64,000 bases of DNA from Bradyrhizobium sp. 195 (GTDB lineage: Bacteria > Pseudomonadota > Alphaproteobacteria > Rhizobiales > Xanthobacteraceae). The stretch lies in NCBI RefSeq assembly GCF_023101665.1, contig NZ_CP082161.1, forward strand, positions 6,882,001 through 6,946,000. The letters run 5' to 3'. This document shows positions 1 through 64,000 of this stretch, one piece after another. Position 1 is the first letter of the stretch. Every line of letters starts with the position of its first letter. The translations under genes were made by a program, and so were the position numbers. Under the pieces are notes generated by a model. That model made no database searches. It was not told where the DNA came from and saw only the letters and a program-made list of their open reading frames with translations.

Positions 1-214
1 CGAGCACGGCAACGTCAGGATTGATGCGTTCGATCTGGTTGACCGCTTCGAGCCCGGTGCGTAGCGAAGCCGCGACTTCCATGTCGTGCTCGGCGCCGAT
101 CCAGCGCGAGATCAGACCGCGGATGACGACGGAGTCGTCGACGACCATCACCCGCAGCGGCCCCACTTCGCGCGAGCCGGTCGTGGCCGAATTACCTGCG
201 AACGCAACACTCAT
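1..214 (-). CDS. cheB: CheB protein-glutamate methylesterase, N-terminal part only
   Basis: From an ATG at 214-212 the 71 codons inside the window give a short tail and then the first part of a receiver domain ([17 protein letters not shown], later RINPDVAVL). This is how CheB begins: a phosphorylatable receiver that controls a C-terminal methylesterase acting on chemoreceptor glutamates. The esterase half is beyond the window edge, so a stand-alone receiver cannot be excluded. It is the last visible gene of the leftward order chpT-cheA-cheW-cheY-cheB, which is the main support for the call. Confidence 0.75.
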
Positions 215-289
215 TACTCACCAACTCAGACTGAAAGGATACAGTTGAAAACAGGCGCCGAAGGATCCGTTCGGCCTCCGGCCGGTCGC

Positions 290-655
<366 letters not shown>

Positions 656-728
656 CTGAACCTCTGCTTCCTCCCCCTTTGCGGGGGGCACTTCCAATTG
701 CTGGCACGTCGGCGGCAAGGCCGCCGTA

Positions 729-1199
729 TCAGGCCGCCATTTCGGGCGCGAGCTCGAGGACGCGATCGACGTCGAGGACGACCATGAGCTGTCCTTCGAG
801 GCGGTGGACGCCGCCGGCGAGCTTGGCCATGCGGGGGTCGAGGTTGACGGGGTTCTCTTCCATGCCGGCTTCGGGCAGGCGCAGTACCTCGCCGATCTGG
901 TCGATCAGCAGGCCATAGGATTCGCCGCGCAGGTCGACGCCGACCGCCATCGGCACCTTGCCGTCCTCAGGCTGCGGCAGGCCGAGCCGAGCGCGCATGT
1001 CGACCACGGTGACGATGCGGCCGCGCAGGTTCAACACGCCGGCGATCTCGCGCGAGGACAGCGGCACGCGGGTGACGCGCTCAGGCATGAACACGTCCTG
1101 GACGCGGGAGATCGGCAGGCCGAACAGCTGGCCGCCGATCATCGCGGTGACGTATTCGACCATGGCGCCTTCGCTGGACTGGGTCTTCTTGCTGGTCAT
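729..1199 (-). CDS. cheW: CheW chemotaxis coupling protein
   Basis: The 156-residue protein is one CheW-like beta-barrel domain. Typical segments are GGQLFGLPISRVQDV, the NLRGRIVTVVDMRARLGL core and a C-terminal GQLMVVLDVDRVL. CheW bridges chemoreceptors and CheA in the cytoplasmic signalling array. The gene begins 27 bases after the cheA stop and is clearly co-transcribed with cheA, cheY and cheB. The length is normal for the family and nothing is missing. Confidence 0.93.
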   Translation of the reverse strand: MTSKKTQSSEGAMVEYVTAMIGGQLFGLPISRVQDVFMPERVTRVPLSSREIAGVLNLRGRIVTVVDMRARLGLPQPEDGKVPMAVGVDLRGESYGLLIDQIGEVLRLPEAGMEENPVNLDPRMAKLAGGVHRLEGQLMVVLDVDRVLELAPEMAA

Positions 1200-1226
1200 A
1201 GGTATCTCCTGATCCCTGTCCTGCTC

Positions 1227-4037
1227 TTAGGCCGCTGCCCGGCTCAGCTCGGAGGCGCCGGCGGCGCCCGCGGTCTGTTCCTTCAGCGCCGCGATCAGAC
1301 CGGGACGGTCGAACTTGGCGACGTAGTCGTGGAAGCCGGCCTGACGGCCGCGCTCGATCGCCGCCGGCGACACCAGGGCGGACAGCCCGATGATCGGCAT
1401 CGAGCCCAGATTGTTGTCGGAGCGGATCACCTCGGCGAACTCGAACCCGTTCATGTCGGGCATCTCGATGTCGGTCAGGACCACGTCGAAGCTCTGGGCG
1501 CGCAAGGCAGCGAGGCCCTCCTGCGCGGTCGGCGCGGTGCGGACGCGGTAGCCGGCCGCCTTGAGCACCGGGGCCAGCATGTTGCGGAAGAACGCGCTGT
1601 CGTCGACCAGCAGCACCGACTGCGAATGCATCGACGGCTTCATCTCCTTGCGGGTGAACCAGTCGGCGAACGCCATCGGCAGGAAGTGGCCGACGTCGAT
1701 CACCTCGGTGGCCTGGCCCTTGATCACGGCCGAGCCCAGAATGCCCTGGCTGGAGCCGCCGACCTCGATATTGAGCCGTTCCTCGACGATGTCGATGATC
1801 TCGTCGACGACGAGGCCCATGGAGCGGCCGTCATCGGCGAACACCAGGATCGGCTGGGCGCCCTGGCTGGCGATGGTGACGCCTTCCATGGCGACGAGCG
1901 GCATCAGCTGCTCGCGGTACTGCACCATGTAGCGGCCGTTCGAGAACTCGATCTTGTCGGCGGGCAGCTCTTCGAGGCGCGTGACCAGCCCGAGCGGGAC
2001 CGCCTTGGGCTGCGACGAGCCGGCGCGGAACACGAGCAGCGAGGTGGTCTGCTCGCCCGAGCCGATGTGATGGGCGCCGTTCTCGTCGCCCATGTCATGG
2101 GCCGAGGAGCCGGCGGCGCCGAGCGCTTTCGCAATGCCGTTGGGGTCGATGATCATGATGACCGCGCCATCGCCCAGGATGGTGTTGCCGGAGAACATGT
2201 CGATGTGACGGAGCTTGGTCGACATCGGCTTGACCACGATTTCTTCGGTGTGGAACACGCCGTCGACGACGATGCCGAAGGTCTGGCTGCCGACTTGCGT
2301 GACCACGATAAAACCGTTCTCGGGATCGGAGGCCGCGCCGTCGTCGATCTTGAGCAGCTTCTTGAGGTGGATCAGCGGCAGCAGCTTGTTGCGCAACCTG
2401 AGCACCGCGGTGTCCTTGATGCGCTCGATGCGGTGCTCGGAGTTGGCGCGGGCACGCACCAGCTCGACCACCGAGAGCTGCGGGATCGCGAAGCGGTCAC
2501 CGGCGGCTTCCACGATCAGCGCGGAGACGATGGCCAGGGTCAGCGGGATCTTGATGGTGACCGAAGATCCTTCGCCGGCCACGCTCTTGATGTCGATTGT
2601 GCCGCCGATCTGGTCGATATTGGTGCGGACCACGTCCATGCCGACGCCGCGGCCGGAGACCGAGGTGATGGCGGCCGCGGTCGAGAAGCCCGGCGCGAAG
2701 ATGAACTTGTGGATCTGGGCTTCGCTCATCTTCTCGAGCTCGGCCTCGGTGACGAGACCTGAGGAGATCGCCTTGGCCTTGATCTTCTCGGTGTTGAGGC
2801 CACGGCCGTTGTCGGCGATGCAGATGATGATGTGGCCGCCCTCGTGATAGGCGGAGAGGCGAATGGTGCCCTGCTCGCCCTTGCCGCTGGCAAGACGCTC
2901 GGCGGGGGTCTCCAGGCCATGATCGGCGGAGTTGCGCACCATGTGGGTGAGCGGGTCCTTGATCAGATCGAGCACCTGCCGGTCGAGCTCGGTGTCGGCG
3001 CCGTGCATCTCCAATTCGATCTGCTTGCCGAGTTCGCTGGAGAGATCGCGGACGATGCGGGGCAGCTTCTGCCAGGCATTGCCGATCGGCTGCATGCGCG
3101 TCTTCATGACGCCTTCCTGCAGCTCGGCGGTGACGTTGGACAGGCGCTGCAACGGCACCTTGAACTCGGTGTCCTCGTTGCGGCGGGAGATCTCCAGGAG
3201 CTGGTTGCGGGTCAGCACCAGCTCGGAGACCATGGTCATCAAATGCTCCAGCGTATCCACGTTGACGCGGATCGACTGGTTGGCGATGCGGTCGCCTTCG
3301 CCGACAGCCTCGTCGGCCATCGACTTCTTGACCGCGGGCTTCTCCTTGGCGGGTTTTGCGGCTTCCTTGGCAGCAGGTGCCGGGGCTTCAGCCGCCGCCG
3401 CGGGCTCGGCTTTAGCAACAGGCGCAGGCACCGGCGCTTCGATCGCGGTCTCGCGGAAGGCGCGCTCGAGCTCGTCGAGCGAGACTTCGCCCGGACGCAG
3501 CGGACGCTCCAGGGTCTGGTCGATCAGCGAGCCGGTTGTCATGTTTGCCGGCGCAGGCGCGGCAGCTACAGGTGCTTCCGGCACCAGCGGCGGGGCTTCG
3601 GTCACGGGAGCAGCAGCCGCACCCGCCGGCATCGGCTGCGCCGAGCCTGACATTGCCGCCATGCCCTGCTCGACCATCGCCTCCAGCTTGTCGATGAGGT
3701 CGCGGTCGTTACCCTCAGGCTCGGCTTCCGTCGCTTCGAGGCCGGCCAAAATCTCCTTGATGCGGTCGATCGAGGACAGGATCACCGTCACCGCCTGCCC
3801 GGTCACCGGCATGCCGTCACGGAATTTGCCCATCAGCGTCTCGCCGGCATGTGCCAGCGCTTCGAGCCGCGGCAGGCCGAGGAAGCCGCAGGTGCCCTTG
3901 ATGGTGTGGACCAGGCGGAAGATGTTATCCAAGATCTTGGCGTTGTTCGGCTCCTGTTCGAACTTCACCAGCTGGTTGTCCACGGTGTCCAGGCTCTCGC
4001 TGGTCTCCGTCAAAAACTCCCGCAACAGATCATCCAT
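1227..4037 (-). CDS. cheA: CheA hybrid histidine kinase with two CheW-like domains and a receiver
   Basis: 936 residues. An HPt (P1) domain at 1-105 has its phosphorylated His44 in LVHTIKG. An Ala/Pro/Glu-rich linker at about 105-245 replaces a clear CheY-binding domain. Dimerisation helices run from about 250 to 320. The HATPase_c domain runs from about 340 to 500, with N-box HMVRNSADHG, G1 DNGRGL and G2 GRGVGMDVV. A first CheW-like domain spans about 503-640 and a second, more divergent one about 660-795. A C-terminal receiver at 807-920 has acceptor Asp856 in VVLTDIEMP. This is a CheA-Y hybrid; the receiver may act as a phosphate sink or as a relay to the neighbouring ChpT. It is the central kinase of the operon. 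Confidence 0.93.
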   Translation of the reverse strand: MDDLLREFLTETSESLDTVDNQLVKFEQEPNNAKILDNIFRLVHTIKGTCGFLGLPRLEALAHAGETLMGKFRDGMPVTGQAVTVILSSIDRIKEILAGLEATEAEPEGNDRDLIDKLEAMVEQGMAAMSGSAQPMPAGAAAAPVTEAPPLVPEAPVAAAPAPANMTTGSLIDQTLERPLRPGEVSLDELERAFRETAIEAPVPAPVAKAEPAAAAEAPAPAAKEAAKPAKEKPAVKKSMADEAVGEGDRIANQSIRVNVDTLEHLMTMVSELVLTRNQLLEISRRNEDTEFKVPLQRLSNVTAELQEGVMKTRMQPIGNAWQKLPRIVRDLSSELGKQIELEMHGADTELDRQVLDLIKDPLTHMVRNSADHGLETPAERLASGKGEQGTIRLSAYHEGGHIIICIADNGRGLNTEKIKAKAISSGLVTEAELEKMSEAQIHKFIFAPGFSTAAAITSVSGRGVGMDVVRTNIDQIGGTIDIKSVAGEGSSVTIKIPLTLAIVSALIVEAAGDRFAIPQLSVVELVRARANSEHRIERIKDTAVLRLRNKLLPLIHLKKLLKIDDGAASDPENGFIVVTQVGSQTFGIVVDGVFHTEEIVVKPMSTKLRHIDMFSGNTILGDGAVIMIIDPNGIAKALGAAGSSAHDMGDENGAHHIGSGEQTTSLLVFRAGSSQPKAVPLGLVTRLEELPADKIEFSNGRYMVQYREQLMPLVAMEGVTIASQGAQPILVFADDGRSMGLVVDEIIDIVEERLNIEVGGSSQGILGSAVIKGQATEVIDVGHFLPMAFADWFTRKEMKPSMHSQSVLLVDDSAFFRNMLAPVLKAAGYRVRTAPTAQEGLAALRAQSFDVVLTDIEMPDMNGFEFAEVIRSDNNLGSMPIIGLSALVSPAAIERGRQAGFHDYVAKFDRPGLIAALKEQTAGAAGASELSRAAA

Positions 4038-4167
4038 GAAAACAGGCCTTCATACAGGAAGGGCGCGCACGAGGTGTGATGCGCCATTTCGGAATGGGGC
4101 CAGCTTCACCGCAAAGCGTTTAATATTGGTTGAGTATGTGCAAAAGAACGGAACCAACAAAGAGATA

Positions 4168-4194
4168 AGGCGCTCCGGACAAGCCGAAGCGCCT
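4168..4194 (-). terminator. Possible terminator or attenuator between chpT and cheA
   Basis: The 7-bp inverted repeat AGGCGCT/AGCGCCT (4168-4174 and 4188-4194) encloses a 13-base loop. In the direction of transcription it is followed by a T-rich tract (TTATCTCTTTGTT). It lies 40 bases after the chpT stop and 131 bases before the cheA start, so it could uncouple the two genes. The stem is short, hence modest confidence. Confidence 0.4.
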
Positions 4195-4233
4195 CGTAAA
4201 GATTCGCTTAAGAGGCTGAGCGCGACGCGCCGT

Positions 4234-4887
4234 TTACGAAGCGGTAACGGTGATGGCTTCGCCTTCCGGCGCAAGCTTGACGGTAAGCCCGCAGGCCTGT
4301 GCCAACAGCCGCGTGTAATAAGGCTGGATCGCGTGAGCATCCGCGGCAGGGCCGCGCTCGCCGCTCAGGAGTTCGGAGATGTTCTGCGGCAGGCGCGCGT
4401 TATGGCCGGTCGCGGTGATGCGAAAGCTCATCGTCTCGCCCTCGCCGATCGGGTCGATCGTCAGCATGCCGCCGCGCGGGATCGTGTGCTGGGCGACGAC
4501 CAGCATGTTGAGCAGCAGCTTCACGCGGTTCTTCGGCATCAGGAGCCGTGGCAGATTCCAGGTGATCGAGCACTTGCCGTCCTCGATGTGGCCCTTCGCC
4601 ATGGTCTGGGCATCGCCGAGATCGATCTGTGCGCCGGAGGAGCCGGCCGCACCGAAGGCGAGACGGCAGAACTGGAGCCGGGCCGAGGCGGTCTTGGCGC
4701 TCTTGCGAATCAGGTCGAGCGCGAACTCGCGGTCTTCGGGCTTGGGATCGTCATCGAGCACCTCGAGCCCGTTGACGATGGCACCGACGGGGCTGATGAG
4801 ATCGTGGCAGACCCGCGAGCACAAGAGCGCAGCGAGTTCGAGCATATCGGGAGCAGTAGCGGTCGCGGGTGACGAGGCGTCAGACAT
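4234..4887 (-). CDS. chpT: ChpT-like histidine phosphotransferase
   Basis: 217 residues from the ATG at 4887; 20 upstream in-frame codons look non-coding. The dimerisation helix carries His28 in CHDLISPVGAI, the phosphotransfer site of the ChpT family, followed by LEVLDDD. The rest resembles a degenerate HATPase_c fold that lacks ATP-binding boxes. In Caulobacter, ChpT passes phosphate from CckA to CtrA and CpdR. Here the gene sits at the head of a chemotaxis operon next to a CheA with its own receiver, so a role in a chemotaxis phosphorelay is also possible. That link is inference from position. Confidence 0.8.
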   Translation of the reverse strand: MSDASSPATATAPDMLELAALLCSRVCHDLISPVGAIVNGLEVLDDDPKPEDREFALDLIRKSAKTASARLQFCRLAFGAAGSSGAQIDLGDAQTMAKGHIEDGKCSITWNLPRLLMPKNRVKLLLNMLVVAQHTIPRGGMLTIDPIGEGETMSFRITATGHNARLPQNISELLSGERGPAADAHAIQPYYTRLLAQACGLTVKLAPEGEAITVTAS

Positions 4888-5075
4888 ATAAAGGGGTCCT
4901 GGAGGGTTCCTGGAATTGCACGGCGCTGGACGCCGCGAATCACGCATGCTTGACGGATGCTGCGGGTTCTAACATTCGCCAGCCCGCGGCAGCTAGCTTG
5001 CGATCACGGCGAGGCGGTCATAAGCACGGGCGAATCAGTCGAGAGGAACGAATTGCCGATGATTGAGGCATCCAG

Positions 5076-5894
5076 GTGAAGCGGATCATCGACGGCGCGG
5101 CCGCATTCGGCCTGATGGAGCCGCTGACGGCGCTGGTGGTGAAGGCGGGCGAGGCGATCCTCAGGGTCAACCGCGCGGCGATGCGGGTCGACGGCAAGCA
5201 GGACGGCTCGCCGGTGACCGAGGCGGACCTTGCCGCCGACCGCATCATCGCGGAGGGCCTGGCCCAGCTCGCAGGCGACGTCCCGACGCTCTCGGAAGAG
5301 CGGACCCACCTCGCCTCCCCGCCATTCGAGGGCAGCTTCTTCCTGATCGATCCGCTCGACGGCACCAAGGAGTTCGTCGCCGGTCGGGACGAGTTCACCG
5401 TCAACCTCGCCCTCGTGACATCGGGCGTCCCGCTGCTGGGCATCGTCAGCGCGCCTGCGCTCGGCGTGCTGTGGCGCGGCATCGTCGGCCGCGGCGCCGA
5501 GCGCATGGGATTTGACGGCATGACCGTGGGAACGGCCGAGCCGATCCACACCCGCAAGCTGCCGGCACGGGGACAGCCCTGGATCGCGGCGGTGAGCCGC
5601 TCGCACGGCGATCCCAGGAGCGAGGCGTTCATCGACAACAGGCCCAATGCGGTCAGACGGACGGTCGGCTCGGCCGTGAAATTCGGCCGGATCGCTGAAG
5701 GCAGCGCCGATATCTACCCCCGCTTCGGGCCCACCTGTGAATGGGACGTCGGTGCCGGCTCGGCGGTGGTGACGGCGGCCGGCGGCAGGGTGACCGACGG
5801 CAAAGGCGGCGAGCTCAAATTCGGCCAGCGCAGCGACACCGGCTTCATCATCCCGGAGTTCATCGCCTGGGGCGACCCACAGGCAGAACCCTGA
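5076..5894 (+). CDS. cysQ: CysQ-like 3'(2'),5'-bisphosphate nucleotidase
   Basis: This inositol-monophosphatase-fold phosphatase of up to 272 residues has the metal-binding motifs EADLAAD, LSEE, IDPLDGTKEF (residues 91-100) and CEWDVGAG near residue 222. CysQ enzymes hydrolyse 3'-phosphoadenosine 5'-phosphate left by sulfate assimilation. The DPLDGTKEF form, with Lys-Glu-Phe after the metal site, favours CysQ over inositol phosphatase. The longest frame starts at a GTG (5076); an ATG at 5115 (MEPLTALVVKAGEAIL) would also give a full catalytic domain. It is divergent from chpT across 188 bases. Confidence 0.85.
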   Translation: MKRIIDGAAAFGLMEPLTALVVKAGEAILRVNRAAMRVDGKQDGSPVTEADLAADRIIAEGLAQLAGDVPTLSEERTHLASPPFEGSFFLIDPLDGTKEFVAGRDEFTVNLALVTSGVPLLGIVSAPALGVLWRGIVGRGAERMGFDGMTVGTAEPIHTRKLPARGQPWIAAVSRSHGDPRSEAFIDNRPNAVRRTVGSAVKFGRIAEGSADIYPRFGPTCEWDVGAGSAVVTAAGGRVTDGKGGELKFGQRSDTGFIIPEFIAWGDPQAEP

Positions 5895-5906
5895 GGCGGT
5901 AGGCTA

Positions 5907-6440
5907 CTACTGACTGAGCTGTTCCCAGAGCGCCGGCCAGCGCTTGCCCACCTCATAGAGGTACCGCTCGGGGTCGGCGGCGAAGGCGTCACGATTGGTT
6001 TCCCGGCTGAACAGGTACAGCCGCTGCGCCACGATCGCGAAGAAACGGGGATTGCCGGCGACGGTGACGCCGCGGGCGATATCGGCGGGATCGTAGCCGC
6101 CGAATTGCGGGCCATAGATTTCGGGATGGGCCAGGAAGGAGGCGCGGTTGCCCTCGTTGCGGAAGCGCCAGACCGCGCCCCAGAGGTTCGCCTCGAACTC
6201 GGCCGTCCCCTGCACCGCTCTCTCGTCCACGAAATAAGCGACGGGATCGAAGCCCTCGATGGCAACGCCGGTGAAGCGATTGACGACGACCCGCTCGGTG
6301 GTGGCCGCCTCGGCCGGCAACCCCGAGCCGGCGATCAATATGCCCGAGAGCAGGCAGACGAGGAGGCCGATCAAGGCAATTCCGGGGCGCAAAGGGCTAT
6401 CTTCCTGCCGTTGTGCCGTCATAGTTGCTGCGGATAACAT
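5907..6440 (-). CDS. Secreted YHS-domain protein
   Basis: A 177-residue protein (171 if the ATG at 6422 is used) has a hydrophobic N-terminal segment (IALIGLLVCLLSGILIAG) that is a signal peptide or anchor ending near AEA. A YHS-type domain follows (VAIEGFDPVAYF, then GAVWRFRNEGNRASFLAHPEIYGPQFGG in pieces typical of this group). YHS domains are small metal-associated modules; this stand-alone periplasmic class has no settled function. It is convergent with cysQ, with the two stops 12 bases apart. Confidence 0.75.
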   Translation of the reverse strand: MLSAATMTAQRQEDSPLRPGIALIGLLVCLLSGILIAGSGLPAEAATTERVVVNRFTGVAIEGFDPVAYFVDERAVQGTAEFEANLWGAVWRFRNEGNRASFLAHPEIYGPQFGGYDPADIARGVTVAGNPRFFAIVAQRLYLFSRETNRDAFAADPERYLYEVGKRWPALWEQLSQ

Positions 6441-6531
6441 CCGAGTCGAGGGGACATCCGGCGCAACCTAGAGCCGCGCCTGTTGGCGTCAGGTTAAGGA
6501 AGCGACCGGTTTCGGTACCAGGGGTTCTTTT

Positions 6532-7137
6532 ATGACTTTCGCATCACGCCTTGCTGCGCTCGCGCTCGTCGCGATGGTGGGCTGGATCGTGCCGGCCTCC
6601 GCCCAGCAGGCGCCGCCGCCCAATTTGCCGCCGCCGCAGCGGACCCCGACGCCCAGCACCTACGGGCCGGACGAGCTCGTCGGCGCCGGCCACCGTTTCT
6701 TCGGCAACGTCTCGCGCGGGCTCGCCTCGATCATCGAGAAGGCGATCAGCCAATGGGGTCTGCCCAACGGCTATATCCTGGGCGAGGAAGGTTCCGGCGC
6801 CTTCGTCGCCGGCCTGCGCTACGGCGAAGGTACGCTCTACACCAAGAACGCCGGGGATCTGCGGGTCTACTGGCAGGGCCCCTCGCTCGGCTTCGACTGG
6901 GGCGGCGACGGCGCGCGCACCATGACGCTGGTCTACAATCTGCCCGCCACCAACGCGATCTACCAGCGCTTCGCCGGCCTCGACGGCTCGGCCTACATCA
7001 TCGGCGGCTTCGGCATGACCGCGCTCACCGCCAACAACATCGTGCTGGTGCCGATCCGCTCCGGGCTCGGCCTGCGGCTGGGCGCCAATATCGGCTATCT
7101 CAAATACACGCCGCGTGCGACCTGGAACCCGTTCTAG
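6532..7137 (+). CDS. eipA: EipA/DUF1134 family envelope protein
   Basis: 201 residues with a cleavable signal peptide (to about VPASA-QQ) and a Pro-rich stretch, followed by a conserved domain marked by GHRFFGNVSRGLASIIEKA, the Gly-rich GEGTLYTKNAGDLRVYWQG and a GLGLRLGANIGYL end. This matches DUF1134, whose Brucella member EipA is a periplasmic beta-barrel protein needed for envelope integrity. The length fits the family. The gene stands alone, divergent from the YHS protein gene across 91 bases. Confidence 0.8.
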   Translation: MTFASRLAALALVAMVGWIVPASAQQAPPPNLPPPQRTPTPSTYGPDELVGAGHRFFGNVSRGLASIIEKAISQWGLPNGYILGEEGSGAFVAGLRYGEGTLYTKNAGDLRVYWQGPSLGFDWGGDGARTMTLVYNLPATNAIYQRFAGLDGSAYIIGGFGMTALTANNIVLVPIRSGLGLRLGANIGYLKYTPRATWNPF

Positions 7138-7258
7138 CGCTTTCCTTCTCCCGCCTGCTTACGGATCAAGGTTAACGACAGGCCGGGGCTGGCTTTTTGC
7201 GGGCCCGCCATGGCATGGTCGTTGGTGAATTTTTCCTTAAGCTTGGGAGTTCTGCCCC

Positions 7259-8554
7259 ATGGTCGAACCGATCATGTACCTGGCGATCGGTTTCCTGCTC
7301 TCGATGTTGTTCGGGCTCGCGATCGTGCCGCTGGTGCATAACCGCGCCGTGCGCCTGACCACGCGCCGGCTCGAGGCCGCAACGCCGCTGTCGATGGCGG
7401 AGATCCAGGCCGACAAGGACCAGCTCCGCGCCGAATTCGCCATGTCGGCGCGGCGGCTCGAGATGAGCGTCGAGCAGCTCAAGAACAAGACCACGAGCCA
7501 GCTCGCCGAGCTCGGCAAGAAGAGCGACGCCATCAACCGCATGAAGATCGAGCTCGGCGAGAAGAACGCCACGATCTTCGCGCTCGAGGCGCGCGAGAAG
7601 GCGGTGAAGGAGCAGCTCCGCGCCACCGAGGAGGAATTCAACACCAAGACCGAAGCCCTGCGCGCCGCCGAGAATGCACTGACCGACAAGCAGGGCGAAC
7701 TGGCCAAGATCAATTCCGAACTGTCCGACCGCTCGATGATGGCGGAGAGCCGCCAGGTCGAGCTGGTCGCCGTGCGCACGCAGATCGAGGAATTGAAGAA
7801 CCGCGTCGGCGATGCCGAGAAGGAGTTCGCGGCAACGCAGGCGCGGCTTGCACAGGAGCGGCTGGAATCGGAGACCGCCTCACGCGAGCTCGGCGATGCC
7901 CGCGGCCGCGTCGAGAATCTGAGCCAGCGCGTCACCGAGCTCGATCGCCAGCTGATCGGACAGGTGAAGGAAGCCGAGATGCTGTCCGGCCGCGTCGCCG
8001 ACCTCGAAGGCCGCCTCGCCACGCAAGGCAAGCTGCTCGCCGAGCGCGACTATGAGAACAACCAGCTGCGCCAGGCCAACGAGGCCAACGAGCGCACCGT
8101 CAAGGAGCTGCGCGTCGAGATCGCGGGCTTGAGCGGCGGCAAATCGTCGGCGGCCATGGAAGCGCTGCGCGCCGAAAAGACCGGGTTGGAGGAGCAGCTC
8201 CGCACCGCCCGCGACGAGCGCACAAAGCTCCAGCGCGACATCAACGCGATCCAGCAGCAGGCCGAGAGCTCCTGGGCGACCGAGCGCATGGAGAACGCCC
8301 TGCTGCGCGAGCGCATCAACGACATCGCCGCCGAGGTGGCAAAACTCGCGATGCAGCTCGAAGGGCCCAACTCGCCGATCGAGGCGCTGCTCGCGGCCGA
8401 GGCCGGCCAGCCGTCGAAGCCGGCGCCGCGCCCGGCCAACGACGCCGCAACCAATGGCGCAGCCGCCAGCCTGCCCGAGGGCGGCGGAACGCTGGCCGAA
8501 CGCATCCGGGCGCTGCAGGCCCACGCCTCCCGCGCCCGCCAGCAGGGCGCGTAA
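7259..8554 (+). CDS. Membrane-anchored long coiled-coil protein, unknown function
   Basis: 431 residues. A single membrane helix near residues 5-25 (MYLAIGFLLSMLFGLAIVPL) is followed by roughly 330 residues of Glu/Lys/Ala/Arg-rich heptads with almost no Pro or Gly: a continuous cytoplasmic coiled coil. The last 60 residues are Ala/Pro-rich and probably flexible. No enzymatic motif is visible. The topology suggests a scaffold or spacer at the inner membrane, but no function can be read from the sequence. Its neighbours, eipA and tRNA-Val, give no operon clue. Confidence 0.75.
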   Translation: MVEPIMYLAIGFLLSMLFGLAIVPLVHNRAVRLTTRRLEAATPLSMAEIQADKDQLRAEFAMSARRLEMSVEQLKNKTTSQLAELGKKSDAINRMKIELGEKNATIFALEAREKAVKEQLRATEEEFNTKTEALRAAENALTDKQGELAKINSELSDRSMMAESRQVELVAVRTQIEELKNRVGDAEKEFAATQARLAQERLESETASRELGDARGRVENLSQRVTELDRQLIGQVKEAEMLSGRVADLEGRLATQGKLLAERDYENNQLRQANEANERTVKELRVEIAGLSGGKSSAAMEALRAEKTGLEEQLRTARDERTKLQRDINAIQQQAESSWATERMENALLRERINDIAAEVAKLAMQLEGPNSPIEALLAAEAGQPSKPAPRPANDAATNGAAASLPEGGGTLAERIRALQAHASRARQQGA

Positions 8555-8714
8555 GCGGCCAAAAATCCGGCTTCCGTCGCCAATTGCGTGAGGGGGCCAA
8601 GGTTTTCCGGCCCCGCGGCGCCTGGAAACTTGACACCTCAAGCCCGCACTTCTAAATCGCGGGCTCCAATGCACCGGCCGGCCGACAAGGTCCGGCCGTC
8701 TGCATGATGGTCCC

Positions 8715-8789
8715 GGGCGCATAGCTCAGCGGGAGAGCGTTCCCTTCACACGGGAGAGGTCCAAGGTTCGATCCCTTGTGCGCCCACCA
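8715..8789 (+). tRNA. tRNA-Val(CAC)
   Basis: A 75-base cloverleaf. The acceptor arms GGGCGCA and TGCGCCC pair over 7 bp. The D-arm contains GCTCAGCGGGAGAGC, and the anticodon stem TTCCC/GGGAG encloses loop TTCACAC with anticodon CAC, which reads GUG (valine). The T-arm includes GGTTCGATCC, and the discriminator A plus CCA are encoded (8786-8789). A palindromic repeat begins immediately at the 3' end. Confidence 0.95.
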
Positions 8790-8876
8790 CGCTTCGCCAA
8801 AAGGCTTCGCGTGGCGCAGCCACGCCCAATGATGGCGAAGCGTGTCCGGCGTAGCTCGAAGAGCGTAGACGGACTG
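8786..8876. repeat. Palindromic repeat abutting tRNA-Val
   Basis: CACGCTTCGCCA right after the encoded CCA pairs with TGGCGAAGCGTG near 8833-8845, a 12-bp inverted repeat. A second shorter palindrome follows (GTCCGGCGTAGCTC / GAGCGTAGACGGAC). The remaining bases up to the porin gene at 9068 show no gene that can be supported. Confidence 0.7.
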
Positions 8877-9067
8877 GGTCATCTTGCTTCCGCTCCGTCA
8901 AAATGTCGAAAACAACCCCATGCACAGTAGCCGACGTCAGTCGGATCAATGGGTTACGGCTTCACCGAATCCGCGAGTTTGCGCGGTCGGGCAAAACACC
9001 GGCGCGATGGCATCTCGGCAGAAAGCAGCCGGCGGGCTAGAAGCTCCGCACGGCAGCGTCACCCGCC

Positions 9068-9841
9068 CTAGTATCTGGCGATGATGGGACCGCCAAAGCG
9101 GTAGTTCAACCGCACGAGGCCAATGTCGACGTCCTGGCCGATGCGCTCCCTGCGGGTGAAGGCGCCGGCAGCCACGCCGCCAAAAGCCCCGGTCGCGGCG
9201 AACGTGACATCGCGATGGCCGAGGAAGATGTGGTCGTACTCCACGCCCAGCGACCAGTTCGGAGCCAAGCCGAATTCGAGGCCGGCGCCGATGACACCGC
9301 CCCAACGCGTTTCGCTGGCCCGGTCGAACTCGACGCCGGTGACGACGTCGTTGGTCCGATATTTGTCGGCCACCACCGCGCCGCCGCCCTTCACGTACAA
9401 GAGGACATTGTTCCAGGCATAGCCAACTTGCCCGGTGATCAGGCCGAACCCTTCGACTTGAGAACGATTGCGAAGACCGGTCGGCGGGAAAAGCACGGTG
9501 GTGATATTGTCACCCGTGAAGTCCGCCCAGTTGCCCTGGCCTTCGACGCCGAACACCCAGTTGGCAGACTGCCAACGGAAACCGGCCTGCCCGCCGGCCG
9601 TGCCGCCCGTGGCATCGTGGCACCCTTCGGGAACGATGACGCCAAGGCCGGGCGAAATCAGATCCCAGCACTTGCGGCTCGATCCGCCGCCGCCGTTGAC
9701 GCCGATGTAGAAGCCGCTCCAATCGTAAACGGCAGCGACCATCGGTGGCGCCTTGGTATAGGGACGCGCCGCCAGATCGGCGGCGTTCGCGCTGGTGCAG
9801 GCCATCCCGAATGCTGCAACGGACAACAGGAACTTCTTCAT
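9068..9841 (-). CDS. Outer-membrane beta-barrel protein, Omp25/31-like
   Basis: 257 residues. A signal peptide (MKKFLLSVAAFGMACTSANA) is followed by the linker typical of rhizobial surface proteins (ADLAARPYTKAPP) and then YDWSGFYIGVNGG, which opens the barrel. The chain ends in an aromatic residue (GGPIIARY), as expected for BAM-dependent barrels. Alternating polar/apolar strands such as WSLGVEYDHIFLG recur. It probably forms an 8-stranded surface barrel; no substrate can be assigned. Members of this family are numerous in Bradyrhizobium. Confidence 0.85.
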   Translation of the reverse strand: MKKFLLSVAAFGMACTSANAADLAARPYTKAPPMVAAVYDWSGFYIGVNGGGGSSRKCWDLISPGLGVIVPEGCHDATGGTAGGQAGFRWQSANWVFGVEGQGNWADFTGDNITTVLFPPTGLRNRSQVEGFGLITGQVGYAWNNVLLYVKGGGAVVADKYRTNDVVTGVEFDRASETRWGGVIGAGLEFGLAPNWSLGVEYDHIFLGHRDVTFAATGAFGGVAAGAFTRRERIGQDVDIGLVRLNYRFGGPIIARY

Positions 9842-9983
9842 CGGCGTCCCCCACGAATCTCATACGAAATGCAATGGCCTGATCTTATCCATTTTCCAGG
9901 GTTTGGATGTGATCCACGTGCAACACCTTGAGGCCACTTTGCTGCGGCAAACCCGTTTTGCCACCCAATTCCGGAAGTAGCGC

Positions 9984-10757
9984 ATGGCGACCATCTTCAT
10001 CACCGGCAGCACCGATGGCCTCGGCCGGGCGGCGGCGCAATCGCTGCTTGATCAAGGACATCGCGTGGTGCTGCACGCGCGCACGGCCGATCGTGCCGAC
10101 GCGCTCGGCGAGCTGAGGTCGCGTGTCCAGGGCATCGTGGTCGGCGATCTCAAGAGTGCGGCCGAGACGAAGGCTATCGCCGATCAGGTCAATGCGATCG
10201 GGCGCATGGATGCGATCATCCACAACGCCGGCGTCTACATGCGGCCCAGCCGCGGCGCGACGCCGGAAGGCCACGCCGAAACGCTCGCCATCAACACGCT
10301 TGCGCCATACATGCTGACGGCGCTGATCGAGCGCCCCGGCCGATTGGTGTATCTCAGCAGCGGATTGCACAGGGGTGGAGAGGGTTCGCTTGGCGACCTC
10401 GACTGGAGCAAGCGACCCTGGGATTCGGCCAAGGCCTATGCCGAGAGCAAGCTCCACGTGGTCGCGCTCGCCTTCGCGCTGGCGCGGCGCTGGCCCAAGG
10501 TGCTGAGCAACGCCGTTGATCCCGGCTGGGTGCGCACGAAGATGGGCGGCGCGGGCGCGCCGGTCGATATCGACACCGGACAGCGGACGCAAACCTGGCT
10601 CGCGGTGAGCCAGGAGCCCGCCGCCTTGGTGACGGGGCGCTATTGGCATCATCTCGAACAGCAGCAGCCGGCCAGCGAGGCGACCGACCCGACATTTCAG
10701 GACGCGCTCATCGGTCAATTAAGCAAGCTGACGGGCGTTGAGCTGCCGGAGGTGTAG
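9984..10757 (+). CDS. Short-chain dehydrogenase/reductase (SDR)
   Basis: 257 residues of Rossmann fold. The NAD(P) loop is TGSTDGLG at about residues 7-14, the strand-4 motif is HNAGVY (NAG variant), a Ser precedes the catalytic pair (YLSSGL), and the active-site YxxxK is YAESK. The C-terminal third (PGWVRTKMGG) is also SDR-like. The substrate is unknown. The gene is isolated; the next gene is convergent. Confidence 0.8.
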   Translation: MATIFITGSTDGLGRAAAQSLLDQGHRVVLHARTADRADALGELRSRVQGIVVGDLKSAAETKAIADQVNAIGRMDAIIHNAGVYMRPSRGATPEGHAETLAINTLAPYMLTALIERPGRLVYLSSGLHRGGEGSLGDLDWSKRPWDSAKAYAESKLHVVALAFALARRWPKVLSNAVDPGWVRTKMGGAGAPVDIDTGQRTQTWLAVSQEPAALVTGRYWHHLEQQQPASEATDPTFQDALIGQLSKLTGVELPEV

Positions 10758-10778
10758 CGCACAATCACGGAGCGGGCT

Positions 10779-11456
10779 TCACACCGCCCGCTGTGGCCGC
10801 CACGCCGTGTAGAGACCGACCAGTGTCCCCATCGCGACCAGCGCAGCGGCGAGCAGCACCTGCAATTCGCCGTCGTCGGTGGGACCGACGGACGACACGA
10901 GCCTGGTGACGATGACGAACAGAATGCCCACAGCGGCCGCGGCACCCACACAGAGATAGGCGAGCTCGCGCGTCAGATTGCGGCCGAGAAGTCCGAGCGC
11001 CGTGAAATACATCGCGCAGGCGTTGGGATGAACGAACAAGGCAATGCGCGCGTAACGGCCGTAGGCGTCGAACAGCGACTCACAGCGGCTCAGTGCCGCT
11101 TTCGAAGCCACCCGCTGCAGGAACGGTCTGAAGAAGCGAGCCTGTCCGTAGCTGAGAACGGCGCCCACGATGATGGCGAGCCACGCCACGGCAAAGACGG
11201 AGCCATCCGCGGACTTCGGATTGAGCGCCGCGGACATCAGGATCAGCGCCGTTCCGGGGAAATAGCCGAAATACGGGAAGACCGACTCCAGCAGCACGCA
11301 GGCGAACATGAAGGCCGGAAACCACCATGACCCGGCCGCACCCTGGACGAGGGCGTTCAAGTCGAACAGGTTCGTCCTGTACAGGACGAGGTACATGCAC
11401 ATGGCCAGTCCAGCCAGCGCGTAGAACGGCAACGCTCCCGACAGAAACCGTCTCAT
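10779..11456 (-). CDS. Integral membrane protein, DedA/VTT-like
   Basis: 225 residues with about five hydrophobic segments. The stretch ESVFPYFGYFPGTALILMSA resembles the re-entrant Glu/Pro-Gly loop of DedA/VTT proteins. A later arm, GRYARIALFVHPNACAMY, sits where the family has its second half-helix (usually ending F.P..R). DedA proteins are linked to lipid-carrier flipping and membrane homeostasis. The usual Arg of the second motif is not obvious here, so this is a divergent member at best. Confidence 0.5.
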   Translation of the reverse strand: MRRFLSGALPFYALAGLAMCMYLVLYRTNLFDLNALVQGAAGSWWFPAFMFACVLLESVFPYFGYFPGTALILMSAALNPKSADGSVFAVAWLAIIVGAVLSYGQARFFRPFLQRVASKAALSRCESLFDAYGRYARIALFVHPNACAMYFTALGLLGRNLTRELAYLCVGAAAAVGILFVIVTRLVSSVGPTDDGELQVLLAAALVAMGTLVGLYTAWRPQRAV

Positions 11457-11586
11457 CCAACCATCAAACTTTGTTTGGCGGAGACGACGGCCTCGCGCTG
11501 TTCCGGATCATGCTTTAGGCGAATGGGATTGCTCCTGTCGATAGCGCCCTTTGCCGCGCAATCCTCGGTCCGGCCCTGCGCACGCG

Positions 11587-12069
11587 CTACGCGATTGCCA
11601 GAATCTCGATCTCCTGCGCGCCTGAGCCCGCGACATCGCCGACCGCCTTGCCCATCAGCGACGTCGCCACCGGCGCGACGAACGAGATCGTCCCCGCCTT
11701 AGGATCGGCTTCGTCCTCACCAACGATGCGATAGGTCTGCACGCGGCCGTCAGCGCGGCTGAAGGTCACGGTGCTGCCGAAGGCAACGATATCCGTCGAC
11801 GTCGGATCAGGGACGAGCTGCGCGGTGCGCAGGCGTTCCGTCAGATAGCGGGCGTCGCGCAAGGGCACGGCCGATTGCCGGCGCTTTTCGTTGACGTCCT
11901 CGATGGCTTGCGCGGCTTCATAGGCCGCGCGGGCTTCCGCAAGCTGCGTCTGCAACGCCTGCAGGCCTTTTTCCGTCACGAGGTTCGGATGCGGCGAGAT
12001 CGGGCGATCGGGCAACAGCGTCTCGGACGCGGTCTCGGCGCTTTCTTCCTTGGTAAAGGCGACGCTCAA
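11587..12069 (-). CDS. GreA/GreB-family transcription elongation factor
   Basis: 160 residues. The N-terminal part (VTEKGLQALQTQLAEARAAYE onward) forms the antiparallel coiled coil that enters the RNA polymerase secondary channel. The C-terminal domain (VAFGSTVTFSRADG, YRIVGEDEADPKAGTISF, then LMGKAVGDV) is the FKBP-like polymerase-binding fold, including the family signature SxxGxAxxGxxxGD in relaxed form. A 30-residue N-terminal extension is unusual. It is probably a paralogue of the housekeeping GreA. Confidence 0.8.
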   Translation of the reverse strand: MSVAFTKEESAETASETLLPDRPISPHPNLVTEKGLQALQTQLAEARAAYEAAQAIEDVNEKRRQSAVPLRDARYLTERLRTAQLVPDPTSTDIVAFGSTVTFSRADGRVQTYRIVGEDEADPKAGTISFVAPVATSLMGKAVGDVAGSGAQEIEILAIA

Positions 12070-12137
12070 TTTGGAATCCTGTCGAACTGTCTTGGCTGCC
12101 AGCGCGGGCGTGTTCCGCCGCCGGTGATCGAGCCAGA

Positions 12138-12623
12138 CTATATCTCAAGTTCGACGAAACGACGGAGCTTGAAGACGATATCAGGCATGGCCTGGCGGAA
12201 CCGTGTTGCATTCTGGAAATTGGTCGAAAACGGCGCGAAGGTGATCATCGCGTTCCAATGCCGGTAGCCATAGACCGTGACGGAGGCGCCGGTTGCCGGA
12301 AAATTCTCCAGCTTGCGCAGCTCACCCAGCACGAGATCGGCGATCGCTTCCGCAGGCAGCAGCTGCCTGCCATCCCGCGTCGTGATAATTTTCGCGGGCT
12401 GCTCGACCGGCTCTACGGCCGCCGGCGCAGCGTTGGGCACATCCTCCTGCCCGGTCGACACCACCTCGGCGATGGGCGCCGCAACCGCTTCCGCCCCGTT
12501 CAAAGGCACTGTCGGCGGCCCCTCGGCGAGCGGCGGCGGTGCAACACTTTCTGCGCGCTTGTTGCCTCCAAGGATGCTGCTGATCATGGCCACAAGGCCC
12601 GCATCCTTCACGTCGTCGCTCAT
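12138..12623 (-). CDS. Conserved hypothetical protein, Pro/Ala-rich linker
   Basis: 161 residues from the ATG at 12623, chosen because a strong GGGGGGA site lies just upstream; the adjacent ATG at 12626 is equally possible, and 47 further in-frame codons look non-coding. A short helical N-terminus (KDAGLVAMISSILGG) is followed by an Ala/Pro/Glu-rich linker, then a compact C-terminal domain (LLPAEAIADLVLGEL, VYGYRHWNAMITFAPFS, FRQAMPDIVFKLRRFVELEI). I do not recognise the domain. Confidence 0.65.
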   Translation of the reverse strand: MSDDVKDAGLVAMISSILGGNKRAESVAPPPLAEGPPTVPLNGAEAVAAPIAEVVSTGQEDVPNAAPAAVEPVEQPAKIITTRDGRQLLPAEAIADLVLGELRKLENFPATGASVTVYGYRHWNAMITFAPFSTNFQNATRFRQAMPDIVFKLRRFVELEI

Positions 12624-12775
12624 CATTCCCCCCGGGGTTCGGCCCACTCTAGCACTGCTCTCGCAGACCGCCACCGGGGATGTGAGGTCGGAAGCCGCCC
12701 GGTCCGGGCCGTCCTTCGATGGCGTGCGCTCGAAGGTGCCGGCGGCGCAACGAAGTCGCGCCGCCATGCGATCGG

Positions 12776-13111
12776 CTATTGCTTATCGAACGGAATATAT
12801 TGCTGGTACTGCTTGGGCACCGAGCTGCGATAGCGCGCGGGCACGGTGCCGCTGTCGACTGAGTGATCGATCTCCTGCTGCCGCGTCATCTTTTTCTTCG
12901 CCGGCTTCTTCGATGCGTTCTTCTTGGTGTCGGTCGGCTGGCTGGAGCTGTCGGTGGTCGCAGCCGGTGCCGTCGTCGCTGCCGGCGCAGTGCTAGTCGC
13001 CGCAGGCGCCGCGGTTCCGCCGGCTGCGGGCGCAGTCTGAGCCGACGCGAGCGGTGTTTGCATGATGAGCGCCAGTGCCGCTGTCGCGGCCAGCAAGTAT
13101 GACTTTTGCAT
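12776..13111 (-). CDS. Small secreted Ala/Thr-rich basic protein
   Basis: 111 residues from the ATG at 13111, which follows a GGAGG site; the ATG four codons earlier lies inside that site and is rejected. There is a signal peptide (to about ASA-QT), an Ala/Thr/Pro-rich repeat-like stretch, a Lys-rich segment (KKNASKKPAKKKMTRQQ) and a conserved-looking C-terminus (GTVPARYRSSVPKQYQQYIPF). It is probably a periplasmic or envelope-associated basic protein; the function is not recognised. Confidence 0.65.
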   Translation of the reverse strand: MQKSYLLAATAALALIMQTPLASAQTAPAAGGTAAPAATSTAPAATTAPAATTDSSSQPTDTKKNASKKPAKKKMTRQQEIDHSVDSGTVPARYRSSVPKQYQQYIPFDKQ

Positions 13112-13371
13112 CAGAACCTCCAAATTTGCCTGACCCGAACCAGGCCAAACCTAGGCCTGCGGCATCGACGCGTGCAAGTCTGTCAACATTAGGTCTGATC
13201 CTGCATGAGAACTGTGGCCGAGATCACATTGCTCTCCACCGGCTGCGTCACGATGTACCTCGCCTCGAACGCATCCGGCGTCGCGGCGACCAACACAGCA
13301 TGACCGTGCGTCAGACAGGCCACGGGAACGCCAAGGCCCGGCGTTCCACCCCCCAATCGACGGAGACTGAA

Positions 13372-13605
13372 ATGCGTCGCACCATTCTCACGCTTGCATC
13401 ATTCGCAACCTTGATCGCCGCCTCGTTGTCGGCGGCTCCGGCCCAGGCCGCCAGCGACCGATACTGCCTGCAAGGCCGCAGCTGGGGCTATCCCGGCAAC
13501 TGCCAGTTCGCCAGCTACCAGCAATGCGCGGCGAGCGCCTCCGGCACATCGGCCTATTGCGGCATCAATCCGCGGTACGCGTATTCGCAGCCCTACTCTT
13601 ACTGA
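13372..13605 (+). CDS. DUF3551-type small secreted protein
   Basis: 77 residues with signal peptide MRRTILTLASFATLIAASLS ending near AQA. The mature part contains four Cys (YCLQG, NCQFASYQQC, YCGIN) and ends in a Tyr/Ser-rich tail. This C...G-NC-F-S..QC pattern is typical of the DUF3551 proteins abundant in Bradyrhizobium; their function is unknown. The gene starts at the ATG at 13372 with GGAGA upstream; the longer open frame before it is not coding. Confidence 0.75.
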   Translation: MRRTILTLASFATLIAASLSAAPAQAASDRYCLQGRSWGYPGNCQFASYQQCAASASGTSAYCGINPRYAYSQPYSY

Positions 13606-13611
13606 TGAAGC

Positions 13612-13642
13612 GGCGGCGTGCGCGCACGACGCGCGCGCCGCC
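13612..13642 (+). terminator. Strong GC hairpin after the DUF3551 gene
   Basis: A 12-bp stem (GGCGGCGTGCGC paired with GCGCGCGCCGCC, one T-G pair) begins 6 bases after the stop at 13605. No T-run follows on the plus strand, so it may be a Rho-independent-like stabiliser rather than a classical terminator. Confidence 0.4.
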
Positions 13643-13737
13643 ACAGCCACAGCAAAACAGGCCTGAGCGAAGCGAGAATTGCGTTACCCAATTGGTCGGC
13701 GATGTGACAAGCTAGAATGCGGGCACTGGAGCATCGG

Positions 13738-14715
13738 ATGAAACGCAGGCAGCTCCTGACTCTTCTCGTAGGTGCGGCAACTGCCAGGCCGATCCGAAGT
13801 TTCGCGCAACAATCAGTCAAGCGACCGGTACTTGGCTTCCTAGTGGCAGGCTCGCAGGCCTCGCACGGAGCATGGGTGACGACCTTCGCGCAACGGCTGT
13901 CAGAACTCGGATGGGCAGACGGGCGCAATGTCAGGATCGAGTACAAGTGGGCGGCTGGGGATGTACAGAAGACTGAGGAGTTTGCAGGCGATTTCGTGCG
14001 GCAGAAGGTCGATGTAATCGTCACGTCGGCATACGGTGTAGTGGCCGCCAAACAGGCAACGTCTACCATCCCGATTGTATTTGCAGCCTACGGGGATGCC
14101 GTAGCCAACGGCTTTGCCGCAAGCCTCTCTCGACCCGGCGGCAACGTGACAGGACTTTCCGTCCAGCCAGGTGAGCTGAGCAGCAAACGTCTCGAACTAC
14201 TAAGGGAGGCTATTCCGAGCGTTCGGCGTCTCGCTGCATTGGTCAACATCAATTATGCAGGCCTCAAGCAAGAGCTCGCCGGTATGCGGGTCGCATCCGC
14301 AAGAATGAACATAGAGCTCAATGTGATCGAGATAGCGACAGCTAACGACATTGAGCCTGCGATGGCCAAATTGTCCGGCCACACCGATGCGCTATATGTT
14401 TACAGCGAGCCTCTTACCAACGCCAACAAAAGCCAAATAATTGCGGCGACCGCCTCCGCCAAAATCCCGACCATCTTCGCATTCAGAGAATTCGTCGACG
14501 CTGGGGGCTTGCTCTCGTACGGACCGAACTTCAGCGACCTTTTCAGTCGGGCTGCAGAGTATACGGACAAGATCTTGCGCGGAGCAACGCCAGCAGACAT
14601 GCCTATTCAGCAACCCGTGAAGTTTGACCTGATTATCAACCTCAGGGCGGCCAAGTCGCTGGGTGTTAGCATTTCAGATAGTGTTCTTATGCGCGCCGAT
14701 GAGGTGCTTGAATGA
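13738..14715 (+). CDS. Orphan ABC-type substrate-binding protein (DUF534/COG2984-like)
   Basis: 325 residues from the ATG at 13738 (GGAG 8 bases upstream; an in-frame ATG at 13717 lacks this). The RR-containing signal MKRRQLLTLLVGAATARP precedes a periplasmic-binding fold of the type found in the TrpX/DUF534 group: LGFLVAG, FAQRLSELGWADGRNVRIEY, STIPIVFAA, LSRPGGNVTGLS, and the C-terminal LRAAKSLGVSI..LMRADEV. No permease or ATPase gene is nearby. The base composition is less GC-rich than its neighbours. It is convergent with a paralogue. Confidence 0.8.
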   Translation: MKRRQLLTLLVGAATARPIRSFAQQSVKRPVLGFLVAGSQASHGAWVTTFAQRLSELGWADGRNVRIEYKWAAGDVQKTEEFAGDFVRQKVDVIVTSAYGVVAAKQATSTIPIVFAAYGDAVANGFAASLSRPGGNVTGLSVQPGELSSKRLELLREAIPSVRRLAALVNINYAGLKQELAGMRVASARMNIELNVIEIATANDIEPAMAKLSGHTDALYVYSEPLTNANKSQIIAATASAKIPTIFAFREFVDAGGLLSYGPNFSDLFSRAAEYTDKILRGATPADMPIQQPVKFDLIINLRAAKSLGVSISDSVLMRADEVLE

Positions 14716-14860
14716 CTGTAACCCGCTCCATTTGTCGACTTGGGATCACAGGCGGACGAACGAAGCTAGATCAGCGATGTCCGTTCTCGCTTTGAAAGCG
14801 TAGAAACAGGAAAGCAGCAAGGGCTAATTGCTGCTGTGAGTAATCCCAGCGTACCCGGTC

Positions 14861-15847
14861 TTATTCAATCACCTCGTCGGCGCGCATCAGGAACGATTCA
14901 GGAAGCTTCAGTCCGATCGCTTTCGCCGTTTTGAGGTTGACTGTCAGAAAGAACCGTGTGGGCTGCTCGATCGGCAAATCAGCAGGATTGGCTCCCTTGA
15001 AGATCTTGTCGACGAGCGCCGCCGAGCGGCGGAGGAAATCCTTGATGTCGTATCCATAACTGAGAGTCCCTCCGTCGACCACATATTCGCGGTGGCCAAA
15101 CGTCGTTGGCAGGTTGGCCTTCATCGCGAGCTCCGCAATACGTCTGCGATGCAGGGCGAAGACGGCATCAGTGATGACGACAACGGCCTCGACACGCTGT
15201 TGGGCAAAATGAACGAAGGCATTATCGATCTCGTCTGCGTTGCGCGCATCCGCTCGCCATATCTCAATAACGGTTCGTTGAGCCGCCGCCTGAGCCGTTG
15301 CCAGCCCCGGTACGGTCGTCGGGCTATCCGGGTTGGCAAGAACGCCGATACGCGCGAGCTTGGGCAGGATCTCCGATAAAAATTCAATCTGCTTGGAAAT
15401 CGTGCTCTCGTGTGAGGTCGCAAGGCCGGTGACATTGCCACCTGGCCTCGCAAGGCTGGAGACGAAGCCACTACCAACCGGATCGCTCACGTTACTCATG
15501 ATGATCGGTATAGTGCTCGTTGCGTTCCGCATCGCGGAAATGGCCGCAGGCGTGCCTAAGACGACAACATCGACATTCAAGCGAACCAGCTCGGCGGCAA
15601 GTTCGGGAAATCTGTCGTAACGTCCTTCGGCATAGCGGTATTCGACGACGTAGTCGCGCCCCTCAATATAGCCCAAATCGCGCAGCCCCTCGATGAGCCC
15701 GACACTGACCCGCGACGATCCGGCCGGCGTCCCTCCGATCAAGTGTCCGACGCGCCAGGGCTTTCGCACACCTCGCTGAGCCCGCACCGGGAGCGGCCAG
15801 GCTGCTACCATAGTGGCAATCGCTGCTATGATCTCTCGCCGTCGCAT
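14861..15847 (-). CDS. Orphan ABC-type substrate-binding protein (DUF534/COG2984-like)
   Basis: 328 residues, a paralogue of the convergent gene at 13738: RR signal MRRREIIAAIATMVAAWPLP, GLRDLGYIEGRDYVVEYRYAEG, STIPIIMSNVSDPVGSGF, LARPGGNVTGLA, and LKTAKAIGLKLPESFLMRADEVIE at the end. The two proteins clearly share the fold, but many positions differ, so they are not a recent duplication. No transporter partners lie nearby. It belongs to the same lower-GC stretch. Confidence 0.8.
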   Translation of the reverse strand: MRRREIIAAIATMVAAWPLPVRAQRGVRKPWRVGHLIGGTPAGSSRVSVGLIEGLRDLGYIEGRDYVVEYRYAEGRYDRFPELAAELVRLNVDVVVLGTPAAISAMRNATSTIPIIMSNVSDPVGSGFVSSLARPGGNVTGLATSHESTISKQIEFLSEILPKLARIGVLANPDSPTTVPGLATAQAAAQRTVIEIWRADARNADEIDNAFVHFAQQRVEAVVVITDAVFALHRRRIAELAMKANLPTTFGHREYVVDGGTLSYGYDIKDFLRRSAALVDKIFKGANPADLPIEQPTRFFLTVNLKTAKAIGLKLPESFLMRADEVIE

Positions 15848-16036
15848 CTCTCGCCCCTAAGCACGGACGAAGCACAATATCGGCTCTGCTAAGCGAGCTG
15901 ATATAAGGAAGAGATTGGGCTTGGCCCAAGGCCGGAAGGGCGCGGCCCGATGTCTCAGTCGGGTCTGATCCACATTTCGCGATCGTTCATTGAACCTGTC
16001 CTATCAGCCCGCTTGTGTTGGCAAGTAGGCAGGACG

Positions 16037-16190
16037 ATGAGCTCCTTTGACCCGATGGCCGCGGCGGTCGATTGGCTGGACGCGACCGCACAGCCAAGAT
16101 CGAGACGACGAGGGAGCGCTGATTTCATACGTGCAGGAAGGCGTTGTCAGCGCGGCTCTGAGGTTCAATGCCGCTGGTGACATCTCGTCG
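16037..16190 (+). pseudogene. Remnant of an NTF2/SnoaL-like small protein
   Basis: From an ATG at 16037 one frame reads MSSFDPMAAAVDWLDA, the typical beginning of small NTF2-like proteins in this genus. A second frame then gives EGALISYVQEGVVSAALRF followed by NAAGDI, which matches the end of the same family. The middle of the fold (about 50 residues) is missing and the frames do not join, so this is a deletion remnant. The family assignment is from remembered sequence pattern. Confidence 0.4.
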
Positions 16191-16279
16191 CACAGCCGCA
16201 GCCTTACGCATCAGGTTCCAACCGTCATTTCCATGGTGGCCGCGCCAGCGTGGATTCGAGCTTGCCGATAATTATTGCT

Positions 16280-16447
16280 TTAGTCGTTTGGCGAATTGCT
16301 TCGTCCGGTTCCCGCTCGAGGTTCCGACTGTCTTGCAATACGCTCGGCTGCGCTCACGCGAGTTCGCAAGTCTTCTAACTCTGAGAACTCGGAAAGAAGC
16401 CAGTCGAAACGCTGTTTCAGAACAGCCGTGCGATCATCAGCATCCAT
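16280..16447 (-). CDS. Small hypothetical protein
   Basis: 55 residues from the ATG at 16447: MDADDRTAVLKQRFDWLLSE, then FSELEDLRTRVSAAERIARQSEP. It would form an amphipathic helix or short coiled coil, and similar tiny helical proteins occur in Bradyrhizobium. No strong ribosome-binding site is visible and it sits inside a decayed segment, so it may itself be a relic. Confidence 0.4.
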   Translation of the reverse strand: MDADDRTAVLKQRFDWLLSEFSELEDLRTRVSAAERIARQSEPRAGTGRSNSPND

Positions 16448-16487
16448 TGTAGGCCCTACGACACGCAAGAGGACCCCGCCCTATAAC

Positions 16488-16680
16488 CGGGTAAACTGTG
16501 CAAGCCGAAAATGCGGTAGCGAGGCTGCAGTTCCTTACTGAACTGTCGCAGGCGCGTAGATGAACGATATCGCGGGAGGCATTGAGGTGGCGGCTGTCTG
16601 ATATCGAGGCGACGCTTCGTCTGCACCGATTGCGGCACCACGGCGGTGAGGTCAGGCCGAACTTCGATGATCGCCAATGA
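16488..16680 (+). pseudogene. Frameshifted remnant of a small zinc-ribbon protein
   Basis: Pieces in different frames line up as one protein: RVNCASRKCGSEAAV (16488-16538, then a stop), WRLSDIEA (16588-16611), RRFVCTDCG (16610-16636, shifted by one base) and GEVRPNFDDRQ ending at a stop at 16678-16680 in the earlier frame. The pattern of a first Cys pair, an LSDIE segment, a CxxC pair and a VRPNF end matches small zinc-ribbon proteins common in rhizobia. It is non-functional as it stands. Confidence 0.45.
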
Positions 16681-16999
16681 CGGCCCCGGCCGTGGGGGCT
16701 TCTGAGGGTGTGGAGGGCCGGGGCCGCTGGAGGTGCTTGGACCTTGGGGAAGGCCAAGCGCCCACAGTCTAGGAAAATTCGGCAATGAGCTCTGTTCGCT
16801 TTCGCACATTGGTAGATGGCTCCCTTGCGCAACCGGACAGCTGCAACAAGGAACATGCGGACTTGATTGAAAAAGCTCCGCGCGAATGCGGCGGAGGGCG
16901 CTCTCGTAACTGAGCTTCTGCTCTCACGAGCGGTCGAGGCTGTCCGGGTGGAGGGACTTCCGCTTTGTCCTCGAAATCTGACCCGCATGAGGACACGCG

Positions 17000-17518
17000 C
17001 TACTGCGCGGGGCCGAGCCCGATCTCCGCCAGCCGCGTCGCGAACCAGCGCGACTGCGCCTCATCGACGAGCCCGCTGACATAGACCTCCGACATCGTCA
17101 CCTGGTTCTTGTCCAGCACCAGCAGCACGCCGATCCAGTACGGAAACCAGACATGCACGTCGGTCAGCGCCCGCAGCTTGTGCTGGTCGTGCTCGAGCGG
17201 CGTGTGATTGCTGGCCTTGCGGATCTCGACCGTGAGCAGATTGTTCGGGATCTCGCGCTGATGCACGGCGACGTCAGGATAGATCGACTTTCCCAGATGG
17301 TCGTCGGTCGAGATGATGGTGCCGTGCGGCAGATGCAGCGTGCGCTCGCCGAGCCGATCGTAGTTGCAGTCGACCGACCAGCCGGAGAACTGCTTCTCCA
17401 GATGCACGGCGAAGCGGTGCGTGACCGCGCGCTCGCCGATGTCCTTTTCGAACAGGAAGCCTTCGTGGGCGTAGAAGTCCCGGAGCGCCGCGATCACCTT
17501 GTTCAGCTCGGTCTGCAT
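17000..17518 (-). CDS. Hypothetical protein with a PD-(D/E)XK nuclease-like core
   Basis: 172 residues from the ATG at 17518, preceded by GGAGG; the 32 codons before it lie in an intergenic repeat. An N-terminal acidic helix (GERAVTHRFAVHLEKQF) is followed by YPDVAVHQR (Asp82) and NNLLTVEIRKAS (Glu98), the spacing and context of a PD-(D/E)XK nuclease core (usual form: PDIIVH...LLVIEIKK). The lysine of E-x-K is Arg100 here, with Lys next to it, so activity is uncertain. No methylase or toxin partner is adjacent. Confidence 0.6.
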   Translation of the reverse strand: MQTELNKVIAALRDFYAHEGFLFEKDIGERAVTHRFAVHLEKQFSGWSVDCNYDRLGERTLHLPHGTIISTDDHLGKSIYPDVAVHQREIPNNLLTVEIRKASNHTPLEHDQHKLRALTDVHVWFPYWIGVLLVLDKNQVTMSEVYVSGLVDEAQSRWFATRLAEIGLGPAQ

Positions 17519-17541
17519 TTTGCCTCCGGGCGCAATCTTGA

Positions 17542-17623
17542 GTAGCCCGGATGAAGCGTAGCGCAATCCGGGTTCTCGCAAAACGCACGCGTCCCGGATT
17601 ACACTGCGCTCCATCCTGGCTAC
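17542..17623. repeat. Dispersed palindromic repeat, GTAGCCCGGATG family
   Basis: The left arm GTAGCCCGGATGAAGCGTAG and a right arm ending GCTCCATCCTGGCTAC form an imperfect long palindrome between two leftward genes. Other copies are at 28554-28639 and 37565-37640. Confidence 0.75.
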
Positions 17624-17644
17624 ATGAGGCGCGACCAGTCAGAC

Positions 17645-19192
17645 TTACATCTGGACTTCGATCAGCCGCGGGCCGGGCTCGGCGACGGCTTCGGCCAGCG
17701 CCTTGTTGAACTCGTCGGCATTGGTGACGGCGCGGCCGGGCACGCCCATGCCCTTGGCCAGCGCGACGAAATCCAGCGTCGGACGGTCGAGCCTCAGCAT
17801 GTCGTTGGCGCGCTGGCCGGGCTCGCCGGCGCCGACATTGTCGAACTCGCCGCGCAGGATCTGGTAGATGCGGTTGGCGAACACGATGGTGACGATGTTG
17901 AGGTTCTCGCGCGCCTGGGTCCACAGCGACTGGATCGTGTACATCGCGCTGCCGTCGCCGACCATGGTGATCACCTTGCGATCCGGACAGGCGATCGCGG
18001 CGCCGATCGACAGCGGCGTCGAGAAGCCGATCGAGCCACCCATGTTCTGGAGCCAGTCGTGCGGGGCGGCCGCCGCCGTCGGCGGGAAGAAGCCGCGGCC
18101 AGTGGTCAGGGATTCGTCGACCATGATCGCGTTCTCAGGGATAGCACAGGCGATCGCCTGCGCGATCGAGGCGAAGGTGAGCGCGCCGGTCGGCTTGACC
18201 AGTTCAGCCAACGCCTGCGGCTTGACGTCCTTGGCGCTGGCCTTCACCGCGCCGGCAAGTGCTTCGAGCGCCGCAACCGAGTTCTCGCCCCAGGAAGTCA
18301 TGCGATGGACCTCGCAGCCCTCGGGCTTGAGCATGCTCGGCTTGTTCGGATAGGCGAAGAACGCGACGGGATCGTCGGACTCGATCAGCACGATGTGACG
18401 AAACTTCGCCAGCATCGGCAGCGCGTTCTCGATCACGTAATGGATGCGATCGATCGAGTAGCGGCCGCGGCCGCGCGCCATCTTGGGACGGAAGGTCGGG
18501 CCCATCACGGTGCACCCGGACTTGGCGGCGATGCGCTCGGCCAGCGCCAGGCCCTGCTCGCTCAATGCGCTGCCGGTCATCAGCAGCAGCGTGCCCTCGC
18601 CGTCGCCATGCAGGATTTTTGCGGCCTGCTCGACCGCCTGCGGCGAGTAGCTGGCGCGCTGTTGCTCGGCAGGCACCTCAGCGATGCCGTCGGCCTCGTT
18701 CCAGGCGGTGTCGGCGGGCAGGATCAGCGTCGCGATCTGCCCCGGTGCGCTCTTGGCGGCGGCGATCGCCGCGGCGCCGTCAGCGGCAACTGATTTGGAG
18801 TTCGGCGAGGTCCGGACCCAGGACGACATCGGCCGGGCCAGGCCCTCGATGTCGGAGGTCAGCGGCGCGTTGTAGTCGATGTGGTAGACGGCGTGCTGGC
18901 CGACGATGTTGACGATGCCGGAATTCGCCTTCTTGGCGTTGTGCAGGTTGGCAAGGCCGTTGGCGAGACCCGGGCCGAGATGCAGCAGGGTCGAGGCCGG
19001 CGTACCCTTCATGCGGTAATAGCCGTCGGCAGCGCCCGTCACCACGCCTTCGAACAGGCCGAGCACGCAGCGCATGCCGGGGACGCGGTCGAGCGCTGCG
19101 ACAAAATGCATCTCGGAGGTGCCTGGATTGGTGAAGCAGACATCCACCCCACCCTTGACCATCGTCCGCACCAGGCTTTCCGCACCGTTCAT
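17645..19192 (-). CDS. ThDP-dependent enzyme, acetolactate synthase large-subunit-like
   Basis: 515 residues from the ATG at 19192 (GGAGCC site upstream). The N-terminal PYR domain has the catalytic-type Glu region (GLFEGVVTGAADGYYR) and the C-terminal PP domain has the ThDP/Mg motif GDGSAMYTIQSLW with the downstream Asn in VFANR. The annotation style 'acetolactate synthase' is common for this group, but there is no regulatory subunit beside it. The N-terminus TNPGTSEMHFVAALD resembles decarboxylases acting on 2-oxo acids. The substrate is unknown. A paralogue is encoded at 35935. Confidence 0.8.
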   Translation of the reverse strand: MNGAESLVRTMVKGGVDVCFTNPGTSEMHFVAALDRVPGMRCVLGLFEGVVTGAADGYYRMKGTPASTLLHLGPGLANGLANLHNAKKANSGIVNIVGQHAVYHIDYNAPLTSDIEGLARPMSSWVRTSPNSKSVAADGAAAIAAAKSAPGQIATLILPADTAWNEADGIAEVPAEQQRASYSPQAVEQAAKILHGDGEGTLLLMTGSALSEQGLALAERIAAKSGCTVMGPTFRPKMARGRGRYSIDRIHYVIENALPMLAKFRHIVLIESDDPVAFFAYPNKPSMLKPEGCEVHRMTSWGENSVAALEALAGAVKASAKDVKPQALAELVKPTGALTFASIAQAIACAIPENAIMVDESLTTGRGFFPPTAAAAPHDWLQNMGGSIGFSTPLSIGAAIACPDRKVITMVGDGSAMYTIQSLWTQARENLNIVTIVFANRIYQILRGEFDNVGAGEPGQRANDMLRLDRPTLDFVALAKGMGVPGRAVTNADEFNKALAEAVAEPGPRLIEVQM

Positions 19193-19472
19193 CAGAGGCT
19201 CCCGCAACCGGCCATGTCCAAATATCCGTTCGATCAATCATTGTTCGCGCGTTCCGTCAAAGCAAGAGGCGGCATCGCGGCCCTGCCCCGCGCGACGATG
19301 CGCCGGTTTGGCTAATGTTTTTCGGCAAATTGTGGTTGCCGATTTGGTAACGCCAATCGTGAAGATGGCCTGTGTGCCAGGGAAGGACCTGCCTCACGGG
19401 GCCGTGGCTTGCGAAAAGCCCGCAAATATGGCCTGTGGCCTTTGTTGAATCGATTTTTTGCTGGGGGATACA

Positions 19473-20051
19473 ATGATCCGGTTTTTTGCCGCGCCGATTG
19501 CCGCCATCGCACTGCTGTCGGCCACGGCGGGTGGCGCGGTCGCCGAAGAGTTCGACTCGCGCGACATCATGGGTGGCGGCCCGAACTTCTTCCGTTCCGG
19601 CGCCAATCCCGTTCCCCGCACCACCGTCATGTATAACGGCAGTTACGCGCCCGGCACGATCGTGGTGAACACCAGCGAACGGCGGCTGTATCTGGTGCTC
19701 CAGAACGGCCAGGCCCTGCGCTACGGCATCGGCGTCGGCCGTGACGGCTTCCGCTGGGGCGGGGTCCACAGGATCACCGCCAAGAAGGAATGGCCGGACT
19801 GGACGCCGCCGTCGCAAATGCTGGCCCGCCGGCCCGACCTGCCGCGCCACATGAAGGGCGGCGTCGACAATCCGCTGGGCGCGCGCGCGATGTATCTGGG
19901 CTCGACCCTCTACCGCATCCACGGCTCCAACGAGCCGGAAACGATCGGCCAGGCGGTCTCCTCGGGCTGCTTCCGCATGACCAATGACGACGTGACGGAC
20001 CTCTATAGTCGCGTCGCAGTCGGTACCACGGTGGTGGTGCTGAACAACTAG
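19473..20051 (+). CDS. L,D-transpeptidase (YkuD domain), periplasmic
   Basis: 192 residues from the ATG at 19473 with GGGGGA upstream. The signal peptide ends at about AVA-EE. The YkuD catalytic domain shows IVVNTSERRLYLVLQNGQ at its start and the active-site block RIHGSNEP...SSGCFRMTNDD, with His150 and nucleophile Cys166. Such enzymes make 3-3 peptidoglycan cross-links or attach proteins to peptidoglycan, both important in rhizobia. The length is typical of short, single-domain family members. Confidence 0.9.
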   Translation: MIRFFAAPIAAIALLSATAGGAVAEEFDSRDIMGGGPNFFRSGANPVPRTTVMYNGSYAPGTIVVNTSERRLYLVLQNGQALRYGIGVGRDGFRWGGVHRITAKKEWPDWTPPSQMLARRPDLPRHMKGGVDNPLGARAMYLGSTLYRIHGSNEPETIGQAVSSGCFRMTNDDVTDLYSRVAVGTTVVVLNN

Positions 20052-20068
20052 ACGCACGCGAGCGTCCA

Positions 20069-20157
20069 TAGGGTAGGCAAAGCGAAGCGTGCCCACCGAT
20101 CGGTGGCTGTTGTCGAGAGATGGTGGGCACGGCGCTTCGCACCTTTGCCAACCCTAC
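20069..20157. repeat. Dispersed palindromic repeat, GTAGGGTGGGCAAAGCG family
   Basis: Left arm TAGGGTAGGCAAAGCGAAGC and right arm GCACCTTTGCCAACCCTAC. Related copies lie at 21068-21157 (variant with GGATGGGTAGAGCGCAG), 44629-44720 and 46733-46824. Confidence 0.8.
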
Positions 20158-20227
20158 GCGGGAACCGCTGGACGCGTGAATTTGCGGACTTGTGTGCGCG
20201 ACGCGAATGCGGCAGCGTCGAGCGACG

Positions 20228-21043
20228 ATGAGCGCACTCCCCTCGCCCGCGCCTGGCCTTCGCATCGCCCTTCTGGCGCTCGCCGCGCTCACATTGGTGC
20301 CTGACACCGCTACCATGGCCGCCGCGGGCGAATTGCCCGCGATCTCCTCGCGTCAGCGCACCGAGAAGAAGAGCTTTACCGACGGCGAGATCGTCGACGG
20401 CTTCCTGAAGACGGCGTTCGGCGCCGAATATCATCTCGCCGGACGCGTCGACCGCATTCGCAAATTCGACGGACCGGTGCGCGTGTTCGCCGAGAGCGAC
20501 CGCACTGACCGCAAGGCGCAGCTCGCAAAGGTCGTGGCCGACATCGGCCGTCGCGTGCAGCATCTCGACATCGCCATGATCGATACCAACGAAGCGGCGA
20601 ATGTGCGCGTGAAGCTGGTGCGCGACCGCGATCTCTTCCGCACCATCTCGAGCTTCTACGGCGCGGAGAAGGCGCGCGAGATCCGCACCTCGCTCGACCC
20701 GCAATGCCTGTCCGGCTTCCGCAAGAACGACAATTTCGAGATCGAGCATTCCGACGTCATCCTCACCGTCGACAACGGCGACTTCACATTCCTCGACTGC
20801 GCCTACGAAGAATTGCTGCAATCGCTTGGGCCCATCAACGACACCGCGAGCGTGCCCTGGACCATGTTCAACGACAATGTCTCGATGGGCTATTTCGACG
20901 TCTACGATCAGTACATCCTCAATCTGCTGTACGATCCCCGCATCAAGGCGGGCATGACCGTGGCCGAGGCGAAGGCGGTGCTGCCCGCCGTACTCGCCGA
21001 CGTGCGCGCGTGGGTGAAGCAGGTGAATGATTTGAAGGAGTGA
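20228..21043 (+). CDS. DUF2927-family secreted protein
   Basis: 271 residues from the ATG at 20228; an in-frame ATG at 20192 would add a basic tail. A hydrophobic signal (LRIALLALAALTLVPDTATM) is followed by the conserved segments KKSFTDGEIVDGFLKTAFG, DIAMIDTNEAANVRVKLV and FLDCAYEELLQSLGPIND, with YDQYILNLLYDPRIKAGMT near the end. These match DUF2927, which has a zinc-protease-like look but no established function. Confidence 0.75.
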   Translation: MSALPSPAPGLRIALLALAALTLVPDTATMAAAGELPAISSRQRTEKKSFTDGEIVDGFLKTAFGAEYHLAGRVDRIRKFDGPVRVFAESDRTDRKAQLAKVVADIGRRVQHLDIAMIDTNEAANVRVKLVRDRDLFRTISSFYGAEKAREIRTSLDPQCLSGFRKNDNFEIEHSDVILTVDNGDFTFLDCAYEELLQSLGPINDTASVPWTMFNDNVSMGYFDVYDQYILNLLYDPRIKAGMTVAEAKAVLPAVLADVRAWVKQVNDLKE

Positions 21044-21067
21044 GGCGATCCTCCAAACGCTGACGTC

Positions 21068-21157
21068 GTAGGATGGGTAGAGCGCAGCGAAACCCATCAA
21101 GCAGCTGCTGCGACAGCCGCGAAGCTGATGGGTTTCGCTGCGCTCTACCCATCCTAC
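21068..21157. repeat. Palindromic repeat, GTAGGATGGGTAGAGCGCAG variant
   Basis: Perfect arms GGATGGGTAGAGCGCAGCGA and TCGCTGCGCTCTACCCATCC flank a short spacer and are able to form a very long hairpin between two convergent genes, so it could serve as a bidirectional terminator. Confidence 0.8.
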
Positions 21158-21162
21158 TGCAC

Positions 21163-22287
<1,125 letters not shown>

Positions 22288-22486
22288 GGGAGTCTCCGGG
22301 GTAGAGCCGATCCGGTCGATATGTCCGAATAATCAGGTTTTATCCAGTCACCTGTTCGGACGGGGAAGGCGCCGCCCGCCCCTTCAAAAATTCGAACAAT
22401 TACATAGATATAGAGAGTGTTTTGGCGTCGTCCGCCGATCGGGGCGGCGGCTGAAACAGGCCTTTGGACCGCCCCGTACGATTAAC

Positions 22487-22612
22487 TTGTCTGTCGTGCG
22501 TTGCCGCTACAATATGTTGGATTGAGCTTGCGTCGCCGGTGTTCCGCGTCGGCAACGCGACCGAGCCAGGCCCGTCCGAGCGGCGGGCCGTTGGCTTTTT
22601 GGGAGTTTGGTC
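22487..22612 (+). promoter_or_regulatory. Candidate attenuator or riboswitch-like leader of the urc genes
   Basis: In the 325-base gap before urc1, a hairpin at 22528-22560 pairs TTGCGTCGCCG with CGGCAACGCGA (10 of 11, one G-T). Its 3' arm could instead pair with GCGTTGCCG at 22498-22506 (9 bp) or form CGCGT/ACGCG locally. An intrinsic-terminator hairpin follows (arms from 22564 and up to 22596: AGCCA-GGCCCG with CGGGCC-TTGGCT), then TTTTT (22596-22600), then the Shine-Dalgarno GGGAG (22601-22605) and the ATG at 22613. A promoter-like TTGTCT/TACAAT pair (22487-22513, 15-base spacing) would start RNA near 22520. The rest of the gap shows no gene. Confidence 0.55.
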
Positions 22613-23869
22613 ATGAGCCGCGCGAACCGTACCGACCACATCCGCCTGACCTCGCATCCGGAGCCGGGCGGCAAGGCCGCCTTCCCGATTCACTGGGGCG
22701 CTACGGATGCGCGCGCACGGGGGCCGATCATCGGCACGGTGTCACGCGCAGGCGATCGCAACGTGATCGGCAGCCATGGCGGGTCCTATGCGATGTACCG
22801 CGCGCTCGCGGTCTCCGCCGGCGCGCTCGATCCGATCCGGCGGCCCGACCTCACCAACACGTTTCCGGCCGCGACCATCGGCCCGTTCGAGCAGTGGCAA
22901 GATCCGGCAAAGATCGTCGCACTCGATCCGTGGGGACATCTCGTCGCCGAGAATTTCGGCAAGGACATTGCGGAGGGCGTCGACATCCGGCCGAGCATCG
23001 CGGTGACGCGGGCGCGGCTCGACCTGCCGGAGATCCGCGAGGCACTCGCTGCAAAGCGGCTGCGCGCCGACGGCGAGGTCGTGCACGCCAATGGCAGCGT
23101 CTCCGTCGTGAAGATCGCGATCGATCCGGTCTGGTACCTGCCCGGCCTTGCGGCGCGCTTCGGCACCGCCGAGACCGAGCTGCGGCGCACGCTGTTCGAG
23201 CAGACCGCCGGCATGTTCCCCGAGCTCGTGACGCGGCCGGACATGAAGGTGTTCCTGCCGCCGATCGGCGGCACCACGGTCTACATGTTCGGCGACGTGA
23301 CAAAACTGCCGGACCATCGCACAAAAATCACCTGCCGCGTGCATGACGAATGCAACGGCTCCGACGTGTTCGGCTCCGACATCTGCACCTGCCGGCCCTA
23401 CCTGATCCACGGCATCGAGGAATCCGCGCGCGGCGCGCAGGAGGGCGGGCTCGGGCTCGTCGTCTATAATCGCAAGGAAGGCCGCGCGCTCGGCGAGGTC
23501 ACCAAATTCCTGGTCTACAACGCGCGCAAGCGCCAGGAGGACGGCGATGCGGCCGCGGCCTATTTCGAACGGACGGAATGCGTCGCCGGCGTGCAGGACG
23601 CGCGCTTCCAGCAATTGATGCCGGATACGATCCACTGGCTCGGCTTGAAGCGCATCGACCGCTTCCTGTCGATGAGCGACATGAAATACGACGCGCTGAC
23701 CTCGCAGGGTATCGACATCGTCGAACGCGTGCCGATCCCGCCGGAGCTGATCCCGGCCGACGCCTATGTCGAGATCGCTGCGAAGAAGGCGGCCGGCTAT
23801 TACTCGTCCGACATCGCGCCCGAGAAGGACGTGGACGGCGTGGTCGGCCGTTCGCTGGAAAAATACTGA
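22613..23869 (+). CDS. urc1: Urc1-type GTP cyclohydrolase II-like protein (uracil catabolism)
   Basis: 418 residues from the ATG at 22613 (GGGAG 7 bases upstream; a TTG two codons earlier is rejected). The C-terminal half is GTP cyclohydrolase II-like: RVHDECNGSDVFGSDICTCR carries the three zinc Cys (247, 258, 260). The N-terminal 200 residues (GTVSRAGDRNVIGSHGGSYAMYRAL) are specific to the Urc1 subgroup. In the URC pathway known from Lachancea kluyveri, Urc1 acts in ring breakdown after uracil has become UMP. The following genes are urc4 and upp, which fixes the assignment over riboflavin synthesis. Confidence 0.85.
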   Translation: MSRANRTDHIRLTSHPEPGGKAAFPIHWGATDARARGPIIGTVSRAGDRNVIGSHGGSYAMYRALAVSAGALDPIRRPDLTNTFPAATIGPFEQWQDPAKIVALDPWGHLVAENFGKDIAEGVDIRPSIAVTRARLDLPEIREALAAKRLRADGEVVHANGSVSVVKIAIDPVWYLPGLAARFGTAETELRRTLFEQTAGMFPELVTRPDMKVFLPPIGGTTVYMFGDVTKLPDHRTKITCRVHDECNGSDVFGSDICTCRPYLIHGIEESARGAQEGGLGLVVYNRKEGRALGEVTKFLVYNARKRQEDGDAAAAYFERTECVAGVQDARFQQLMPDTIHWLGLKRIDRFLSMSDMKYDALTSQGIDIVERVPIPPELIPADAYVEIAAKKAAGYYSSDIAPEKDVDGVVGRSLEKY

Positions 23870-23876
23870 TCGCGCG

Positions 23877-25115
23877 ATGGCGGAGGCTTTGGAACGACAG
23901 GCGCGCGCGCTGCTCAGTGCAGCAGCAGTTCGCGCGCGCGCCGGCGAGATGCTCGATATCGGCCTTGCCGGCGGTTTGAGCCACTTCACTGTTGATCTCG
24001 ACCGCATGGATGGTGTCGCGGAGGCGGTGCTCGCGGTCACGCGAAAGGCCTATCCGGCGCTGGACGTGCCGTTCCACGCGCGGTGGCGGCATTTTGTGAT
24101 TGAGGGCGTCGACCGCTGGGCGGACCTTGCGAATGTGGCCTCGTGGCCGGATCGCGCGGCGCGGGCGCGGGCCGAGTTCGATCTCGCCATCGTCAGCGTG
24201 CTGCTCGATGCCGGCGCGGGTGCGGCGTGGCGATATCGCGACGCGATCAGCGGCAAAAGCATCGGCCGGTCCGAGGGGCTCGCGATCGCCAGCCTCGACA
24301 TGTTCGCGAACGGTCTTTTTTCGCGCGATGCCGGCTCGCCCTTGAGGGCCGATGCAGATGTGCTCGCTCAACTGCCGCTCGCCGGGCTTACGGCGGCGTT
24401 TCAGGTGAGCGCGGCCAATCCGCTGCTCGGGCTCGAAGGGCGAACCGATCTGCTGCAGCGCCTGGGCAGGCTGGTGGCGGAGCGCGCGGACGTGTTCGGC
24501 CTGCATGACACGCCACGGCCGGGCGGCCTGTTCGATCACATCGCCGCGCAAGCCGTCGGCGGCACTGTCGCTGCGCCCGCCATTCTGTCGGGGGTGCTGA
24601 ACCAGCTTGGGCCGATCTGGCCGTCGCGGCTGGAGGTCGCTGGCGTTCCGCTCGGCGATTGCTGGCGCCACCCCGCCATCAAGGCCAATGATGCGACCGC
24701 AGGCCTCGTGCCCCTGCACAAGCTGTCGCAATGGCTGAGCTATTCGCTGATCGAACCGCTGCAGCGCGCCGGGTTCAATGTCATCGATATCGACGGGCTG
24801 ACGGGGCTTGCCGAATACCGCAATGGCGGCCTGTTCGTTGATCACGAGGTGCTGCGGCTGCGCGATCCCACCGATGCCGCGCGCGCGCATGCGGTGGATT
24901 CGCTGCTCGTCGTGGAATGGCGCGCGCTGACTGTGGCGCTGCTCGATCGGTTAGCTGAACTCGTTCGCGCAAAACTCGGGCGCACGCGCGAGACATTGCC
25001 GCTCGCCAGCATCCTCGAAGGCGGTACCTGGGCCGCCGGCCGCAGCATTGCCTTTTCACGCCGTCCCGACGGTTCGCCGCCGCTCAAGGTGATCAGCGAC
25101 GGCACGGTGTTTTAA
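23877..25115 (+). CDS. urc4: Urc4-type DUF1688 protein (uracil catabolism)
   Basis: 412 residues from the ATG at 23877, 8 bases after the urc1 stop. Conserved DUF1688-style stretches include HFTVDLDRMDGVAEAVL, VPFHARWRHFVIEGVDRW, RSEGLAIASLDMF, CWRHPAIKANDATAGLVPLH, KLSQWLSYSLIEPLQRAG and EYRNGGLFVD. DUF1688 equals Urc4/Urg3, an enzyme of unknown mechanism required in the URC route for uracil degradation. Translational coupling with urc1 is likely. Confidence 0.85.
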   Translation: MAEALERQARALLSAAAVRARAGEMLDIGLAGGLSHFTVDLDRMDGVAEAVLAVTRKAYPALDVPFHARWRHFVIEGVDRWADLANVASWPDRAARARAEFDLAIVSVLLDAGAGAAWRYRDAISGKSIGRSEGLAIASLDMFANGLFSRDAGSPLRADADVLAQLPLAGLTAAFQVSAANPLLGLEGRTDLLQRLGRLVAERADVFGLHDTPRPGGLFDHIAAQAVGGTVAAPAILSGVLNQLGPIWPSRLEVAGVPLGDCWRHPAIKANDATAGLVPLHKLSQWLSYSLIEPLQRAGFNVIDIDGLTGLAEYRNGGLFVDHEVLRLRDPTDAARAHAVDSLLVVEWRALTVALLDRLAELVRAKLGRTRETLPLASILEGGTWAAGRSIAFSRRPDGSPPLKVISDGTVF

Positions 25116-25260
25116 CCCTCTCCCCTTGTGGGAGAGGGTGGCTTCGCGAAAGCGAAGCCGGGTGAGGGGTCTGTCTCCGCGGGCACTTCTCTCAATGAAC
25201 TTCGCGGAGAGAACCCCTCATCCGGCGCTTCGCGCCACCTTCTCCCACAAGGGGAGAAGG
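25116..25260. repeat. Dispersed repeat, CCTCTCCCCTTGTGGGAGAG family
   Basis: Short palindromes ending in TTCTCCCACAAGGGGAGAAG fill the gap between urc4 and upp. Related elements are at 25962-26082 and 48685-48828. The transcribed hairpins could affect upp expression within the operon. Confidence 0.75.
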
Positions 25261-25277
25261 AAGAAAGGCATCTCATC

Positions 25278-25907
25278 ATGCAAGGCGTCACGATCGTCGA
25301 TCATCCGCTGGTGCAGCACAAGCTGACGCTGGTGCGGGACAAATCCATCTCGACAAAATCGTTCAGGGAGCTGATCAAGGAGATCGGCATGCTCCTGTGC
25401 TACGAGGTGACGCGCGATTTGCCGCTCGCGGACACCGTGATCGAGACGCCGCTGGCGACGATGCACTCGGCCAAGATCGCCGGCAAGAAGCTGGTGTTCG
25501 TGCCGATGCTGCGCGCCGGTACCACCTTCGTCGACGGCATGATGGACCTGGTGCCGACCGCGCGCGTCGCCCATATCGGGCTCTATCGCGAGCCGCACAG
25601 CTTTGCGGCGGTCGAATATTTCTTCAAATCGCCGTCCGATCTCAGCGAGCGCCTCGCGATCGTGGTGACACCGGTGGTCGCCACCGCCAACACGGCGGTC
25701 GCCGCCATCGACCGCCTGAAGGAGCGCGGCGCCAGGGACATCCGCCTCGCCTGCCTGATCGCCGCTCCGGAAGGACTCGAGCGGCTGCGCGGCTTGCATC
25801 CGGATGTTCCGATCTGGACCGCGGCAGTGGACGAGGGCCTCGACGAGAACGGCTTCATCCTGCCGGGCCTCGGCGACGCCGGCGACCGCGCCTACGGGAC
25901 GCGGTAG
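25278..25907 (+). CDS. upp: Uracil phosphoribosyltransferase-like protein, divergent
   Basis: 209 residues from the ATG at 25278. The frame and C-terminal signature [20 protein letters not shown] are those of uracil phosphoribosyltransferase, which makes UMP from uracil and PRPP, the first step of the URC pathway (Fur1). The PRPP loop is abnormal: [17 protein letters not shown] replaces the usual (V/L)DPMLATGGS.., so the key Asp and the Gly-Gly are lost, and RAGTTFVDG replaces RAGLGM.DG. It follows urc4 after a repeat. It may be a pathway-specific paralogue. Confidence 0.8.
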
Positions 25908-25961
25908 GCACGCTCTAAAGCGAAATCGCTTCAGGTTGAATCAAGTAACCGCGGGCTCGGT

Positions 25962-26082
25962 CACCTCTCCCGCTTGCGGGAGAGGTCGGCGCACAGCGCC
26001 GGGTGAGGGTTCTTTCCTCTGGGGGAGTGTCCCATTGCGGAAGCACCCCACCCCAGCCCACCCCCGCAAGCAGGAGAGGGGG
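25962..26082. repeat. Dispersed repeat, CACCTCTCCCGCTTGCGGG family
   Basis: Inverted CCTCTCCCGCTTGCGGGAGA and CCCCCGCAAGCAGGAGAGG units lie between the convergent upp and protease genes and may end both transcripts. Confidence 0.7.
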
Positions 26083-26127
26083 CGCACCTCCGTCGCTGCA
26101 TCAATCGATGCCTGATCTCATCCCGCC

Positions 26128-27240
26128 CTAAATCTTCCCGCTGCCGCAAACGCTCTTCAGCGCCTGCCACTCCTTGTCCGTCAACAGCGGCGGGCCGCTG
26201 ACGGGGCGGTCTTCCCGGGTCATGCGGGCGAGGCGGTCTTCGGTCAGGGGGTGACTGGCGAGGATCGTGGTGAGCGCGGAGCCGCCTTCCTTGCCGGTGA
26301 CGCGGAACATCAGCTCAAAAGCGGGCTTTGGCGAGCGGCCGAGCTTGTGCATGACCTCGATCGCGAACGTGTCGGCGGCGGTCTCGGCCTCGCGCGAGTA
26401 GGAGGCTTCGACCAGGCTGCGCGAGGCGAAGATCACCGCGCTCGAGCCGGTGACGTCGCCGAACAACAGGCCGATCAGGAACGAGGTGCCGCCGTTGTAG
26501 ATCAGCCCGCGCATATTGTCGTGATGCTTGAGATGGCCGAGCTCGTGGGCGAGGATGCCGGCGAGCTCGTCGGGGCTTTCGGCCTTGTCGAGCAGTCCCT
26601 TCAACACGAACACCTTGCCGCCCGGCAATGCAAAGGCATTCGGCACCGCCGTCGGCAGCACGCCCGCCGTCATGGAATCGTCGTCGAGACCTGCGGCATC
26701 GCGCAGGCGGTTGACGAGCTTCGTGAAGGCGGCCTTGCCTGCGGGATCTTCGCAGACGCTGCGGCCGAAGATGGTTTTCATCTGCACTTCGGCGGCATCG
26801 CCGATGCGCCGCTCGACTGGCTTCGGCACCAGCGGCGCGAGGCGATCGGCGACGAGTGGCACGCCGAACAATACGACGCAGACGATGGAGGTTGCGGCGG
26901 CCACCGACCAGCCGACGATTTTGGCGACGCCGCGCCGCGAGGTCTGGTGCTCGTCGAGACGCATGCAGCGAGCAATCACGTCTGCTGCGAGCGCAGCGTC
27001 GCGGATTTCGAGCCGCGCCAGGGACGGCGCACTTGTGCAGGCGAGCCGCAGGACGCCACTCGGGCTGTCCGCGCGACGGATATCGGCATAGGCCCAGCGC
27101 ACGGGCGTTCCGCCCTCCTCGACGATCTCGAGGGCATCACCGAGCGTCAGCATCACCTGACGCCTGCGGCTCGACACGCCGTCGAAGAAGATCGTCGGCT
27201 TGACAGCCTGCGCCGGGGCCTCGGTGGACAACTCACTCAC
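26128..27240 (-). CDS. M48-family membrane metalloprotease
   Basis: 370 residues. An N-terminal cytoplasmic or PH-like part precedes a membrane helix (IVGWSVAAATSIVCVVLFGVPLV, about 108-130). The M48 domain follows with zinc motif HELGH at 232-236 and a likely third ligand in the SREAETAADTFA helix; LASHPLTEDRLARM is the usual C-terminal M48 block. Typical substrates are periplasmic or membrane proteins. It starts 3 bases after the stop of the DUF898 gene, so the two are one operon. Confidence 0.88.
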   Translation of the reverse strand: MSELSTEAPAQAVKPTIFFDGVSSRRRQVMLTLGDALEIVEEGGTPVRWAYADIRRADSPSGVLRLACTSAPSLARLEIRDAALAADVIARCMRLDEHQTSRRGVAKIVGWSVAAATSIVCVVLFGVPLVADRLAPLVPKPVERRIGDAAEVQMKTIFGRSVCEDPAGKAAFTKLVNRLRDAAGLDDDSMTAGVLPTAVPNAFALPGGKVFVLKGLLDKAESPDELAGILAHELGHLKHHDNMRGLIYNGGTSFLIGLLFGDVTGSSAVIFASRSLVEASYSREAETAADTFAIEVMHKLGRSPKPAFELMFRVTGKEGGSALTTILASHPLTEDRLARMTREDRPVSGPPLLTDKEWQALKSVCGSGKI

Positions 27241-27243
27241 AGC

Positions 27244-28398
27244 TCAAAATCCCGCGACATCGAGTCCGTCGGCAAAACCTTCGCCGAGCGCGCTGGCGAG
27301 CTGGCCGCTGCCGCGCACATCCGCGGCGGCCGCGATGTTGTGCACCCCGACGGTCTCCAGCACCTTGGACCAGAGATCGCGCTGAAGATAGACCCGCATG
27401 ACGATGTTGATCGCGAGCGCCAGGGCGAAATACCCGATCACCATCATCACCACCATCGGGATGCTCTTGGCCGCATCGTCGGAGCCGAACAACTGATCGG
27501 CCGGAACGCCGCTCAGCGTGACGACAAGCAAGGCGCCGCCGCCGAGATAGGCGGAGAAAGCCATCGACAGCAACGTCCACCAGCCGATCACCTTCCAGTA
27601 CAGCCCATAGAAGGCATCATGAGGCAGGTTCGAGGACAGCCTGACGTCGCCAATGCGGATGCCGTCGAGCCACCAGCGCCACTCGCGCGCTTTGAATTCG
27701 GCGTAGAAGAACGGCGCGAGCGGGAAGATCAATAGCGCGATCGGGCTGAGCAGCCACAGCCACCAGGCGCGCTTGAAGAAGGTCCAGCCGTCGCCTTCGA
27801 AATCACCGCGGAGATCGCCGTAATGGGTGTGCTGCATCTTGTAACGTTCGAGCGCGGCCTCGCGCCACGGCAGCGCCAGGCCGAGCGTCAGGAACACGAG
27901 CAGGCCCCACAGCATGGCGCGGAGCGAATAGGCCCAGCCGGAGCCGTCCATCCAGAACCGCACGCCGCGCCAGACCGTACGCGTCAGCCGATAGCGCCGC
28001 GCGCGAAAAATCGCGAACTGGCCGAAGGCGTAGAAGCCGATGAACAGCGGCACCGAGGCAAAGCCCTGCCAGCGCTCGAACTCAATGCCGATCAGGAAGT
28101 AGGCGAGATAGATCGGCACCAGGATTGCGAGCGCGAACAGAAAGCCGACCAGCAGCTCCTTGGCCCGGCCGGTATATTCGGCGGCATCGCCGTCCACCGC
28201 GGTGTTCGCCCACAGATGACGGCGAATGTCGGTGACGAGCCAGAACCGGTAGAAGCCGAAAGTGACCAGCTCCAGCATGGCACCCTTGGTGACCAATTTT
28301 CGGAACTCGGAGCGGTTTCCGGTGAAGTCGACCCCCGTGGGCGGCAGCGGCGGTGGAATGGGCTGTGAGCCGATGGGGGTCCATTGCATGTCGTTCAC
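27244..28398 (-). CDS. DUF898 (YjgN-type) polytopic membrane protein
   Basis: 384 residues from a GTG at 28398, chosen because GAGG lies 8 bases upstream; the ATG three codons later (28389) is the alternative. The protein begins with FTGNRSEFRKLVTKGAMLELVTFGFYRFWLVTDIRRHLW in the DUF898 style, with FW.tD.RR and YTGRAKELL. Then come about six to eight membrane helices rich in Trp and Phe. The function of the family is unknown. Pairing with an M48 protease is recurrent and suggests a shared role. Confidence 0.8.
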   Translation of the reverse strand: MNDMQWTPIGSQPIPPPLPPTGVDFTGNRSEFRKLVTKGAMLELVTFGFYRFWLVTDIRRHLWANTAVDGDAAEYTGRAKELLVGFLFALAILVPIYLAYFLIGIEFERWQGFASVPLFIGFYAFGQFAIFRARRYRLTRTVWRGVRFWMDGSGWAYSLRAMLWGLLVFLTLGLALPWREAALERYKMQHTHYGDLRGDFEGDGWTFFKRAWWLWLLSPIALLIFPLAPFFYAEFKAREWRWWLDGIRIGDVRLSSNLPHDAFYGLYWKVIGWWTLLSMAFSAYLGGGALLVVTLSGVPADQLFGSDDAAKSIPMVVMMVIGYFALALAINIVMRVYLQRDLWSKVLETVGVHNIAAAADVRGSGQLASALGEGFADGLDVAGF

Positions 28399-28782
28399 GG
28401 CGGCAACCTCGGGGTGATGGTCTATTGCAATCAAACTATAGGTCAGAGATTGGTCGATCCCCAACATGGCCGGGTTCGATTTACCTCGATTCCGGTTGGT
28501 TTCTGGCATGATTTCACGACAAACGGTGTGCGCGGGATCACGTTGTGAGGTCGGTAGCCCGGATGGAGCGGAGCGCAATCCGGGATGGTGCCCCAAGCGA
28601 CGCCGGCCCCGGATTACGCTTGCGCTCCATCCGGGCTACGCATCTACCCACCCCATCCCGCAAAGGTTGGACGCGACAAAACTCTCCCTTGCTCCGGCGC
28701 AGACAACCGGCTGTAATTGCAAATCAAATACCGCAGCGCAGAATTCAACGAGAACGCGCGGTTCATGCCAGGGAGAACGGTC
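28399..28782. other. Intergenic region with a repeat and the P450 promoter area
   Basis: 384 bases lie between the divergent DUF898 and P450 genes. They contain the palindromic repeat at 28554-28639. The AT-richer stretch at 28710-28770 upstream of the P450 gene is the likely promoter area, but no convincing -35/-10 pair or operator could be picked out. Confidence 0.5.
28554..28639. repeat. Dispersed palindromic repeat, GTAGCCCGGATGGAGCG family
   Basis: The arms GTAGCCCGGATGGAGCGGAG and GCGCTCCATCCGGGCTAC form a near-perfect long palindrome; same family as 17542-17623 and 37565-37640. Confidence 0.85.
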
Positions 28783-30048
28783 ATGCATGGGACCATCGAG
28801 AGCGCGTCGAAGCTCGACGCACTGCGCGAGCGCGCGTCGTCATTGCCGCTGGAGCAATTCGATCCGGGCGATCCGGAATTGTTCAGGACCGATACGTTCT
28901 GGCCCTATTTCGATCGCCTGCGCCGGGAAGATCCCGTGCACTATTGCAAGGACTCGATGTTCGGCCCGTACTGGTCGGTGACGCGCTACAACGACATCAT
29001 GGAGATCGAGACCAACCATTCGGTGTTCTCCTCGGCCTCCTCGCTCGGCGGCATCACCATCCGCGACATCGACCCGGACCTGCGCCGCGAGAGCTTCATC
29101 TCGATGGACCCGCCGCGCCACGCGGCGCAGCGCAAGACCGTGGCGCCGATGTTCACGCCGACGCATCTGGACAATCTCGCGCTCAACATCCGCAAGCGCT
29201 CGGCCGAGTGCCTTGACAACCTGCCGCGCGGCGAGGTGTTCGACTGGGTCGACCGCGTCTCGATCGAGCTGACCACGCAAATGCTGGCGGTGCTGTTCGA
29301 CTTCCCCTGGGATGATCGCCGCAAGCTGACGCGCTGGTCCGACATCGCCACCACGATCCCCGGGCCCGACGGTCTCGTCGCCACCGAGGACGAGCGTCAG
29401 GCCGAGCTGACCGAATGCGCCGGCTATTTCGCGCGCCTCTGGAAAGAACGCATCGCGCAGCCGCCGAAGAGCGACCTGCTCTCGATGATGGCGCATGGGG
29501 CCGCGACGCGCGACATGGACGCAAAGAACTTCCTCGGCAATCTCGTGCTTTTGATCGTCGGCGGCAACGACACCACGCGCAACACCATGTCGGGCTCGTT
29601 GCACGCGCTGAGCCAGCATCCGGAGCAATATCGCAAGCTGCGCGAAAACCCCGCTTTGCTCGACAGCTTCGTGCCCGAGGTGATCCGCTGGCAGACGCCG
29701 CTGGCGCATATGCGCCGCACCGCGCTCTCCGATTTCGAGTTCCGCGGCAAGCAGATCAAGAAAGGTGACAAGGTCGTGATGTGGTACGTCTCGGGCAACC
29801 GCGACGAGGAGGCGATCGACAAGCCCTACGATTTCATCATCGACCGCGCCCGCCCGCGCACGCATCTGTCCTTCGGCTTCGGCATCCACCGCTGCGTGGG
29901 CCTCAGGCTTGCCGAACTCCAGCTCAAGATTATCTGGGAAGAGATCCTGAGGCGGTTCGACCATATCGAGGTGGTCGGCGAACCGAAGCGGGTTTATTCG
30001 AGTTTTGTGAAGGGCCTGGAAGAGCTGCCGGTCAAGATTGCGGTATGA
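28783..30048 (+). CDS. Cytochrome P450, CYP153-like (alkane/fatty-acid terminal hydroxylase)
   Basis: 421 residues from the ATG at 28783 (GGGAG 7 bases upstream). The I-helix motif is GGNDTTRN (260-267), the ExxR is EVIR (299-302) and the haem Cys371 is in FGFGIHRCVG. Segments such as DPVHYCKDSMFGPYWSVTRY, WQTPLAHMRRTAL and MWYVSGNRDEEAI are close to what I recall of CYP153A6, a soluble class I P450 that hydroxylates alkanes at the terminal carbon. No ferredoxin or reductase gene is beside it. A second copy follows after 62 bases. Confidence 0.88.
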   Translation: MHGTIESASKLDALRERASSLPLEQFDPGDPELFRTDTFWPYFDRLRREDPVHYCKDSMFGPYWSVTRYNDIMEIETNHSVFSSASSLGGITIRDIDPDLRRESFISMDPPRHAAQRKTVAPMFTPTHLDNLALNIRKRSAECLDNLPRGEVFDWVDRVSIELTTQMLAVLFDFPWDDRRKLTRWSDIATTIPGPDGLVATEDERQAELTECAGYFARLWKERIAQPPKSDLLSMMAHGAATRDMDAKNFLGNLVLLIVGGNDTTRNTMSGSLHALSQHPEQYRKLRENPALLDSFVPEVIRWQTPLAHMRRTALSDFEFRGKQIKKGDKVVMWYVSGNRDEEAIDKPYDFIIDRARPRTHLSFGFGIHRCVGLRLAELQLKIIWEEILRRFDHIEVVGEPKRVYSSFVKGLEELPVKIAV

Positions 30049-30110
30049 GTTAACGCCGTCTCCCCGTTGTTGCGGGGAGAGGCGAGGAAGAGCCAGCTGG
30101 AGCCACGACG

Positions 30111-31385
30111 ATGAACATCCAAGCGCCGGTTAAAGCGGACAAGGCCGAACGCATGCGCAGGGCCCGCGAGGAGGCCTATGCGACGCCGTTGTCGCAATTC
30201 CACCCCGGCGCGCCCAGGCTGTTCCAGGATGACACGATGTGGCCGTGGTTCGAGCGGCTGCGCAAGGAAGAGCCGGTGCATTACTGCACCAACGCGCCGA
30301 TCGAGCCCTATTGGTCGGTGGTGAAATACAACGACATCATGCATGTCGACACCAATCACGGCATCTTCTCCTCGGACTCGACGCTCGGCGGCATCTCGAT
30401 CCGCGACGTGCCGGAGGGCTACGACTATCCGAGCTTCATCGCGATGGACCAGCCCAAGCATTCGTCGCAGCGCAAGACCGTCTCGCCGATGTTCACCCCG
30501 ACGCATCTGGACGAGCTGGCAAAGCTGATCCGGCAGCGCTCGCAAACGGTGCTCGACAATCTGCCGCGCAACGAGACCTTCAATTTCGTCGAGCGTGTCT
30601 CGATCGAGCTGACGACGCAGATGCTGGCGACCCTGTTCGACTTCCCCTGGGAGGAGCGGCGCAAGCTGACGCGCTGGTCCGACGTCTCGACCGCGCTGCC
30701 CAAGAGCGGCATCGTCGCCTCCGCCGAAGAGCGCCGCCGCGAGATGGACGAGTGCTACGCCTACATGTCCAAGCTGTGGAACGAGCGCGTCAACTCCGCG
30801 CCGCGCAACGATCTGCTGTCGCTGATGGCCCATAACGACGCCACGCGCCACATGGACCCCGACAACCTCATGGGCAACATCATCCTGCTCATCGTCGGCG
30901 GCAACGACACCACGCGCAACACCATGACCGGCTCGGTGCTGGCGCTGAACGAGAACCCGGACCAGCACGAGATGCTGCGGAAAAATCCGGCGCTGATCGA
31001 TTCCATGGTGCCCGAGGTGATCCGCTGGCAGACGCCGCTGGCGCATATGCGGCGCACGGCGCTTGCCGATACCGAGATCGGCGGCAAGCAGATCAAGAAG
31101 GGCGACCGCGTCGTGATGTGGTACGTCTCCGGCAACCGCGACGAGGAGATGTTCGAGCGGCCGAATGAGTTCATCATCGACCGCCCGCGGCCGCGCACCC
31201 ACCTTTCGTTCGGCTTCGGCATCCACCGCTGCGTCGGCATGCGCCTCGCCGAGCTGCAGCTCAAGATCGTCTGGGAGGAGATGCTGAAGCGCTTCGACCG
31301 CATCGAGGTGGTCGGCGAGCCGAAGCGGATCTATTCCAGCTTCATCAAGGGATATGAGACGCTGCCGGTGCGGATTCCGGGGTAG
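30111..31385 (+). CDS. Cytochrome P450, CYP153-like, second tandem copy
   Basis: 424 residues. Haem Cys374 in FGFGIHRCVG, I-helix GGNDTTRN (263-270), EVIR (302-305). It shares most core blocks with the upstream P450 (VSIELTTQMLA, LFDFPW, RRKLTRWSD, IRWQTPLAHMRRTAL) but differs in substrate-side regions such as NAPIEPYWSVVKY and the B-C loop (RDVPEGYDYPSFIAMD). This suggests an old duplication with altered specificity. It is probably co-transcribed with the first copy. Confidence 0.88.
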   Translation: MNIQAPVKADKAERMRRAREEAYATPLSQFHPGAPRLFQDDTMWPWFERLRKEEPVHYCTNAPIEPYWSVVKYNDIMHVDTNHGIFSSDSTLGGISIRDVPEGYDYPSFIAMDQPKHSSQRKTVSPMFTPTHLDELAKLIRQRSQTVLDNLPRNETFNFVERVSIELTTQMLATLFDFPWEERRKLTRWSDVSTALPKSGIVASAEERRREMDECYAYMSKLWNERVNSAPRNDLLSLMAHNDATRHMDPDNLMGNIILLIVGGNDTTRNTMTGSVLALNENPDQHEMLRKNPALIDSMVPEVIRWQTPLAHMRRTALADTEIGGKQIKKGDRVVMWYVSGNRDEEMFERPNEFIIDRPRPRTHLSFGFGIHRCVGMRLAELQLKIVWEEMLKRFDRIEVVGEPKRIYSSFIKGYETLPVRIPG

Positions 31386-31390
31386 GCACT

Positions 31391-31492
31391 GTCATGCCCC
31401 GGCTTGACCGGGGCATCCAGTACGCCGCAGCTTCTCGATTCTAGCCGCGCCGTCTCTGGAATACTGGATTGCCCGCCTTCGCGGGCAATGAC
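31391..31492. repeat. Dispersed palindromic repeat, GTCATGCCCCGGCTTGACC family
   Basis: Begins GTCATGCCCCGGCTTGACCG and ends with CGCGGGCAATGAC. It lies between the second P450 gene and the convergent lysR gene. Related copies are the interrupted one at 38969/40345 and one at 61510-61610. Confidence 0.8.
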
Positions 31493-31596
31493 AGCGGAGA
31501 ATGACGCGAAGCACTGGCCAGCTATAAAATTTCGGCATGACAGCTCGCACCAGATGCGAAGGCACGGCGTCGCGCGACTGTTCTACGACACTGCAT

Positions 31597-32517
31597 CTAA
31601 CTCAACTTGATGTCCCACACGCCTTCCTTGCGGCAGGCGGCGACCTCCTCGCGCAGCAGCGCGGTGACGGCGAGCGAGGCCGTCGAGACCGGGCGGTCGA
31701 TCGGAGAGGCGAAAATGAGCTCGCGCGTCATCGGTTTCGAGACGGGCGCGGTTTCCAGCCGTCCGTCAGCGACCTCGCCGTGGACCGAGGAGGGCGGCAG
31801 CAGCGCGAAGCCGAGGCCTTCCTCGACGAGGCTCGTCAGCACGCGAAACGAATCCGCCTCGAGCTGGACGTCGAGCTTGATCTTGCGCTGGGCGGCCGCG
31901 TGCTCGATCAGCGCGCGGAGGCCGTGCGAGTGAGAGGGCAGTACCAGCCGCTGCCGCAGCAGCCAGCCGATGTCGACGCTCTTCTTGCGTGCAAGACCGC
32001 AGCCGCGCGGGCCGACCGCGACGATGTTGTCGCGTCCCAGGCTCGCTACGTTGAGATGCAGATCGGCCGAGCGGCCGTAGAGGATGGCGAGATCCATCTC
32101 GCCGCGATGCAACCATTCGACCAGGTGGCCGCTGTAGCTCTCGACGATGCGCAGCGAGATGCCGGGAAACTTTTCGACGCAGCGCCGTGCAAAACGCGCC
32201 GACAGCACGCAGCTCACGGTTGGAACAAGGCCGAGCACGACTTGCCCGGACGGCGGCCCCTTGGCCGACTGGATGTCGTCGCGGATCTGGTCGATCTGCC
32301 GCACGATGCCGGAGGTGCGCGCCAGCAGCAGCCGGCCGGCTTCGGTCAGCACCATGCCGCGGCCGTTGCGGGTGAAGAGTTCGGTGCGCAGCTCGTGTTC
32401 CAAGAGCTTGATCTGGCGGCTCAGCGCCGGCTGCGCCACGCGCAACGTGTCGGACGCCTTGGAGAGGCTGCCGAGCTCCGCCACGCAACTGAAGGTCCTG
32501 AGCTGCCGGAAATCCAT
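31597..32517 (-). CDS. LysR-family transcriptional regulator
   Basis: 306 residues from the ATG at 32517; a TTG three codons earlier is unlikely. The N-terminal winged HTH (MDFRQLRTFSCVAELGSLSKASDTLRVAQPALSRQIKLLE in the order expected) is followed by a periplasmic-binding-type effector domain (VVLGLVPTVSCVLSARF). It is divergent from the acyl-CoA dehydrogenase gene across 125 bases that contain a T-N11-A box, so it most probably controls that cluster with a pathway intermediate as effector. Confidence 0.9.
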   Translation of the reverse strand: MDFRQLRTFSCVAELGSLSKASDTLRVAQPALSRQIKLLEHELRTELFTRNGRGMVLTEAGRLLLARTSGIVRQIDQIRDDIQSAKGPPSGQVVLGLVPTVSCVLSARFARRCVEKFPGISLRIVESYSGHLVEWLHRGEMDLAILYGRSADLHLNVASLGRDNIVAVGPRGCGLARKKSVDIGWLLRQRLVLPSHSHGLRALIEHAAAQRKIKLDVQLEADSFRVLTSLVEEGLGFALLPPSSVHGEVADGRLETAPVSKPMTRELIFASPIDRPVSTASLAVTALLREEVAACRKEGVWDIKLS

Positions 32518-32548
32518 GCTTGCCAATCCTGGAAGGCTACTTCATACG

Positions 32549-32567
32549 CTATAACAAATGAGCATAG
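32549..32567. promoter_or_regulatory. LysR-type binding box
   Basis: CTAT-N11-ATAG is an exact inverted repeat with the T-N11-A spacing of LysR regulators. It lies in the divergent gap, 31 bases upstream of the lysR start and 75 bases upstream of the acyl-CoA dehydrogenase start. Confidence 0.5.
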
Positions 32568-32642
32568 GGGGCTGGCATTGTTTTCACAACGCCAGAGGGT
32601 TGGCCGGCGTTATCTTAACTGCCGCTATTGATTGGAAACGCC

Positions 32643-33812
32643 ATGAGTGAAGAACACCACACCGAAGATCACGCCGACATCCGCGAAGCCGTCGCCAAGC
32701 TGTGCGCGCAGTTTCCCGGCGAATATTGGCGCAAGCTCGATCGCGAGATGGCCTACCCCAAGGCCTTCGTCGATGCGCTGACTGAGGCGGGCTACCTCTC
32801 GGTGCTGATTCCCGAGGAATATGGCGGCGCGGGGCTGAAGCTGTCGGCGGCCGCGGCGATCCTGGAAGAGATCCAGCGCGCGGGCTGCAACGGCGGCGGC
32901 TGCCACGCCCAGATGTACACGATGGGCACGGTGCTGCGGCACGGCAACGCCGAGCAGAAGGCAAAGTACCTGCCGAAGATCGCCAGCGGCGAGTTGCGCC
33001 TGCAGGCCTTCGGCGTCACCGAGCCGACCAGCGGCACCGACACCTCGTCGCTGAAGACATTTGCGCGCAAGGACGGCAATGACAGCTACATCGTCAACGG
33101 CCAGAAGATCTGGACCAGCCGCGCCGAGCATTCCGACCTGATGGTGCTGCTGGCGCGCACCACGCCGAAGGAGCAGGCCAAGAAGCGCACCGATGGCCTC
33201 TCCGTGTTCATCGTCGACATGCGCGAGGCCAAGAACAACGGCCTCGAGATCCGCCCGATCCGCACCATGATGAACCACGCCACCACCGAGGTGTTCTTCA
33301 CCGACATGAAGGTGCCGGCGGAGAATTTGATCGGCGAGGAAGGCAAGGGCTTTCGTTACATCCTCTCCGGCATGAATGCCGAGCGCATATTGATTGCGGC
33401 CGAATGCGTCGGCGACGCCAAATGGTTCATCGCGAAAGCGACGAACTACGCCAAGGAACGCAGCGTCTTCGGCCGGCCGATCGGCCAGAATCAAGGCATC
33501 CAGTTCCCGATCGCCAAGGCCTATGCGTCGATGCGCGCGGCTGAGCTGATGGTGAAGGAAGCCACGCGCAAATACGAGGCCGGGCTCGACTGCGGCGCCG
33601 AGGCCAACATGGCCAAGATGCTGGCGGCCGATGCGTCCTGGGAAGCGGCCAATGCCTGCATCCAGACCCATGGCGGCTTCGGCTTTGCCGAGGAATACGA
33701 CGTCGAGCGCAAGTTCCGCGAGACGCGGCTCTACCAGGTGGCGCCGATCTCGACCAACCTCGTGCTGTCCTTCGTCGCCGAGCATGTGCTCGGCATGCCC
33801 CGCTCTTACTGA
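32643..33812 (+). CDS. Acyl-CoA dehydrogenase
   Basis: 389 residues from the ATG at 32643. All three acyl-CoA dehydrogenase domains are present: N-terminal helices (IPEEYGGAGLKLS), the FAD/substrate strand (FGVTEPTSGTDTSSLKTFA, NGQKIWTSRAEHSD) and a C-terminal four-helix domain (ERSVFGRPIGQNQGIQFPIA, IQTHGGFGFAEEYDVER). It oxidises an acyl-CoA to the enoyl-CoA with electrons passed to ETF. It starts an apparent operon with the CoA-transferase and hydratase that follow. Confidence 0.9.
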   Translation: MSEEHHTEDHADIREAVAKLCAQFPGEYWRKLDREMAYPKAFVDALTEAGYLSVLIPEEYGGAGLKLSAAAAILEEIQRAGCNGGGCHAQMYTMGTVLRHGNAEQKAKYLPKIASGELRLQAFGVTEPTSGTDTSSLKTFARKDGNDSYIVNGQKIWTSRAEHSDLMVLLARTTPKEQAKKRTDGLSVFIVDMREAKNNGLEIRPIRTMMNHATTEVFFTDMKVPAENLIGEEGKGFRYILSGMNAERILIAAECVGDAKWFIAKATNYAKERSVFGRPIGQNQGIQFPIAKAYASMRAAELMVKEATRKYEAGLDCGAEANMAKMLAADASWEAANACIQTHGGFGFAEEYDVERKFRETRLYQVAPISTNLVLSFVAEHVLGMPRSY

Positions 33813-33821
33813 GGTCGCACC

Positions 33822-34922
33822 ATGGGAGCATTGGACGGGATCAGGGTGATTGCGGTCGAGCAGGCGGTGGCGGCGCCGTTCTGCTCCTCGCGGCTGGCGG
33901 ATGCCGGCGCGGAAGTGATCAAGATCGAACGGCCCGAGGGCGATTTCGCCCGCGGCTATGACGCGGCGGCCAAGGGCCAGAGCAGCTACTTTGTCTGGCT
34001 CAACCGCGGCAAGCAATCGGCGGTGGTCGATCTCGCAACGAAAGAAGGCTGCGCCGAGCTGGAGAAGCTGATCGCGAGCGCCGACGTATTGATCCAGAAC
34101 CTCAAGCCGGGCTCGATGGACAAGCTCGGCTTTTCGCGCGAGCGGCTGCTGAAGGACTATCCGAAGCTGATCTCCTGCACCATCACCGGCTACGGCGACG
34201 AGGGCCCCTACGCGCACCGCAAGGCCTATGATTTGCTGATCCAGGCCGAGAGCGGCCTTGCCTCGATCACAGGCAATCCTGACGGCGCCTCGCGCGTCGG
34301 CATGTCGATCGTCGACGTCGCGACCGGTGCCACCGCGCATGCGGCGATCCTGGAAGCGCTGATCGGGCGCGGGCGCACCGGCAAGGGCGCCGACATCCGC
34401 ATCTCCATGTTCGACGTGATGGCGGACTGGTGCACCGTGCCGCTGCTCAACTCCGAAGCCGGCAATCCGCCCAAGCGCATGGGCCTGCGCCATCCCTCGA
34501 TCGCGCCCTATGGCGTGTTCACCTCGAAGGACGGCAAGGACATTTTGATCTCGATCCAGAGCGAGCGCGAGTGGAAGACGCTGTGCGCGAAGGTGCTTGA
34601 TCAGCCCGACCTGCCCGCCGATCCCCGCGTCGCCAACATGGTCGAGCGCGTGCGCAACCGCGATTTCACCGACAAGACCGTTGCGGACATCTTCGGCAGG
34701 ATGACGCGTGGTGAGCTGCTGAAGCGGCTGTCGGACGCCGACATTGCGTTCGCTGAGGTCAACACCATGGCCGACCTCACCAACCATCCGCATCTGCGCC
34801 GCATCGAGGTCGACACGCCGCAGGGACGCGTCAGCTATCCCGCGCCGGCGCCGATCATCGTCGGCGAAACCCGCAGCTATGGCGCCGTGCCCGCCATCGG
34901 CGAACGTCCATCCAGGACATAA
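33822..34922 (+). CDS. Class III CoA-transferase (CaiB/BaiF family)
   Basis: 366 residues, 9 bases after the dehydrogenase stop. The N-terminal Rossmann part has GIRVIAVEQAVAAPFCSSRL, AGAEVIKIERPEGDFAR and LNRGKQSAVVDL. The catalytic Asp lies in the KAYDLLIQAESGLASITG block. Family members move CoA between acyl-CoAs and dicarboxylates or related acids. The adjoining hydratase suggests a C5-type acid such as mesaconate or itaconate, but this is only inference. Confidence 0.88.
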   Translation: MGALDGIRVIAVEQAVAAPFCSSRLADAGAEVIKIERPEGDFARGYDAAAKGQSSYFVWLNRGKQSAVVDLATKEGCAELEKLIASADVLIQNLKPGSMDKLGFSRERLLKDYPKLISCTITGYGDEGPYAHRKAYDLLIQAESGLASITGNPDGASRVGMSIVDVATGATAHAAILEALIGRGRTGKGADIRISMFDVMADWCTVPLLNSEAGNPPKRMGLRHPSIAPYGVFTSKDGKDILISIQSEREWKTLCAKVLDQPDLPADPRVANMVERVRNRDFTDKTVADIFGRMTRGELLKRLSDADIAFAEVNTMADLTNHPHLRRIEVDTPQGRVSYPAPAPIIVGETRSYGAVPAIGERPSRT

Positions 34923-34937
34923 CAAGAGCGAGGCGTC

Positions 34938-35789
34938 ATGACCGAAAAGCTCGACATCGATCATCTCAGGCAGTGGATCGGCCGCAGCACGGAGGCTACC
35001 GACATCGTCACCGCGCAGCTCGTGATGGGCCTGCGCGCGACGCTGTTCCAGGAGGTCGGCGAGCCCAAAAAGGGCGACGCCGCGCCGTTCACGGTGCATT
35101 GGTGCCTGGCGCAGCCGGTGTTTCCGATGTCGATGTTGGGGCCCGACGGTCATCCGACCCGCGGCGGCTTCCTGCCGCCGGTGCCGCTGCCGCGCCGGAT
35201 GTGGGCGGGCGGCGAGATCGAGTTCCTGCAGCCGCTGCAGGTTGGCGATGAATCGACGCGAACCTCGCGCATCGCCGATGTGCAGGTGAAATCAGGATCG
35301 ACCGGCACGCTGTGCTTCGTCTCGGTCGAGCACAGCATCTCCTCTCCGCGCGGCATCGCCATCCGCGAGCGGCAGGACATCGTCTATCGCGAGATGACGA
35401 GCAGCGCGCCCGCCGGCGCCAAGGCCCCGCCTCCGCCACCGACCGCGCAGCACCGCGAGACCCATGTCTCGGATCCCGTGCTGCTGTTTCGTTATTCCGC
35501 GCTGACCTTCAACGGCCACCGCATCCACTACGATCGCGACTACGTCACCAAGGTCGAGGGCTATCCGGGCCTGATCTTCCACGGCCCGTTGCAGGCGGCA
35601 TTCATCATCGAGATGGCAGCGAAGCTCCATGGCGGCAAGGCGCCGAAGAAGTTCACCTATCGCGGGCTGCAGCCGCTGTTCGAGGGCACGGAGTTCTCCA
35701 TCAACGCCAACGAGACCGAGGCCGGCATGGAGCTGTGGACCGCGAACGCGGAGGGCCAGCCGACGATGAAGGGCACGGCGGTGTGGTGA
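34938..35789 (+). CDS. Double-hotdog hydratase (HTD2/mesaconyl-C4-CoA hydratase-like)
   Basis: 283 residues, 15 bases after the CoA-transferase. An N-terminal FAS1-like dehydratase region (HWCLAQPVFPMSMLGPDGHP, GGFLPPVPLPRRMWAGGEIE) and a C-terminal MaoC-like half with the catalytic hydratase motif (RYSALTFNGHRIHYDRDY, then GYPGLIFHGPLQAAF) are visible. Such enzymes hydrate enoyl-CoAs, including mesaconyl-C4-CoA and itaconyl-CoA. Together with the preceding two genes it suggests activation, oxidation and hydration of a short dicarboxylic or branched acid. Confidence 0.82.
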   Translation: MTEKLDIDHLRQWIGRSTEATDIVTAQLVMGLRATLFQEVGEPKKGDAAPFTVHWCLAQPVFPMSMLGPDGHPTRGGFLPPVPLPRRMWAGGEIEFLQPLQVGDESTRTSRIADVQVKSGSTGTLCFVSVEHSISSPRGIAIRERQDIVYREMTSSAPAGAKAPPPPPTAQHRETHVSDPVLLFRYSALTFNGHRIHYDRDYVTKVEGYPGLIFHGPLQAAFIIEMAAKLHGGKAPKKFTYRGLQPLFEGTEFSINANETEAGMELWTANAEGQPTMKGTAVW

Positions 35790-35803
35790 GCCACCGCCCT
35801 CTC

Positions 35804-35890
35804 CGTCATTGCGAGCGTAGCGAAGCAATCCAGAATCTTTCCGCAGAGACAGTCTGGATTGCTTCGTCGCAAGGGCTCCTCGCAATGACG
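35804..35890. repeat. Dispersed palindromic repeat, CGTCATTGCGAGCG family
   Basis: Starts CGTCATTGCGAGCGTAGCGA and ends CTCGCAATGACG around a variable centre. Copies are at 56195-56275 and 60006-60091. It separates the hydratase gene from the ThDP enzyme gene. Confidence 0.85.
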
Positions 35891-35934
35891 GGATGGGGCC
35901 GCCACCTTTCAATAAACAACAGGGGACGGAAACC

Positions 35935-37557
35935 ATGGCCAAGAACGGCAAGACCGGCAGCAGATCCGTCACCGTCAAGCAGGCGACCCTCGACCTGCTG
36001 CGCGCCTTCGGCATCACAAAAGTGTTCGGCAATCCCGGCTCGACCGAGCTGCCGTTCCTGAGCGACTGGCCCGACGACATCGATTACGTGCTGGCGCTGC
36101 AGGAGGCCAGCGCGGTCGGCATGGCTGACGGCTATGCGCAGGCGACGCGCAATGCCGGCTTCGTCAATCTGCATTCGGCGGCCGGCGTCGGCAACGCGCT
36201 CGGCAACATCTACACCGCGCATCGCAACCAGACCCCGCTGGTGATCACCGCGGGCCAGCAGGCGCGCTCGATCCTGCCGCTGCAGGCGTTCCTCTATGCC
36301 GAACGCGCCTCCGAGTTTCCGCGCCCTTACGTTAAATACAGCGTCGAGCCGGCGCGGCCCGAGGACGTGCCGGCCGCGATCGCACGGGCCTACTACACCG
36401 CCATGCAACCGCCGTGCGGGCCGACCTTCGTGTCGATCCCGATCGACGACTGGGCCCATGCGACGGCGCCGGTGGAAGCGCGCAAGGTCAGCCGCGAGAT
36501 CGGCCCTGAGCTTGACTCAATGAAGGCGCTGGTCGCCGCGCTCGGTTCGGCAAAACACCCTGCCCTCGTCGTCGGCCCCGGCGTCGACCGCGCCGGCGCG
36601 GTGGAACTGATGGTGCGCGTCGCCGAGAAGGCCAAGGCCAGCGTCTGGGTCAGCCCGTTCTCGGCGCGCTGCTCGTTCCCGGAGCGCCATCCGCAGTTCG
36701 CGGGCTTCCTGCACGCCTCGCCGGCGCAACTCTCCGACGCGCTGCGCGCGCACGACCTCGTCGTCGTCATCGGCGCGCCGGTGTTCACCTTCCACGTCGA
36801 AGGCCATGCCGCGATCTTCGACGGCGGCGCGACGATCTTCCAGATCACCGATGATCCGGATGCGGCGGCTGTCACACCCGTTGGCACCAGCATCATCGCC
36901 ACGATGAAGCCGGCGCTGGGCCTGCTGCTCGACCTCCTGCCGGAGAGCAAGCGCGCCTCGCCAGAAGGCCGCACGCTGCCGCCGGCACCGCAAGCCGCCG
37001 ATCCACTGCCGGTCGAATTCCTGCTGCATTCGCTGTCGCTGGCGATGCCGGATGGTGCGTCGGTTGTCGAGGAGGTTCCCTCGCACCGGCCGGCGATGCA
37101 GAAGTTCATGCCGATGCCCGGCCAGGACAGCTTTTACACCATGGCGAGCGGCGGCCTCGGCTACTCGTTGCCCGCCGCGGTCGGCATGGCGCTCGGCAAG
37201 CCGAAGCAGCGCACGGTCTGCCTGATCGGCGACGGCTCGGCCATGTATTCGATCCAGGCGCTATGGACCGCGGCGCAACGCAAGCTGCCGCTGACCGTCG
37301 TCGTCCTCAACAACTCCGGCTACGGCGCGATGCGCTCGTTCAGCCAGGTGATGCAGGTGAGGAACGTGCCGGGGCTGGAGCTGCCGGGCATCGATTTCGT
37401 CCGGCTCGCCGAAGGCATGGGTTGCCATGCGGTGCGGGTGACCAAGGCCGCGGAGCTTGGCGACGCGTTGAAGCGCGGCATGGCGCATGAAGGGACGAGC
37501 CTGGTCGAGGTCGTCGTGGATTCGGCGGTGCCTGTGCTGTACGGACAGAAGCATTGA
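35935..37557 (+). CDS. ThDP-dependent decarboxylase, benzoylformate decarboxylase-like
   Basis: 540 residues from the ATG at 35935. N-terminal ThDP Glu in LALQEASAVGMADGYAQAT; FGNPGSTELPFL and NLHSAAGVGNALGNIYTA are the blocks seen in benzoylformate decarboxylases (MdlC). The ThDP/Mg motif is GDGSAMYSIQALW with LNNSGYGAM downstream. It could decarboxylate benzoylformate or another 2-oxo acid. It is on the same strand as the LysR cluster but separated by a repeat, so co-regulation is uncertain. Confidence 0.82.
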   Translation: MAKNGKTGSRSVTVKQATLDLLRAFGITKVFGNPGSTELPFLSDWPDDIDYVLALQEASAVGMADGYAQATRNAGFVNLHSAAGVGNALGNIYTAHRNQTPLVITAGQQARSILPLQAFLYAERASEFPRPYVKYSVEPARPEDVPAAIARAYYTAMQPPCGPTFVSIPIDDWAHATAPVEARKVSREIGPELDSMKALVAALGSAKHPALVVGPGVDRAGAVELMVRVAEKAKASVWVSPFSARCSFPERHPQFAGFLHASPAQLSDALRAHDLVVVIGAPVFTFHVEGHAAIFDGGATIFQITDDPDAAAVTPVGTSIIATMKPALGLLLDLLPESKRASPEGRTLPPAPQAADPLPVEFLLHSLSLAMPDGASVVEEVPSHRPAMQKFMPMPGQDSFYTMASGGLGYSLPAAVGMALGKPKQRTVCLIGDGSAMYSIQALWTAAQRKLPLTVVVLNNSGYGAMRSFSQVMQVRNVPGLELPGIDFVRLAEGMGCHAVRVTKAAELGDALKRGMAHEGTSLVEVVVDSAVPVLYGQKH

Positions 37558-37564
37558 CGCTGCC

Positions 37565-37640
37565 GTAGCACGGATGAGCGTAGCGATATCCGGGGTGCTG
37601 CAACAAAGGTCCCGGATGTCGCTTCGCTCATCCGGGCTAC
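37565..37640. repeat. Dispersed palindromic repeat, GTAGCACGGATGAGCG family
   Basis: The arms GTAGCACGGATGAGCGTAGC and GCTTCGCTCATCCGGGCTAC lie between two convergent genes; same family as 17542-17623 and 28554-28639. Confidence 0.8.
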
Positions 37641-37644
37641 GAGG

Positions 37645-38418
37645 CTACGACGCCAGAAATCCCCCGTCCGCCGCCAGCACGTGCCCGACCACATATGATG
37701 ACGCATCGGACGCCAGCCACACCACGGCCTCCGCCACCTCCTCCGGGCTTCCCATCCGCCGCAGCGGCAATCCCGCGCTGACCGTCGCGACATCGCCGAC
37801 ACCGGCGCGCAGCATCATGTCGGTGACGACACGGCCGGGGGCGATGGCGTTGATGCGGATGCCGCGCGGGGCGTTCTCCAGCGCCGCCGAGCGCGTCAGC
37901 GAGATCGCGGCGGCCTTGGAGGCCGAATAGAGCGAGAAGCCGGGATTGGGATTGCGCACGCCGCTGACAGAGGCGTTGACGACGATACTGCCGCGCCCCT
38001 GCGGCATGACAGGCAATTGATGGCGCAGGCACAGGAACAGCGCCCGGACATTGGTGTCGAACACGCTGTCGTAGATCTCTGTGCCCTGCTCTTCCAGCGG
38101 CGCGCGGCGCTCCTGGAAGCCGGCATTGTTGAAGGCAACGTCGAGCCGGCCGCAACGCTCAACGGCCGTACGCATCAGCCGTTCGACATCGTCCTCGCGC
38201 GTGATGTCGGTTTTGAGCGCCACCGCCTCCGCGCCGAGCTCGCGGCACGAAGCGGCGGTGGCGTCGATCTCGGCTTCGCGCCGGCCGGCGACGACGATCG
38301 CCTCAGCGCCCTCGGATGCCATCCGCATCGCCGTGGCGCGGCCGATGCCGCTGCCGCCGCCCGTGACGAGGCAGACCTTGCCCGCCATCCGCTGACCTGC
38401 CGGCAAAGTTTCGCTCAT
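37645..38418 (-). CDS. Short-chain dehydrogenase/reductase (SDR)
   Basis: 257 residues from the ATG at 38418, preceded by GGAG at the right distance; the longer frame reads back through the operator. Cofactor loop TGGGSGIG, NNAGF, then SxxxYSASK as catalytic block, and a C-terminal GHVLAADGGF end typical of classical SDRs. It is divergent from a marR gene across 75 bases carrying a perfect palindrome, so MarR probably represses it. The substrate is unknown; a role in detoxification or aromatic-compound metabolism is a guess. Confidence 0.85.
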   Translation of the reverse strand: MSETLPAGQRMAGKVCLVTGGGSGIGRATAMRMASEGAEAIVVAGRREAEIDATAASCRELGAEAVALKTDITREDDVERLMRTAVERCGRLDVAFNNAGFQERRAPLEEQGTEIYDSVFDTNVRALFLCLRHQLPVMPQGRGSIVVNASVSGVRNPNPGFSLYSASKAAAISLTRSAALENAPRGIRINAIAPGRVVTDMMLRAGVGDVATVSAGLPLRRMGSPEEVAEAVVWLASDASSYVVGHVLAADGGFLAS

Positions 38419-38453
38419 GGTCCACTCCAAAACGCTTGCATGCGCCGCTCTGC

Positions 38454-38482
38454 GCATATAGTTGTATGGTACAACTATATGC
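38454..38482. promoter_or_regulatory. Operator: perfect 13-bp inverted repeat between SDR and marR
   Basis: GCATATAGTTGTA-tgg-TACAACTATATGC is an exact palindrome with 13-bp arms and a 3-base spacer. It lies 36 bases upstream of the SDR start and 12 bases upstream of the marR start. It is the expected kind of site for a dimeric MarR repressor and would cover both promoters. Confidence 0.75.
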
Positions 38483-38493
38483 CAGGAGTCAAG

Positions 38494-38955
38494 ATGGCCG
38501 AACTTGCTCTGATCGACGACATCCGCGCCGCGTCGCGCCTGATGGTGCGCGAGCTCGGCTTCATGGATGCGACGGTGGCGGCCTCGGACTATCCGCCCTC
38601 GGCGGTGCACACCATCCTGGAGATCGGCATCCGCGGTCCCATGTCCTCAGGCGAGCTTGGCGATTTCCTGCGTCTGGAGAAATCCAGCGTCAGCCGCCTG
38701 GTGCGCAAGCTGATCGATTGCGGCGAGCTCGGGGAGACGCCGGACGAGCTTGATGCCCGCAGCAAATGGCTGTCGCTGACCGCGAAGGGACGGCGAACGC
38801 TCGAGGCATTGCATGCGTTCGGCCGCCAGCAGGTGCGCGGCGCGCTGGAGGCGCTGACGACGGCAGAACAGCGCAAGGTGCGCGAGGGCATGATGCTCTA
38901 TGCGCGGGCGCTCAGGCAGAGCCGGGTGGAGGATGAGGCGGAGCGAGCGGCGTGA
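38494..38955 (+). CDS. MarR-family transcriptional regulator
   Basis: 153 residues from the ATG at 38494 (AGGAG site; an ATG at 38479 falls in the operator). The winged helix shows VHTILEIGIRGPMSSGELGDFL, recognition helix LEKSSVSRLVRKLI, and the wing LDARSKWLSLTAKGRRTLE with the conserved Asp-x-Arg. It is probably autoregulatory and represses the divergent SDR gene through the palindrome between them. Confidence 0.9.
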   Translation: MAELALIDDIRAASRLMVRELGFMDATVAASDYPPSAVHTILEIGIRGPMSSGELGDFLRLEKSSVSRLVRKLIDCGELGETPDELDARSKWLSLTAKGRRTLEALHAFGRQQVRGALEALTTAEQRKVREGMMLYARALRQSRVEDEAERAA

Positions 38956-38985
38956 CCACACTCTCGGTGTCATCGCCCGGCTCGA

Positions 38986-40253
38986 TGTTTAGTCCGGAGA
39001 CATGGCTGACACCTGTTCGGACACATCACTGACAGGTTGGCCATTGGTCAAGTCGATCGATGCGACCTGCCAGCTGGCGAAGAAGATGCCGTAATGGCCA
39101 TCGCGGTCCAGCGGCCGGATGGCGAGGCGCTCGCGGGCGAAGGCCTGGGGAACCTTCCAGAAGCGCCCCTTGAAGGAGATGTAGGGTCTTGTCGATGAGA
39201 CTCTGCGCACGATCTCACCGCTGTCGTATTCGACGATCGGAACGCGAGCCGGCATGGCACGGGTGCTCGGCCGGAAGCGATCGGCGGGGACGTGCATATC
39301 GAGGCCCTGGTGGGGACGTTCCAGATTGTAGACTGGCCGCCAGGCGTCGAAGGCGCGCTGGACCTCCGGGAGAGTGCGGAAGCGACGCATGGCAAGAACC
39401 TCGGCCTTCAGGGTGCAATGGAAGCGTTCGTTCTTGCCGCGCGCCTGCGGGTGACAGGGCCTGGCATGCACCACCCTGACACCGAGCTTGAGCAGCCACA
39501 CCTTCAGCCCGGTCCAACGAACACCTGACGTATCGCCCCACGGTGAGCCGTTGTCGGTGTAGAAAGCCTCCGGCAGGCCGTAGCAGCGGAACGTCGTCGT
39601 CAGATGATCCTGCACGGTAAGACGCTGCTCGTCGGCGCAGGCCTTCAGGCACAGGACATAGCGCGAGTGATCGTCGACAATTGTCAGCGGATGACATCGC
39701 GTCCCGTTGGCGAGCGGCAGGTGTCCCTTGAAGTCCATCTGCCACAGCAGGTTAGGAGCTTCCTTCTCGAAGCGATGCCCGGATTGGGCGGTGCATTCTC
39801 GCTTGGCTTGACCCGACCGTGCCGACACAGGATCTGGTGCACCGTTGACGGCACGGGCACCGTCTGCCCGCGCCGCTTCAGGCAGTGAGCGATCTTCCGC
39901 GCTCCCCAAGCCGGATGCTTGTCCCGCACGGCCAGAACCTGTGCCTCGACCGCAGCCTCACTGCGCTTGGGCATCGCATGCGGGCAACGGCAGCGGTCGG
40001 CCAGCTCTCGATCGCCAGCCTGCCAGCGCCGCAGCCATTTGTAGCCCACGTCAGGGCTGATGTTGAACCGTCGGCACAACTCGCGCCGATTGGCGCCCTC
40101 CTGCAAAGCCAGCCGCACGAACTCGTGACGCTGATCCATTGCTGACACCTCACTCCAGGGCATGGACGGCCTCCCGAATCGGACCAATCCAGCCAATGTT
40201 GATGTGTCAGCTATGTCTCCGAACACCCGTCAGTGATCTGTCCGGGCTAAACA
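38986..40253 (-). mobile_element. IS481-family insertion sequence, 1268 bp, complete ends
   Basis: The ends are imperfect inverted repeats starting TGTTTAGTCCGGA on the left and, read inward from the right, TGTTTAGCCCGGA. A 5-bp target duplication CTCGA flanks them (38981-38985 and 40254-40258). The single transposase gene is broken by a frameshift. Confidence 0.9.
38989..40163 (-). pseudogene. IS481-family transposase, frameshifted
   Basis: The first part from the ATG at 40163 (MPWSEVSAMDQRHEFVRLAL) holds the HTH region (ELCRRFNISPDVGYKWLRRW) and runs in frame to about 39780. There one missing base shifts the frame; the catalytic part continues in another frame (RFEKEAPNLLWQMDFKGHLP to the stop at 38989). 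The DDE residues lie in QMDFKGH, FYTDNGSPWGD and GKNERFH. Without the frameshift it would be a normal full-length IS481 transposase. A sequencing error is possible. Confidence 0.85.
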
Positions 40254-40371
40254 CTCGACCGGGCGATCCAGTACTCCGCGGCGCCAGTTGTGCAAACCAA
40301 TGACCGCCGCGGAGTACTGGATGCCCCGCTTTCGCGGAGCATGACAGGGTCAACCGCGGCACCAGCGTCGG

Positions 40372-41166
40372 CTACTTACCGAACTCTTCCCGCATCCTGG
40401 CCTGGATCTTGGCCATGCCGCCGATCCAGCGGTCGTAATTTTCGGTCTTCTTGCGCATGTAGCCGAGCACCTGGGGGTGCGGCAGGATCAGGAACGTCTC
40501 CTGCTCGAGGCCGGCGAGCACGTCCTTGGCGACCTGCTCGGGCGTGAGATCGCCGTCGCCGGATTGCGGGCCCTTCGGGATCGAGCGCAGCATGTTGGTG
40601 TCGACGCCCTGCGGGCAGAGGATCGAGACCTTGATGTTGTCAGCCTTGTGCGAGATCGCGAGATTCTCGGCAAAGCCGACCGCAGCATGCTTGGTCGTCG
40701 AATAAGCCGGGCTGCCGACCTGCGACAGCAGGCCCGCAGCCGAGATCGTGTTGAGGAAATAGCCGCCGCCGCGCGCCTTCATGCGGGGGACGAGATGCCG
40801 CGCCGCATAGACATGGGCCATGACGTGGATCGCCCAGCTGCGCTGCCACGGCTCATCGGAGGCGCCGCCGGCATTGACCGACATCGGATCGAAGCCGCCG
40901 CCGATGCCGGCATTGGAGCAGAACAGCGCGATGGGGCCGAACTGCCGCTCGGTCTCCTCGATGACGTGCGAAATGTCCTTCTCCTGCGCGACGTCGCATT
41001 TGAAGGCCGCGCCATCCACCAGGGCGGCGACGGCCCTTGCGTTGGCAGCATCCATATCCGCGACGACGACCTTGGCTGCGCCTGCGTTGTGAAAGGTCTC
41101 GCACAGCGCCTTGCCGATGCCGTTTGCGCCGCCCGTGACGACCACGACCTTGCCGGTCACCTGCAT
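40372..41166 (-). CDS. Short-chain dehydrogenase/reductase (SDR)
   Basis: 264 residues. Cofactor loop TGGANGIG, acidic residue after strand 2 (VVADMDAANA) suggesting NAD preference, SNAG, and catalytic SAAG...YSTTK. The C-terminus (PQVLGYMRKKTENYDRWIGGM) is like SDRs linked to fatty-acid or terpene alcohol oxidation. It is the first gene beyond the IS and is not in an obvious operon, the next leftward gene starting 42 bases upstream of it. Confidence 0.85.
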   Translation of the reverse strand: MQVTGKVVVVTGGANGIGKALCETFHNAGAAKVVVADMDAANARAVAALVDGAAFKCDVAQEKDISHVIEETERQFGPIALFCSNAGIGGGFDPMSVNAGGASDEPWQRSWAIHVMAHVYAARHLVPRMKARGGGYFLNTISAAGLLSQVGSPAYSTTKHAAVGFAENLAISHKADNIKVSILCPQGVDTNMLRSIPKGPQSGDGDLTPEQVAKDVLAGLEQETFLILPHPQVLGYMRKKTENYDRWIGGMAKIQARMREEFGK

Positions 41167-41207
41167 GCGACGTCTCCTCTTGTCTTATACCGCTTCTTGA
41201 AGCTTGC

Positions 41208-41903
41208 TCAGCTCAACACGAGGTCGAGCACCGCGGTATAATGGCACGCCGCACCGGCCAAGACAAAGCCGTGCCAGATCGCATTCTGGAAGCGCAGCCG
41301 CCGCCAGGCGTGGAAGATCACGCCGAAGCTGTAGAGCAGGCCGCCGGCAAGGATGAAGCTCAGCACCAGCGCGGGCAGCGCCCTGACCACGGCGTCGTAG
41401 AGCATCACGCCGCTCCAGCCCATGGCGAGATAGATCCCGACCGAGACGCGGTCGAAGCGGCCGGGGCAGCAAAGCTTGAGCACGATACCGAGGATCGCAA
41501 CGCACCAGACTCCGGCAAGCAGCACCAGCGCGAACCCGCTGTCCTTCACCTCCAGGATGAACGGCGTGTAGGTCGCCGCGATCAGGAGATAGATCGCGGA
41601 ATGGTCGAGCCGCCGCAGCAGCCATTTGGCCGGCGAGATCGGCCAGAGATTATAGGTCGCCGACAGCACCAGCATCGAGAGCAGGCCGGCGACATAGATC
41701 GAGACGCCGACGATGTCTGTGGCGTCGGCATAGACCGCCGTCAGCACCATCAGCACGGTCGCCGCGATGACGCCGGAGAGGACACCGATCGCGTGGACTA
41801 CGCCGTCGGCGATGAGCTCGGCGCGGTCATAGTTCCAGCCGATCACGTCGGCCGCGGCGTGGACAGAGGTGGATGCAAGGTGTTTCAGTTGGAAGACGGT
41901 CAT
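41208..41903 (-). CDS. Hemolysin III/PAQR-like membrane protein
   Basis: 231 residues from the ATG at 41903. About seven hydrophobic segments. The family pattern is seen in ADGVVHAIGVLSG (first conserved His), SATYNLWP, LRRLDHSAIYLLIAATYTP and the C-terminal WHGFVLAGAACHY, which carry the zinc-type His/Asp residues of the CREST/PAQR superfamily. Proposed activities are lipid hydrolase (ceramidase-like) or channel; none is established here. It lies just upstream of the SDR gene on the same strand. Confidence 0.82.
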   Translation of the reverse strand: MTVFQLKHLASTSVHAAADVIGWNYDRAELIADGVVHAIGVLSGVIAATVLMVLTAVYADATDIVGVSIYVAGLLSMLVLSATYNLWPISPAKWLLRRLDHSAIYLLIAATYTPFILEVKDSGFALVLLAGVWCVAILGIVLKLCCPGRFDRVSVGIYLAMGWSGVMLYDAVVRALPALVLSFILAGGLLYSFGVIFHAWRRLRFQNAIWHGFVLAGAACHYTAVLDLVLS

Positions 41904-42085
41904 GGCAATCCGCAAAGTGAGGTAATGGCCTCTTCTATGGGTGTTTCGGGATCGGCGCGTCGTTCAAACGGCTGATTTGCCGACAAAGGCGGTGGAAGTA
42001 TGAAAGCTTGATTTTCCTCAGGCAGTTGCCACTTTTGTGACTAATCCATTTTGCGTATCCCCGCCCGAGATCCCTTAACGTTCAT

Positions 42086-43555
42086 ATGGCATTCAGTTTC
42101 CAGGATATGGTCGAAGAAGCGCGCTTGTCGGCCCAGGCGCTGATCGACTATGGGGAGCACTTCTTCAACCCGACGGTGCGGTTAGGCGTTACCGGCCTGT
42201 CGCGGGCCGGCAAGACCGTGTTCATCACCGCGTTGATCCACGGCCTCACCCGCGGTGGCCGGTTTCCGGTGTTCGAGGCCTATGCCTCGGGCCGGATCGC
42301 GCGGGCGCATCTGGCGCCGCAGCCCGACGATGCCGTGCCGCGCTTTGCCTATGAAAACCATCTGCGCGCGTTGGTCGAGGAACGACGCTGGCCGAATTCG
42401 ACGGTCGACATCAGCGAGCTCCGCCTCGTCATCGACTATCAGCGCAACAACGGCGCCGATCGCACGCTGACACTGGACATCGTCGACTATCCCGGCGAAT
42501 GGCTGCTCGACCTGCCGCTGCTCCAGAAGAGTTTCGAGCAATGGTCGGCGGAGAGCCTTGCGCTGTCGCGCGAGGCGCCGCGTGCGCATCTTGCGAGCGA
42601 ATGGCACGCGCATCTCGCAACACTCAAGCCCGGGGCGCGCGAGGACGAGCAGGCGACGCTCACCGCCGCAAAGCTCTTCACCGATTATTTGCGCGCCTGC
42701 CGCGACGAGCGCTTTGCGATGAGCCTGCTGCCGCCCGGTCGCTTCCTGATGCCCGGCAATCTCGCAGGCTCGCCGGCGCTGACCTTTGCGCCGCTCGAGG
42801 TGCCCGCCGGCGGGCAGGCGCCGGAGGGTTCGCTGTGGGCGATGATGGTGCGCCGCTTCGAGGCCTACAAGGATGTGGTGGTGCGCCCGTTCTTCCGCGA
42901 TCATTTCGCCCGGCTCGATCGCCAGATCGTGCTGGCCGATGCGCTTGCCGCGTTCAACTCCGGTCCCGAGGCGCTGCATGACCTCGAAGCGGCGCTCGCC
43001 GGCATTCTCGACTGCTTCAATATCGGCCGCAGCACGATCCTCTCCAGCCTGTTCCGGCCGCGCATCGACCGCATCCTGTTCGCGGCGACCAAGGCGGACC
43101 ATCTGCATCATTCCAGCCACGACCGGCTCGAGGCCGTGCTGCGCCGCGCCGTCTCCGGCGCCGTTGCGCGCGCGGAAAATACCGGCGCGGCGATCGACGT
43201 GGTGGCGCTCGCCGCGGTGCGCGCCACGAGAGAAGCTCAAGTCGCGCAGGGCCGCGACAAATTACCGTCGATCCTGGGAACGCCGGCCGCGGGCGAAAGC
43301 GCCGGCGGCGAGTTCTTCGACGGCAACACCGAGGTCGCGACCTTCCCGGGCGATTTGCCCTTGGATCCCGAGCCGCTCTTCAACGGCACCGATGCGTTCC
43401 GCGGCCTCGCGACCGAGGCTGCCGAGACAAGCGACTTCCGCTTCCTGCGCTTCCGCCCGCCCACACTCGACCGCGAAGGCAGCGAGCCGCCGACACTGCC
43501 ACACATCCGCCTCGACCGTGCCTTGCAGTTCCTGATCGGAGACAAGCTCGCATGA
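42086..43555 (+). CDS. ycjX: YcjX-family (DUF463) P-loop NTPase
   Basis: 489 residues. The P-loop is GLSRAGKT (37-44) and a Walker-B-like segment is LDIVDYPGEWLLDL. The length and blocks such as LFTDYLRACRDE, LLPPGRFLMPG and ILFAATKADHLH agree with YcjX, a GTPase-like protein of the phage-shock stress network in enterics. It is translationally coupled to the ycjF-type gene by an ATGA overlap. Confidence 0.88.
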   Translation: MAFSFQDMVEEARLSAQALIDYGEHFFNPTVRLGVTGLSRAGKTVFITALIHGLTRGGRFPVFEAYASGRIARAHLAPQPDDAVPRFAYENHLRALVEERRWPNSTVDISELRLVIDYQRNNGADRTLTLDIVDYPGEWLLDLPLLQKSFEQWSAESLALSREAPRAHLASEWHAHLATLKPGAREDEQATLTAAKLFTDYLRACRDERFAMSLLPPGRFLMPGNLAGSPALTFAPLEVPAGGQAPEGSLWAMMVRRFEAYKDVVVRPFFRDHFARLDRQIVLADALAAFNSGPEALHDLEAALAGILDCFNIGRSTILSSLFRPRIDRILFAATKADHLHHSSHDRLEAVLRRAVSGAVARAENTGAAIDVVALAAVRATREAQVAQGRDKLPSILGTPAAGESAGGEFFDGNTEVATFPGDLPLDPEPLFNGTDAFRGLATEAAETSDFRFLRFRPPTLDREGSEPPTLPHIRLDRALQFLIGDKLA

Positions 43556-44580
43556 ACGACCGATCGAAGCCACGGCGGCCGGCGACGTTTCGGCTCGACG
43601 ATCCCGGCGTCGTCGTCACCGAAGCCGACGAAACCAGCCGACTGAGTCGCGCCACGATCCAGATCACGCCGGAGCACGATCCGCAGGCGCTGCCGGTGCC
43701 GATTCAAACCGCGCTTCCCGCGCGCCGCGGTTTTCCCTGGGGTGCGCTGTTCTGGTCGGGCGTTGCCGGGTTGACGTTGCTCGGCACCGGGCTCGGCGTC
43801 GTCCATCTGATCGAGGATTTGTTCGCGCGCAGCGAAAGCTTCGGCTATGTCGGCCTCGCGTTTGCGCTCGTGACCGCGCTTGCGCTCGCGGTGGTGATCG
43901 GCCGCGAGGCGTTCGGTCTCGCGCGCCTCGCCGCGATCGAGAAATTGCACCAGCGCGCCGCCGCAGTTCTCGCCAGCGACGATCGCAAGGAGAGCCGCGT
44001 CATCGTGCAGGACCTGCTCAAGATCGCGCACCAGAACCCGCAGCTCGCGCGCGCCCGCGCCGCGCTAGAGAGCCATGCCGGTGAGATCATCGACGGCGCC
44101 GACATGATCCGGCTCGCCGAGCGCGAACTGATGTCGCCGCTGGATGCCGAGGCGCGGCGACTGGTGTCGTCAGCCGCGCAAAAGGTTTCGATCGTGACCG
44201 CGGTGAGCCCACGCGCCGCGATCGACGTGCTGTTCGTGTTCGTCGCCGCACTGCGCCTGATCCGTCAGCTGGCGCGGCTCTACGGCGGCCGCCCCGGCGC
44301 GCTCGGCATGATCCGCCTGCTCCGCCACGTCATCGCCCATCTCGCCATCACCGGCGGCATGGCCGCGAGCGACAGCCTGGTGCAGCAGATGCTCGGCCAC
44401 GGCATCGCGGCGAAGCTGTCGCAGCGGCTCGGCGAAGGCGTGCTGAACGGCCTGCTGACGGCTCGGCTGGGATTGGCGGCGATCGACGTCACGCGCCCGC
44501 TGCCGTTCGCAGCGCTGCCGCCACCGAAGCTGTCGGACCTCGCTACGGATCTGCTGCGGAAGAAGGACGGGGAGGATTAG
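43552..44580 (+). CDS. ycjF: YcjF-family (DUF697/TIGR01620) membrane protein
   Basis: 342 residues, start ATG overlapping the ycjX stop (ATGA). A disordered N-terminal part is followed by two membrane helices (GALFWSGVAGLTLLGTGLGV and YVGLAFALVTALALAVVIG) and a C-terminal DUF697 region (AVSPRAAIDVLFVFVAALRL, LYGGRPGALGMIRLLRHV). The ycjX-ycjF pair is conserved; the products probably work together at the inner membrane in envelope stress. Confidence 0.88.
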   Translation: MNDRSKPRRPATFRLDDPGVVVTEADETSRLSRATIQITPEHDPQALPVPIQTALPARRGFPWGALFWSGVAGLTLLGTGLGVVHLIEDLFARSESFGYVGLAFALVTALALAVVIGREAFGLARLAAIEKLHQRAAAVLASDDRKESRVIVQDLLKIAHQNPQLARARAALESHAGEIIDGADMIRLAERELMSPLDAEARRLVSSAAQKVSIVTAVSPRAAIDVLFVFVAALRLIRQLARLYGGRPGALGMIRLLRHVIAHLAITGGMAASDSLVQQMLGHGIAAKLSQRLGEGVLNGLLTARLGLAAIDVTRPLPFAALPPPKLSDLATDLLRKKDGED

Positions 44581-44591
44581 CGGCGCTTCCT

Positions 44592-44612
44592 TACCCTCCC
44601 CTGGAGGGTAAG
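44592..44612 (+). terminator. Hairpin after ycjF
   Basis: TTACCCTCC-CCT-GGAGGGTAA is a perfect 9-bp stem with a 3-base loop starting 11 bases after the ycjF stop. It lacks a T-run, so efficiency is uncertain. Confidence 0.4.
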
Positions 44613-44628
44613 CGCCCCGCCAAGAACC

Positions 44629-44720
44629 GTAGGGTGGGCAAAGGCGCACTTGCGCCGTGCCCACCATTAATCCGGGACTTCGACAGAAGTGGTGGGCACG
44701 CTTCGCTTTGCCCACCCTAT
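44629..44720. repeat. Dispersed palindromic repeat, GTAGGGTGGGCAAAG family
   Basis: Arms GTAGGGTGGGCAAAGGCGCA and CTTTGCCCACCCTAT. It follows the ycjF gene. Upstream of it, 44592-44612 has a small hairpin TTACCCTCCCCTGGAGGGTAA that can act as a terminator. Confidence 0.8.
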
Positions 44721-44749
44721 CCGGTAAGATCAGGCGCGCTGCCCCGCGG

Positions 44750-44914
44750 CTACTTCTTCAACAATATTCCAATCGCTCGCGCCATTCGCCTCACCGAGCC
44801 AGCGTAGCGGCCCAGTTCGGCGGCTATCCTCGATGCGCCAACTCCCTGCCGAGCCAGCTTGACCAATCGTCGGACCTCATGCTCGGCCCATTGCTTTGGC
44901 TTCGGTGTTTTCAT
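44750..44914 (-). CDS. Small SANT/HTH-like DNA-binding protein
   Basis: A 54-residue frame: MKTPKPKQWAEHEVRRLVKL, then ARQGVGASRIAAELGRYAGS, then VRRMARAIGILLKK. A Trp-Glu helix, a second helix and a third recognition-like helix (RIAAELGRYAGSVRRMARAIGI) match the compact HTH seen in many tiny rhizobial proteins. It is too short for a typical gene finder threshold. No phage or regulon context is apparent. The stretch from 44915 to 45088 shows nothing else that I can support. Confidence 0.6.
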   Translation of the reverse strand: MKTPKPKQWAEHEVRRLVKLARQGVGASRIAAELGRYAGSVRRMARAIGILLKK

Positions 44915-45088
44915 GGTGCGGCGCTCATACCACCCACCTAACCAGTAAGTCGGGCTGCCAACACTTGGGAAATTTACGGGTGGTGCCTGCCCGCAATCGC
45001 GAAGGTGATAACGCTTAACCCCTCGCCAGGAGGCTCAACAATGCGACAGGCATGCGCGCAAGGGGGCAAGGAAGAGCAGCCTGCCGCG

Positions 45089-46654
45089 CTAGGCGAGCAC
45101 TCGCCTTTCGAATTCCCCAGCCAGCACCTTCCACTGAAACAGCGGCGAGTCCTTCGGCGGCGACAGCTCCGGGGTCCAGCCGCTCAGCTTCTCAATCACA
45201 TAGGTATCCGTCAGAACGCCGCGCCAGCGGCGTTCGACCCGGGCGAGCGGCTCGCGGTTGGCGGGGATGCTCTCCCACAGCGACGAACGATCGTCCGGCT
45301 CGCGGCCGACATAGATGCCGTCGTGGCCCTTGATCCGGTCCATGCCGGGATCGCTGAAATCCTGGAAGCGGCCGCGTTCGTTGATCTCGATGACAGGCAT
45401 GCGGCCCCTGAACATCCAGCGCATCATGGCGTAGGTGCGGTAGTCCGTGGTGGCGATCCAGGTCGCGCCGGTTTCATCGAGCGCAGCCTGTGCGCGCGCG
45501 GCGACCTGCTCATAGCCGGCCTCGGCGCCGATCGGATCGATCTTGCCGAGGAGATTCCACGGCGCGGCGACGTAATAGAGGAACACGATGACGACGAAGG
45601 CGATGCCCGAGACGATCGCTGTCCTGGCCCAGAACACCGACGATCTCAGCATGCGCGCCGACCAATTCTCCTTCATCATCGTCGCCAGGTTCACGGCGGC
45701 GGCGGCAAAGCCCACCGGCCACATGAACATCGGCCAGGTGTCGCCGACCCGCAGCGTCGTCGACTTGAAAAGGAAATAGAGGAACGGCACCAGCACCGCG
45801 GTCGACAGCAGGATCGCAACCGGCTCGCGCGTGCGATAGCCGCGCCATGCCGTCAGCACCAGACCTGTCAGCACCACCGGCAGCATGACGAAGCCGACCA
45901 GACCGAACTGCAGGCCGATGTAATCGCCGATCGTCCGCAACGAGATGCCGTAATTTGCGGTAGCGCGCACGCCCTGGAAACGAAACGAAGCCCAATCGTG
46001 CTGCGCGTTCCAGATCAGCACCGGCGAGAACACTACGATCGCGACCAGCACGGCGAGATAGGGATAGGGACTGCGCAGCCAGCGCCAGCGCCAATCCGGC
46101 ACCAGCAGAAAGGCGGCGACCGCGGGCGCGAACATGATCGCGGTGAACTTCGACAGCATCGAGAGCCCGGCGAACAGGCCGGCCGCAAGCCACCAGCGAC
46201 CGTCGCCGCTCTGCGCGAGCCGCACCAGCGACCACATCATCGCCACCGCGAACGGGATCATGGCGACGTCAGGCGCGACCTTGGCCATCAGCAGGCCGTA
46301 ATAGAGCGCGGCTTCCGGCAACAGCACAGCGAGCACCACGGCGTGCACATCATGCGTGAGGCGGCGGACGATGTCGGCGAGCAGCAGCTGCGTCACCAGC
46401 ATCGCGACGATGCCGCCGAAGCGGACACCAAGCGTGGTGTCGCCGAAGATCGCGGTACCGAAGCGGATCAGCCAGGCGATGCCCGGGGGGTGATCGAGGA
46501 AGCTCAGAGCGCCCTCCTTCGACCAGGTCCAGTAATAGGCCTCGTCGGTGCGCAGCTCGATCGCGGAGGCGTAGACGATGCGGAGCAGCGTCATCGCGGC
46601 GATGATCGCGATGGCCATGACGAGGGGACGGCGCGTGGCGCCGCCGGAGGGCAT
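45089..46654 (-). CDS. GT39-type glycosyltransferase, integral membrane
   Basis: 521 residues from the ATG at 46654 (a GTG at 46675 is the alternative); the extra upstream frame is a repeat element. The first periplasmic loop has the acidic motif ELRTDEAYYWTWSKEG and DHPPGIAWLI as in ArnT/PMT-type enzymes (GT-C fold). About ten membrane helices follow, then a C-terminal soluble domain (TTDYRTYAMMRWMFRGRMPV). It probably transfers a sugar from a lipid carrier to lipid A or another envelope acceptor. Confidence 0.82.
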   Translation of the reverse strand: MPSGGATRRPLVMAIAIIAAMTLLRIVYASAIELRTDEAYYWTWSKEGALSFLDHPPGIAWLIRFGTAIFGDTTLGVRFGGIVAMLVTQLLLADIVRRLTHDVHAVVLAVLLPEAALYYGLLMAKVAPDVAMIPFAVAMMWSLVRLAQSGDGRWWLAAGLFAGLSMLSKFTAIMFAPAVAAFLLVPDWRWRWLRSPYPYLAVLVAIVVFSPVLIWNAQHDWASFRFQGVRATANYGISLRTIGDYIGLQFGLVGFVMLPVVLTGLVLTAWRGYRTREPVAILLSTAVLVPFLYFLFKSTTLRVGDTWPMFMWPVGFAAAAVNLATMMKENWSARMLRSSVFWARTAIVSGIAFVVIVFLYYVAAPWNLLGKIDPIGAEAGYEQVAARAQAALDETGATWIATTDYRTYAMMRWMFRGRMPVIEINERGRFQDFSDPGMDRIKGHDGIYVGREPDDRSSLWESIPANREPLARVERRWRGVLTDTYVIEKLSGWTPELSPPKDSPLFQWKVLAGEFERRVLA

Positions 46655-46732
46655 GGTGATGTCAGAAGCTGTCGTCACGGCCGCGCTTTTCGCCAACCTG
46701 GAAGGGGGAGTCAATGCGGGGGTGGCCCAGCC

Positions 46733-46824
46733 GTAGGGTGGGCAAAGCGAAGCGTGCCCACCATCAGGATATGGTCGAGAAATGGTGGGCACGGCGCGCA
46801 AGGGCGCTCCTTTGCCCACCCTAC
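46733..46824. repeat. Dispersed palindromic repeat, GTAGGGTGGGCAAAGCG family
   Basis: Arms GTAGGGTGGGCAAAGCGAAG and CTTTGCCCACCCTAC lie between the divergent glycosyltransferase and cyclase genes, with TGGGCACG internal units. Confidence 0.85.
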
Positions 46825-46925
46825 GATTTCGTAAGCTTGTCGGGCATGTGATCCCGCCAGCTGTCCACACCCGGAATTAAACGTTACGCTGGCTGTTCTC
46901 CTTCGTGAGCTGATACAACCGAATC

Positions 46926-48659
46926 ATGGCCATCGCTGCTGCACACATGTTCGAACTCGTTCGCGCCACCAGCGTGCGGCAGGTGCGGCTCATCTGCGGC
47001 GTGATCCTGTTCTCCTATGTGATCAGCCATTTCCTCAACCATGCGCTCGGCAATATCTCGGTCGAGGCCATGGAGACCGGGGTCTACTATCACACCGTCT
47101 TCTGGCAGTTCCTCCCCGTCGCGATCGTCTTCTACACGGCGGCGCTCACGCATATGGGGCTCGGCATCTATGCGCTGTATCAGCGCCGGCAGTTCCGCTG
47201 GCGGACGATCGAGCCGCTTCAGCTCGTGCTGGGCTTGAGCATTCCGGCTCTGGTCATGGGGCACGTGATCGGTGTGCGGCTCGGCTACACACTTTACGAT
47301 CATCAGAAGCTCTATCCGCAGGAGCTCTACCTGTTCTTCGTCGCCGCGCCCGGCCGGCTCTGGCAGATGACGATCCTGCTGCTGATCGCCTGGGTGCACG
47401 GCTGCATCGGCATCTATTTCTGGCTTCGCCTCAAACCGTTCTTCGCGCGCGCCGCACCCTATCTGCTCGCCGCAGCCGTGCTGGTCCCGACGCTGTCGCT
47501 GCTCGGTATTTACCAGGGCGGCCGCAGCGTCGTGATCGAGAGCGACGATCGAGACTGGCGTGCGCAAAATCTCTCCCGCCGTCAGGTCGGCACGGTCGCG
47601 GAAGGCAACACGCTCGACCGCATCACCGGCATCCTCACCGTCGGCTATTTCGGTCTGCTCGCCCTGGCGCTGGCGGCTCGCGGCGTGCGCGCCTTGCGCG
47701 AGCGGCGCGGCGGCATGATCGCGCTGTCCTACGGCAACGGCAAGACGGTGCGGGTGCCGAAGGGCCTCTCCGTGCTGGAAGCAAGCCTCCGCCACAATGT
47801 GCCGCATGCAAGCGTCTGCGGTGGCCGCGCCCGCTGCTCGACTTGCCGCATCCGCATCATCGGCGACCATGACGCGCTGCCCACACCGTCGCAGCGCGAG
47901 GCCTTCGTGCTCACCCGCGTCGGTACCGCCGATCCGTCGATCCGGCTGGCCTGCCAGCTGCGGCCGACGTCCGATCTCTCCTTCTTCCAGCTGTTCACGC
48001 CGCACACGCATGCGACGGACGGGCAGGCCTCGACACCAGCCAGAATCGGCCAGGAGCGCTATCTCGTCAGCCTGTTCGTGGACATGCGCGGCTCGACCCA
48101 GCTCGCGGAAAAGCGGCTGCCGTTCGACACCGTCTTCATCGTCAACCGCTTCCTCGGCGCGGTGTCGCAGGCGGTGATCGAGAACGGCGGCCAGCCGAAC
48201 CAGTTCGTCGGCGACGGCATGCTGGCGCTGTTCGGATTGACTGCCGATCCGCAAACCGCCTGCCGGCAGGCGCTCAAGGCGGCCGCCGGCATCGCCACGC
48301 ATATCGACGAGCTCAACGAGCTCCTGAGCCACGATCTGCGCCAGCCGATCCGCTTCGGCGTCGGTATTCATGGCGGCGAGGTCATCATCGGCGACATCGG
48401 CTATCGCGATCACATCGTCTTCACCGCGCTCGGCGATGCCGTGAATGTCGCAGCCCGGCTCCAGGACATGACCAAGACGCTGGCCTGTGAAGCCATCGTC
48501 TCGGAAGAAGTCCGCCGCACCGCCGGCCTTGTCGACGACGCCCTGCCGCAGCAGGAGGTCGCGATCCGCGGCCGCGACGAGCCGCTTGCCGTGCGCGTGG
48601 TGGCGGATGCGCGGCAGCTGACGGCGCTGGTCGACGGTAGCGCACGCGCTGCGGCGTAG
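46926..48659 (+). CDS. cyaC: CyaC-like adenylate cyclase with haem-type membrane anchor and 2Fe-2S domain
   Basis: 577 residues. Residues 1-255 have about six membrane helices with His at 35/39, 76, 113 and 158, the kind of His signature known from dihaem-b succinate:quinone oxidoreductase anchors. A ferredoxin domain (about 264-360) has Cys298, 304, 307 and 343 (CGGRARCSTC..C). The class III cyclase domain has metal Asp386 (FVDMRGST) and Asp430 (FVGDGMLALFG). Sinorhizobium CyaC with this layout responds to quinone redox state and makes cAMP. The gene is alone, with a repeat on each side. Confidence 0.87.
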   Translation: MAIAAAHMFELVRATSVRQVRLICGVILFSYVISHFLNHALGNISVEAMETGVYYHTVFWQFLPVAIVFYTAALTHMGLGIYALYQRRQFRWRTIEPLQLVLGLSIPALVMGHVIGVRLGYTLYDHQKLYPQELYLFFVAAPGRLWQMTILLLIAWVHGCIGIYFWLRLKPFFARAAPYLLAAAVLVPTLSLLGIYQGGRSVVIESDDRDWRAQNLSRRQVGTVAEGNTLDRITGILTVGYFGLLALALAARGVRALRERRGGMIALSYGNGKTVRVPKGLSVLEASLRHNVPHASVCGGRARCSTCRIRIIGDHDALPTPSQREAFVLTRVGTADPSIRLACQLRPTSDLSFFQLFTPHTHATDGQASTPARIGQERYLVSLFVDMRGSTQLAEKRLPFDTVFIVNRFLGAVSQAVIENGGQPNQFVGDGMLALFGLTADPQTACRQALKAAAGIATHIDELNELLSHDLRQPIRFGVGIHGGEVIIGDIGYRDHIVFTALGDAVNVAARLQDMTKTLACEAIVSEEVRRTAGLVDDALPQQEVAIRGRDEPLAVRVVADARQLTALVDGSARAAA

Positions 48660-48684
48660 AGTACCAAGCGACACGAGCAGTGCG

Positions 48685-48828
48685 CTCCCTCCCCCGCTTG
48701 CGGGGGAGGGTTGGGGAGAGGGTGTCCCCGCAAAGGGACAATCCCCTAGAGGAGAAAGCCCTCACCCGCGCGCGGGACGATGCTTCGCATCGCCCGGGGC
48801 GCGACCTCTCCCGCAAGCGGGAGAGGTG
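48685..48828. repeat. Dispersed repeat, CTCCCCCGCTTGCGGGGGAGG family
   Basis: A palindrome CCCCCGCTTGCGGGGG opens and CCTCTCCCGCAAGCGGGAGA closes the unit. The whole gap 48660-49005 otherwise shows only a leader for the sulfite dehydrogenase gene, with GGGAGG before its start codon. Confidence 0.8.
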
Positions 48829-49005
48829 CTCCACCGTCGCGGTTACGACTCGACTCCATCACCACGTAACACCGGCCTGCTGCAACGCAGCGGCATGGGC
48901 CTGCTGCGAAAGCACGAATTGACTTCGTCGAGATCGTTGCGACAGATGAGCGCGGGCCCGCGGTGATGACCGCTGGTCCAACGAAAAGCTCCGGGAGGGG
49001 ACCAG

Positions 49006-50205
49006 ATGTTCGATCGACGCGACCTGCTCAAAGGAGCGGGCTTGACCGCCATTGCGGCCACATTGAATTCCACCAAAGCGCTGGCACTCGATACCGTCAC
49101 GCTCCCGTTCGCCAATGGCGAACGGCCGCTGGTGAAATATCCGCAGAAGCGGCCGATGATCGGCCTGACCAGCCGGCCGCCGCAGCTCGAGACGCCGTTT
49201 GCGATCTTCAACGACGGCCCGATCACGCCCAACAACGCGTTCTTCGTGCGCTATCACCTCTCCGACCTGCCCTACAATCTCGATCCCGACAAGTTCACGC
49301 TGGAGGTCAAGGGCAAGGTCGACAAGCCGCTCAAGCTGTCCCTCAAGGACATCAGGAAGATGAAGGCGACCGAGATCGTCGCCGTCAATCAGTGCTCCGG
49401 CAACAGCCGCGGCTTCGTCGAGCCGCGCGTCGCCGGCGGCCAGCTCGCGAACGGCGCCATGGGCAACGCGCGCTGGCGCGGCGTGCCGCTGAAGGCCGTG
49501 CTGGAGATGGCGGGCGTGCAGAGCGGCGCCAAGCAGGTCACGTTCAACGGCATGGACGGGCCGGTCAGCGACAAGACGCCTGATTTCGTCAAGGCACTCG
49601 ATATCGATCACGCCAGCGACGGCGAGGTGATGCTGGCCTATGGCATGAATGGCGAGGACCTGCCGTTCCTCAACGGCTTCCCGCTGCGCCTGATCGTGCC
49701 CGGCTATTACGGCACCTACTGGGTTAAGCACCTCAACGAGATCAATGTCATCGACAATGTCTATGACGGCTTCTGGATGAAGTCGGCCTATCGCATTCCT
49801 GATACGCCAAACAACGCAATCGAGCCCGGCACGGCGCCGAAGGCGACGATCCCGATCAACCGCTTCACCATCCGCTCCTTCATCACCAGCGTGCCTGATG
49901 GCGCCAAGCTGAAGGCGGGAGCTGTGACCCTGCGCGGCATCGCCTTCGACGGCGGCAAGGGCATCAAGGAGGTCCAGGTCTCCACCGACGGCGGCAAGAC
50001 CTGGGTGAGCGCAAAGCTCGGCAAGGATCTCGGTAAATACTCGTTCCGCGAATGGAAGCTGCCGGTGAAGCTCGCGGCGGGCACCGTTGAGCTCAAGGTG
50101 CGCGCCACCGGCAATGGCGGCGAGACGCAGCCGGACACGCCGCGCTGGAACCCGGCGGGCTATTTGCGCAACGTCGTCGAAACCGTCCGCGTGACCGTGG
50201 CCTGA
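49006..50205 (+). CDS. sorA: SorA-like molybdopterin sulfite dehydrogenase
   Basis: 399 residues. A Tat-like signal (RRDLLKGAGLTAIAA) exports the folded enzyme. The molybdenum ligand is Cys130 in VAVNQCSGNSRG. FVRYHLSD and WRGVPLKAVLEMAGV are sulfite-oxidase-family blocks, and the C-terminal Ig-like dimer domain shows VSTDGGKTWVSA. SorA oxidises sulfite to sulfate in the periplasm and hands electrons to a c-type cytochrome; the next gene encodes it. A strong GGGAGG site precedes the ATG. Confidence 0.88.
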   Translation: MFDRRDLLKGAGLTAIAATLNSTKALALDTVTLPFANGERPLVKYPQKRPMIGLTSRPPQLETPFAIFNDGPITPNNAFFVRYHLSDLPYNLDPDKFTLEVKGKVDKPLKLSLKDIRKMKATEIVAVNQCSGNSRGFVEPRVAGGQLANGAMGNARWRGVPLKAVLEMAGVQSGAKQVTFNGMDGPVSDKTPDFVKALDIDHASDGEVMLAYGMNGEDLPFLNGFPLRLIVPGYYGTYWVKHLNEINVIDNVYDGFWMKSAYRIPDTPNNAIEPGTAPKATIPINRFTIRSFITSVPDGAKLKAGAVTLRGIAFDGGKGIKEVQVSTDGGKTWVSAKLGKDLGKYSFREWKLPVKLAAGTVELKVRATGNGGETQPDTPRWNPAGYLRNVVETVRVTVA

Positions 50206-50217
50206 AGGAGAATGATC

Positions 50218-50526
50218 ATGCAGCGCACCGTTCTCTTCGCCATTCCCCTTGCCCTTGCCGCCGCGGTGGGAGCGGCCCTTGCCGCGCCGGTCAATTACAA
50301 GACCCCCGATGAGGTCGCGGCGCTCAAGCCCGGGCCCAATCTCGACGTCGTGCAGGGCAATTGCAGCGCCTGCCACTCGGCCGACTACATCAAGACGCAG
50401 CCGCCGATGAAGGACAGGAAAGGCTTCTGGCAGGCCGAGGTGACCAAGATGATCAAGGTCTATGGCGCACCGATCGACGATGCCGACGTCGGCAAGATCG
50501 TCGATTATCTGGCCGCGACGTATTGA
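50218..50526 (+). CDS. sorB: SorB-like c-type cytochrome subunit
   Basis: 102 residues from the ATG at 50218, 7 bases after GGAG (the ATG at 50212 is too close to the site). Signal peptide to about ALA-AP, then haem motif CSACH (Cys49, Cys52, His53) and a likely axial Met in QPPMKDRKGFW. The size and position after sorA fit SorB, the electron acceptor of sulfite dehydrogenase. The start is 12 bases after the sorA stop. Confidence 0.88.
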   Translation: MQRTVLFAIPLALAAAVGAALAAPVNYKTPDEVAALKPGPNLDVVQGNCSACHSADYIKTQPPMKDRKGFWQAEVTKMIKVYGAPIDDADVGKIVDYLAATY

Positions 50527-50732
50527 CGGATGGCGCGCAGCATCGGGCCATTTGACCGCGAAACGGGCAAAACCGGTAAAAGCGCCGCGAAGTTGAGCGG
50601 AATTGGCGAAATGCTGATGTGGTTTGAGCTACCAAGCCCGCCACATTCCGCGTATCCTGTTAGGACCGAACCGGCCGGTTGGCGGGGACTGGCGGTTCGA
50701 GATCTCGGAGGAAGACCCGCGGAGAAGTCGTG

Positions 50733-50933
50733 ATGGCTAAAGGTACGGTCAAGTGGTTCAACCCGACGAAGGGTTATGGATTTATCCAGCCTGCGTCGGG
50801 CGGCAAGGATGTGTTCGTGCATATCTCGGCAGTGCAGAAAGCCGGTTTGTCCTCCCTCAATGAGGGGCAGACGGTGGAATACGAAGAGATCGCAAACCGG
50901 GGCAAGACCTCCGCAGAGAACCTCAAAGTCTAA
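50733..50933 (+). CDS. Cold-shock protein (CspA family)
   Basis: 66 residues, one cold-shock domain: [20 protein letters not shown] (RNP1-type KGYGFI) and [13 protein letters not shown] (RNP2-type VFVH). GGAG precedes the ATG at 50733. These proteins bind single-stranded RNA and melt structure. The preceding 206 bases contain no gene and could form a regulatory 5' leader. Confidence 0.93.
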
Positions 50934-50954
50934 GCGCCCGCCAGCATTTGCTGC

Positions 50955-50974
50955 CTCCCGGATCTGTCCGGGAG
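50955..50974 (+). terminator. Terminator of the cold-shock gene
   Basis: CTCCCGGA-TCTG-TCCGGGAG is a perfect 8-bp stem with a 4-base loop, 21 bases after the csp stop, followed by CCGGGCC and an A7T4 tract. It could function in both directions. Confidence 0.65.
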
Positions 50975-51106
50975 CCGGGCCAAAAAAATTTTAGAAGACG
51001 GTGAGTGCATTCGACGACAGGCGTTGCGATTGCACACGGAGAGCTATTTTTCGCGCGAAGACCGCTCGTTCAACGCCACAGCAATGACAATCGCGACGGC
51101 ATTTCG

Positions 51107-51568
51107 TCAGCCCACCGGCAACGGTGCGTCGCGCTTGATCTCTTCCATCACCGCATAGGTCCGCGTCTCGCGCACGCCCGGCATCGACAGCAGGGTCTCG
51201 CCGAGGAAGCGTCGATAGGCGGTCATGTCTGCCAGTCGCGCCTTCACAAGATAGTCGAAGCCGCCGGCAACCATGTGACACTCCAGCACTTCGGGCGCGA
51301 GTTTCACCGCGCGCGCAAACCGCTCGAAATTATCCGGCGTGGTCTTGTCGAGCAGCACCTCGACGAACACCAAGAGCCCGAGGCCGAGCCGGTGCGGATT
51401 GAGCCGCGCGCCATAGCCCTCGACAAAGCCCTCCCGCTGCAACCGCTTCAGCCGCTCGCCGATCGAGGTCGGCGACAGCCCGATGCGCTCGGCGAGGTCG
51501 ACATTGGCGATGCGCCCGTCCTCCTGCAAAATCGAGAGGATCTTCCGGTCGATTCGATCGAGTTCCAT
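51107..51568 (-). CDS. putR: Lrp/AsnC-family regulator of proline catabolism
   Basis: 153 residues. N-terminal HTH (LDRIDRKILSILQEDGRIAN, VDLAERIGLSPTSIGERLKR) and a C-terminal RAM domain (VEVLLDKTTPDNFERF, HMVAGGFDYLVKARL). It is divergent from putA across 114 bases. In alphaproteobacteria PutR of this family activates putA in response to proline, so this role is expected here; the assignment rests on the gene pairing. Confidence 0.85.
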   Translation of the reverse strand: MELDRIDRKILSILQEDGRIANVDLAERIGLSPTSIGERLKRLQREGFVEGYGARLNPHRLGLGLLVFVEVLLDKTTPDNFERFARAVKLAPEVLECHMVAGGFDYLVKARLADMTAYRRFLGETLLSMPGVRETRTYAVMEEIKRDAPLPVG

Positions 51569-51682
51569 GGTTTATGCGGCTATTCTGGCGATGATCTTCA
51601 TTTTTTAAGGCAAACGAGCTAGATTGTCTATCGAACTACGGTAGTCCCGGCATTATCCTGGATTTCAGCCACAGGACCCGCC

Positions 51683-54682
51683 ATGCCGAACATTCCGCCG
51701 CCCTTCACGGCTCCCTACGCACCCGATGACGTCGAGATCGCCGCGCGCCTGTTGCCGGCATCGCATCTGGCCCCGCCGCAGGAGGCGCGGATCGACCGCA
51801 CCGCGACGCGGCTGATCGAGGCGATCCGTAAGCGCGACGACCGCCTCGGTGGGGTCGAGGACATGCTGCGGGAGTTCGCACTGTCGACCAAGGAGGGGCT
51901 CGCGCTGATGGTGCTGGCCGAGGCGCTGCTCCGCGTGCCCGACTCGCGCACCGCCGACCAGTTCATCGAGGACAAGCTCGGCGAGGGTGACTTCATCCAC
52001 CACGAGACCAAGTCCACCGCCTTCCTGGTCAACGCCTCGGCCTGGGCGCTCGGCCTGTCGGCGCGGGTGATCCAGCCCGGCGAGACGCCCGACGGCACCA
52101 TCGGCCGGCTGGTGAAGCGGCTCGGCGCGCCGGCGGTGCGCACCGCCACGCGCCAGGCGATGCGGCTGATGGGCAATCATTTCGTGCTCGGCGAGACCAT
52201 CGAGCAGGCGCTGGAGCGGGGCCGTCCGCGCTCCGGCCAGAAGCCGCGCTATTCCTTCGACATGCTCGGCGAAGGCGCGCGCACGGCGGCGGATGCCAAG
52301 CGCTATTTCGATGCTTATGCCAGCGCAATCGAAACCATCGGCAAGGCGGCCGGCAACCATCCCCTGCCCGACCGGCCCGGCATTTCGGTCAAGCTCTCGG
52401 CACTGCATCCGCGCTTCGAGGCGATCAGCCGCGAGCGGGTGATGGCCGAGCTGGTGCCGCTGCTGCTGGACCTCGCGCAGCGCGCCAAGGCCCATGACCT
52501 CAACTTCACCGTCGATGCCGAGGAAGCCGACCGGCTGGAGCTGTCGCTCGATGTGATCGCGGCAACGCTCGCCGATCCCTCGCTAGCCGGTTGGGACGGA
52601 TTTGGCCTCGCGGTCCAGGCCTATCAGAAGCGCGCCAGCGCGGTGATCGACTATGTCGACGAACTCGCCCGCGCGCACGACCGCAAGCTGATGGTGCGGC
52701 TGGTCAAGGGCGCCTATTGGGACACCGAGATCAAGCGCGCGCAGGAGCGCGGGCTCGACGGCTATCCCGTGTTCACGCGCAAGGCGATGACGGATCTCAA
52801 CTTCGTCGCCTGCGCGACAAAGCTGCTGGCCTTGCGGCCGCGCATCTTCCCGCAATTCGCCACCCACAACGCGCTGACGGTCGCGACCGTGCTGGAGCTT
52901 GCCGGAAATAGCGGCGGCTTCGAATTCCAGCGCCTGCACGGCATGGGCGAAGCGCTGTACGAGCAGCTTGCCAAGGATCATCCTGAGATCGCCTACCGCA
53001 CCTATGCGCCGGTCGGCAGCCATCGCGACCTGCTGGCCTATCTGGTGCGGCGCCTGCTGGAGAATGGCGCCAATTCCTCCTTCGTGGCGCAGGCCGCCGA
53101 TTATCGCGTGCCTGTTACGGCGCTGTTGCGGCGCCCGGCGGATGCCATCATTCAGCCGCAGCAGGCGGCCCATCCCAAGATCCCGCTGCCCGGCGATCTC
53201 TTTGCGCCGGAGCGGCGCAATTCGCGCGGCGTTGAATTCGGCGCGCGCGCTGCGCTCGACCTGTTGCTGAATGACGTGAAAGCCGAGACGGCTGCCCTCA
53301 AGCCGATCGCCGATGCCACGCCCGACCAGGCCAACGCGGCAGTGACAGCCGCGCGCGCGGGCTTTGCGGCCTGGAGCCGCACACCCGCCGGCACGCGCGC
53401 GGCTGTGCTGGAGCAGGCCGCGCATCTCCTGGAGAGCCGCGGCGCCCGTTTCATCACTCTGCTGCAAACTGAGGGCGGCAAGACGCTCGACGATGCGCTC
53501 TCGGAGCTGCGCGAGGCCGCCGACTTCTGCCGCTATTATGCCGCGCAGGGCCGCAAGCTGTTCGGAAACGACACCGTCATGCCGGGCCCGACCGGCGAGA
53601 GCAATGCGCTCGCGATGCGCGGCCGGGGCGTCTTCGTTGCGATATCGCCGTGGAATTTTCCGCTGGCGATCTTCCTGGGCCAGGTCACGGCGGCGTTGAT
53701 GGCCGGCAACAGCGTGGTGGCAAAACCCGCCGAGCAGACGCCGCGCATCGCGCGCGAGGCCGTGGCCCTGCTGCACGAGGCCGGCATCCCCAAAAGCGCG
53801 CTGCATCTCGTCACCGGCGATGGCAAGATCGGTGCGACGCTGACGGCGCATCCCGATATTGCCGGCGTCGTCTTCACCGGCTCGACCGAGGTCGCGCGCT
53901 TGATCAACCGGACGCTCGCCGCCAAGGACGGGCCGATCGTGCCGCTGATCGCGGAGACCGGCGGCATCAATGCCATGATCGCGGATGCCACCGCGCTGCC
54001 CGAGCAGGTTGCCGATGATGTCGTCACCTCCGCGTTCCGCTCTGCCGGCCAACGCTGCTCGGCGCTGCGGCTGCTGTTCGTGCAGGAGGACGTCGGCGAC
54101 CGCATGATCGAGATGATCGCGGGCGCAGCACGCGAGTTGAAGATTGGCGATCCCTGTGACGTCGCAACCCATGTCGGCCCCGTGATCGATGCTGAGGCCA
54201 AGCAACGCCTCGACGCGCACATCGCCCGGATGACGCGCGAGGCACGTCTGCACTTTGCCGGCACCGCGCCGCAAGGCTGCTTCGTCGCGCCGCACATCTT
54301 CGAGCTCAAGGACGCCGGCCAGCTCACCGAGGAGGTGTTCGGCCCAATCCTGCATGTGGTGCGCTATCGTGCGGAGAACCTCGAACGCGTGCTGCAGGCA
54401 ATCGAGCGCAGCGGTTACGGGCTCACCCTCGGCGTCCATTCCCGCATCGACGACACCATCGAAGCCATCATCGACCGCGTCCAGGTCGGCAACATCTACG
54501 TCAACCGCAACATGATCGGCGCGGTGGTCGGCGTGCAGCCGTTCGGCGGCAACGGCCTGTCCGGAACCGGCCCCAAGGCCGGCGGCCCGCACTACCTCAC
54601 GCGCTTTGCGACCGAGCAGACGGTGACGATCAACACGGCTGCGGCGGGGGGCAATGCGGCGTTGCTAGCGGGGGAGGAGTAA
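51683..54682 (+). CDS. putA: PutA bifunctional proline dehydrogenase/P5C dehydrogenase
   Basis: 999 residues, the length known for the short PutA of Bradyrhizobium. It lacks the ribbon-helix-helix DNA-binding domain of the trifunctional type. The FAD proline dehydrogenase barrel (about 60-440) shows KGAYWDTEIKRAQ and FATHNALTVATVLELA. The aldehyde dehydrogenase half (about 510-980) has ISPWNFPLAIFLGQVTAALM, VFTGSTEVARLI and catalytic Cys in SAGQRCSALR. Proline is converted to glutamate with channelling between sites. Confidence 0.95.
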   Translation: MPNIPPPFTAPYAPDDVEIAARLLPASHLAPPQEARIDRTATRLIEAIRKRDDRLGGVEDMLREFALSTKEGLALMVLAEALLRVPDSRTADQFIEDKLGEGDFIHHETKSTAFLVNASAWALGLSARVIQPGETPDGTIGRLVKRLGAPAVRTATRQAMRLMGNHFVLGETIEQALERGRPRSGQKPRYSFDMLGEGARTAADAKRYFDAYASAIETIGKAAGNHPLPDRPGISVKLSALHPRFEAISRERVMAELVPLLLDLAQRAKAHDLNFTVDAEEADRLELSLDVIAATLADPSLAGWDGFGLAVQAYQKRASAVIDYVDELARAHDRKLMVRLVKGAYWDTEIKRAQERGLDGYPVFTRKAMTDLNFVACATKLLALRPRIFPQFATHNALTVATVLELAGNSGGFEFQRLHGMGEALYEQLAKDHPEIAYRTYAPVGSHRDLLAYLVRRLLENGANSSFVAQAADYRVPVTALLRRPADAIIQPQQAAHPKIPLPGDLFAPERRNSRGVEFGARAALDLLLNDVKAETAALKPIADATPDQANAAVTAARAGFAAWSRTPAGTRAAVLEQAAHLLESRGARFITLLQTEGGKTLDDALSELREAADFCRYYAAQGRKLFGNDTVMPGPTGESNALAMRGRGVFVAISPWNFPLAIFLGQVTAALMAGNSVVAKPAEQTPRIAREAVALLHEAGIPKSALHLVTGDGKIGATLTAHPDIAGVVFTGSTEVARLINRTLAAKDGPIVPLIAETGGINAMIADATALPEQVADDVVTSAFRSAGQRCSALRLLFVQEDVGDRMIEMIAGAARELKIGDPCDVATHVGPVIDAEAKQRLDAHIARMTREARLHFAGTAPQGCFVAPHIFELKDAGQLTEEVFGPILHVVRYRAENLERVLQAIERSGYGLTLGVHSRIDDTIEAIIDRVQVGNIYVNRNMIGAVVGVQPFGGNGLSGTGPKAGGPHYLTRFATEQTVTINTAAAGGNAALLAGEE

Positions 54683-54721
54683 GGCTGCCTTCGCGCCGTC
54701 GCCACATGCGCATTACCAGTT

Positions 54722-54848
54722 CCGTCATCCTGAGGTGCGAGTGGCGCGATGCGAAGCACCGCGCCAGGAGCCTCGAAGGATGGACGGCCCAGATGCAGCC
54801 CGGCCGTCGCCCTTCGAGGGCCGCTTCGCGGCCACCTCGGGTGACGGA
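54722..54848. repeat. Dispersed repeat, CGTCATCCTGAGGTGC family
   Basis: It begins CGTCATCCTGAGGTGCGAGT and ends CACCTCGGGTGACGG, with internal arms CCTCGAAGGATGGACGGCC and GGCCGTCGCCCTTCGAGG. It fills most of the gap after putA. Confidence 0.7.
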
Positions 54849-54975
54849 TCACCGCAATGGGCCCTGCGCCAGGCGCCGTTGCATCCCTGCAAAACATCGG
54901 TCTAATGGCTCCCACCATCTGCCCCGCGCCAATTCCAGCGCGCGGGAAACGACAAGAGCGAGGGAGCGACGCGCG

Positions 54976-56181
54976 ATGGAAAAAGGCATCTTTTCAGGCC
55001 TGAAAGTTCTGGACTGCGCAAGCTTCATCGCAGCGCCCGCGGCCGCGACCGTGCTGTCGGATTTCGGCGCCGATGTCATCAAGATCGAGCCGCCCGGCGC
55101 TGGCGATCCCTACCGCAATCTGCCGAACCTGCCTGGCTATCCCTCAGGCGAGCACAATTTCGCCTGGCTGCTGGAAGCCCGCAACAAGAAGAGCATCGCG
55201 CTCGACCTCTCCAGGCCGGAAGCGCAGGCCGTGCTCTATAAGCTGGTCGAAGAGGCCGACGTCTTCATCACCAACATGCCGCCGCCGGTGCGCGCCAAGC
55301 TCGGCATCACCTACGATCACCTCGCCCATCTCAACGACCGGCTGATCTACGCCTCCTTCACCGGCTATGGCGAGAAGGGCGAGGAGGCCAACAAGCCCGG
55401 CTTCGACAGCAACGCCTATTGGGCGCGCTCGGGCCTGATGGACCTGGTCCGTGCCGACACCGACACGACCCCGGCCCGTTCGGTCGCCGGCATGGGCGAC
55501 CATCCCTGCGCCATGGCGTTCTACGGCGCCATCGTCACCGCGCTCTATCAGCGCGAGAAGACCGGCAAAGGCTCGCATGTCGCCTCCAATCTGATGGCGA
55601 ACGGGGTGTGGGCGGCGAGCGTGCTGGCGCAGGCAAAGCTCTGCGGCGCCAAGTTCGGCGAGCGGCGTCCGCGCGAGCGCGCGCTCAACGCGGTCGCCAA
55701 CCATTATCAGTGCAAGGACGGCCGCTGGCTGATCCTGTCGCTGCTGAGCGAGGAGAAGCAGTTTCCAACGCTGGCCAAGTGCCTCGGACGCGAGGACCTG
55801 GTCAATGATCCCCGCTTCGCCACCAAGGCGGACCGCCATGCCCGCTCGGTCGAGCTGATCAAGATCCTGGACGACACCTTCGCCACCAAAGATCTCGCCG
55901 AGTGGCGCAAGATCCTCGACGGCAGCGGCCTGGTGTTCGGCGTCGTCGCCATTCTCGACGACATCCCGAACGACAAGCAGATGCTCGACAACGAGGTGCT
56001 GGTGCCGTTCGAGAACGACACGATGCTCACCATCAACAGCCCGATCTGGATCGATGGCGCCAAGAAGGTTCAGCCGCGCAAGCCGCCCGCCGTGGGCGAG
56101 CACAGTGACGAGATTTTGCGCGGCGCGGGATACGACGAGGCGGCGATCAAGCAGCTGCGGAGTTCGGGGGCGGTGGGGTAA
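54976..56181 (+). CDS. Class III CoA-transferase (CaiB/BaiF family)
   Basis: 401 residues from the ATG at 54976 (GGGAG upstream). N-terminal blocks GLKVLDCASFIAAPAAATVL, FGADVIKIEPPGAGDPYR and ARNKKSIALDL are typical. The catalytic Asp is expected in the NKPGFDSNAYWARSGLM region. It transfers CoA between acids; no partner enzyme adjoins, so the substrate cannot be guessed. It is not closely similar to the transferase at 33822. Confidence 0.88.
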   Translation: MEKGIFSGLKVLDCASFIAAPAAATVLSDFGADVIKIEPPGAGDPYRNLPNLPGYPSGEHNFAWLLEARNKKSIALDLSRPEAQAVLYKLVEEADVFITNMPPPVRAKLGITYDHLAHLNDRLIYASFTGYGEKGEEANKPGFDSNAYWARSGLMDLVRADTDTTPARSVAGMGDHPCAMAFYGAIVTALYQREKTGKGSHVASNLMANGVWAASVLAQAKLCGAKFGERRPRERALNAVANHYQCKDGRWLILSLLSEEKQFPTLAKCLGREDLVNDPRFATKADRHARSVELIKILDDTFATKDLAEWRKILDGSGLVFGVVAILDDIPNDKQMLDNEVLVPFENDTMLTINSPIWIDGAKKVQPRKPPAVGEHSDEILRGAGYDEAAIKQLRSSGAVG

Positions 56182-56194
56182 GGCGGCGCGCCAC

Positions 56195-56275
56195 CGTCAT
56201 TGCGAGCGCAGCGAAGCAATCCAGAATCCCACCGCGGCTGCATTGCTGGATTGCTTCGCTACGCTCGCAATGACG
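56195..56275. repeat. Dispersed palindromic repeat, CGTCATTGCGAGCG family
   Basis: CGTCATTGCGAGCGCAGCGA at the left and TACGCTCGCAATGACG at the right; same family as 35804-35890 and 60006-60091. Confidence 0.85.
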
Positions 56276-56328
56276 ATGTGGGACTATCCGATATAACAAT
56301 CGGCAACACGCCAACGCCGCGAGGTCCC

Positions 56329-56976
56329 ATGCCCAGCTACCGCCTGCACTACTTCCCCGAATCCGGCAACAGCTACAAGCTGGCGCTGATGCTGACGCTT
56401 TGCGGCGAGACGTTCGAGCCTGTCTGGACCGACTTTGGCGGCGGCGTCACACGCACGGCGGAATGGCGCAAGGCCGTGAATCCGATGGGTGAGATTCCCG
56501 TGCTCGAAATCGACGGCGTGAAAATGACGCAGACTGCGCCGCTTCTGCTCAAGCTCGCCGAGCAATACGGCCGCTTCGGCGGCGAGACGGAGGACGAAAA
56601 GTTCGAGCTGCTGCGCTGGCTGTTCTGGGACAACCACAAGCTCACCGGCTACATGGCGACCTATCGCTTCATGCGGGCCTTCACCGAAAAGAACGATCCC
56701 CAGGTGCTGAAGCATTTCCGCCGCCGCCTCGAGGACTTCCTCGGCATTCTCGACGGGCATCTCCAGCACAATGAATTCGCGATCGGCACGAGGCCGACGG
56801 TCGCGGACATCTCGATGATGGCCTATCTGCACTATCCCAGCGACGAGCACGGCTTTGAATTCGCGGAAAGCCATCCTGCCATCCACGCCTGGCTCGGACG
56901 CATGGCCACGCTGCCCGGCTGGAAACCGGCCTATGAGCTGCTGCCGGGCAAGCGCATGACGAATTACGCGAAGTGA
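56329..56976 (+). CDS. Glutathione S-transferase family protein
   Basis: 215 residues from the ATG at 56329. The thioredoxin-fold N-terminus (YRLHYFPESGNSYKLALMLTLCG) has the Ser/Tyr region of bacterial GSTs and the cis-Pro motif NPMGEIPVLEIDG. The all-helical C-terminal domain has the N-capping motif TRPTVADISMMAYL. It binds glutathione and probably conjugates or reduces a small molecule. Confidence 0.85.
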   Translation: MPSYRLHYFPESGNSYKLALMLTLCGETFEPVWTDFGGGVTRTAEWRKAVNPMGEIPVLEIDGVKMTQTAPLLLKLAEQYGRFGGETEDEKFELLRWLFWDNHKLTGYMATYRFMRAFTEKNDPQVLKHFRRRLEDFLGILDGHLQHNEFAIGTRPTVADISMMAYLHYPSDEHGFEFAESHPAIHAWLGRMATLPGWKPAYELLPGKRMTNYAK

Positions 56977-56979
56977 AAG

Positions 56980-57144
56980 CTACCGCAACGACAGCCAGCC
57001 GAGCGTGAACAATATGCCGCCGACGATGACGGCCATCGCGATCGCCCAGATGCTCACGCGGGCGCTGCCGGTGACCTGCTTGGCTTCTTCATTGCGCGCG
57101 ATCTCGCGATTGCGCGCTTTGTTGGCGTTGCCCGTATCCGTCAT
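56980..57144 (-). CDS. Small single-span membrane protein
   Basis: 54 residues: a charged head (MTDTGNANKARNREIARNEE then AKQVTGSARV) and one membrane helix (SIWAIAMAVIVGGILFTLGW). The frame is tight between its neighbours, with the stop 4 bases beyond the GST stop. The function is unknown; similar tiny membrane proteins are easily overlooked. Confidence 0.6.
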   Translation of the reverse strand: MTDTGNANKARNREIARNEEAKQVTGSARVSIWAIAMAVIVGGILFTLGWLSLR

Positions 57145-57168
57145 GAATCATCCAAATCGCTTGTTGGC

Positions 57169-58704
57169 TTAACGCGTCTTGATGAAGCACATGCCGATGC
57201 GGCGTGAGGCCGCGGCAGCCTGACAGCTGAGACCGTTAGCACAGCTCCATGACGTAAAACTCTTATCGAGCGTTCCCGATCCCGCATCTTGCAGGGAACA
57301 ATGCGCGCCCCAGCCATCCCAGTATTCGGTGCCGGCGAGCTCCCGGCTGCCGCGGGTCTGCGGCCGGCTGGCAAACCCGCGTGAGAAATCAGGGCGTTTG
57401 CCCGCGGCAAACGCAGTCAGGATGTCGCGCCGGCGGAGCTGGTCACCGACAAAATGCGGCGAGGCCGGCACGATAGAAGCGTTGGACGGCCTGTCCGCGA
57501 GCCAATCGACGCCGGGGAAATGGAAGCCGCCGACGCCGCGGGTCTGGTGGCAGCCTGAGCAGGTGACGTCGTTGAGGCGGCGCTGGAACCCTGCGACCGA
57601 ACGGATGTTCTGCATATCCCCGCGCGCGGCCGCCTGCTTCAACGCGCCGACCACGTCGTTGTCGGTGAAGACCGGGTCGTCGCGACCCTCGCCTTTGCTT
57701 TCTCCTTGCACCATGCCGAACTCCGGCTGCAGCGTCGAGGCATCGAGGCCTGCGGGTGTGGGCACCACCGCGGCCCTAGCAAGAAATCTTTCCGGGATCA
57801 GCACCGTGCCGCGATCGAACTCGCGCAAATTCTCGGGTGCGAGCAGCCAGGCCTTGAAGTCGCGCCGAAGCGCATCGTCGGTGAGGATGCGGTCGCGGTC
57901 GATCTGGTTCTCCAGCACCGCTTCTACGAACTGTTGCGTCGCTGCGTCGTATTTGAACACCTTGAGTAGATAGTCGGAGCGGAAATCGTGCAGCGCCGAT
58001 TTCGGCGCGACGGAGAGCTGGATGTTGGTCTCGACGCGATCGAGCATGGCATCAGTGGGGTGGAAGCGACTGCCGATCAACCCTTGCCAGTCGCCATTGT
58101 CGAGCCAGCGCCGCGCGACCTCGGCGCAGGTGATTGGTTTTCCGTCCGCATCGGTCTGGCGCGCATCCCTCGCCTTCATCACCAGATTGAACGTCATCGG
58201 CAGGCGCGTCGCGGTCTTGCCGCCGTCGAAACGCGCGAGCCGGTAGATCAAGCGGATTTCGCCGCAGGACTCTTCCGAGACATAGGCGCGGTCCATGCGG
58301 TTGACGATTCCGGCGAGCACGAAACGCGTGTTGGGAGATTTCAGCACAGTCCGGTCGAACAGCTGCACATCAAAACCTTCGCCGACGCCGATGGTCTCGG
58401 TCGGATATTCCGCCTTGCGCTGGGCGATGTAGCGGTCGAGCTCCGCGTCGATCGCCGGCGGAATGTCCTTGAGCTGCGGCAGCTCCGAAAACAGCAGGTC
58501 CGTCGTCAGCGGACGGTCGGCATTCCGCTCCGGCGACAACAGGCGCGGGATCGTGAGCGCGTCGCCCTCGTCGAGCCTTCGCAGCAGCTCGGGATCGGTG
58601 ATGGCCGTGCCGCGCGTCATCGGCGCGGTCTCCGCTGCCGACAGCGAGGCCGCACCACCAAACAGCAAGGCGGCAGCAACGAGAATTCGCAACGCGCGGC
58701 TCAT
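57169..58704 (-). CDS. Orphan periplasmic protein with a CxxCH haem site
   Basis: 511 residues. A signal peptide ends at about LSA-AE. A large region of unknown fold (about 30-340, with GIVNRMDRAYVSEESCGEIR) precedes the single haem-binding motif CSGCHQTRG (382-386). At least six further Cys occur, several in the last 50 residues (AHCSLQ, SWSCANGLSCQ, GMCFIK), likely disulfides. No known c-type cytochrome family of this size is recognised. The downstream small membrane protein gene is 24 bases away on the same strand. Confidence 0.65.
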   Translation of the reverse strand: MSRALRILVAAALLFGGAASLSAAETAPMTRGTAITDPELLRRLDEGDALTIPRLLSPERNADRPLTTDLLFSELPQLKDIPPAIDAELDRYIAQRKAEYPTETIGVGEGFDVQLFDRTVLKSPNTRFVLAGIVNRMDRAYVSEESCGEIRLIYRLARFDGGKTATRLPMTFNLVMKARDARQTDADGKPITCAEVARRWLDNGDWQGLIGSRFHPTDAMLDRVETNIQLSVAPKSALHDFRSDYLLKVFKYDAATQQFVEAVLENQIDRDRILTDDALRRDFKAWLLAPENLREFDRGTVLIPERFLARAAVVPTPAGLDASTLQPEFGMVQGESKGEGRDDPVFTDNDVVGALKQAAARGDMQNIRSVAGFQRRLNDVTCSGCHQTRGVGGFHFPGVDWLADRPSNASIVPASPHFVGDQLRRRDILTAFAAGKRPDFSRGFASRPQTRGSRELAGTEYWDGWGAHCSLQDAGSGTLDKSFTSWSCANGLSCQAAAASRRIGMCFIKTR

Positions 58705-58797
58705 GCCTTAGGTAACACCGCGCCGGGATGCCTATTCAAGCAAAAAGGCGCCTCACACAGTGGTGAAGCGCCTCTTTGAAAGTCGGATATCGAACGC

Positions 58798-59796
58798 TCA
58801 GCGCGCGACGATCAGGCCCTTGCTGGTGACGACCACCCAGCGGCCGTCCTGGCGGCGGATCGCATCGACGCGGCCGACGCCGGGGATGGGATCGCCGGGA
58901 TAGACCTCGTAGAGGCCGTCGCGGCCCTCGATCAGCGCGCCGCCATTGGCGGCGTTGCGCAGCCTCCAGCCTTCGATCGTCGGCAGGCGGCCGACCTCGG
59001 TCTTGGGCGCGGCGGGCACCGGGGCCGGTGCGGCGGCTGCGGTCGCAACCTGGGTCGGCGCGATCGAGCCGGTGGTTTCCTTGGCGGGCGCCGCTGCGGC
59101 CTGCGCCGGGGCGGCGGGCGGCGTGGCGCGGAGCTTGTCGACGGTCTCGGACAGCTTTGCGATCTTGGCCATCGGCTCGGCCTGCGCCTTCTCGAGCTTG
59201 TCGAGGCGGTCGTTGGCGCGATTGAACTGGCTGACGCCGGTCTTCGAGCTGTGCTCGACATTGGCCTTCAGCGCGACGAGGTCGGCATCGATCCGCGCGA
59301 CCGAAGCATCCAGCGCGCTGGTGTCGGCGACCTGCGCCGGCGCCTGGGCCGGGCTTGCGAAATGCATCATGCCGGCGGTCGCAAGCGCGCCGCTGATCGC
59401 GCCGACGCTGGCGGCGATCGCCACCACCGCGGCCATCGCCGACAAGCGCCGCTTGCCGCCGGCCTCGCGCGGCTCGTCCGCCTTTACATGCGGAGCAAAG
59501 TCCTCGCGGTCCCAGGACCGTTCCGAGGGCGCCATGACGATGAGCTTGCCGGGCTTCGGCTCAGGCTTGGTCTCGGCTTTGGCTTCGAACTTCGGCACCT
59601 CGATCCGAGGCGGCTCGATTTTTGGCGGCTCGACCTTGACCGGATCAGCTTTGGGCGGCGCCTCGTGGTCCGGGGCAATCGAAGGGGCCTCGATCCCAGC
59701 GGCTTCGACGGCGTGCGGCGCGGTCGCAGCAGCTTCGACGACGCCGGTCTGTTCGCCAGTCCTTTGGACAGCCTGATCGGGCATTGGTTCGCTCAC
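58798..59796 (-). CDS. Single-span membrane protein with Pro-rich N-terminus and C-terminal domain
   Basis: 332 residues. A cytoplasmic Pro/Lys/Glu-rich part (VKVEPPKIEPPRIEVPKFEA) leads to one membrane helix (MAAVVAIAASVGAISGALAT, about 120-140). Then come a coiled-coil segment (LDASVARIDADLVALKANV to LSETVDKLRA), an Ala/Pro linker and a conserved end (LPTIEGWRLRNAANGGALIE, GLYEVYPGDPIPGVGRV). The end recalls pilus-assembly or SPOR-like periplasmic domains, but I do not recognise it firmly. Confidence 0.65.
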   Translation of the reverse strand: MSEPMPDQAVQRTGEQTGVVEAAATAPHAVEAAGIEAPSIAPDHEAPPKADPVKVEPPKIEPPRIEVPKFEAKAETKPEPKPGKLIVMAPSERSWDREDFAPHVKADEPREAGGKRRLSAMAAVVAIAASVGAISGALATAGMMHFASPAQAPAQVADTSALDASVARIDADLVALKANVEHSSKTGVSQFNRANDRLDKLEKAQAEPMAKIAKLSETVDKLRATPPAAPAQAAAAPAKETTGSIAPTQVATAAAAPAPVPAAPKTEVGRLPTIEGWRLRNAANGGALIEGRDGLYEVYPGDPIPGVGRVDAIRRQDGRWVVVTSKGLIVAR

Positions 59797-60114
59797 GGCT
59801 CAAATACTCCAGTCTGGGTTGACCTTTTGGTAACTTTCATTGCTTGCGAATTCCTTACCTGCGGACCCGCTTACCGAAATTTTAGGAAGTCATCCGGGGC
59901 CGAATTTGGCCGGGAAGATGGAACCGGTGTGGCGAGCGTGAAACAAATTGTAATCGGGGCAAGATGAACGGCGGAGGAATGGCCGGACGGTCGGGCTCTC
60001 ACCCACGTCATTGCGAGGAGCGAAGCGACGAAGCAATCCAGAGCTTCTCCGCGGAAAGACTCTGGATTGCTTCGCTACGCTCGCAATGACGGGGTGTGGA
60101 CTATCGGCCTGCAC
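59797..60114. other. Intergenic region with one repeat
   Basis: 318 bases separate the Pro-rich membrane protein gene from the convergently oriented end of the TPM gene's transcript. Apart from the CGTCATTGCGAG repeat at 60006-60091, only the AT-richer promoter-like stretch at 59815-59885 for the leftward gene is noticed. Confidence 0.5.
60006..60091. repeat. Dispersed palindromic repeat, CGTCATTGCGAGGAGCG family
   Basis: CGTCATTGCGAGGAGCGAAG at the left and TACGCTCGCAATGACG at the right; third copy of the family in this window. Confidence 0.85.
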
Positions 60115-60612
60115 TCACATCACCACCGGCGCATCCGGCAGCTCGTTGCGACTTGGGCCCTGCGGCGGGAAATGTCGCGCCAGCTCGCGAGATACCGCCT
60201 CGATCCCGGCGATCACGCCGCGCTCGAACTGGCCCGTGCCGAACTCGGCCTCCATGGCGCGGCAGATGCTTTCCCAGCCTTCGGCGCCGACCTTGGCGTG
60301 GATGCCGCGATCGGCGACGATCTCGACGTCGCGGTCGGCGAGCAGGAGATAGATCAGGACACCGTTGTTGTGCGCGGTGTCCCAGATGCGCAGGTGCGAG
60401 AACACGTCGAGCGCGCGCTCGCGGGCCGGCTGGTTGCGGAACAGGGGACGGCCGTCGAGTGCGCCTTCAACCACGAAGCGGACCTGGCCCGAATGGGTGG
60501 CTTCGCCCCGCTTGATGGCCTGCTCGATGCGGTCGAGCACGACTTGCGGAAAAATCTGCTTCGCCCGCCAATGATGCTGCACGAGATGCCTGGCAATGCG
60601 CTTGATGGTCAT
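60115..60612 (-). CDS. TPM-domain protein
   Basis: 165 residues. A TPM domain (TLP18.3/Psb32/MOLO-1 type) is seen from IEQAIKRGEATHSGQVRFVV through NNGVLIYLLLADRDVEIVADRG and WESICRAMEAEFGTGQFERG. There is no signal peptide or membrane helix, so it is cytoplasmic. It follows the larger TPM protein gene after 5 bases and the LemA gene upstream, a common trio with an unclear role at the membrane. Confidence 0.82.
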   Translation of the reverse strand: MTIKRIARHLVQHHWRAKQIFPQVVLDRIEQAIKRGEATHSGQVRFVVEGALDGRPLFRNQPARERALDVFSHLRIWDTAHNNGVLIYLLLADRDVEIVADRGIHAKVGAEGWESICRAMEAEFGTGQFERGVIAGIEAVSRELARHFPPQGPSRNELPDAPVVM

Positions 60613-60617
60613 GACCG

Positions 60618-61514
60618 CTACCAGCTCCCCGAGGCGCCGCCGCCGCCGAAACTGCCCCCGCCGCCGCTGAAGCTGCCGCTGTCACTGGAAGACGATCCGC
60701 TGCTCCAGCCACCTCCCGAGCTGCCGCTCGACCACGAGCCGCCGCGCGAGCGGCCGGTGCCCGGCGTGATCGCCGAAAACAGATCGGCGACAAATCCGAT
60801 GATGAAGCCAAGCACACCGACAGCCATAGCGAGCGCGAAAGAGCCGAGAATGAGCCAGGTCAGCCCTGCGATGATGCCGCCGGTCACCAAGGATCCGAGC
60901 AGCCGCCCCAGCACGGCCCGGAAGACCCCGCCGACCCCGATCGAGGCAAACAGCGTCACGATGAAGATCGGGGCGAGATCGTCCAGATTGCCGAAGTTCA
61001 CGGTGGGAGACGGAACCGGCAGCGGCTCGCCGTCGATGACGCGGATCATGCGATCGACACCATCCGAGATGCCGCCGCCGAAATCGCCCGTGCGGAATTT
61101 CGGCGTGATGATCTCGTCGATGATGCGCCGCGAGGTGACGTCGGTGAGCGCGCCCTCGAGCCCGTAGCCGACCTCGATACGCAGATGCCGGTCGTTCTTG
61201 GCGACGACGAGGATCGCGCCGTCGTCGACCTTCGTGCGTCCGACCTTCCAGGCCTCCGCGACGCGGATCGAGAACTGCTCGATCGTCTCCGGCTGCGTGG
61301 TCGGCACGATCAGGACGGCGACCTGGCTGCCCTTGCGGCTCTCGAAGTCGCGGAGCTTTTGCGACAGCGAGGCGACGTCGGTGCTGGAGAGCGTCCCGGT
61401 CTGATCGACCACGCGGCCGGTGAGCTGGGGGACGGCGACGTCGGCTGAGGCGGGGAGCGAGAAGGTGAAGAGGAGTGTTGCAAGGATGGCTGCGCACCAC
61501 ACCCTGAGTGTCAT
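60618..61514 (-). CDS. YgcG-like TPM-domain membrane protein
   Basis: 298 residues from the ATG at 61514. Signal peptide (LRVWCAAILATLLFTFSLPA), TPM domain (VDQTGTLSSTDVASLSQKLR, SQVAVLIVPTTQPETIEQFS, NDRHLRIEVGYGLEGALTD), membrane helices near 205-260 and a Gly/Ser-rich tail ending in GGGGASGSW, the usual YgcG layout. The start codon lies inside a dispersed palindromic repeat, so a downstream GTG at 61502 could be the true start. Confidence 0.82.
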   Translation of the reverse strand: MTLRVWCAAILATLLFTFSLPASADVAVPQLTGRVVDQTGTLSSTDVASLSQKLRDFESRKGSQVAVLIVPTTQPETIEQFSIRVAEAWKVGRTKVDDGAILVVAKNDRHLRIEVGYGLEGALTDVTSRRIIDEIITPKFRTGDFGGGISDGVDRMIRVIDGEPLPVPSPTVNFGNLDDLAPIFIVTLFASIGVGGVFRAVLGRLLGSLVTGGIIAGLTWLILGSFALAMAVGVLGFIIGFVADLFSAITPGTGRSRGGSWSSGSSGGGWSSGSSSSDSGSFSGGGGSFGGGGASGSW

Positions 61515-61610
61515 CGCCCGCGAAGGCGGGCGATCCAGTATTCCAGAGGCCGCAGTGCTTGAACCGTGAAGCCGCGGCGTACGGGATTCCCCGCTTTCCC
61601 GGGGAATGAC
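61510..61610. repeat. Dispersed palindromic repeat, GTCATCGCCCGCG family
   Basis: GTCATCGCCCGCGAAGGCGG opens and CCCGGGGAATGAC closes the element. It overlaps the start codon of the YgcG-like gene. Related copies are at 31391-31492 and the IS-interrupted one at 38969-40345. Confidence 0.8.
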
Positions 61611-61652
61611 AGTGGCGGGTGGGGCTTGGCGCATTCGCAAAACGACGTGCGC

Positions 61653-62261
61653 TTACTTCGACGGCGCAGGCGCCGGGTTGAAGTCCACCTTCGGCGCGGT
61701 CGAGATCTCCTTCTCGTTTGCGACCGAGAAGTTCGGCTTCTCCTTGTAGCCGAACATCATCGCGGTGAGGTTGCTCGGGAAGGAACGGATGGTGACGTTA
61801 TAATCCTGCACCGCCTTGATGTAGCGGTTGCGCGCCACCGTGATGCGGTTCTCGGTGCCCTCGAGCTGCGACATCAGGTCCTTGAACAGCGCATCCGACT
61901 TGAGCTGCGGGTAGTTCTCGGTGACGACCAGCAGCCGTGACAGCGCGCTGGAGAGCTCGCCCTGGGCGGCCTGGAACTTCTGGAAGGCGGCCGGATCGTT
62001 CAACACTTCGGGCGTCGCCTGGATGCTGCCGACCTTGGCGCGCGCATTGGTGACGCCGAGCAGCACGTCCTTCTCCTGCTGCGCAAAGCCCTTCACCGAG
62101 TTGACGAGATTGGGCACAAGATCGGCGCGGCGCTGATACTGGTTCACGACCTCGGACCAATTGCCCTTGATCTGCTCGTCCTCGCTCTGGATCGCGTTGT
62201 AGCCGCAATTGGTGAGGCTCAGCGAGGCCAGCGCCGCCAGCACGGTCAGGATCTTGCGCAT
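61653..62261 (-). CDS. lemA: LemA-family lipoprotein
   Basis: 202 residues from the ATG at 62261 (GGGAG upstream). A lipoprotein-type signal with LTNC (ILTVLAALASLSLTNCGYN) anchors it to a membrane. The LemA blocks follow: IKGNWSEVVNQYQRRADLVP, NLVNSVKGFA, TENYPQLKSD and NRYIKAVQDYNVTIRSFPSN. Its role is unknown; it is regularly paired with TPM/YgcG proteins, as here. Confidence 0.9.
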   Translation of the reverse strand: MRKILTVLAALASLSLTNCGYNAIQSEDEQIKGNWSEVVNQYQRRADLVPNLVNSVKGFAQQEKDVLLGVTNARAKVGSIQATPEVLNDPAAFQKFQAAQGELSSALSRLLVVTENYPQLKSDALFKDLMSQLEGTENRITVARNRYIKAVQDYNVTIRSFPSNLTAMMFGYKEKPNFSVANEKEISTAPKVDFNPAPAPSK

Positions 62262-62327
62262 TGAATTTCTCCCGGTGGAATCTGTCACAAACTACCAGAT
62301 CGGACACGCGGAATGTCGAGATTTGTT

Positions 62328-62426
62328 CCGTCATTCCGGGGCGATGCGAAGCATCGAGCCCGGAATCTCGAGATTCTCAGGTGCGCAATTGCGCACCATA
62401 GTTCGCTTCGCGCCCCGGAATGACGG
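62328..62426. repeat. Dispersed palindromic repeat, CCGTCATTCCGGGGCG family
   Basis: CCGTCATTCCGGGGCGATGC at the left and GCGCCCCGGAATGACGG at the right, with an inner palindrome GGTGCGCAATTGCGCACC. It lies in the divergent gap between lemA and the hydratase gene. Confidence 0.8.
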
Positions 62427-62547
62427 CAACAAGCATGTGCGTGTCCACACGCCAGCCGACTGACGCAAGCCTCTTGCCTCGCACGGGCCGACATAGTCAA
62501 CTCAGGCAAAACAACAATGGAAACGCCGAAGACGGCAAGGGAACGCG

Positions 62548-63402
62548 ATGACCTCGTTCGAGACCATCCTCGTGGAGCGGCCGGATCCGGCGATCACCCG
62601 GATCGTGATGAACCGGCCGGAGGCGCGCAACGCGCAGAACCTGCAAATGACCTACGACCTCAACGCCGCCTTCGATGCGGCGGTGCAGGACGATTCGGTC
62701 AAGGTGATCATCCTCGCCGGTAACGGTCCGCATTTCTCCTCCGGCCACGACCTGCGCCCCGGCGGCAAGAACGCCGCCGGCGTCGATTTTCCACCGATCG
62801 GAAATTGGGGCGGTTTTGCCGAGCCAAATGCCCATGGCCGCTTCGCGCGCGAACAGGAGATTTATCTCCAGATCACGCGGCGCTGGCGCAATCTCGCCAA
62901 GCCCACGATTGCCGAGGTCCACGGCAGGTGCATCGCCGGCGGGCTGATGCTGGCCTGGGCCTGCGACCTCATCATCGCCAGCGACGACGCGCAGTTCTGC
63001 GATCCCGTCGTCACCATGGGCGTCTGCGGGGTCGAATGGTTCGTGCATCCCTGGGAGCTCGGCCCGCGCAAGGCCAAGGAGTTCCTGTTCACCGCCGACA
63101 ATTGGAGCGCGCAGGAAGCGCACCAGCTCGGCATGGTCAATCAAATCGTGCCGCGCGCGGAACTGTCGGCGCGCGTGCTGGAGCTGGCGAGGCGGATCGC
63201 GGCAAAGCCGTCCTTCGCGCTGAAGATGACCAAGGAAGCCGTGAACCGCTCGATCGACGTGATGGGCCAGCCCGCCGCGATCGACCAGGCCTTTGCGCTG
63301 CATCAGCTCTGCCACGCGCACAATCTTCAAGAATTCGGCATGATCGTCGATCCCTCAGGCCTGCATCCCTCCGTGCGCAAGCCGCCGGCGGCGGCGGAGT
63401 AG
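62548..63402 (+). CDS. Enoyl-CoA hydratase/isomerase family protein
   Basis: 284 residues of the crotonase fold. MNRPEARNAQN begins the fold; the oxyanion-hole segments are GPHFSSGHDL and HGRCIAGGLML. The position of the second catalytic Glu (usually GxxPExG) carries VTMGVCGVEWF, so the reaction may not be a standard hydration. A catalytic alternative such as acyl-CoA isomerisation or hydrolysis is possible. The acyl-CoA dehydrogenase gene starts 5 bases later. Confidence 0.85.
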   Translation: MTSFETILVERPDPAITRIVMNRPEARNAQNLQMTYDLNAAFDAAVQDDSVKVIILAGNGPHFSSGHDLRPGGKNAAGVDFPPIGNWGGFAEPNAHGRFAREQEIYLQITRRWRNLAKPTIAEVHGRCIAGGLMLAWACDLIIASDDAQFCDPVVTMGVCGVEWFVHPWELGPRKAKEFLFTADNWSAQEAHQLGMVNQIVPRAELSARVLELARRIAAKPSFALKMTKEAVNRSIDVMGQPAAIDQAFALHQLCHAHNLQEFGMIVDPSGLHPSVRKPPAAAE

Positions 63403-63407
63403 ACAAC

Positions 63408-64000
63408 ATGGATCTCAATCTCAGTGACGAGCAAAGGCTGCTGGGCGAGAGCGCGGAGCGCTTCGTGGCCGGAAGCTACGACGCCGATCACCGCCGCAAG
63501 ATGGCGAACGATCCGCTGGGCTTCAGCCCTGCGGTGTGGAAACAATTCGCCGAGCTCGGCTGGCTGGCGCTGCCGCTGCCCGAAGAGTTCGGCGGGCTCG
63601 GCGGCGGCGCGGTCGAGATCGGCATCCTGATGGAAGCCTTCGGGCGCGGGCTGGTGTCGGAGCCCTATGTCGCGACCGTGGTGCTGGGAGCCGCGCTGAT
63701 CGCCAGATGCGGCACCAATGAGCAGAAGCAAACCAGCCTGCCCAAGGTGGCGGACGGATCACTGAAGCTTGCATTGGCGCATTCCGAGCGCGCGGCACGA
63801 TTCGATCTTGCCAAGGTCGCCACCAGCGCCAACAAGACGGCACAGGGCTGGCGCCTCGCCGGCAGCAAGATCGCCGTTCTCGACGGGCACGCCGCCGACG
63901 AGATCATCGTCTCCGCGCTCATCCATGACCATCACGGCCCTTCCGGGCGCATCGGCCTGTTCGTCATGCCGGCAACGGCGGAGGGCCTCGCCATCTCCGA
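63408..64000 (+). CDS. Acyl-CoA dehydrogenase, N-terminal part only
   Basis: From an ATG at 63408 the frame is open to the window edge (197 codons). It begins MDLNLSDEQRLLGESAERFV, with LPLPEEFGGLGGGAVEIGIL as the usual N-terminal domain motif and VADGSLKLALAHSERAARFD as the strand region. It is of the short-chain, FadE-type class typical of beta-oxidation-like or steroid clusters. It overlaps no gene and is in an operon with the enoyl-CoA hydratase. Confidence 0.88.
   Translation, partial: MDLNLSDEQRLLGESAERFVAGSYDADHRRKMANDPLGFSPAVWKQFAELGWLALPLPEEFGGLGGGAVEIGILMEAFGRGLVSEPYVATVVLGAALIARCGTNEQKQTSLPKVADGSLKLALAHSERAARFDLAKVATSANKTAQGWRLAGSKIAVLDGHAADEIIVSALIHDHHGPSGRIGLFVMPATAEGLAIS

Follow-up and report, generated by a model that had tools for sequence, protein, structure and literature searches.

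A hairpin and T-run kept with urc1 in Bradyrhizobium and related genera: a candidate attenuator of the uracil degradation operon

Introduction

What decides whether Bradyrhizobium transcribes its genes for uracil degradation? The leader ahead of urc1 in Bradyrhizobium sp. 195 raises this question in a compact form: a first-pass annotation of the window (the whole 64,000-nucleotide stretch of DNA analysed here) had proposed that it holds a terminator-bearing riboswitch or attenuator. Among the matches listed in a search of titles and beginnings of abstracts in the open-licence literature, no paper dealt with the control of the bacterial URC route, none had the urc leader as its topic, and those that joined uracil with URC1 and URC4 concerned yeasts. 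The words "uracil" and "cyclohydrolase" were absent from the main texts of PMC4842269 and PMC5082802. A hairpin that is kept letter for letter at urc1 amid changing surroundings offers a clear and cheap test of such control.

Results

The urc genes and their neighbours

Pfam and NCBIfam domains define the gene order urc1-urc4-upp on the plus strand (Table 1); the labels urc1 and urc4 were taken over from the first-pass annotation, and the domains found agree with them. Judged by urc1, the nearest relatives of the window are Bradyrhizobium genomes. The translation of the frame at 25128-25277, ahead of upp, was inspected and resembles what we take to be rhizobial intergenic repeats, so upp probably starts at 25278, behind an inserted repeat.

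Table 1. Position and strand of the features of the urc locus in the window
Feature	Position	Strand	Basis or remark
Divergent pyridoxal-phosphate enzyme, threonine synthase-like	21163..22287	-	Pfam; NCBIfam below cut-off
-35 block, contains ATTAACTTGTCTGT	22479..22494	+	TTG-N18-TACA with the -10 box
-10 box TACAAT	22508..22513	+	predicted RNA start near 22520
First hairpin (P1)	22528..22560	+	fold; specific to the close Bradyrhizobium clade
Terminator-like hairpin	22563..22597	+	8-bp core and 6-bp lower stem
T-run TTTTT	22596..22600	+	end 11 nt beyond the core stem, then G
Shine-Dalgarno-like GGGAG	22601..22605	+	sequence; ATG at 22613
urc1	22613..23869	+	GTP cyclohydrolase II-like; Pfam GTP_CH_N and GTP_cyclohydro2; NCBIfam PRK07198
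urc4 (DUF1688)	23877..25115	+	Pfam PF07958 (query from 23907); start codon tentative
upp, uracil phosphoribosyltransferase	25278..25907	+	Pfam, NCBIfam

The threonine synthase-like gene (21163..22287) lies outside the urc system. Because the DNA is GC-rich, the orientation of the longest open frames was ambiguous, and neighbour orientation was therefore taken from tblastn searches of 80 + 91 loci, for which the neighbour protein was the query, and from the translations of 12 loci. The neighbour was adjacent and divergent in 74 of the 80 relatives L001-L080 and was found upstream of urc1 in none of the 91 other loci; in the 12 of these 91 whose frames were read, the upstream gene varied and stood in either orientation, with the hairpin still at urc1. 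Since the neighbours vary while the hairpin stays with urc1, we regard the hairpin as part of the urc transcript. The divergent neighbour of the first-pass annotation is thus borne out by the domain searches and by most relatives, and its claim that the terminator acts on the urc transcript gains from the same pattern.

Other kinds of upstream gene were also seen. In L225 a divergent frame on the minus strand looks by eye like a cytosine deaminase in its translation, which would suit a pyrimidine-breakdown cluster. In L183, L192 and L196 a frame whose translation resembles a LysR-type regulator runs toward urc1 and stops about 117-186 nt before the hairpin, and is a candidate regulator of the urc operon in those genera.

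Promoter-like boxes and the predicted RNA start

The TACAAT that had been reported at 22508 is present, and the -35/-10 pair of which it is part resembles the TTG-N16-18-TATA promoter type of B. japonicum, as given in PMC4842269. Across 74 close relatives, mean identity to the window was 98.9% in the -35 block (22479-22494) and 96.4% in the -10 block (22504-22522), and 0.523 in the promoter spacer. A simple consensus scan for sigma-70 promoter-like sites returned 0 in 20000-26000 (shuffles, 0.6 ± 0.7), so the urc pair fails that particular consensus. In the close loci (n = 79), 80 -10-like boxes were located 41-80 nt before the hairpin; in the other loci (n = 67) 55 were located at 21-80 nt, compared with about 6.9 in shuffles. 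As a conserved promoter-like pair precedes the hairpin, RNA would be expected to start near 22520.

The terminator-like hairpin and its T-run

In the fold of the predicted transcript (22520-22600), the core stem pairs 22569-22576 with 22582-22589 around a 5-nt loop (22577-22581), and a 2-nt bulge separates it from a lower stem that pairs 22563-22568 with 22592-22597. The first-pass annotation had described an 11-bp stem with a small bulge; a hairpin ending on the T-run is indeed what the fold returns, but with 14 pairs, not 11. The TTTTT, GGGAG and urc1 ATG that it had listed are all present in the sequence.

When all runs of at least four T on both strands of the whole 64 kb were ranked by the stability of the adjoining hairpin, the run at 22596-22600 came second of 137 (-20.6 kcal/mol), between -21.8 kcal/mol at 17445 and, just behind it, -20.5 at 11968; the hairpins at these two other sites cross long open frames on the minus strand (mechanical ORFs). 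Given its composition, the complete leader has no unusual stability (z -0.57), and a simple consensus scan found no excess of terminator-like sites in 20000-26000, with 5 sites, four of them overlapping calls of the urc hairpin, compared with 3.8 ± 1.8 in shuffles. For the lower stem, the mean over 146 loci was -23.1 kcal/mol versus -21.8 with shuffled flanks, a median of 0.295 of shuffles being equally stable; with L001-L080 left out the median was 0.30, and p<0.05 was reached in 8/68 loci. The lower stem thus gains hardly anything over shuffled flanks. In its own genome the urc1 leader is the sole exact match to the 16 stem letters. A loose pattern with up to two mismatches gave 22 matches there and its reversed control 42, and the loose matches were accordingly taken as background.

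The spacing of the T-run is regular. Among the 146 unique loci that carry the hairpin, the distance from the core to the end of the T-run is 11 nt in 121 and 10-13 nt in 142; the run is short (3-5 T in 143), mostly followed by G, the next base being G in 119, A in 21 and C in 6. The lengths of spacer and T-run compensate each other, at 6+5 in 72 of 79 close loci and 7+4 in 34 of 67 others, so that the 11-nt end point is maintained. In 130/146 unique loci the predicted pairing leaves no more than 2 nt before the T-run. With L001-L080 left out and the window included, it does so in 52/68 and stops more than 2 nt short in the remaining 16/68, where a pause geometry therefore suits better than a textbook terminator.

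Conservation among close relatives

Over the same 74 close relatives, mean identity to the window was 98.7% for hairpin and T-run, 77% (0.771) for the fourfold sites of urc1, 0.757 for the first hairpin (22528-22560) and 37% (0.370) for 22453-22477, further upstream. By this sequence comparison the letters of the hairpin are under strong constraint, far above fourfold sites. One stem pair varies, and only among U-G, C-G and U-A (37, 6 and 2 of 45), in alignment A3 (45 rows), which was picked by motif regex and then thinned, so that the selection itself accounts for part of the stem invariance in it. Because the stem hardly varies, covariation cannot prove the terminator hairpin, and the 45 rows of A3 yielded none from it. 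One record among the relatives, L063 (JAUEPE010000037.1), is titled Frankia sp. RB7 and carries the same leader with a 95% identical, Bradyrhizobium-type urc1; it is probably mislabelled or a contaminated assembly.

The first hairpin and alternative pairings

P1 folds with exactly the bounds, 22528-22560, that the first-pass annotation had assigned to an upstream hairpin. From 111 leaders, 96 unique ones were obtained, alignments A1 (33 rows) and A2 (42 rows) being hand-picked subsets. In 42 of the 96 leaders 19 double-sided changes were counted, all of them in P1, compared with 3.8 ± 2.6 in shuffles, which ignore relatedness; of the 91 leaders tested out of 96, 59 had a P1 of greater stability than shuffles (p<0.05). 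The window's own P1 is no more stable than expected from shuffles (0.24 of them equally stable), and outside the clade P1 exceeded shuffles in 6/72 only, a set that includes five of L075-L080. Conservation and covariation of both hairpins had been named as the check on a switch: the terminator is kept near letter for letter, and P1 covaries, but as a clade-specific element.

The alternative 9-bp pairing that had been proposed, 22498-22506 with 22550-22558, is indeed 9/9 in the window, but complete in only 1/96 aligned leaders. Its 5' arm sits between the -35 and -10 boxes, in keeping with the earlier caveat that a start at about 22520 would remove the 22498 arm. With one arm within the promoter and a single complete instance, the pairing was rejected as a switch. 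The proposed CGCGT/ACGCG stem falls within the variable part of P1.

Bases ahead of the ATG offer other partners. The RNA 5' end can form 8/8 pairs with them in 15/91 leaders, 6-7 in 54 and 1-2 in 22, and the hairpin 5' arm can form 6/6 in 89/96 close-clade leaders. The latter pairing exceeds shuffles in 41/79 close leaders and 8/60 others (139 of 146 loci kept), and in the window it does not (0.16). Among the pairings tested there was thus no conserved competing antiterminator, the 9-bp pairing being complete in 1/96 and the pairing of 5' arm with pre-ATG bases confined to the close clade.

Reach of the motif in more distant genera

The comparison was extended by 91 further urc1 upstream regions, 72 from one urc1 list and 19 from another, the low-identity end of the first list being thinly sampled (four loci at 63-64%). 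The motif, GG[CT][CT]CG[CT][CT]-loop-[GA][GA]CGGGC[CT] within 190 nt of the start, was present in 149 of 172 upstream regions (the window, L001-L080 and L153-L243, duplicates kept; L238 repeats L075), leaving 146 unique loci. It occurred in the window, in all of L001-L080 and in 68 of the 74 loci whose URC1 is 74-92% identical, and was absent from all 17 sampled loci at 63-70%. Loci without it were L164, L186, L198, L200, L204, L206 and L208-L224, of which L186 and L200 miss it by one or two letters.

Across genera the consensus before urc1 reads GGCCCGTC-loop-GGCGGGCC-GTyGsC-nTTTT-rGG, with the leader's 5' portion scrambled in the more distant ones. For 40 non-redundant distant loci, the mean top-base frequency from -40 to -9 was 0.38. 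At the 3' positions after the stem, which played no part in choosing these loci, the frequencies were 0.90 for T at +2, 0.82 for G at +4 and 0.88 for C at +6, and T held +8 to +11 with a mean of 0.92.

A strict form of the motif was found in 29 of 248 family genomes, a single time in each, and every site lay immediately ahead of urc1 in the same orientation, at 16-132 nt by comparison of coordinates; urc1 itself was present in 102 of the 248, and the reversed strict pattern gave 0 matches in all of them. The covariance model R1, which was built on an odd RNAalifold structure, matched in 163/248 family genomes at E<=0.05, many of the matches lying away from urc1 and being taken as background. 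In the order sample urc1 was present in 67/297 genomes and the covariance model R2 matched in 90/297 at E<=0.001; outside the family, 23 order-sample genomes had both urc1 and an R2 match, and by the listed coordinates none of these matches lay at urc1.

Other hairpins occur in the same place. In L210-L212 and L216-L220, more distant members of the same family, a terminator-like hairpin of different spelling, GAAGC...GGCTTTTTGCTTT followed by GTGGGGCAA, lies in the last 70 nt before urc1, in leaders that are alike among themselves. Three of 30 outgroup loci from outside the family (L275, L277, L280) have a GC-rich hairpin, GGCCCTCCG...GGGGCCGTrTCCGTTCC, before urc1, with no T-run at it. Given these other spellings, a hairpin in front of urc1 may predate the spelling seen in the window. 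In L208 and L213 a palindromic repeat-like insert, CCCGAAAAGTGG...CCGGTTTTCGG, separates a T-rich leader piece from urc1.

Discussion

A candidate pause-terminator gate

Taken together, the sequence evidence leads us to read hairpin and T-run as a compact attenuator or pause-terminator of the urc1-urc4-upp operon, with a probability of roughly 0.6. The promoter-like boxes, the hairpin and the T-run stand in the order expected of an attenuator, such that promoter, terminator hairpin with T-run and downstream gene would share one transcript, and they are conserved together with urc1. The geometry also provides what a hairpin-stabilised pause calls for, namely 10-13 nt between the hairpin and a pyrimidine 3' end, and G as the next base. 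Because this pause geometry is joined by terminator geometry when the lower stem forms, a pause-terminator gate is the reading that we favour. Against it, the motif is lacking in 6/74 loci at 74-92% URC1 identity and in 17/17 at 63-70%, and none of the R2 matches in urc1-bearing genomes outside the family is at urc1. The shortness of the T-run, the small gain of the lower stem over shuffled flanks and the lack of covariation in the invariant stem also count against it.

According to this model, RNA polymerase would start near 22520 at the conserved promoter-like boxes and make about 45 nt of RNA before the near-invariant hairpin folds. It would then reach the T-run just ahead of the ribosome-binding site, where it would pause and in part terminate, and a regulated fraction would stop there. 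Given such a partial stop, mRNA for uracil degradation would arise from read-through alone. Because the upstream letters are unconserved between genera and the stem is kept letter for letter, we place the decision at the hairpin and the paused polymerase. We tentatively assign it, as the most likely case, to a factor that acts in trans and recognises the invariant stem; that nucleotide supply at the T-run takes it instead seems unlikely. A more specific version, to which we likewise give a low probability, is a sensorless 35-nt module for sequence-specific pausing and termination, which would on its own couple uracil degradation to the cell and in which either an RNA-binding protein reads the GGCCCGUC/GGCGGGCC stem or UTP sets escape from the T-run. 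The protein would be one dedicated to this stem, perhaps a urc enzyme, and in the UTP variant high UTP would open the operon for uracil destruction. Should a factor read the stem, this would be a new RNA-based control of pyrimidine metabolism; should UTP act alone, the element would amount to a very simple metabolite gate.

Alternative explanations

It is rather unlikely that the hairpin instead works on the finished mRNA, through stability or translation, with the T-run incidental or a site for an RNA-binding protein. The hairpin does adjoin the ribosome-binding site in the window, its core ends at most 30 nt from the start in 127/146 unique loci, and close-clade leaders allow the 5' arm to pair with pre-ATG bases, as counted above (6/6 in 89/96; above shuffles in 41/79). 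However, the core ends more than 60 nt, and up to 137 nt, before the start in 8/146 loci, that pairing exceeds shuffles in just 8/60 leaders from other clades and does not do so in the window (0.16), and a fixed T-run spacing would be unexpected.

That the hairpin is an insulator which terminates transcripts of the upstream gene is improbable. By eye on the translations, the upstream gene does read toward urc1 in some genera, being LysR-like in L183, L192 and L196 and urocanase-like in L174 and L241, but in the window and in 74/80 relatives the neighbour is divergent, and promoter-like boxes precede the hairpin.

A DNA operator, the inverted repeat GGCCCG...CGGGCC being bound by a repressor dimer, has the near-invariance of the repeat in its favour and is nevertheless very improbable. 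The spacing of the arms varies (loop of 5, 6 or 8), most loci retain the palindrome's T/G mismatch, which in RNA is a U-G pair, the T-run is conserved on the 3' side only, and the distance to the -10-like boxes is variable. The variable loop, the pair that alternates between U-G, C-G and U-A and the one-sided T-run fit an RNA hairpin and do not fit a dimer operator.

For a metabolite-binding riboswitch, in which the leader would supply the aptamer and the hairpin would be the terminator, we see hardly any room. The close clade does have promoter, P1 and terminator in its leader, with covariation in P1. Yet the window has just ~45 nt ahead of the terminator, outside the clade P1 shows no advantage over shuffles (6/72), the upstream letters are near random between genera, the alternative pairing is unconserved, and 22400-22700 has no Rfam match at E<=5; no aptamer with conserved letters and covarying stems was found across genera. 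With no conserved sensor part beside the hairpin, the element looks, on sequence grounds, like a simple gate and not a riboswitch. Of the proposal "riboswitch or attenuator", it is thus the second half that is supported, by the promoter-like boxes, the hairpin with its T-run and their conservation before urc1, while the first half lacks support, given the unconserved pre-hairpin stretch and alternative pairing and the missing Rfam match.

Leader-peptide attenuation by a short ORF translated across the hairpin is scarcely credible: an ATG ORF crosses it in 26/67 other and 21/79 close loci, but loop length shifts the frame, no frame is favoured (open in 75, 75 and 48 of 79 close and 25, 29 and 33 of 67 other loci) and the window has no ATG between 22520 and 22612, so it was rejected for want of a conserved short ORF. 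Equally hard to credit is that the product would be a small RNA acting in trans, ~80 nt long and with its end at the T-run. The unit of promoter and terminator is in its favour, but the 5' part holds no seed that is shared between genera, there is no Rfam match, and the strict motif lies always at urc1.

Comparison with known systems

Rfam 15 (4227 families) includes leader RNA elements of comparable size, but at E<=5 none matched 22400-22700, and at gathering score the whole window gave one tRNA and nothing else. Leader terminators of pyrimidine operons are known from pyrBI of E. coli and in the PyrR-controlled pyr leaders of Bacillus. The urc leader is like them in having a hairpin and T-run between the promoter and the first gene of a pyrimidine operon; it differs in that the operon is one of degradation, and in having no conserved leader peptide, conserved antiterminator or Rfam match. 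The two parts of a PyrR attenuator, the protein and its binding loop in the leader, were not found: the best match to NF003549, the one model searched, in the own genome scored 21 bits against a cut-off of 138 bits, and the leader matched no Rfam family. A PyrR-like factor, one of the candidates named in the first-pass annotation, is therefore unlikely.

Closer in taxonomy is the NasT/ANTAR antitermination system of Bradyrhizobium diazoefficiens (PMC6759348), which shares with urc the genus, nitrogen-related genes and a terminator in the 5' leader; the word "uracil" did not appear in the main text of that paper. The own genome encodes one ANTAR protein (74 bits). In ANTAR sites two hairpins form a pair, each with a six-base loop whose first base is A. 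The urc loop, by comparison, has 5 nt in 79/79 close and 36/67 other loci and 6 nt in 30/67, none of these 30 six-base loops starts with A, and there was no second conserved hairpin outside the clade, which sets the element apart from an ANTAR leader.

Hairpin-stabilised pauses are, in all cases known to us, accessory to another switch. In the hairpin-stabilised and NusA/NusG-dependent pauses described in PMC12288461, the hairpin lies 10-13 nt before the RNA 3' end with a T-rich tract, and the urc element is alike in that its T-run ends 11 nt past the core (121/146), with G or A as the next base in 140. It differs from the known pauses in that the hairpin and its T-run are the only conserved element, and in that the very letters of the stem are conserved too.
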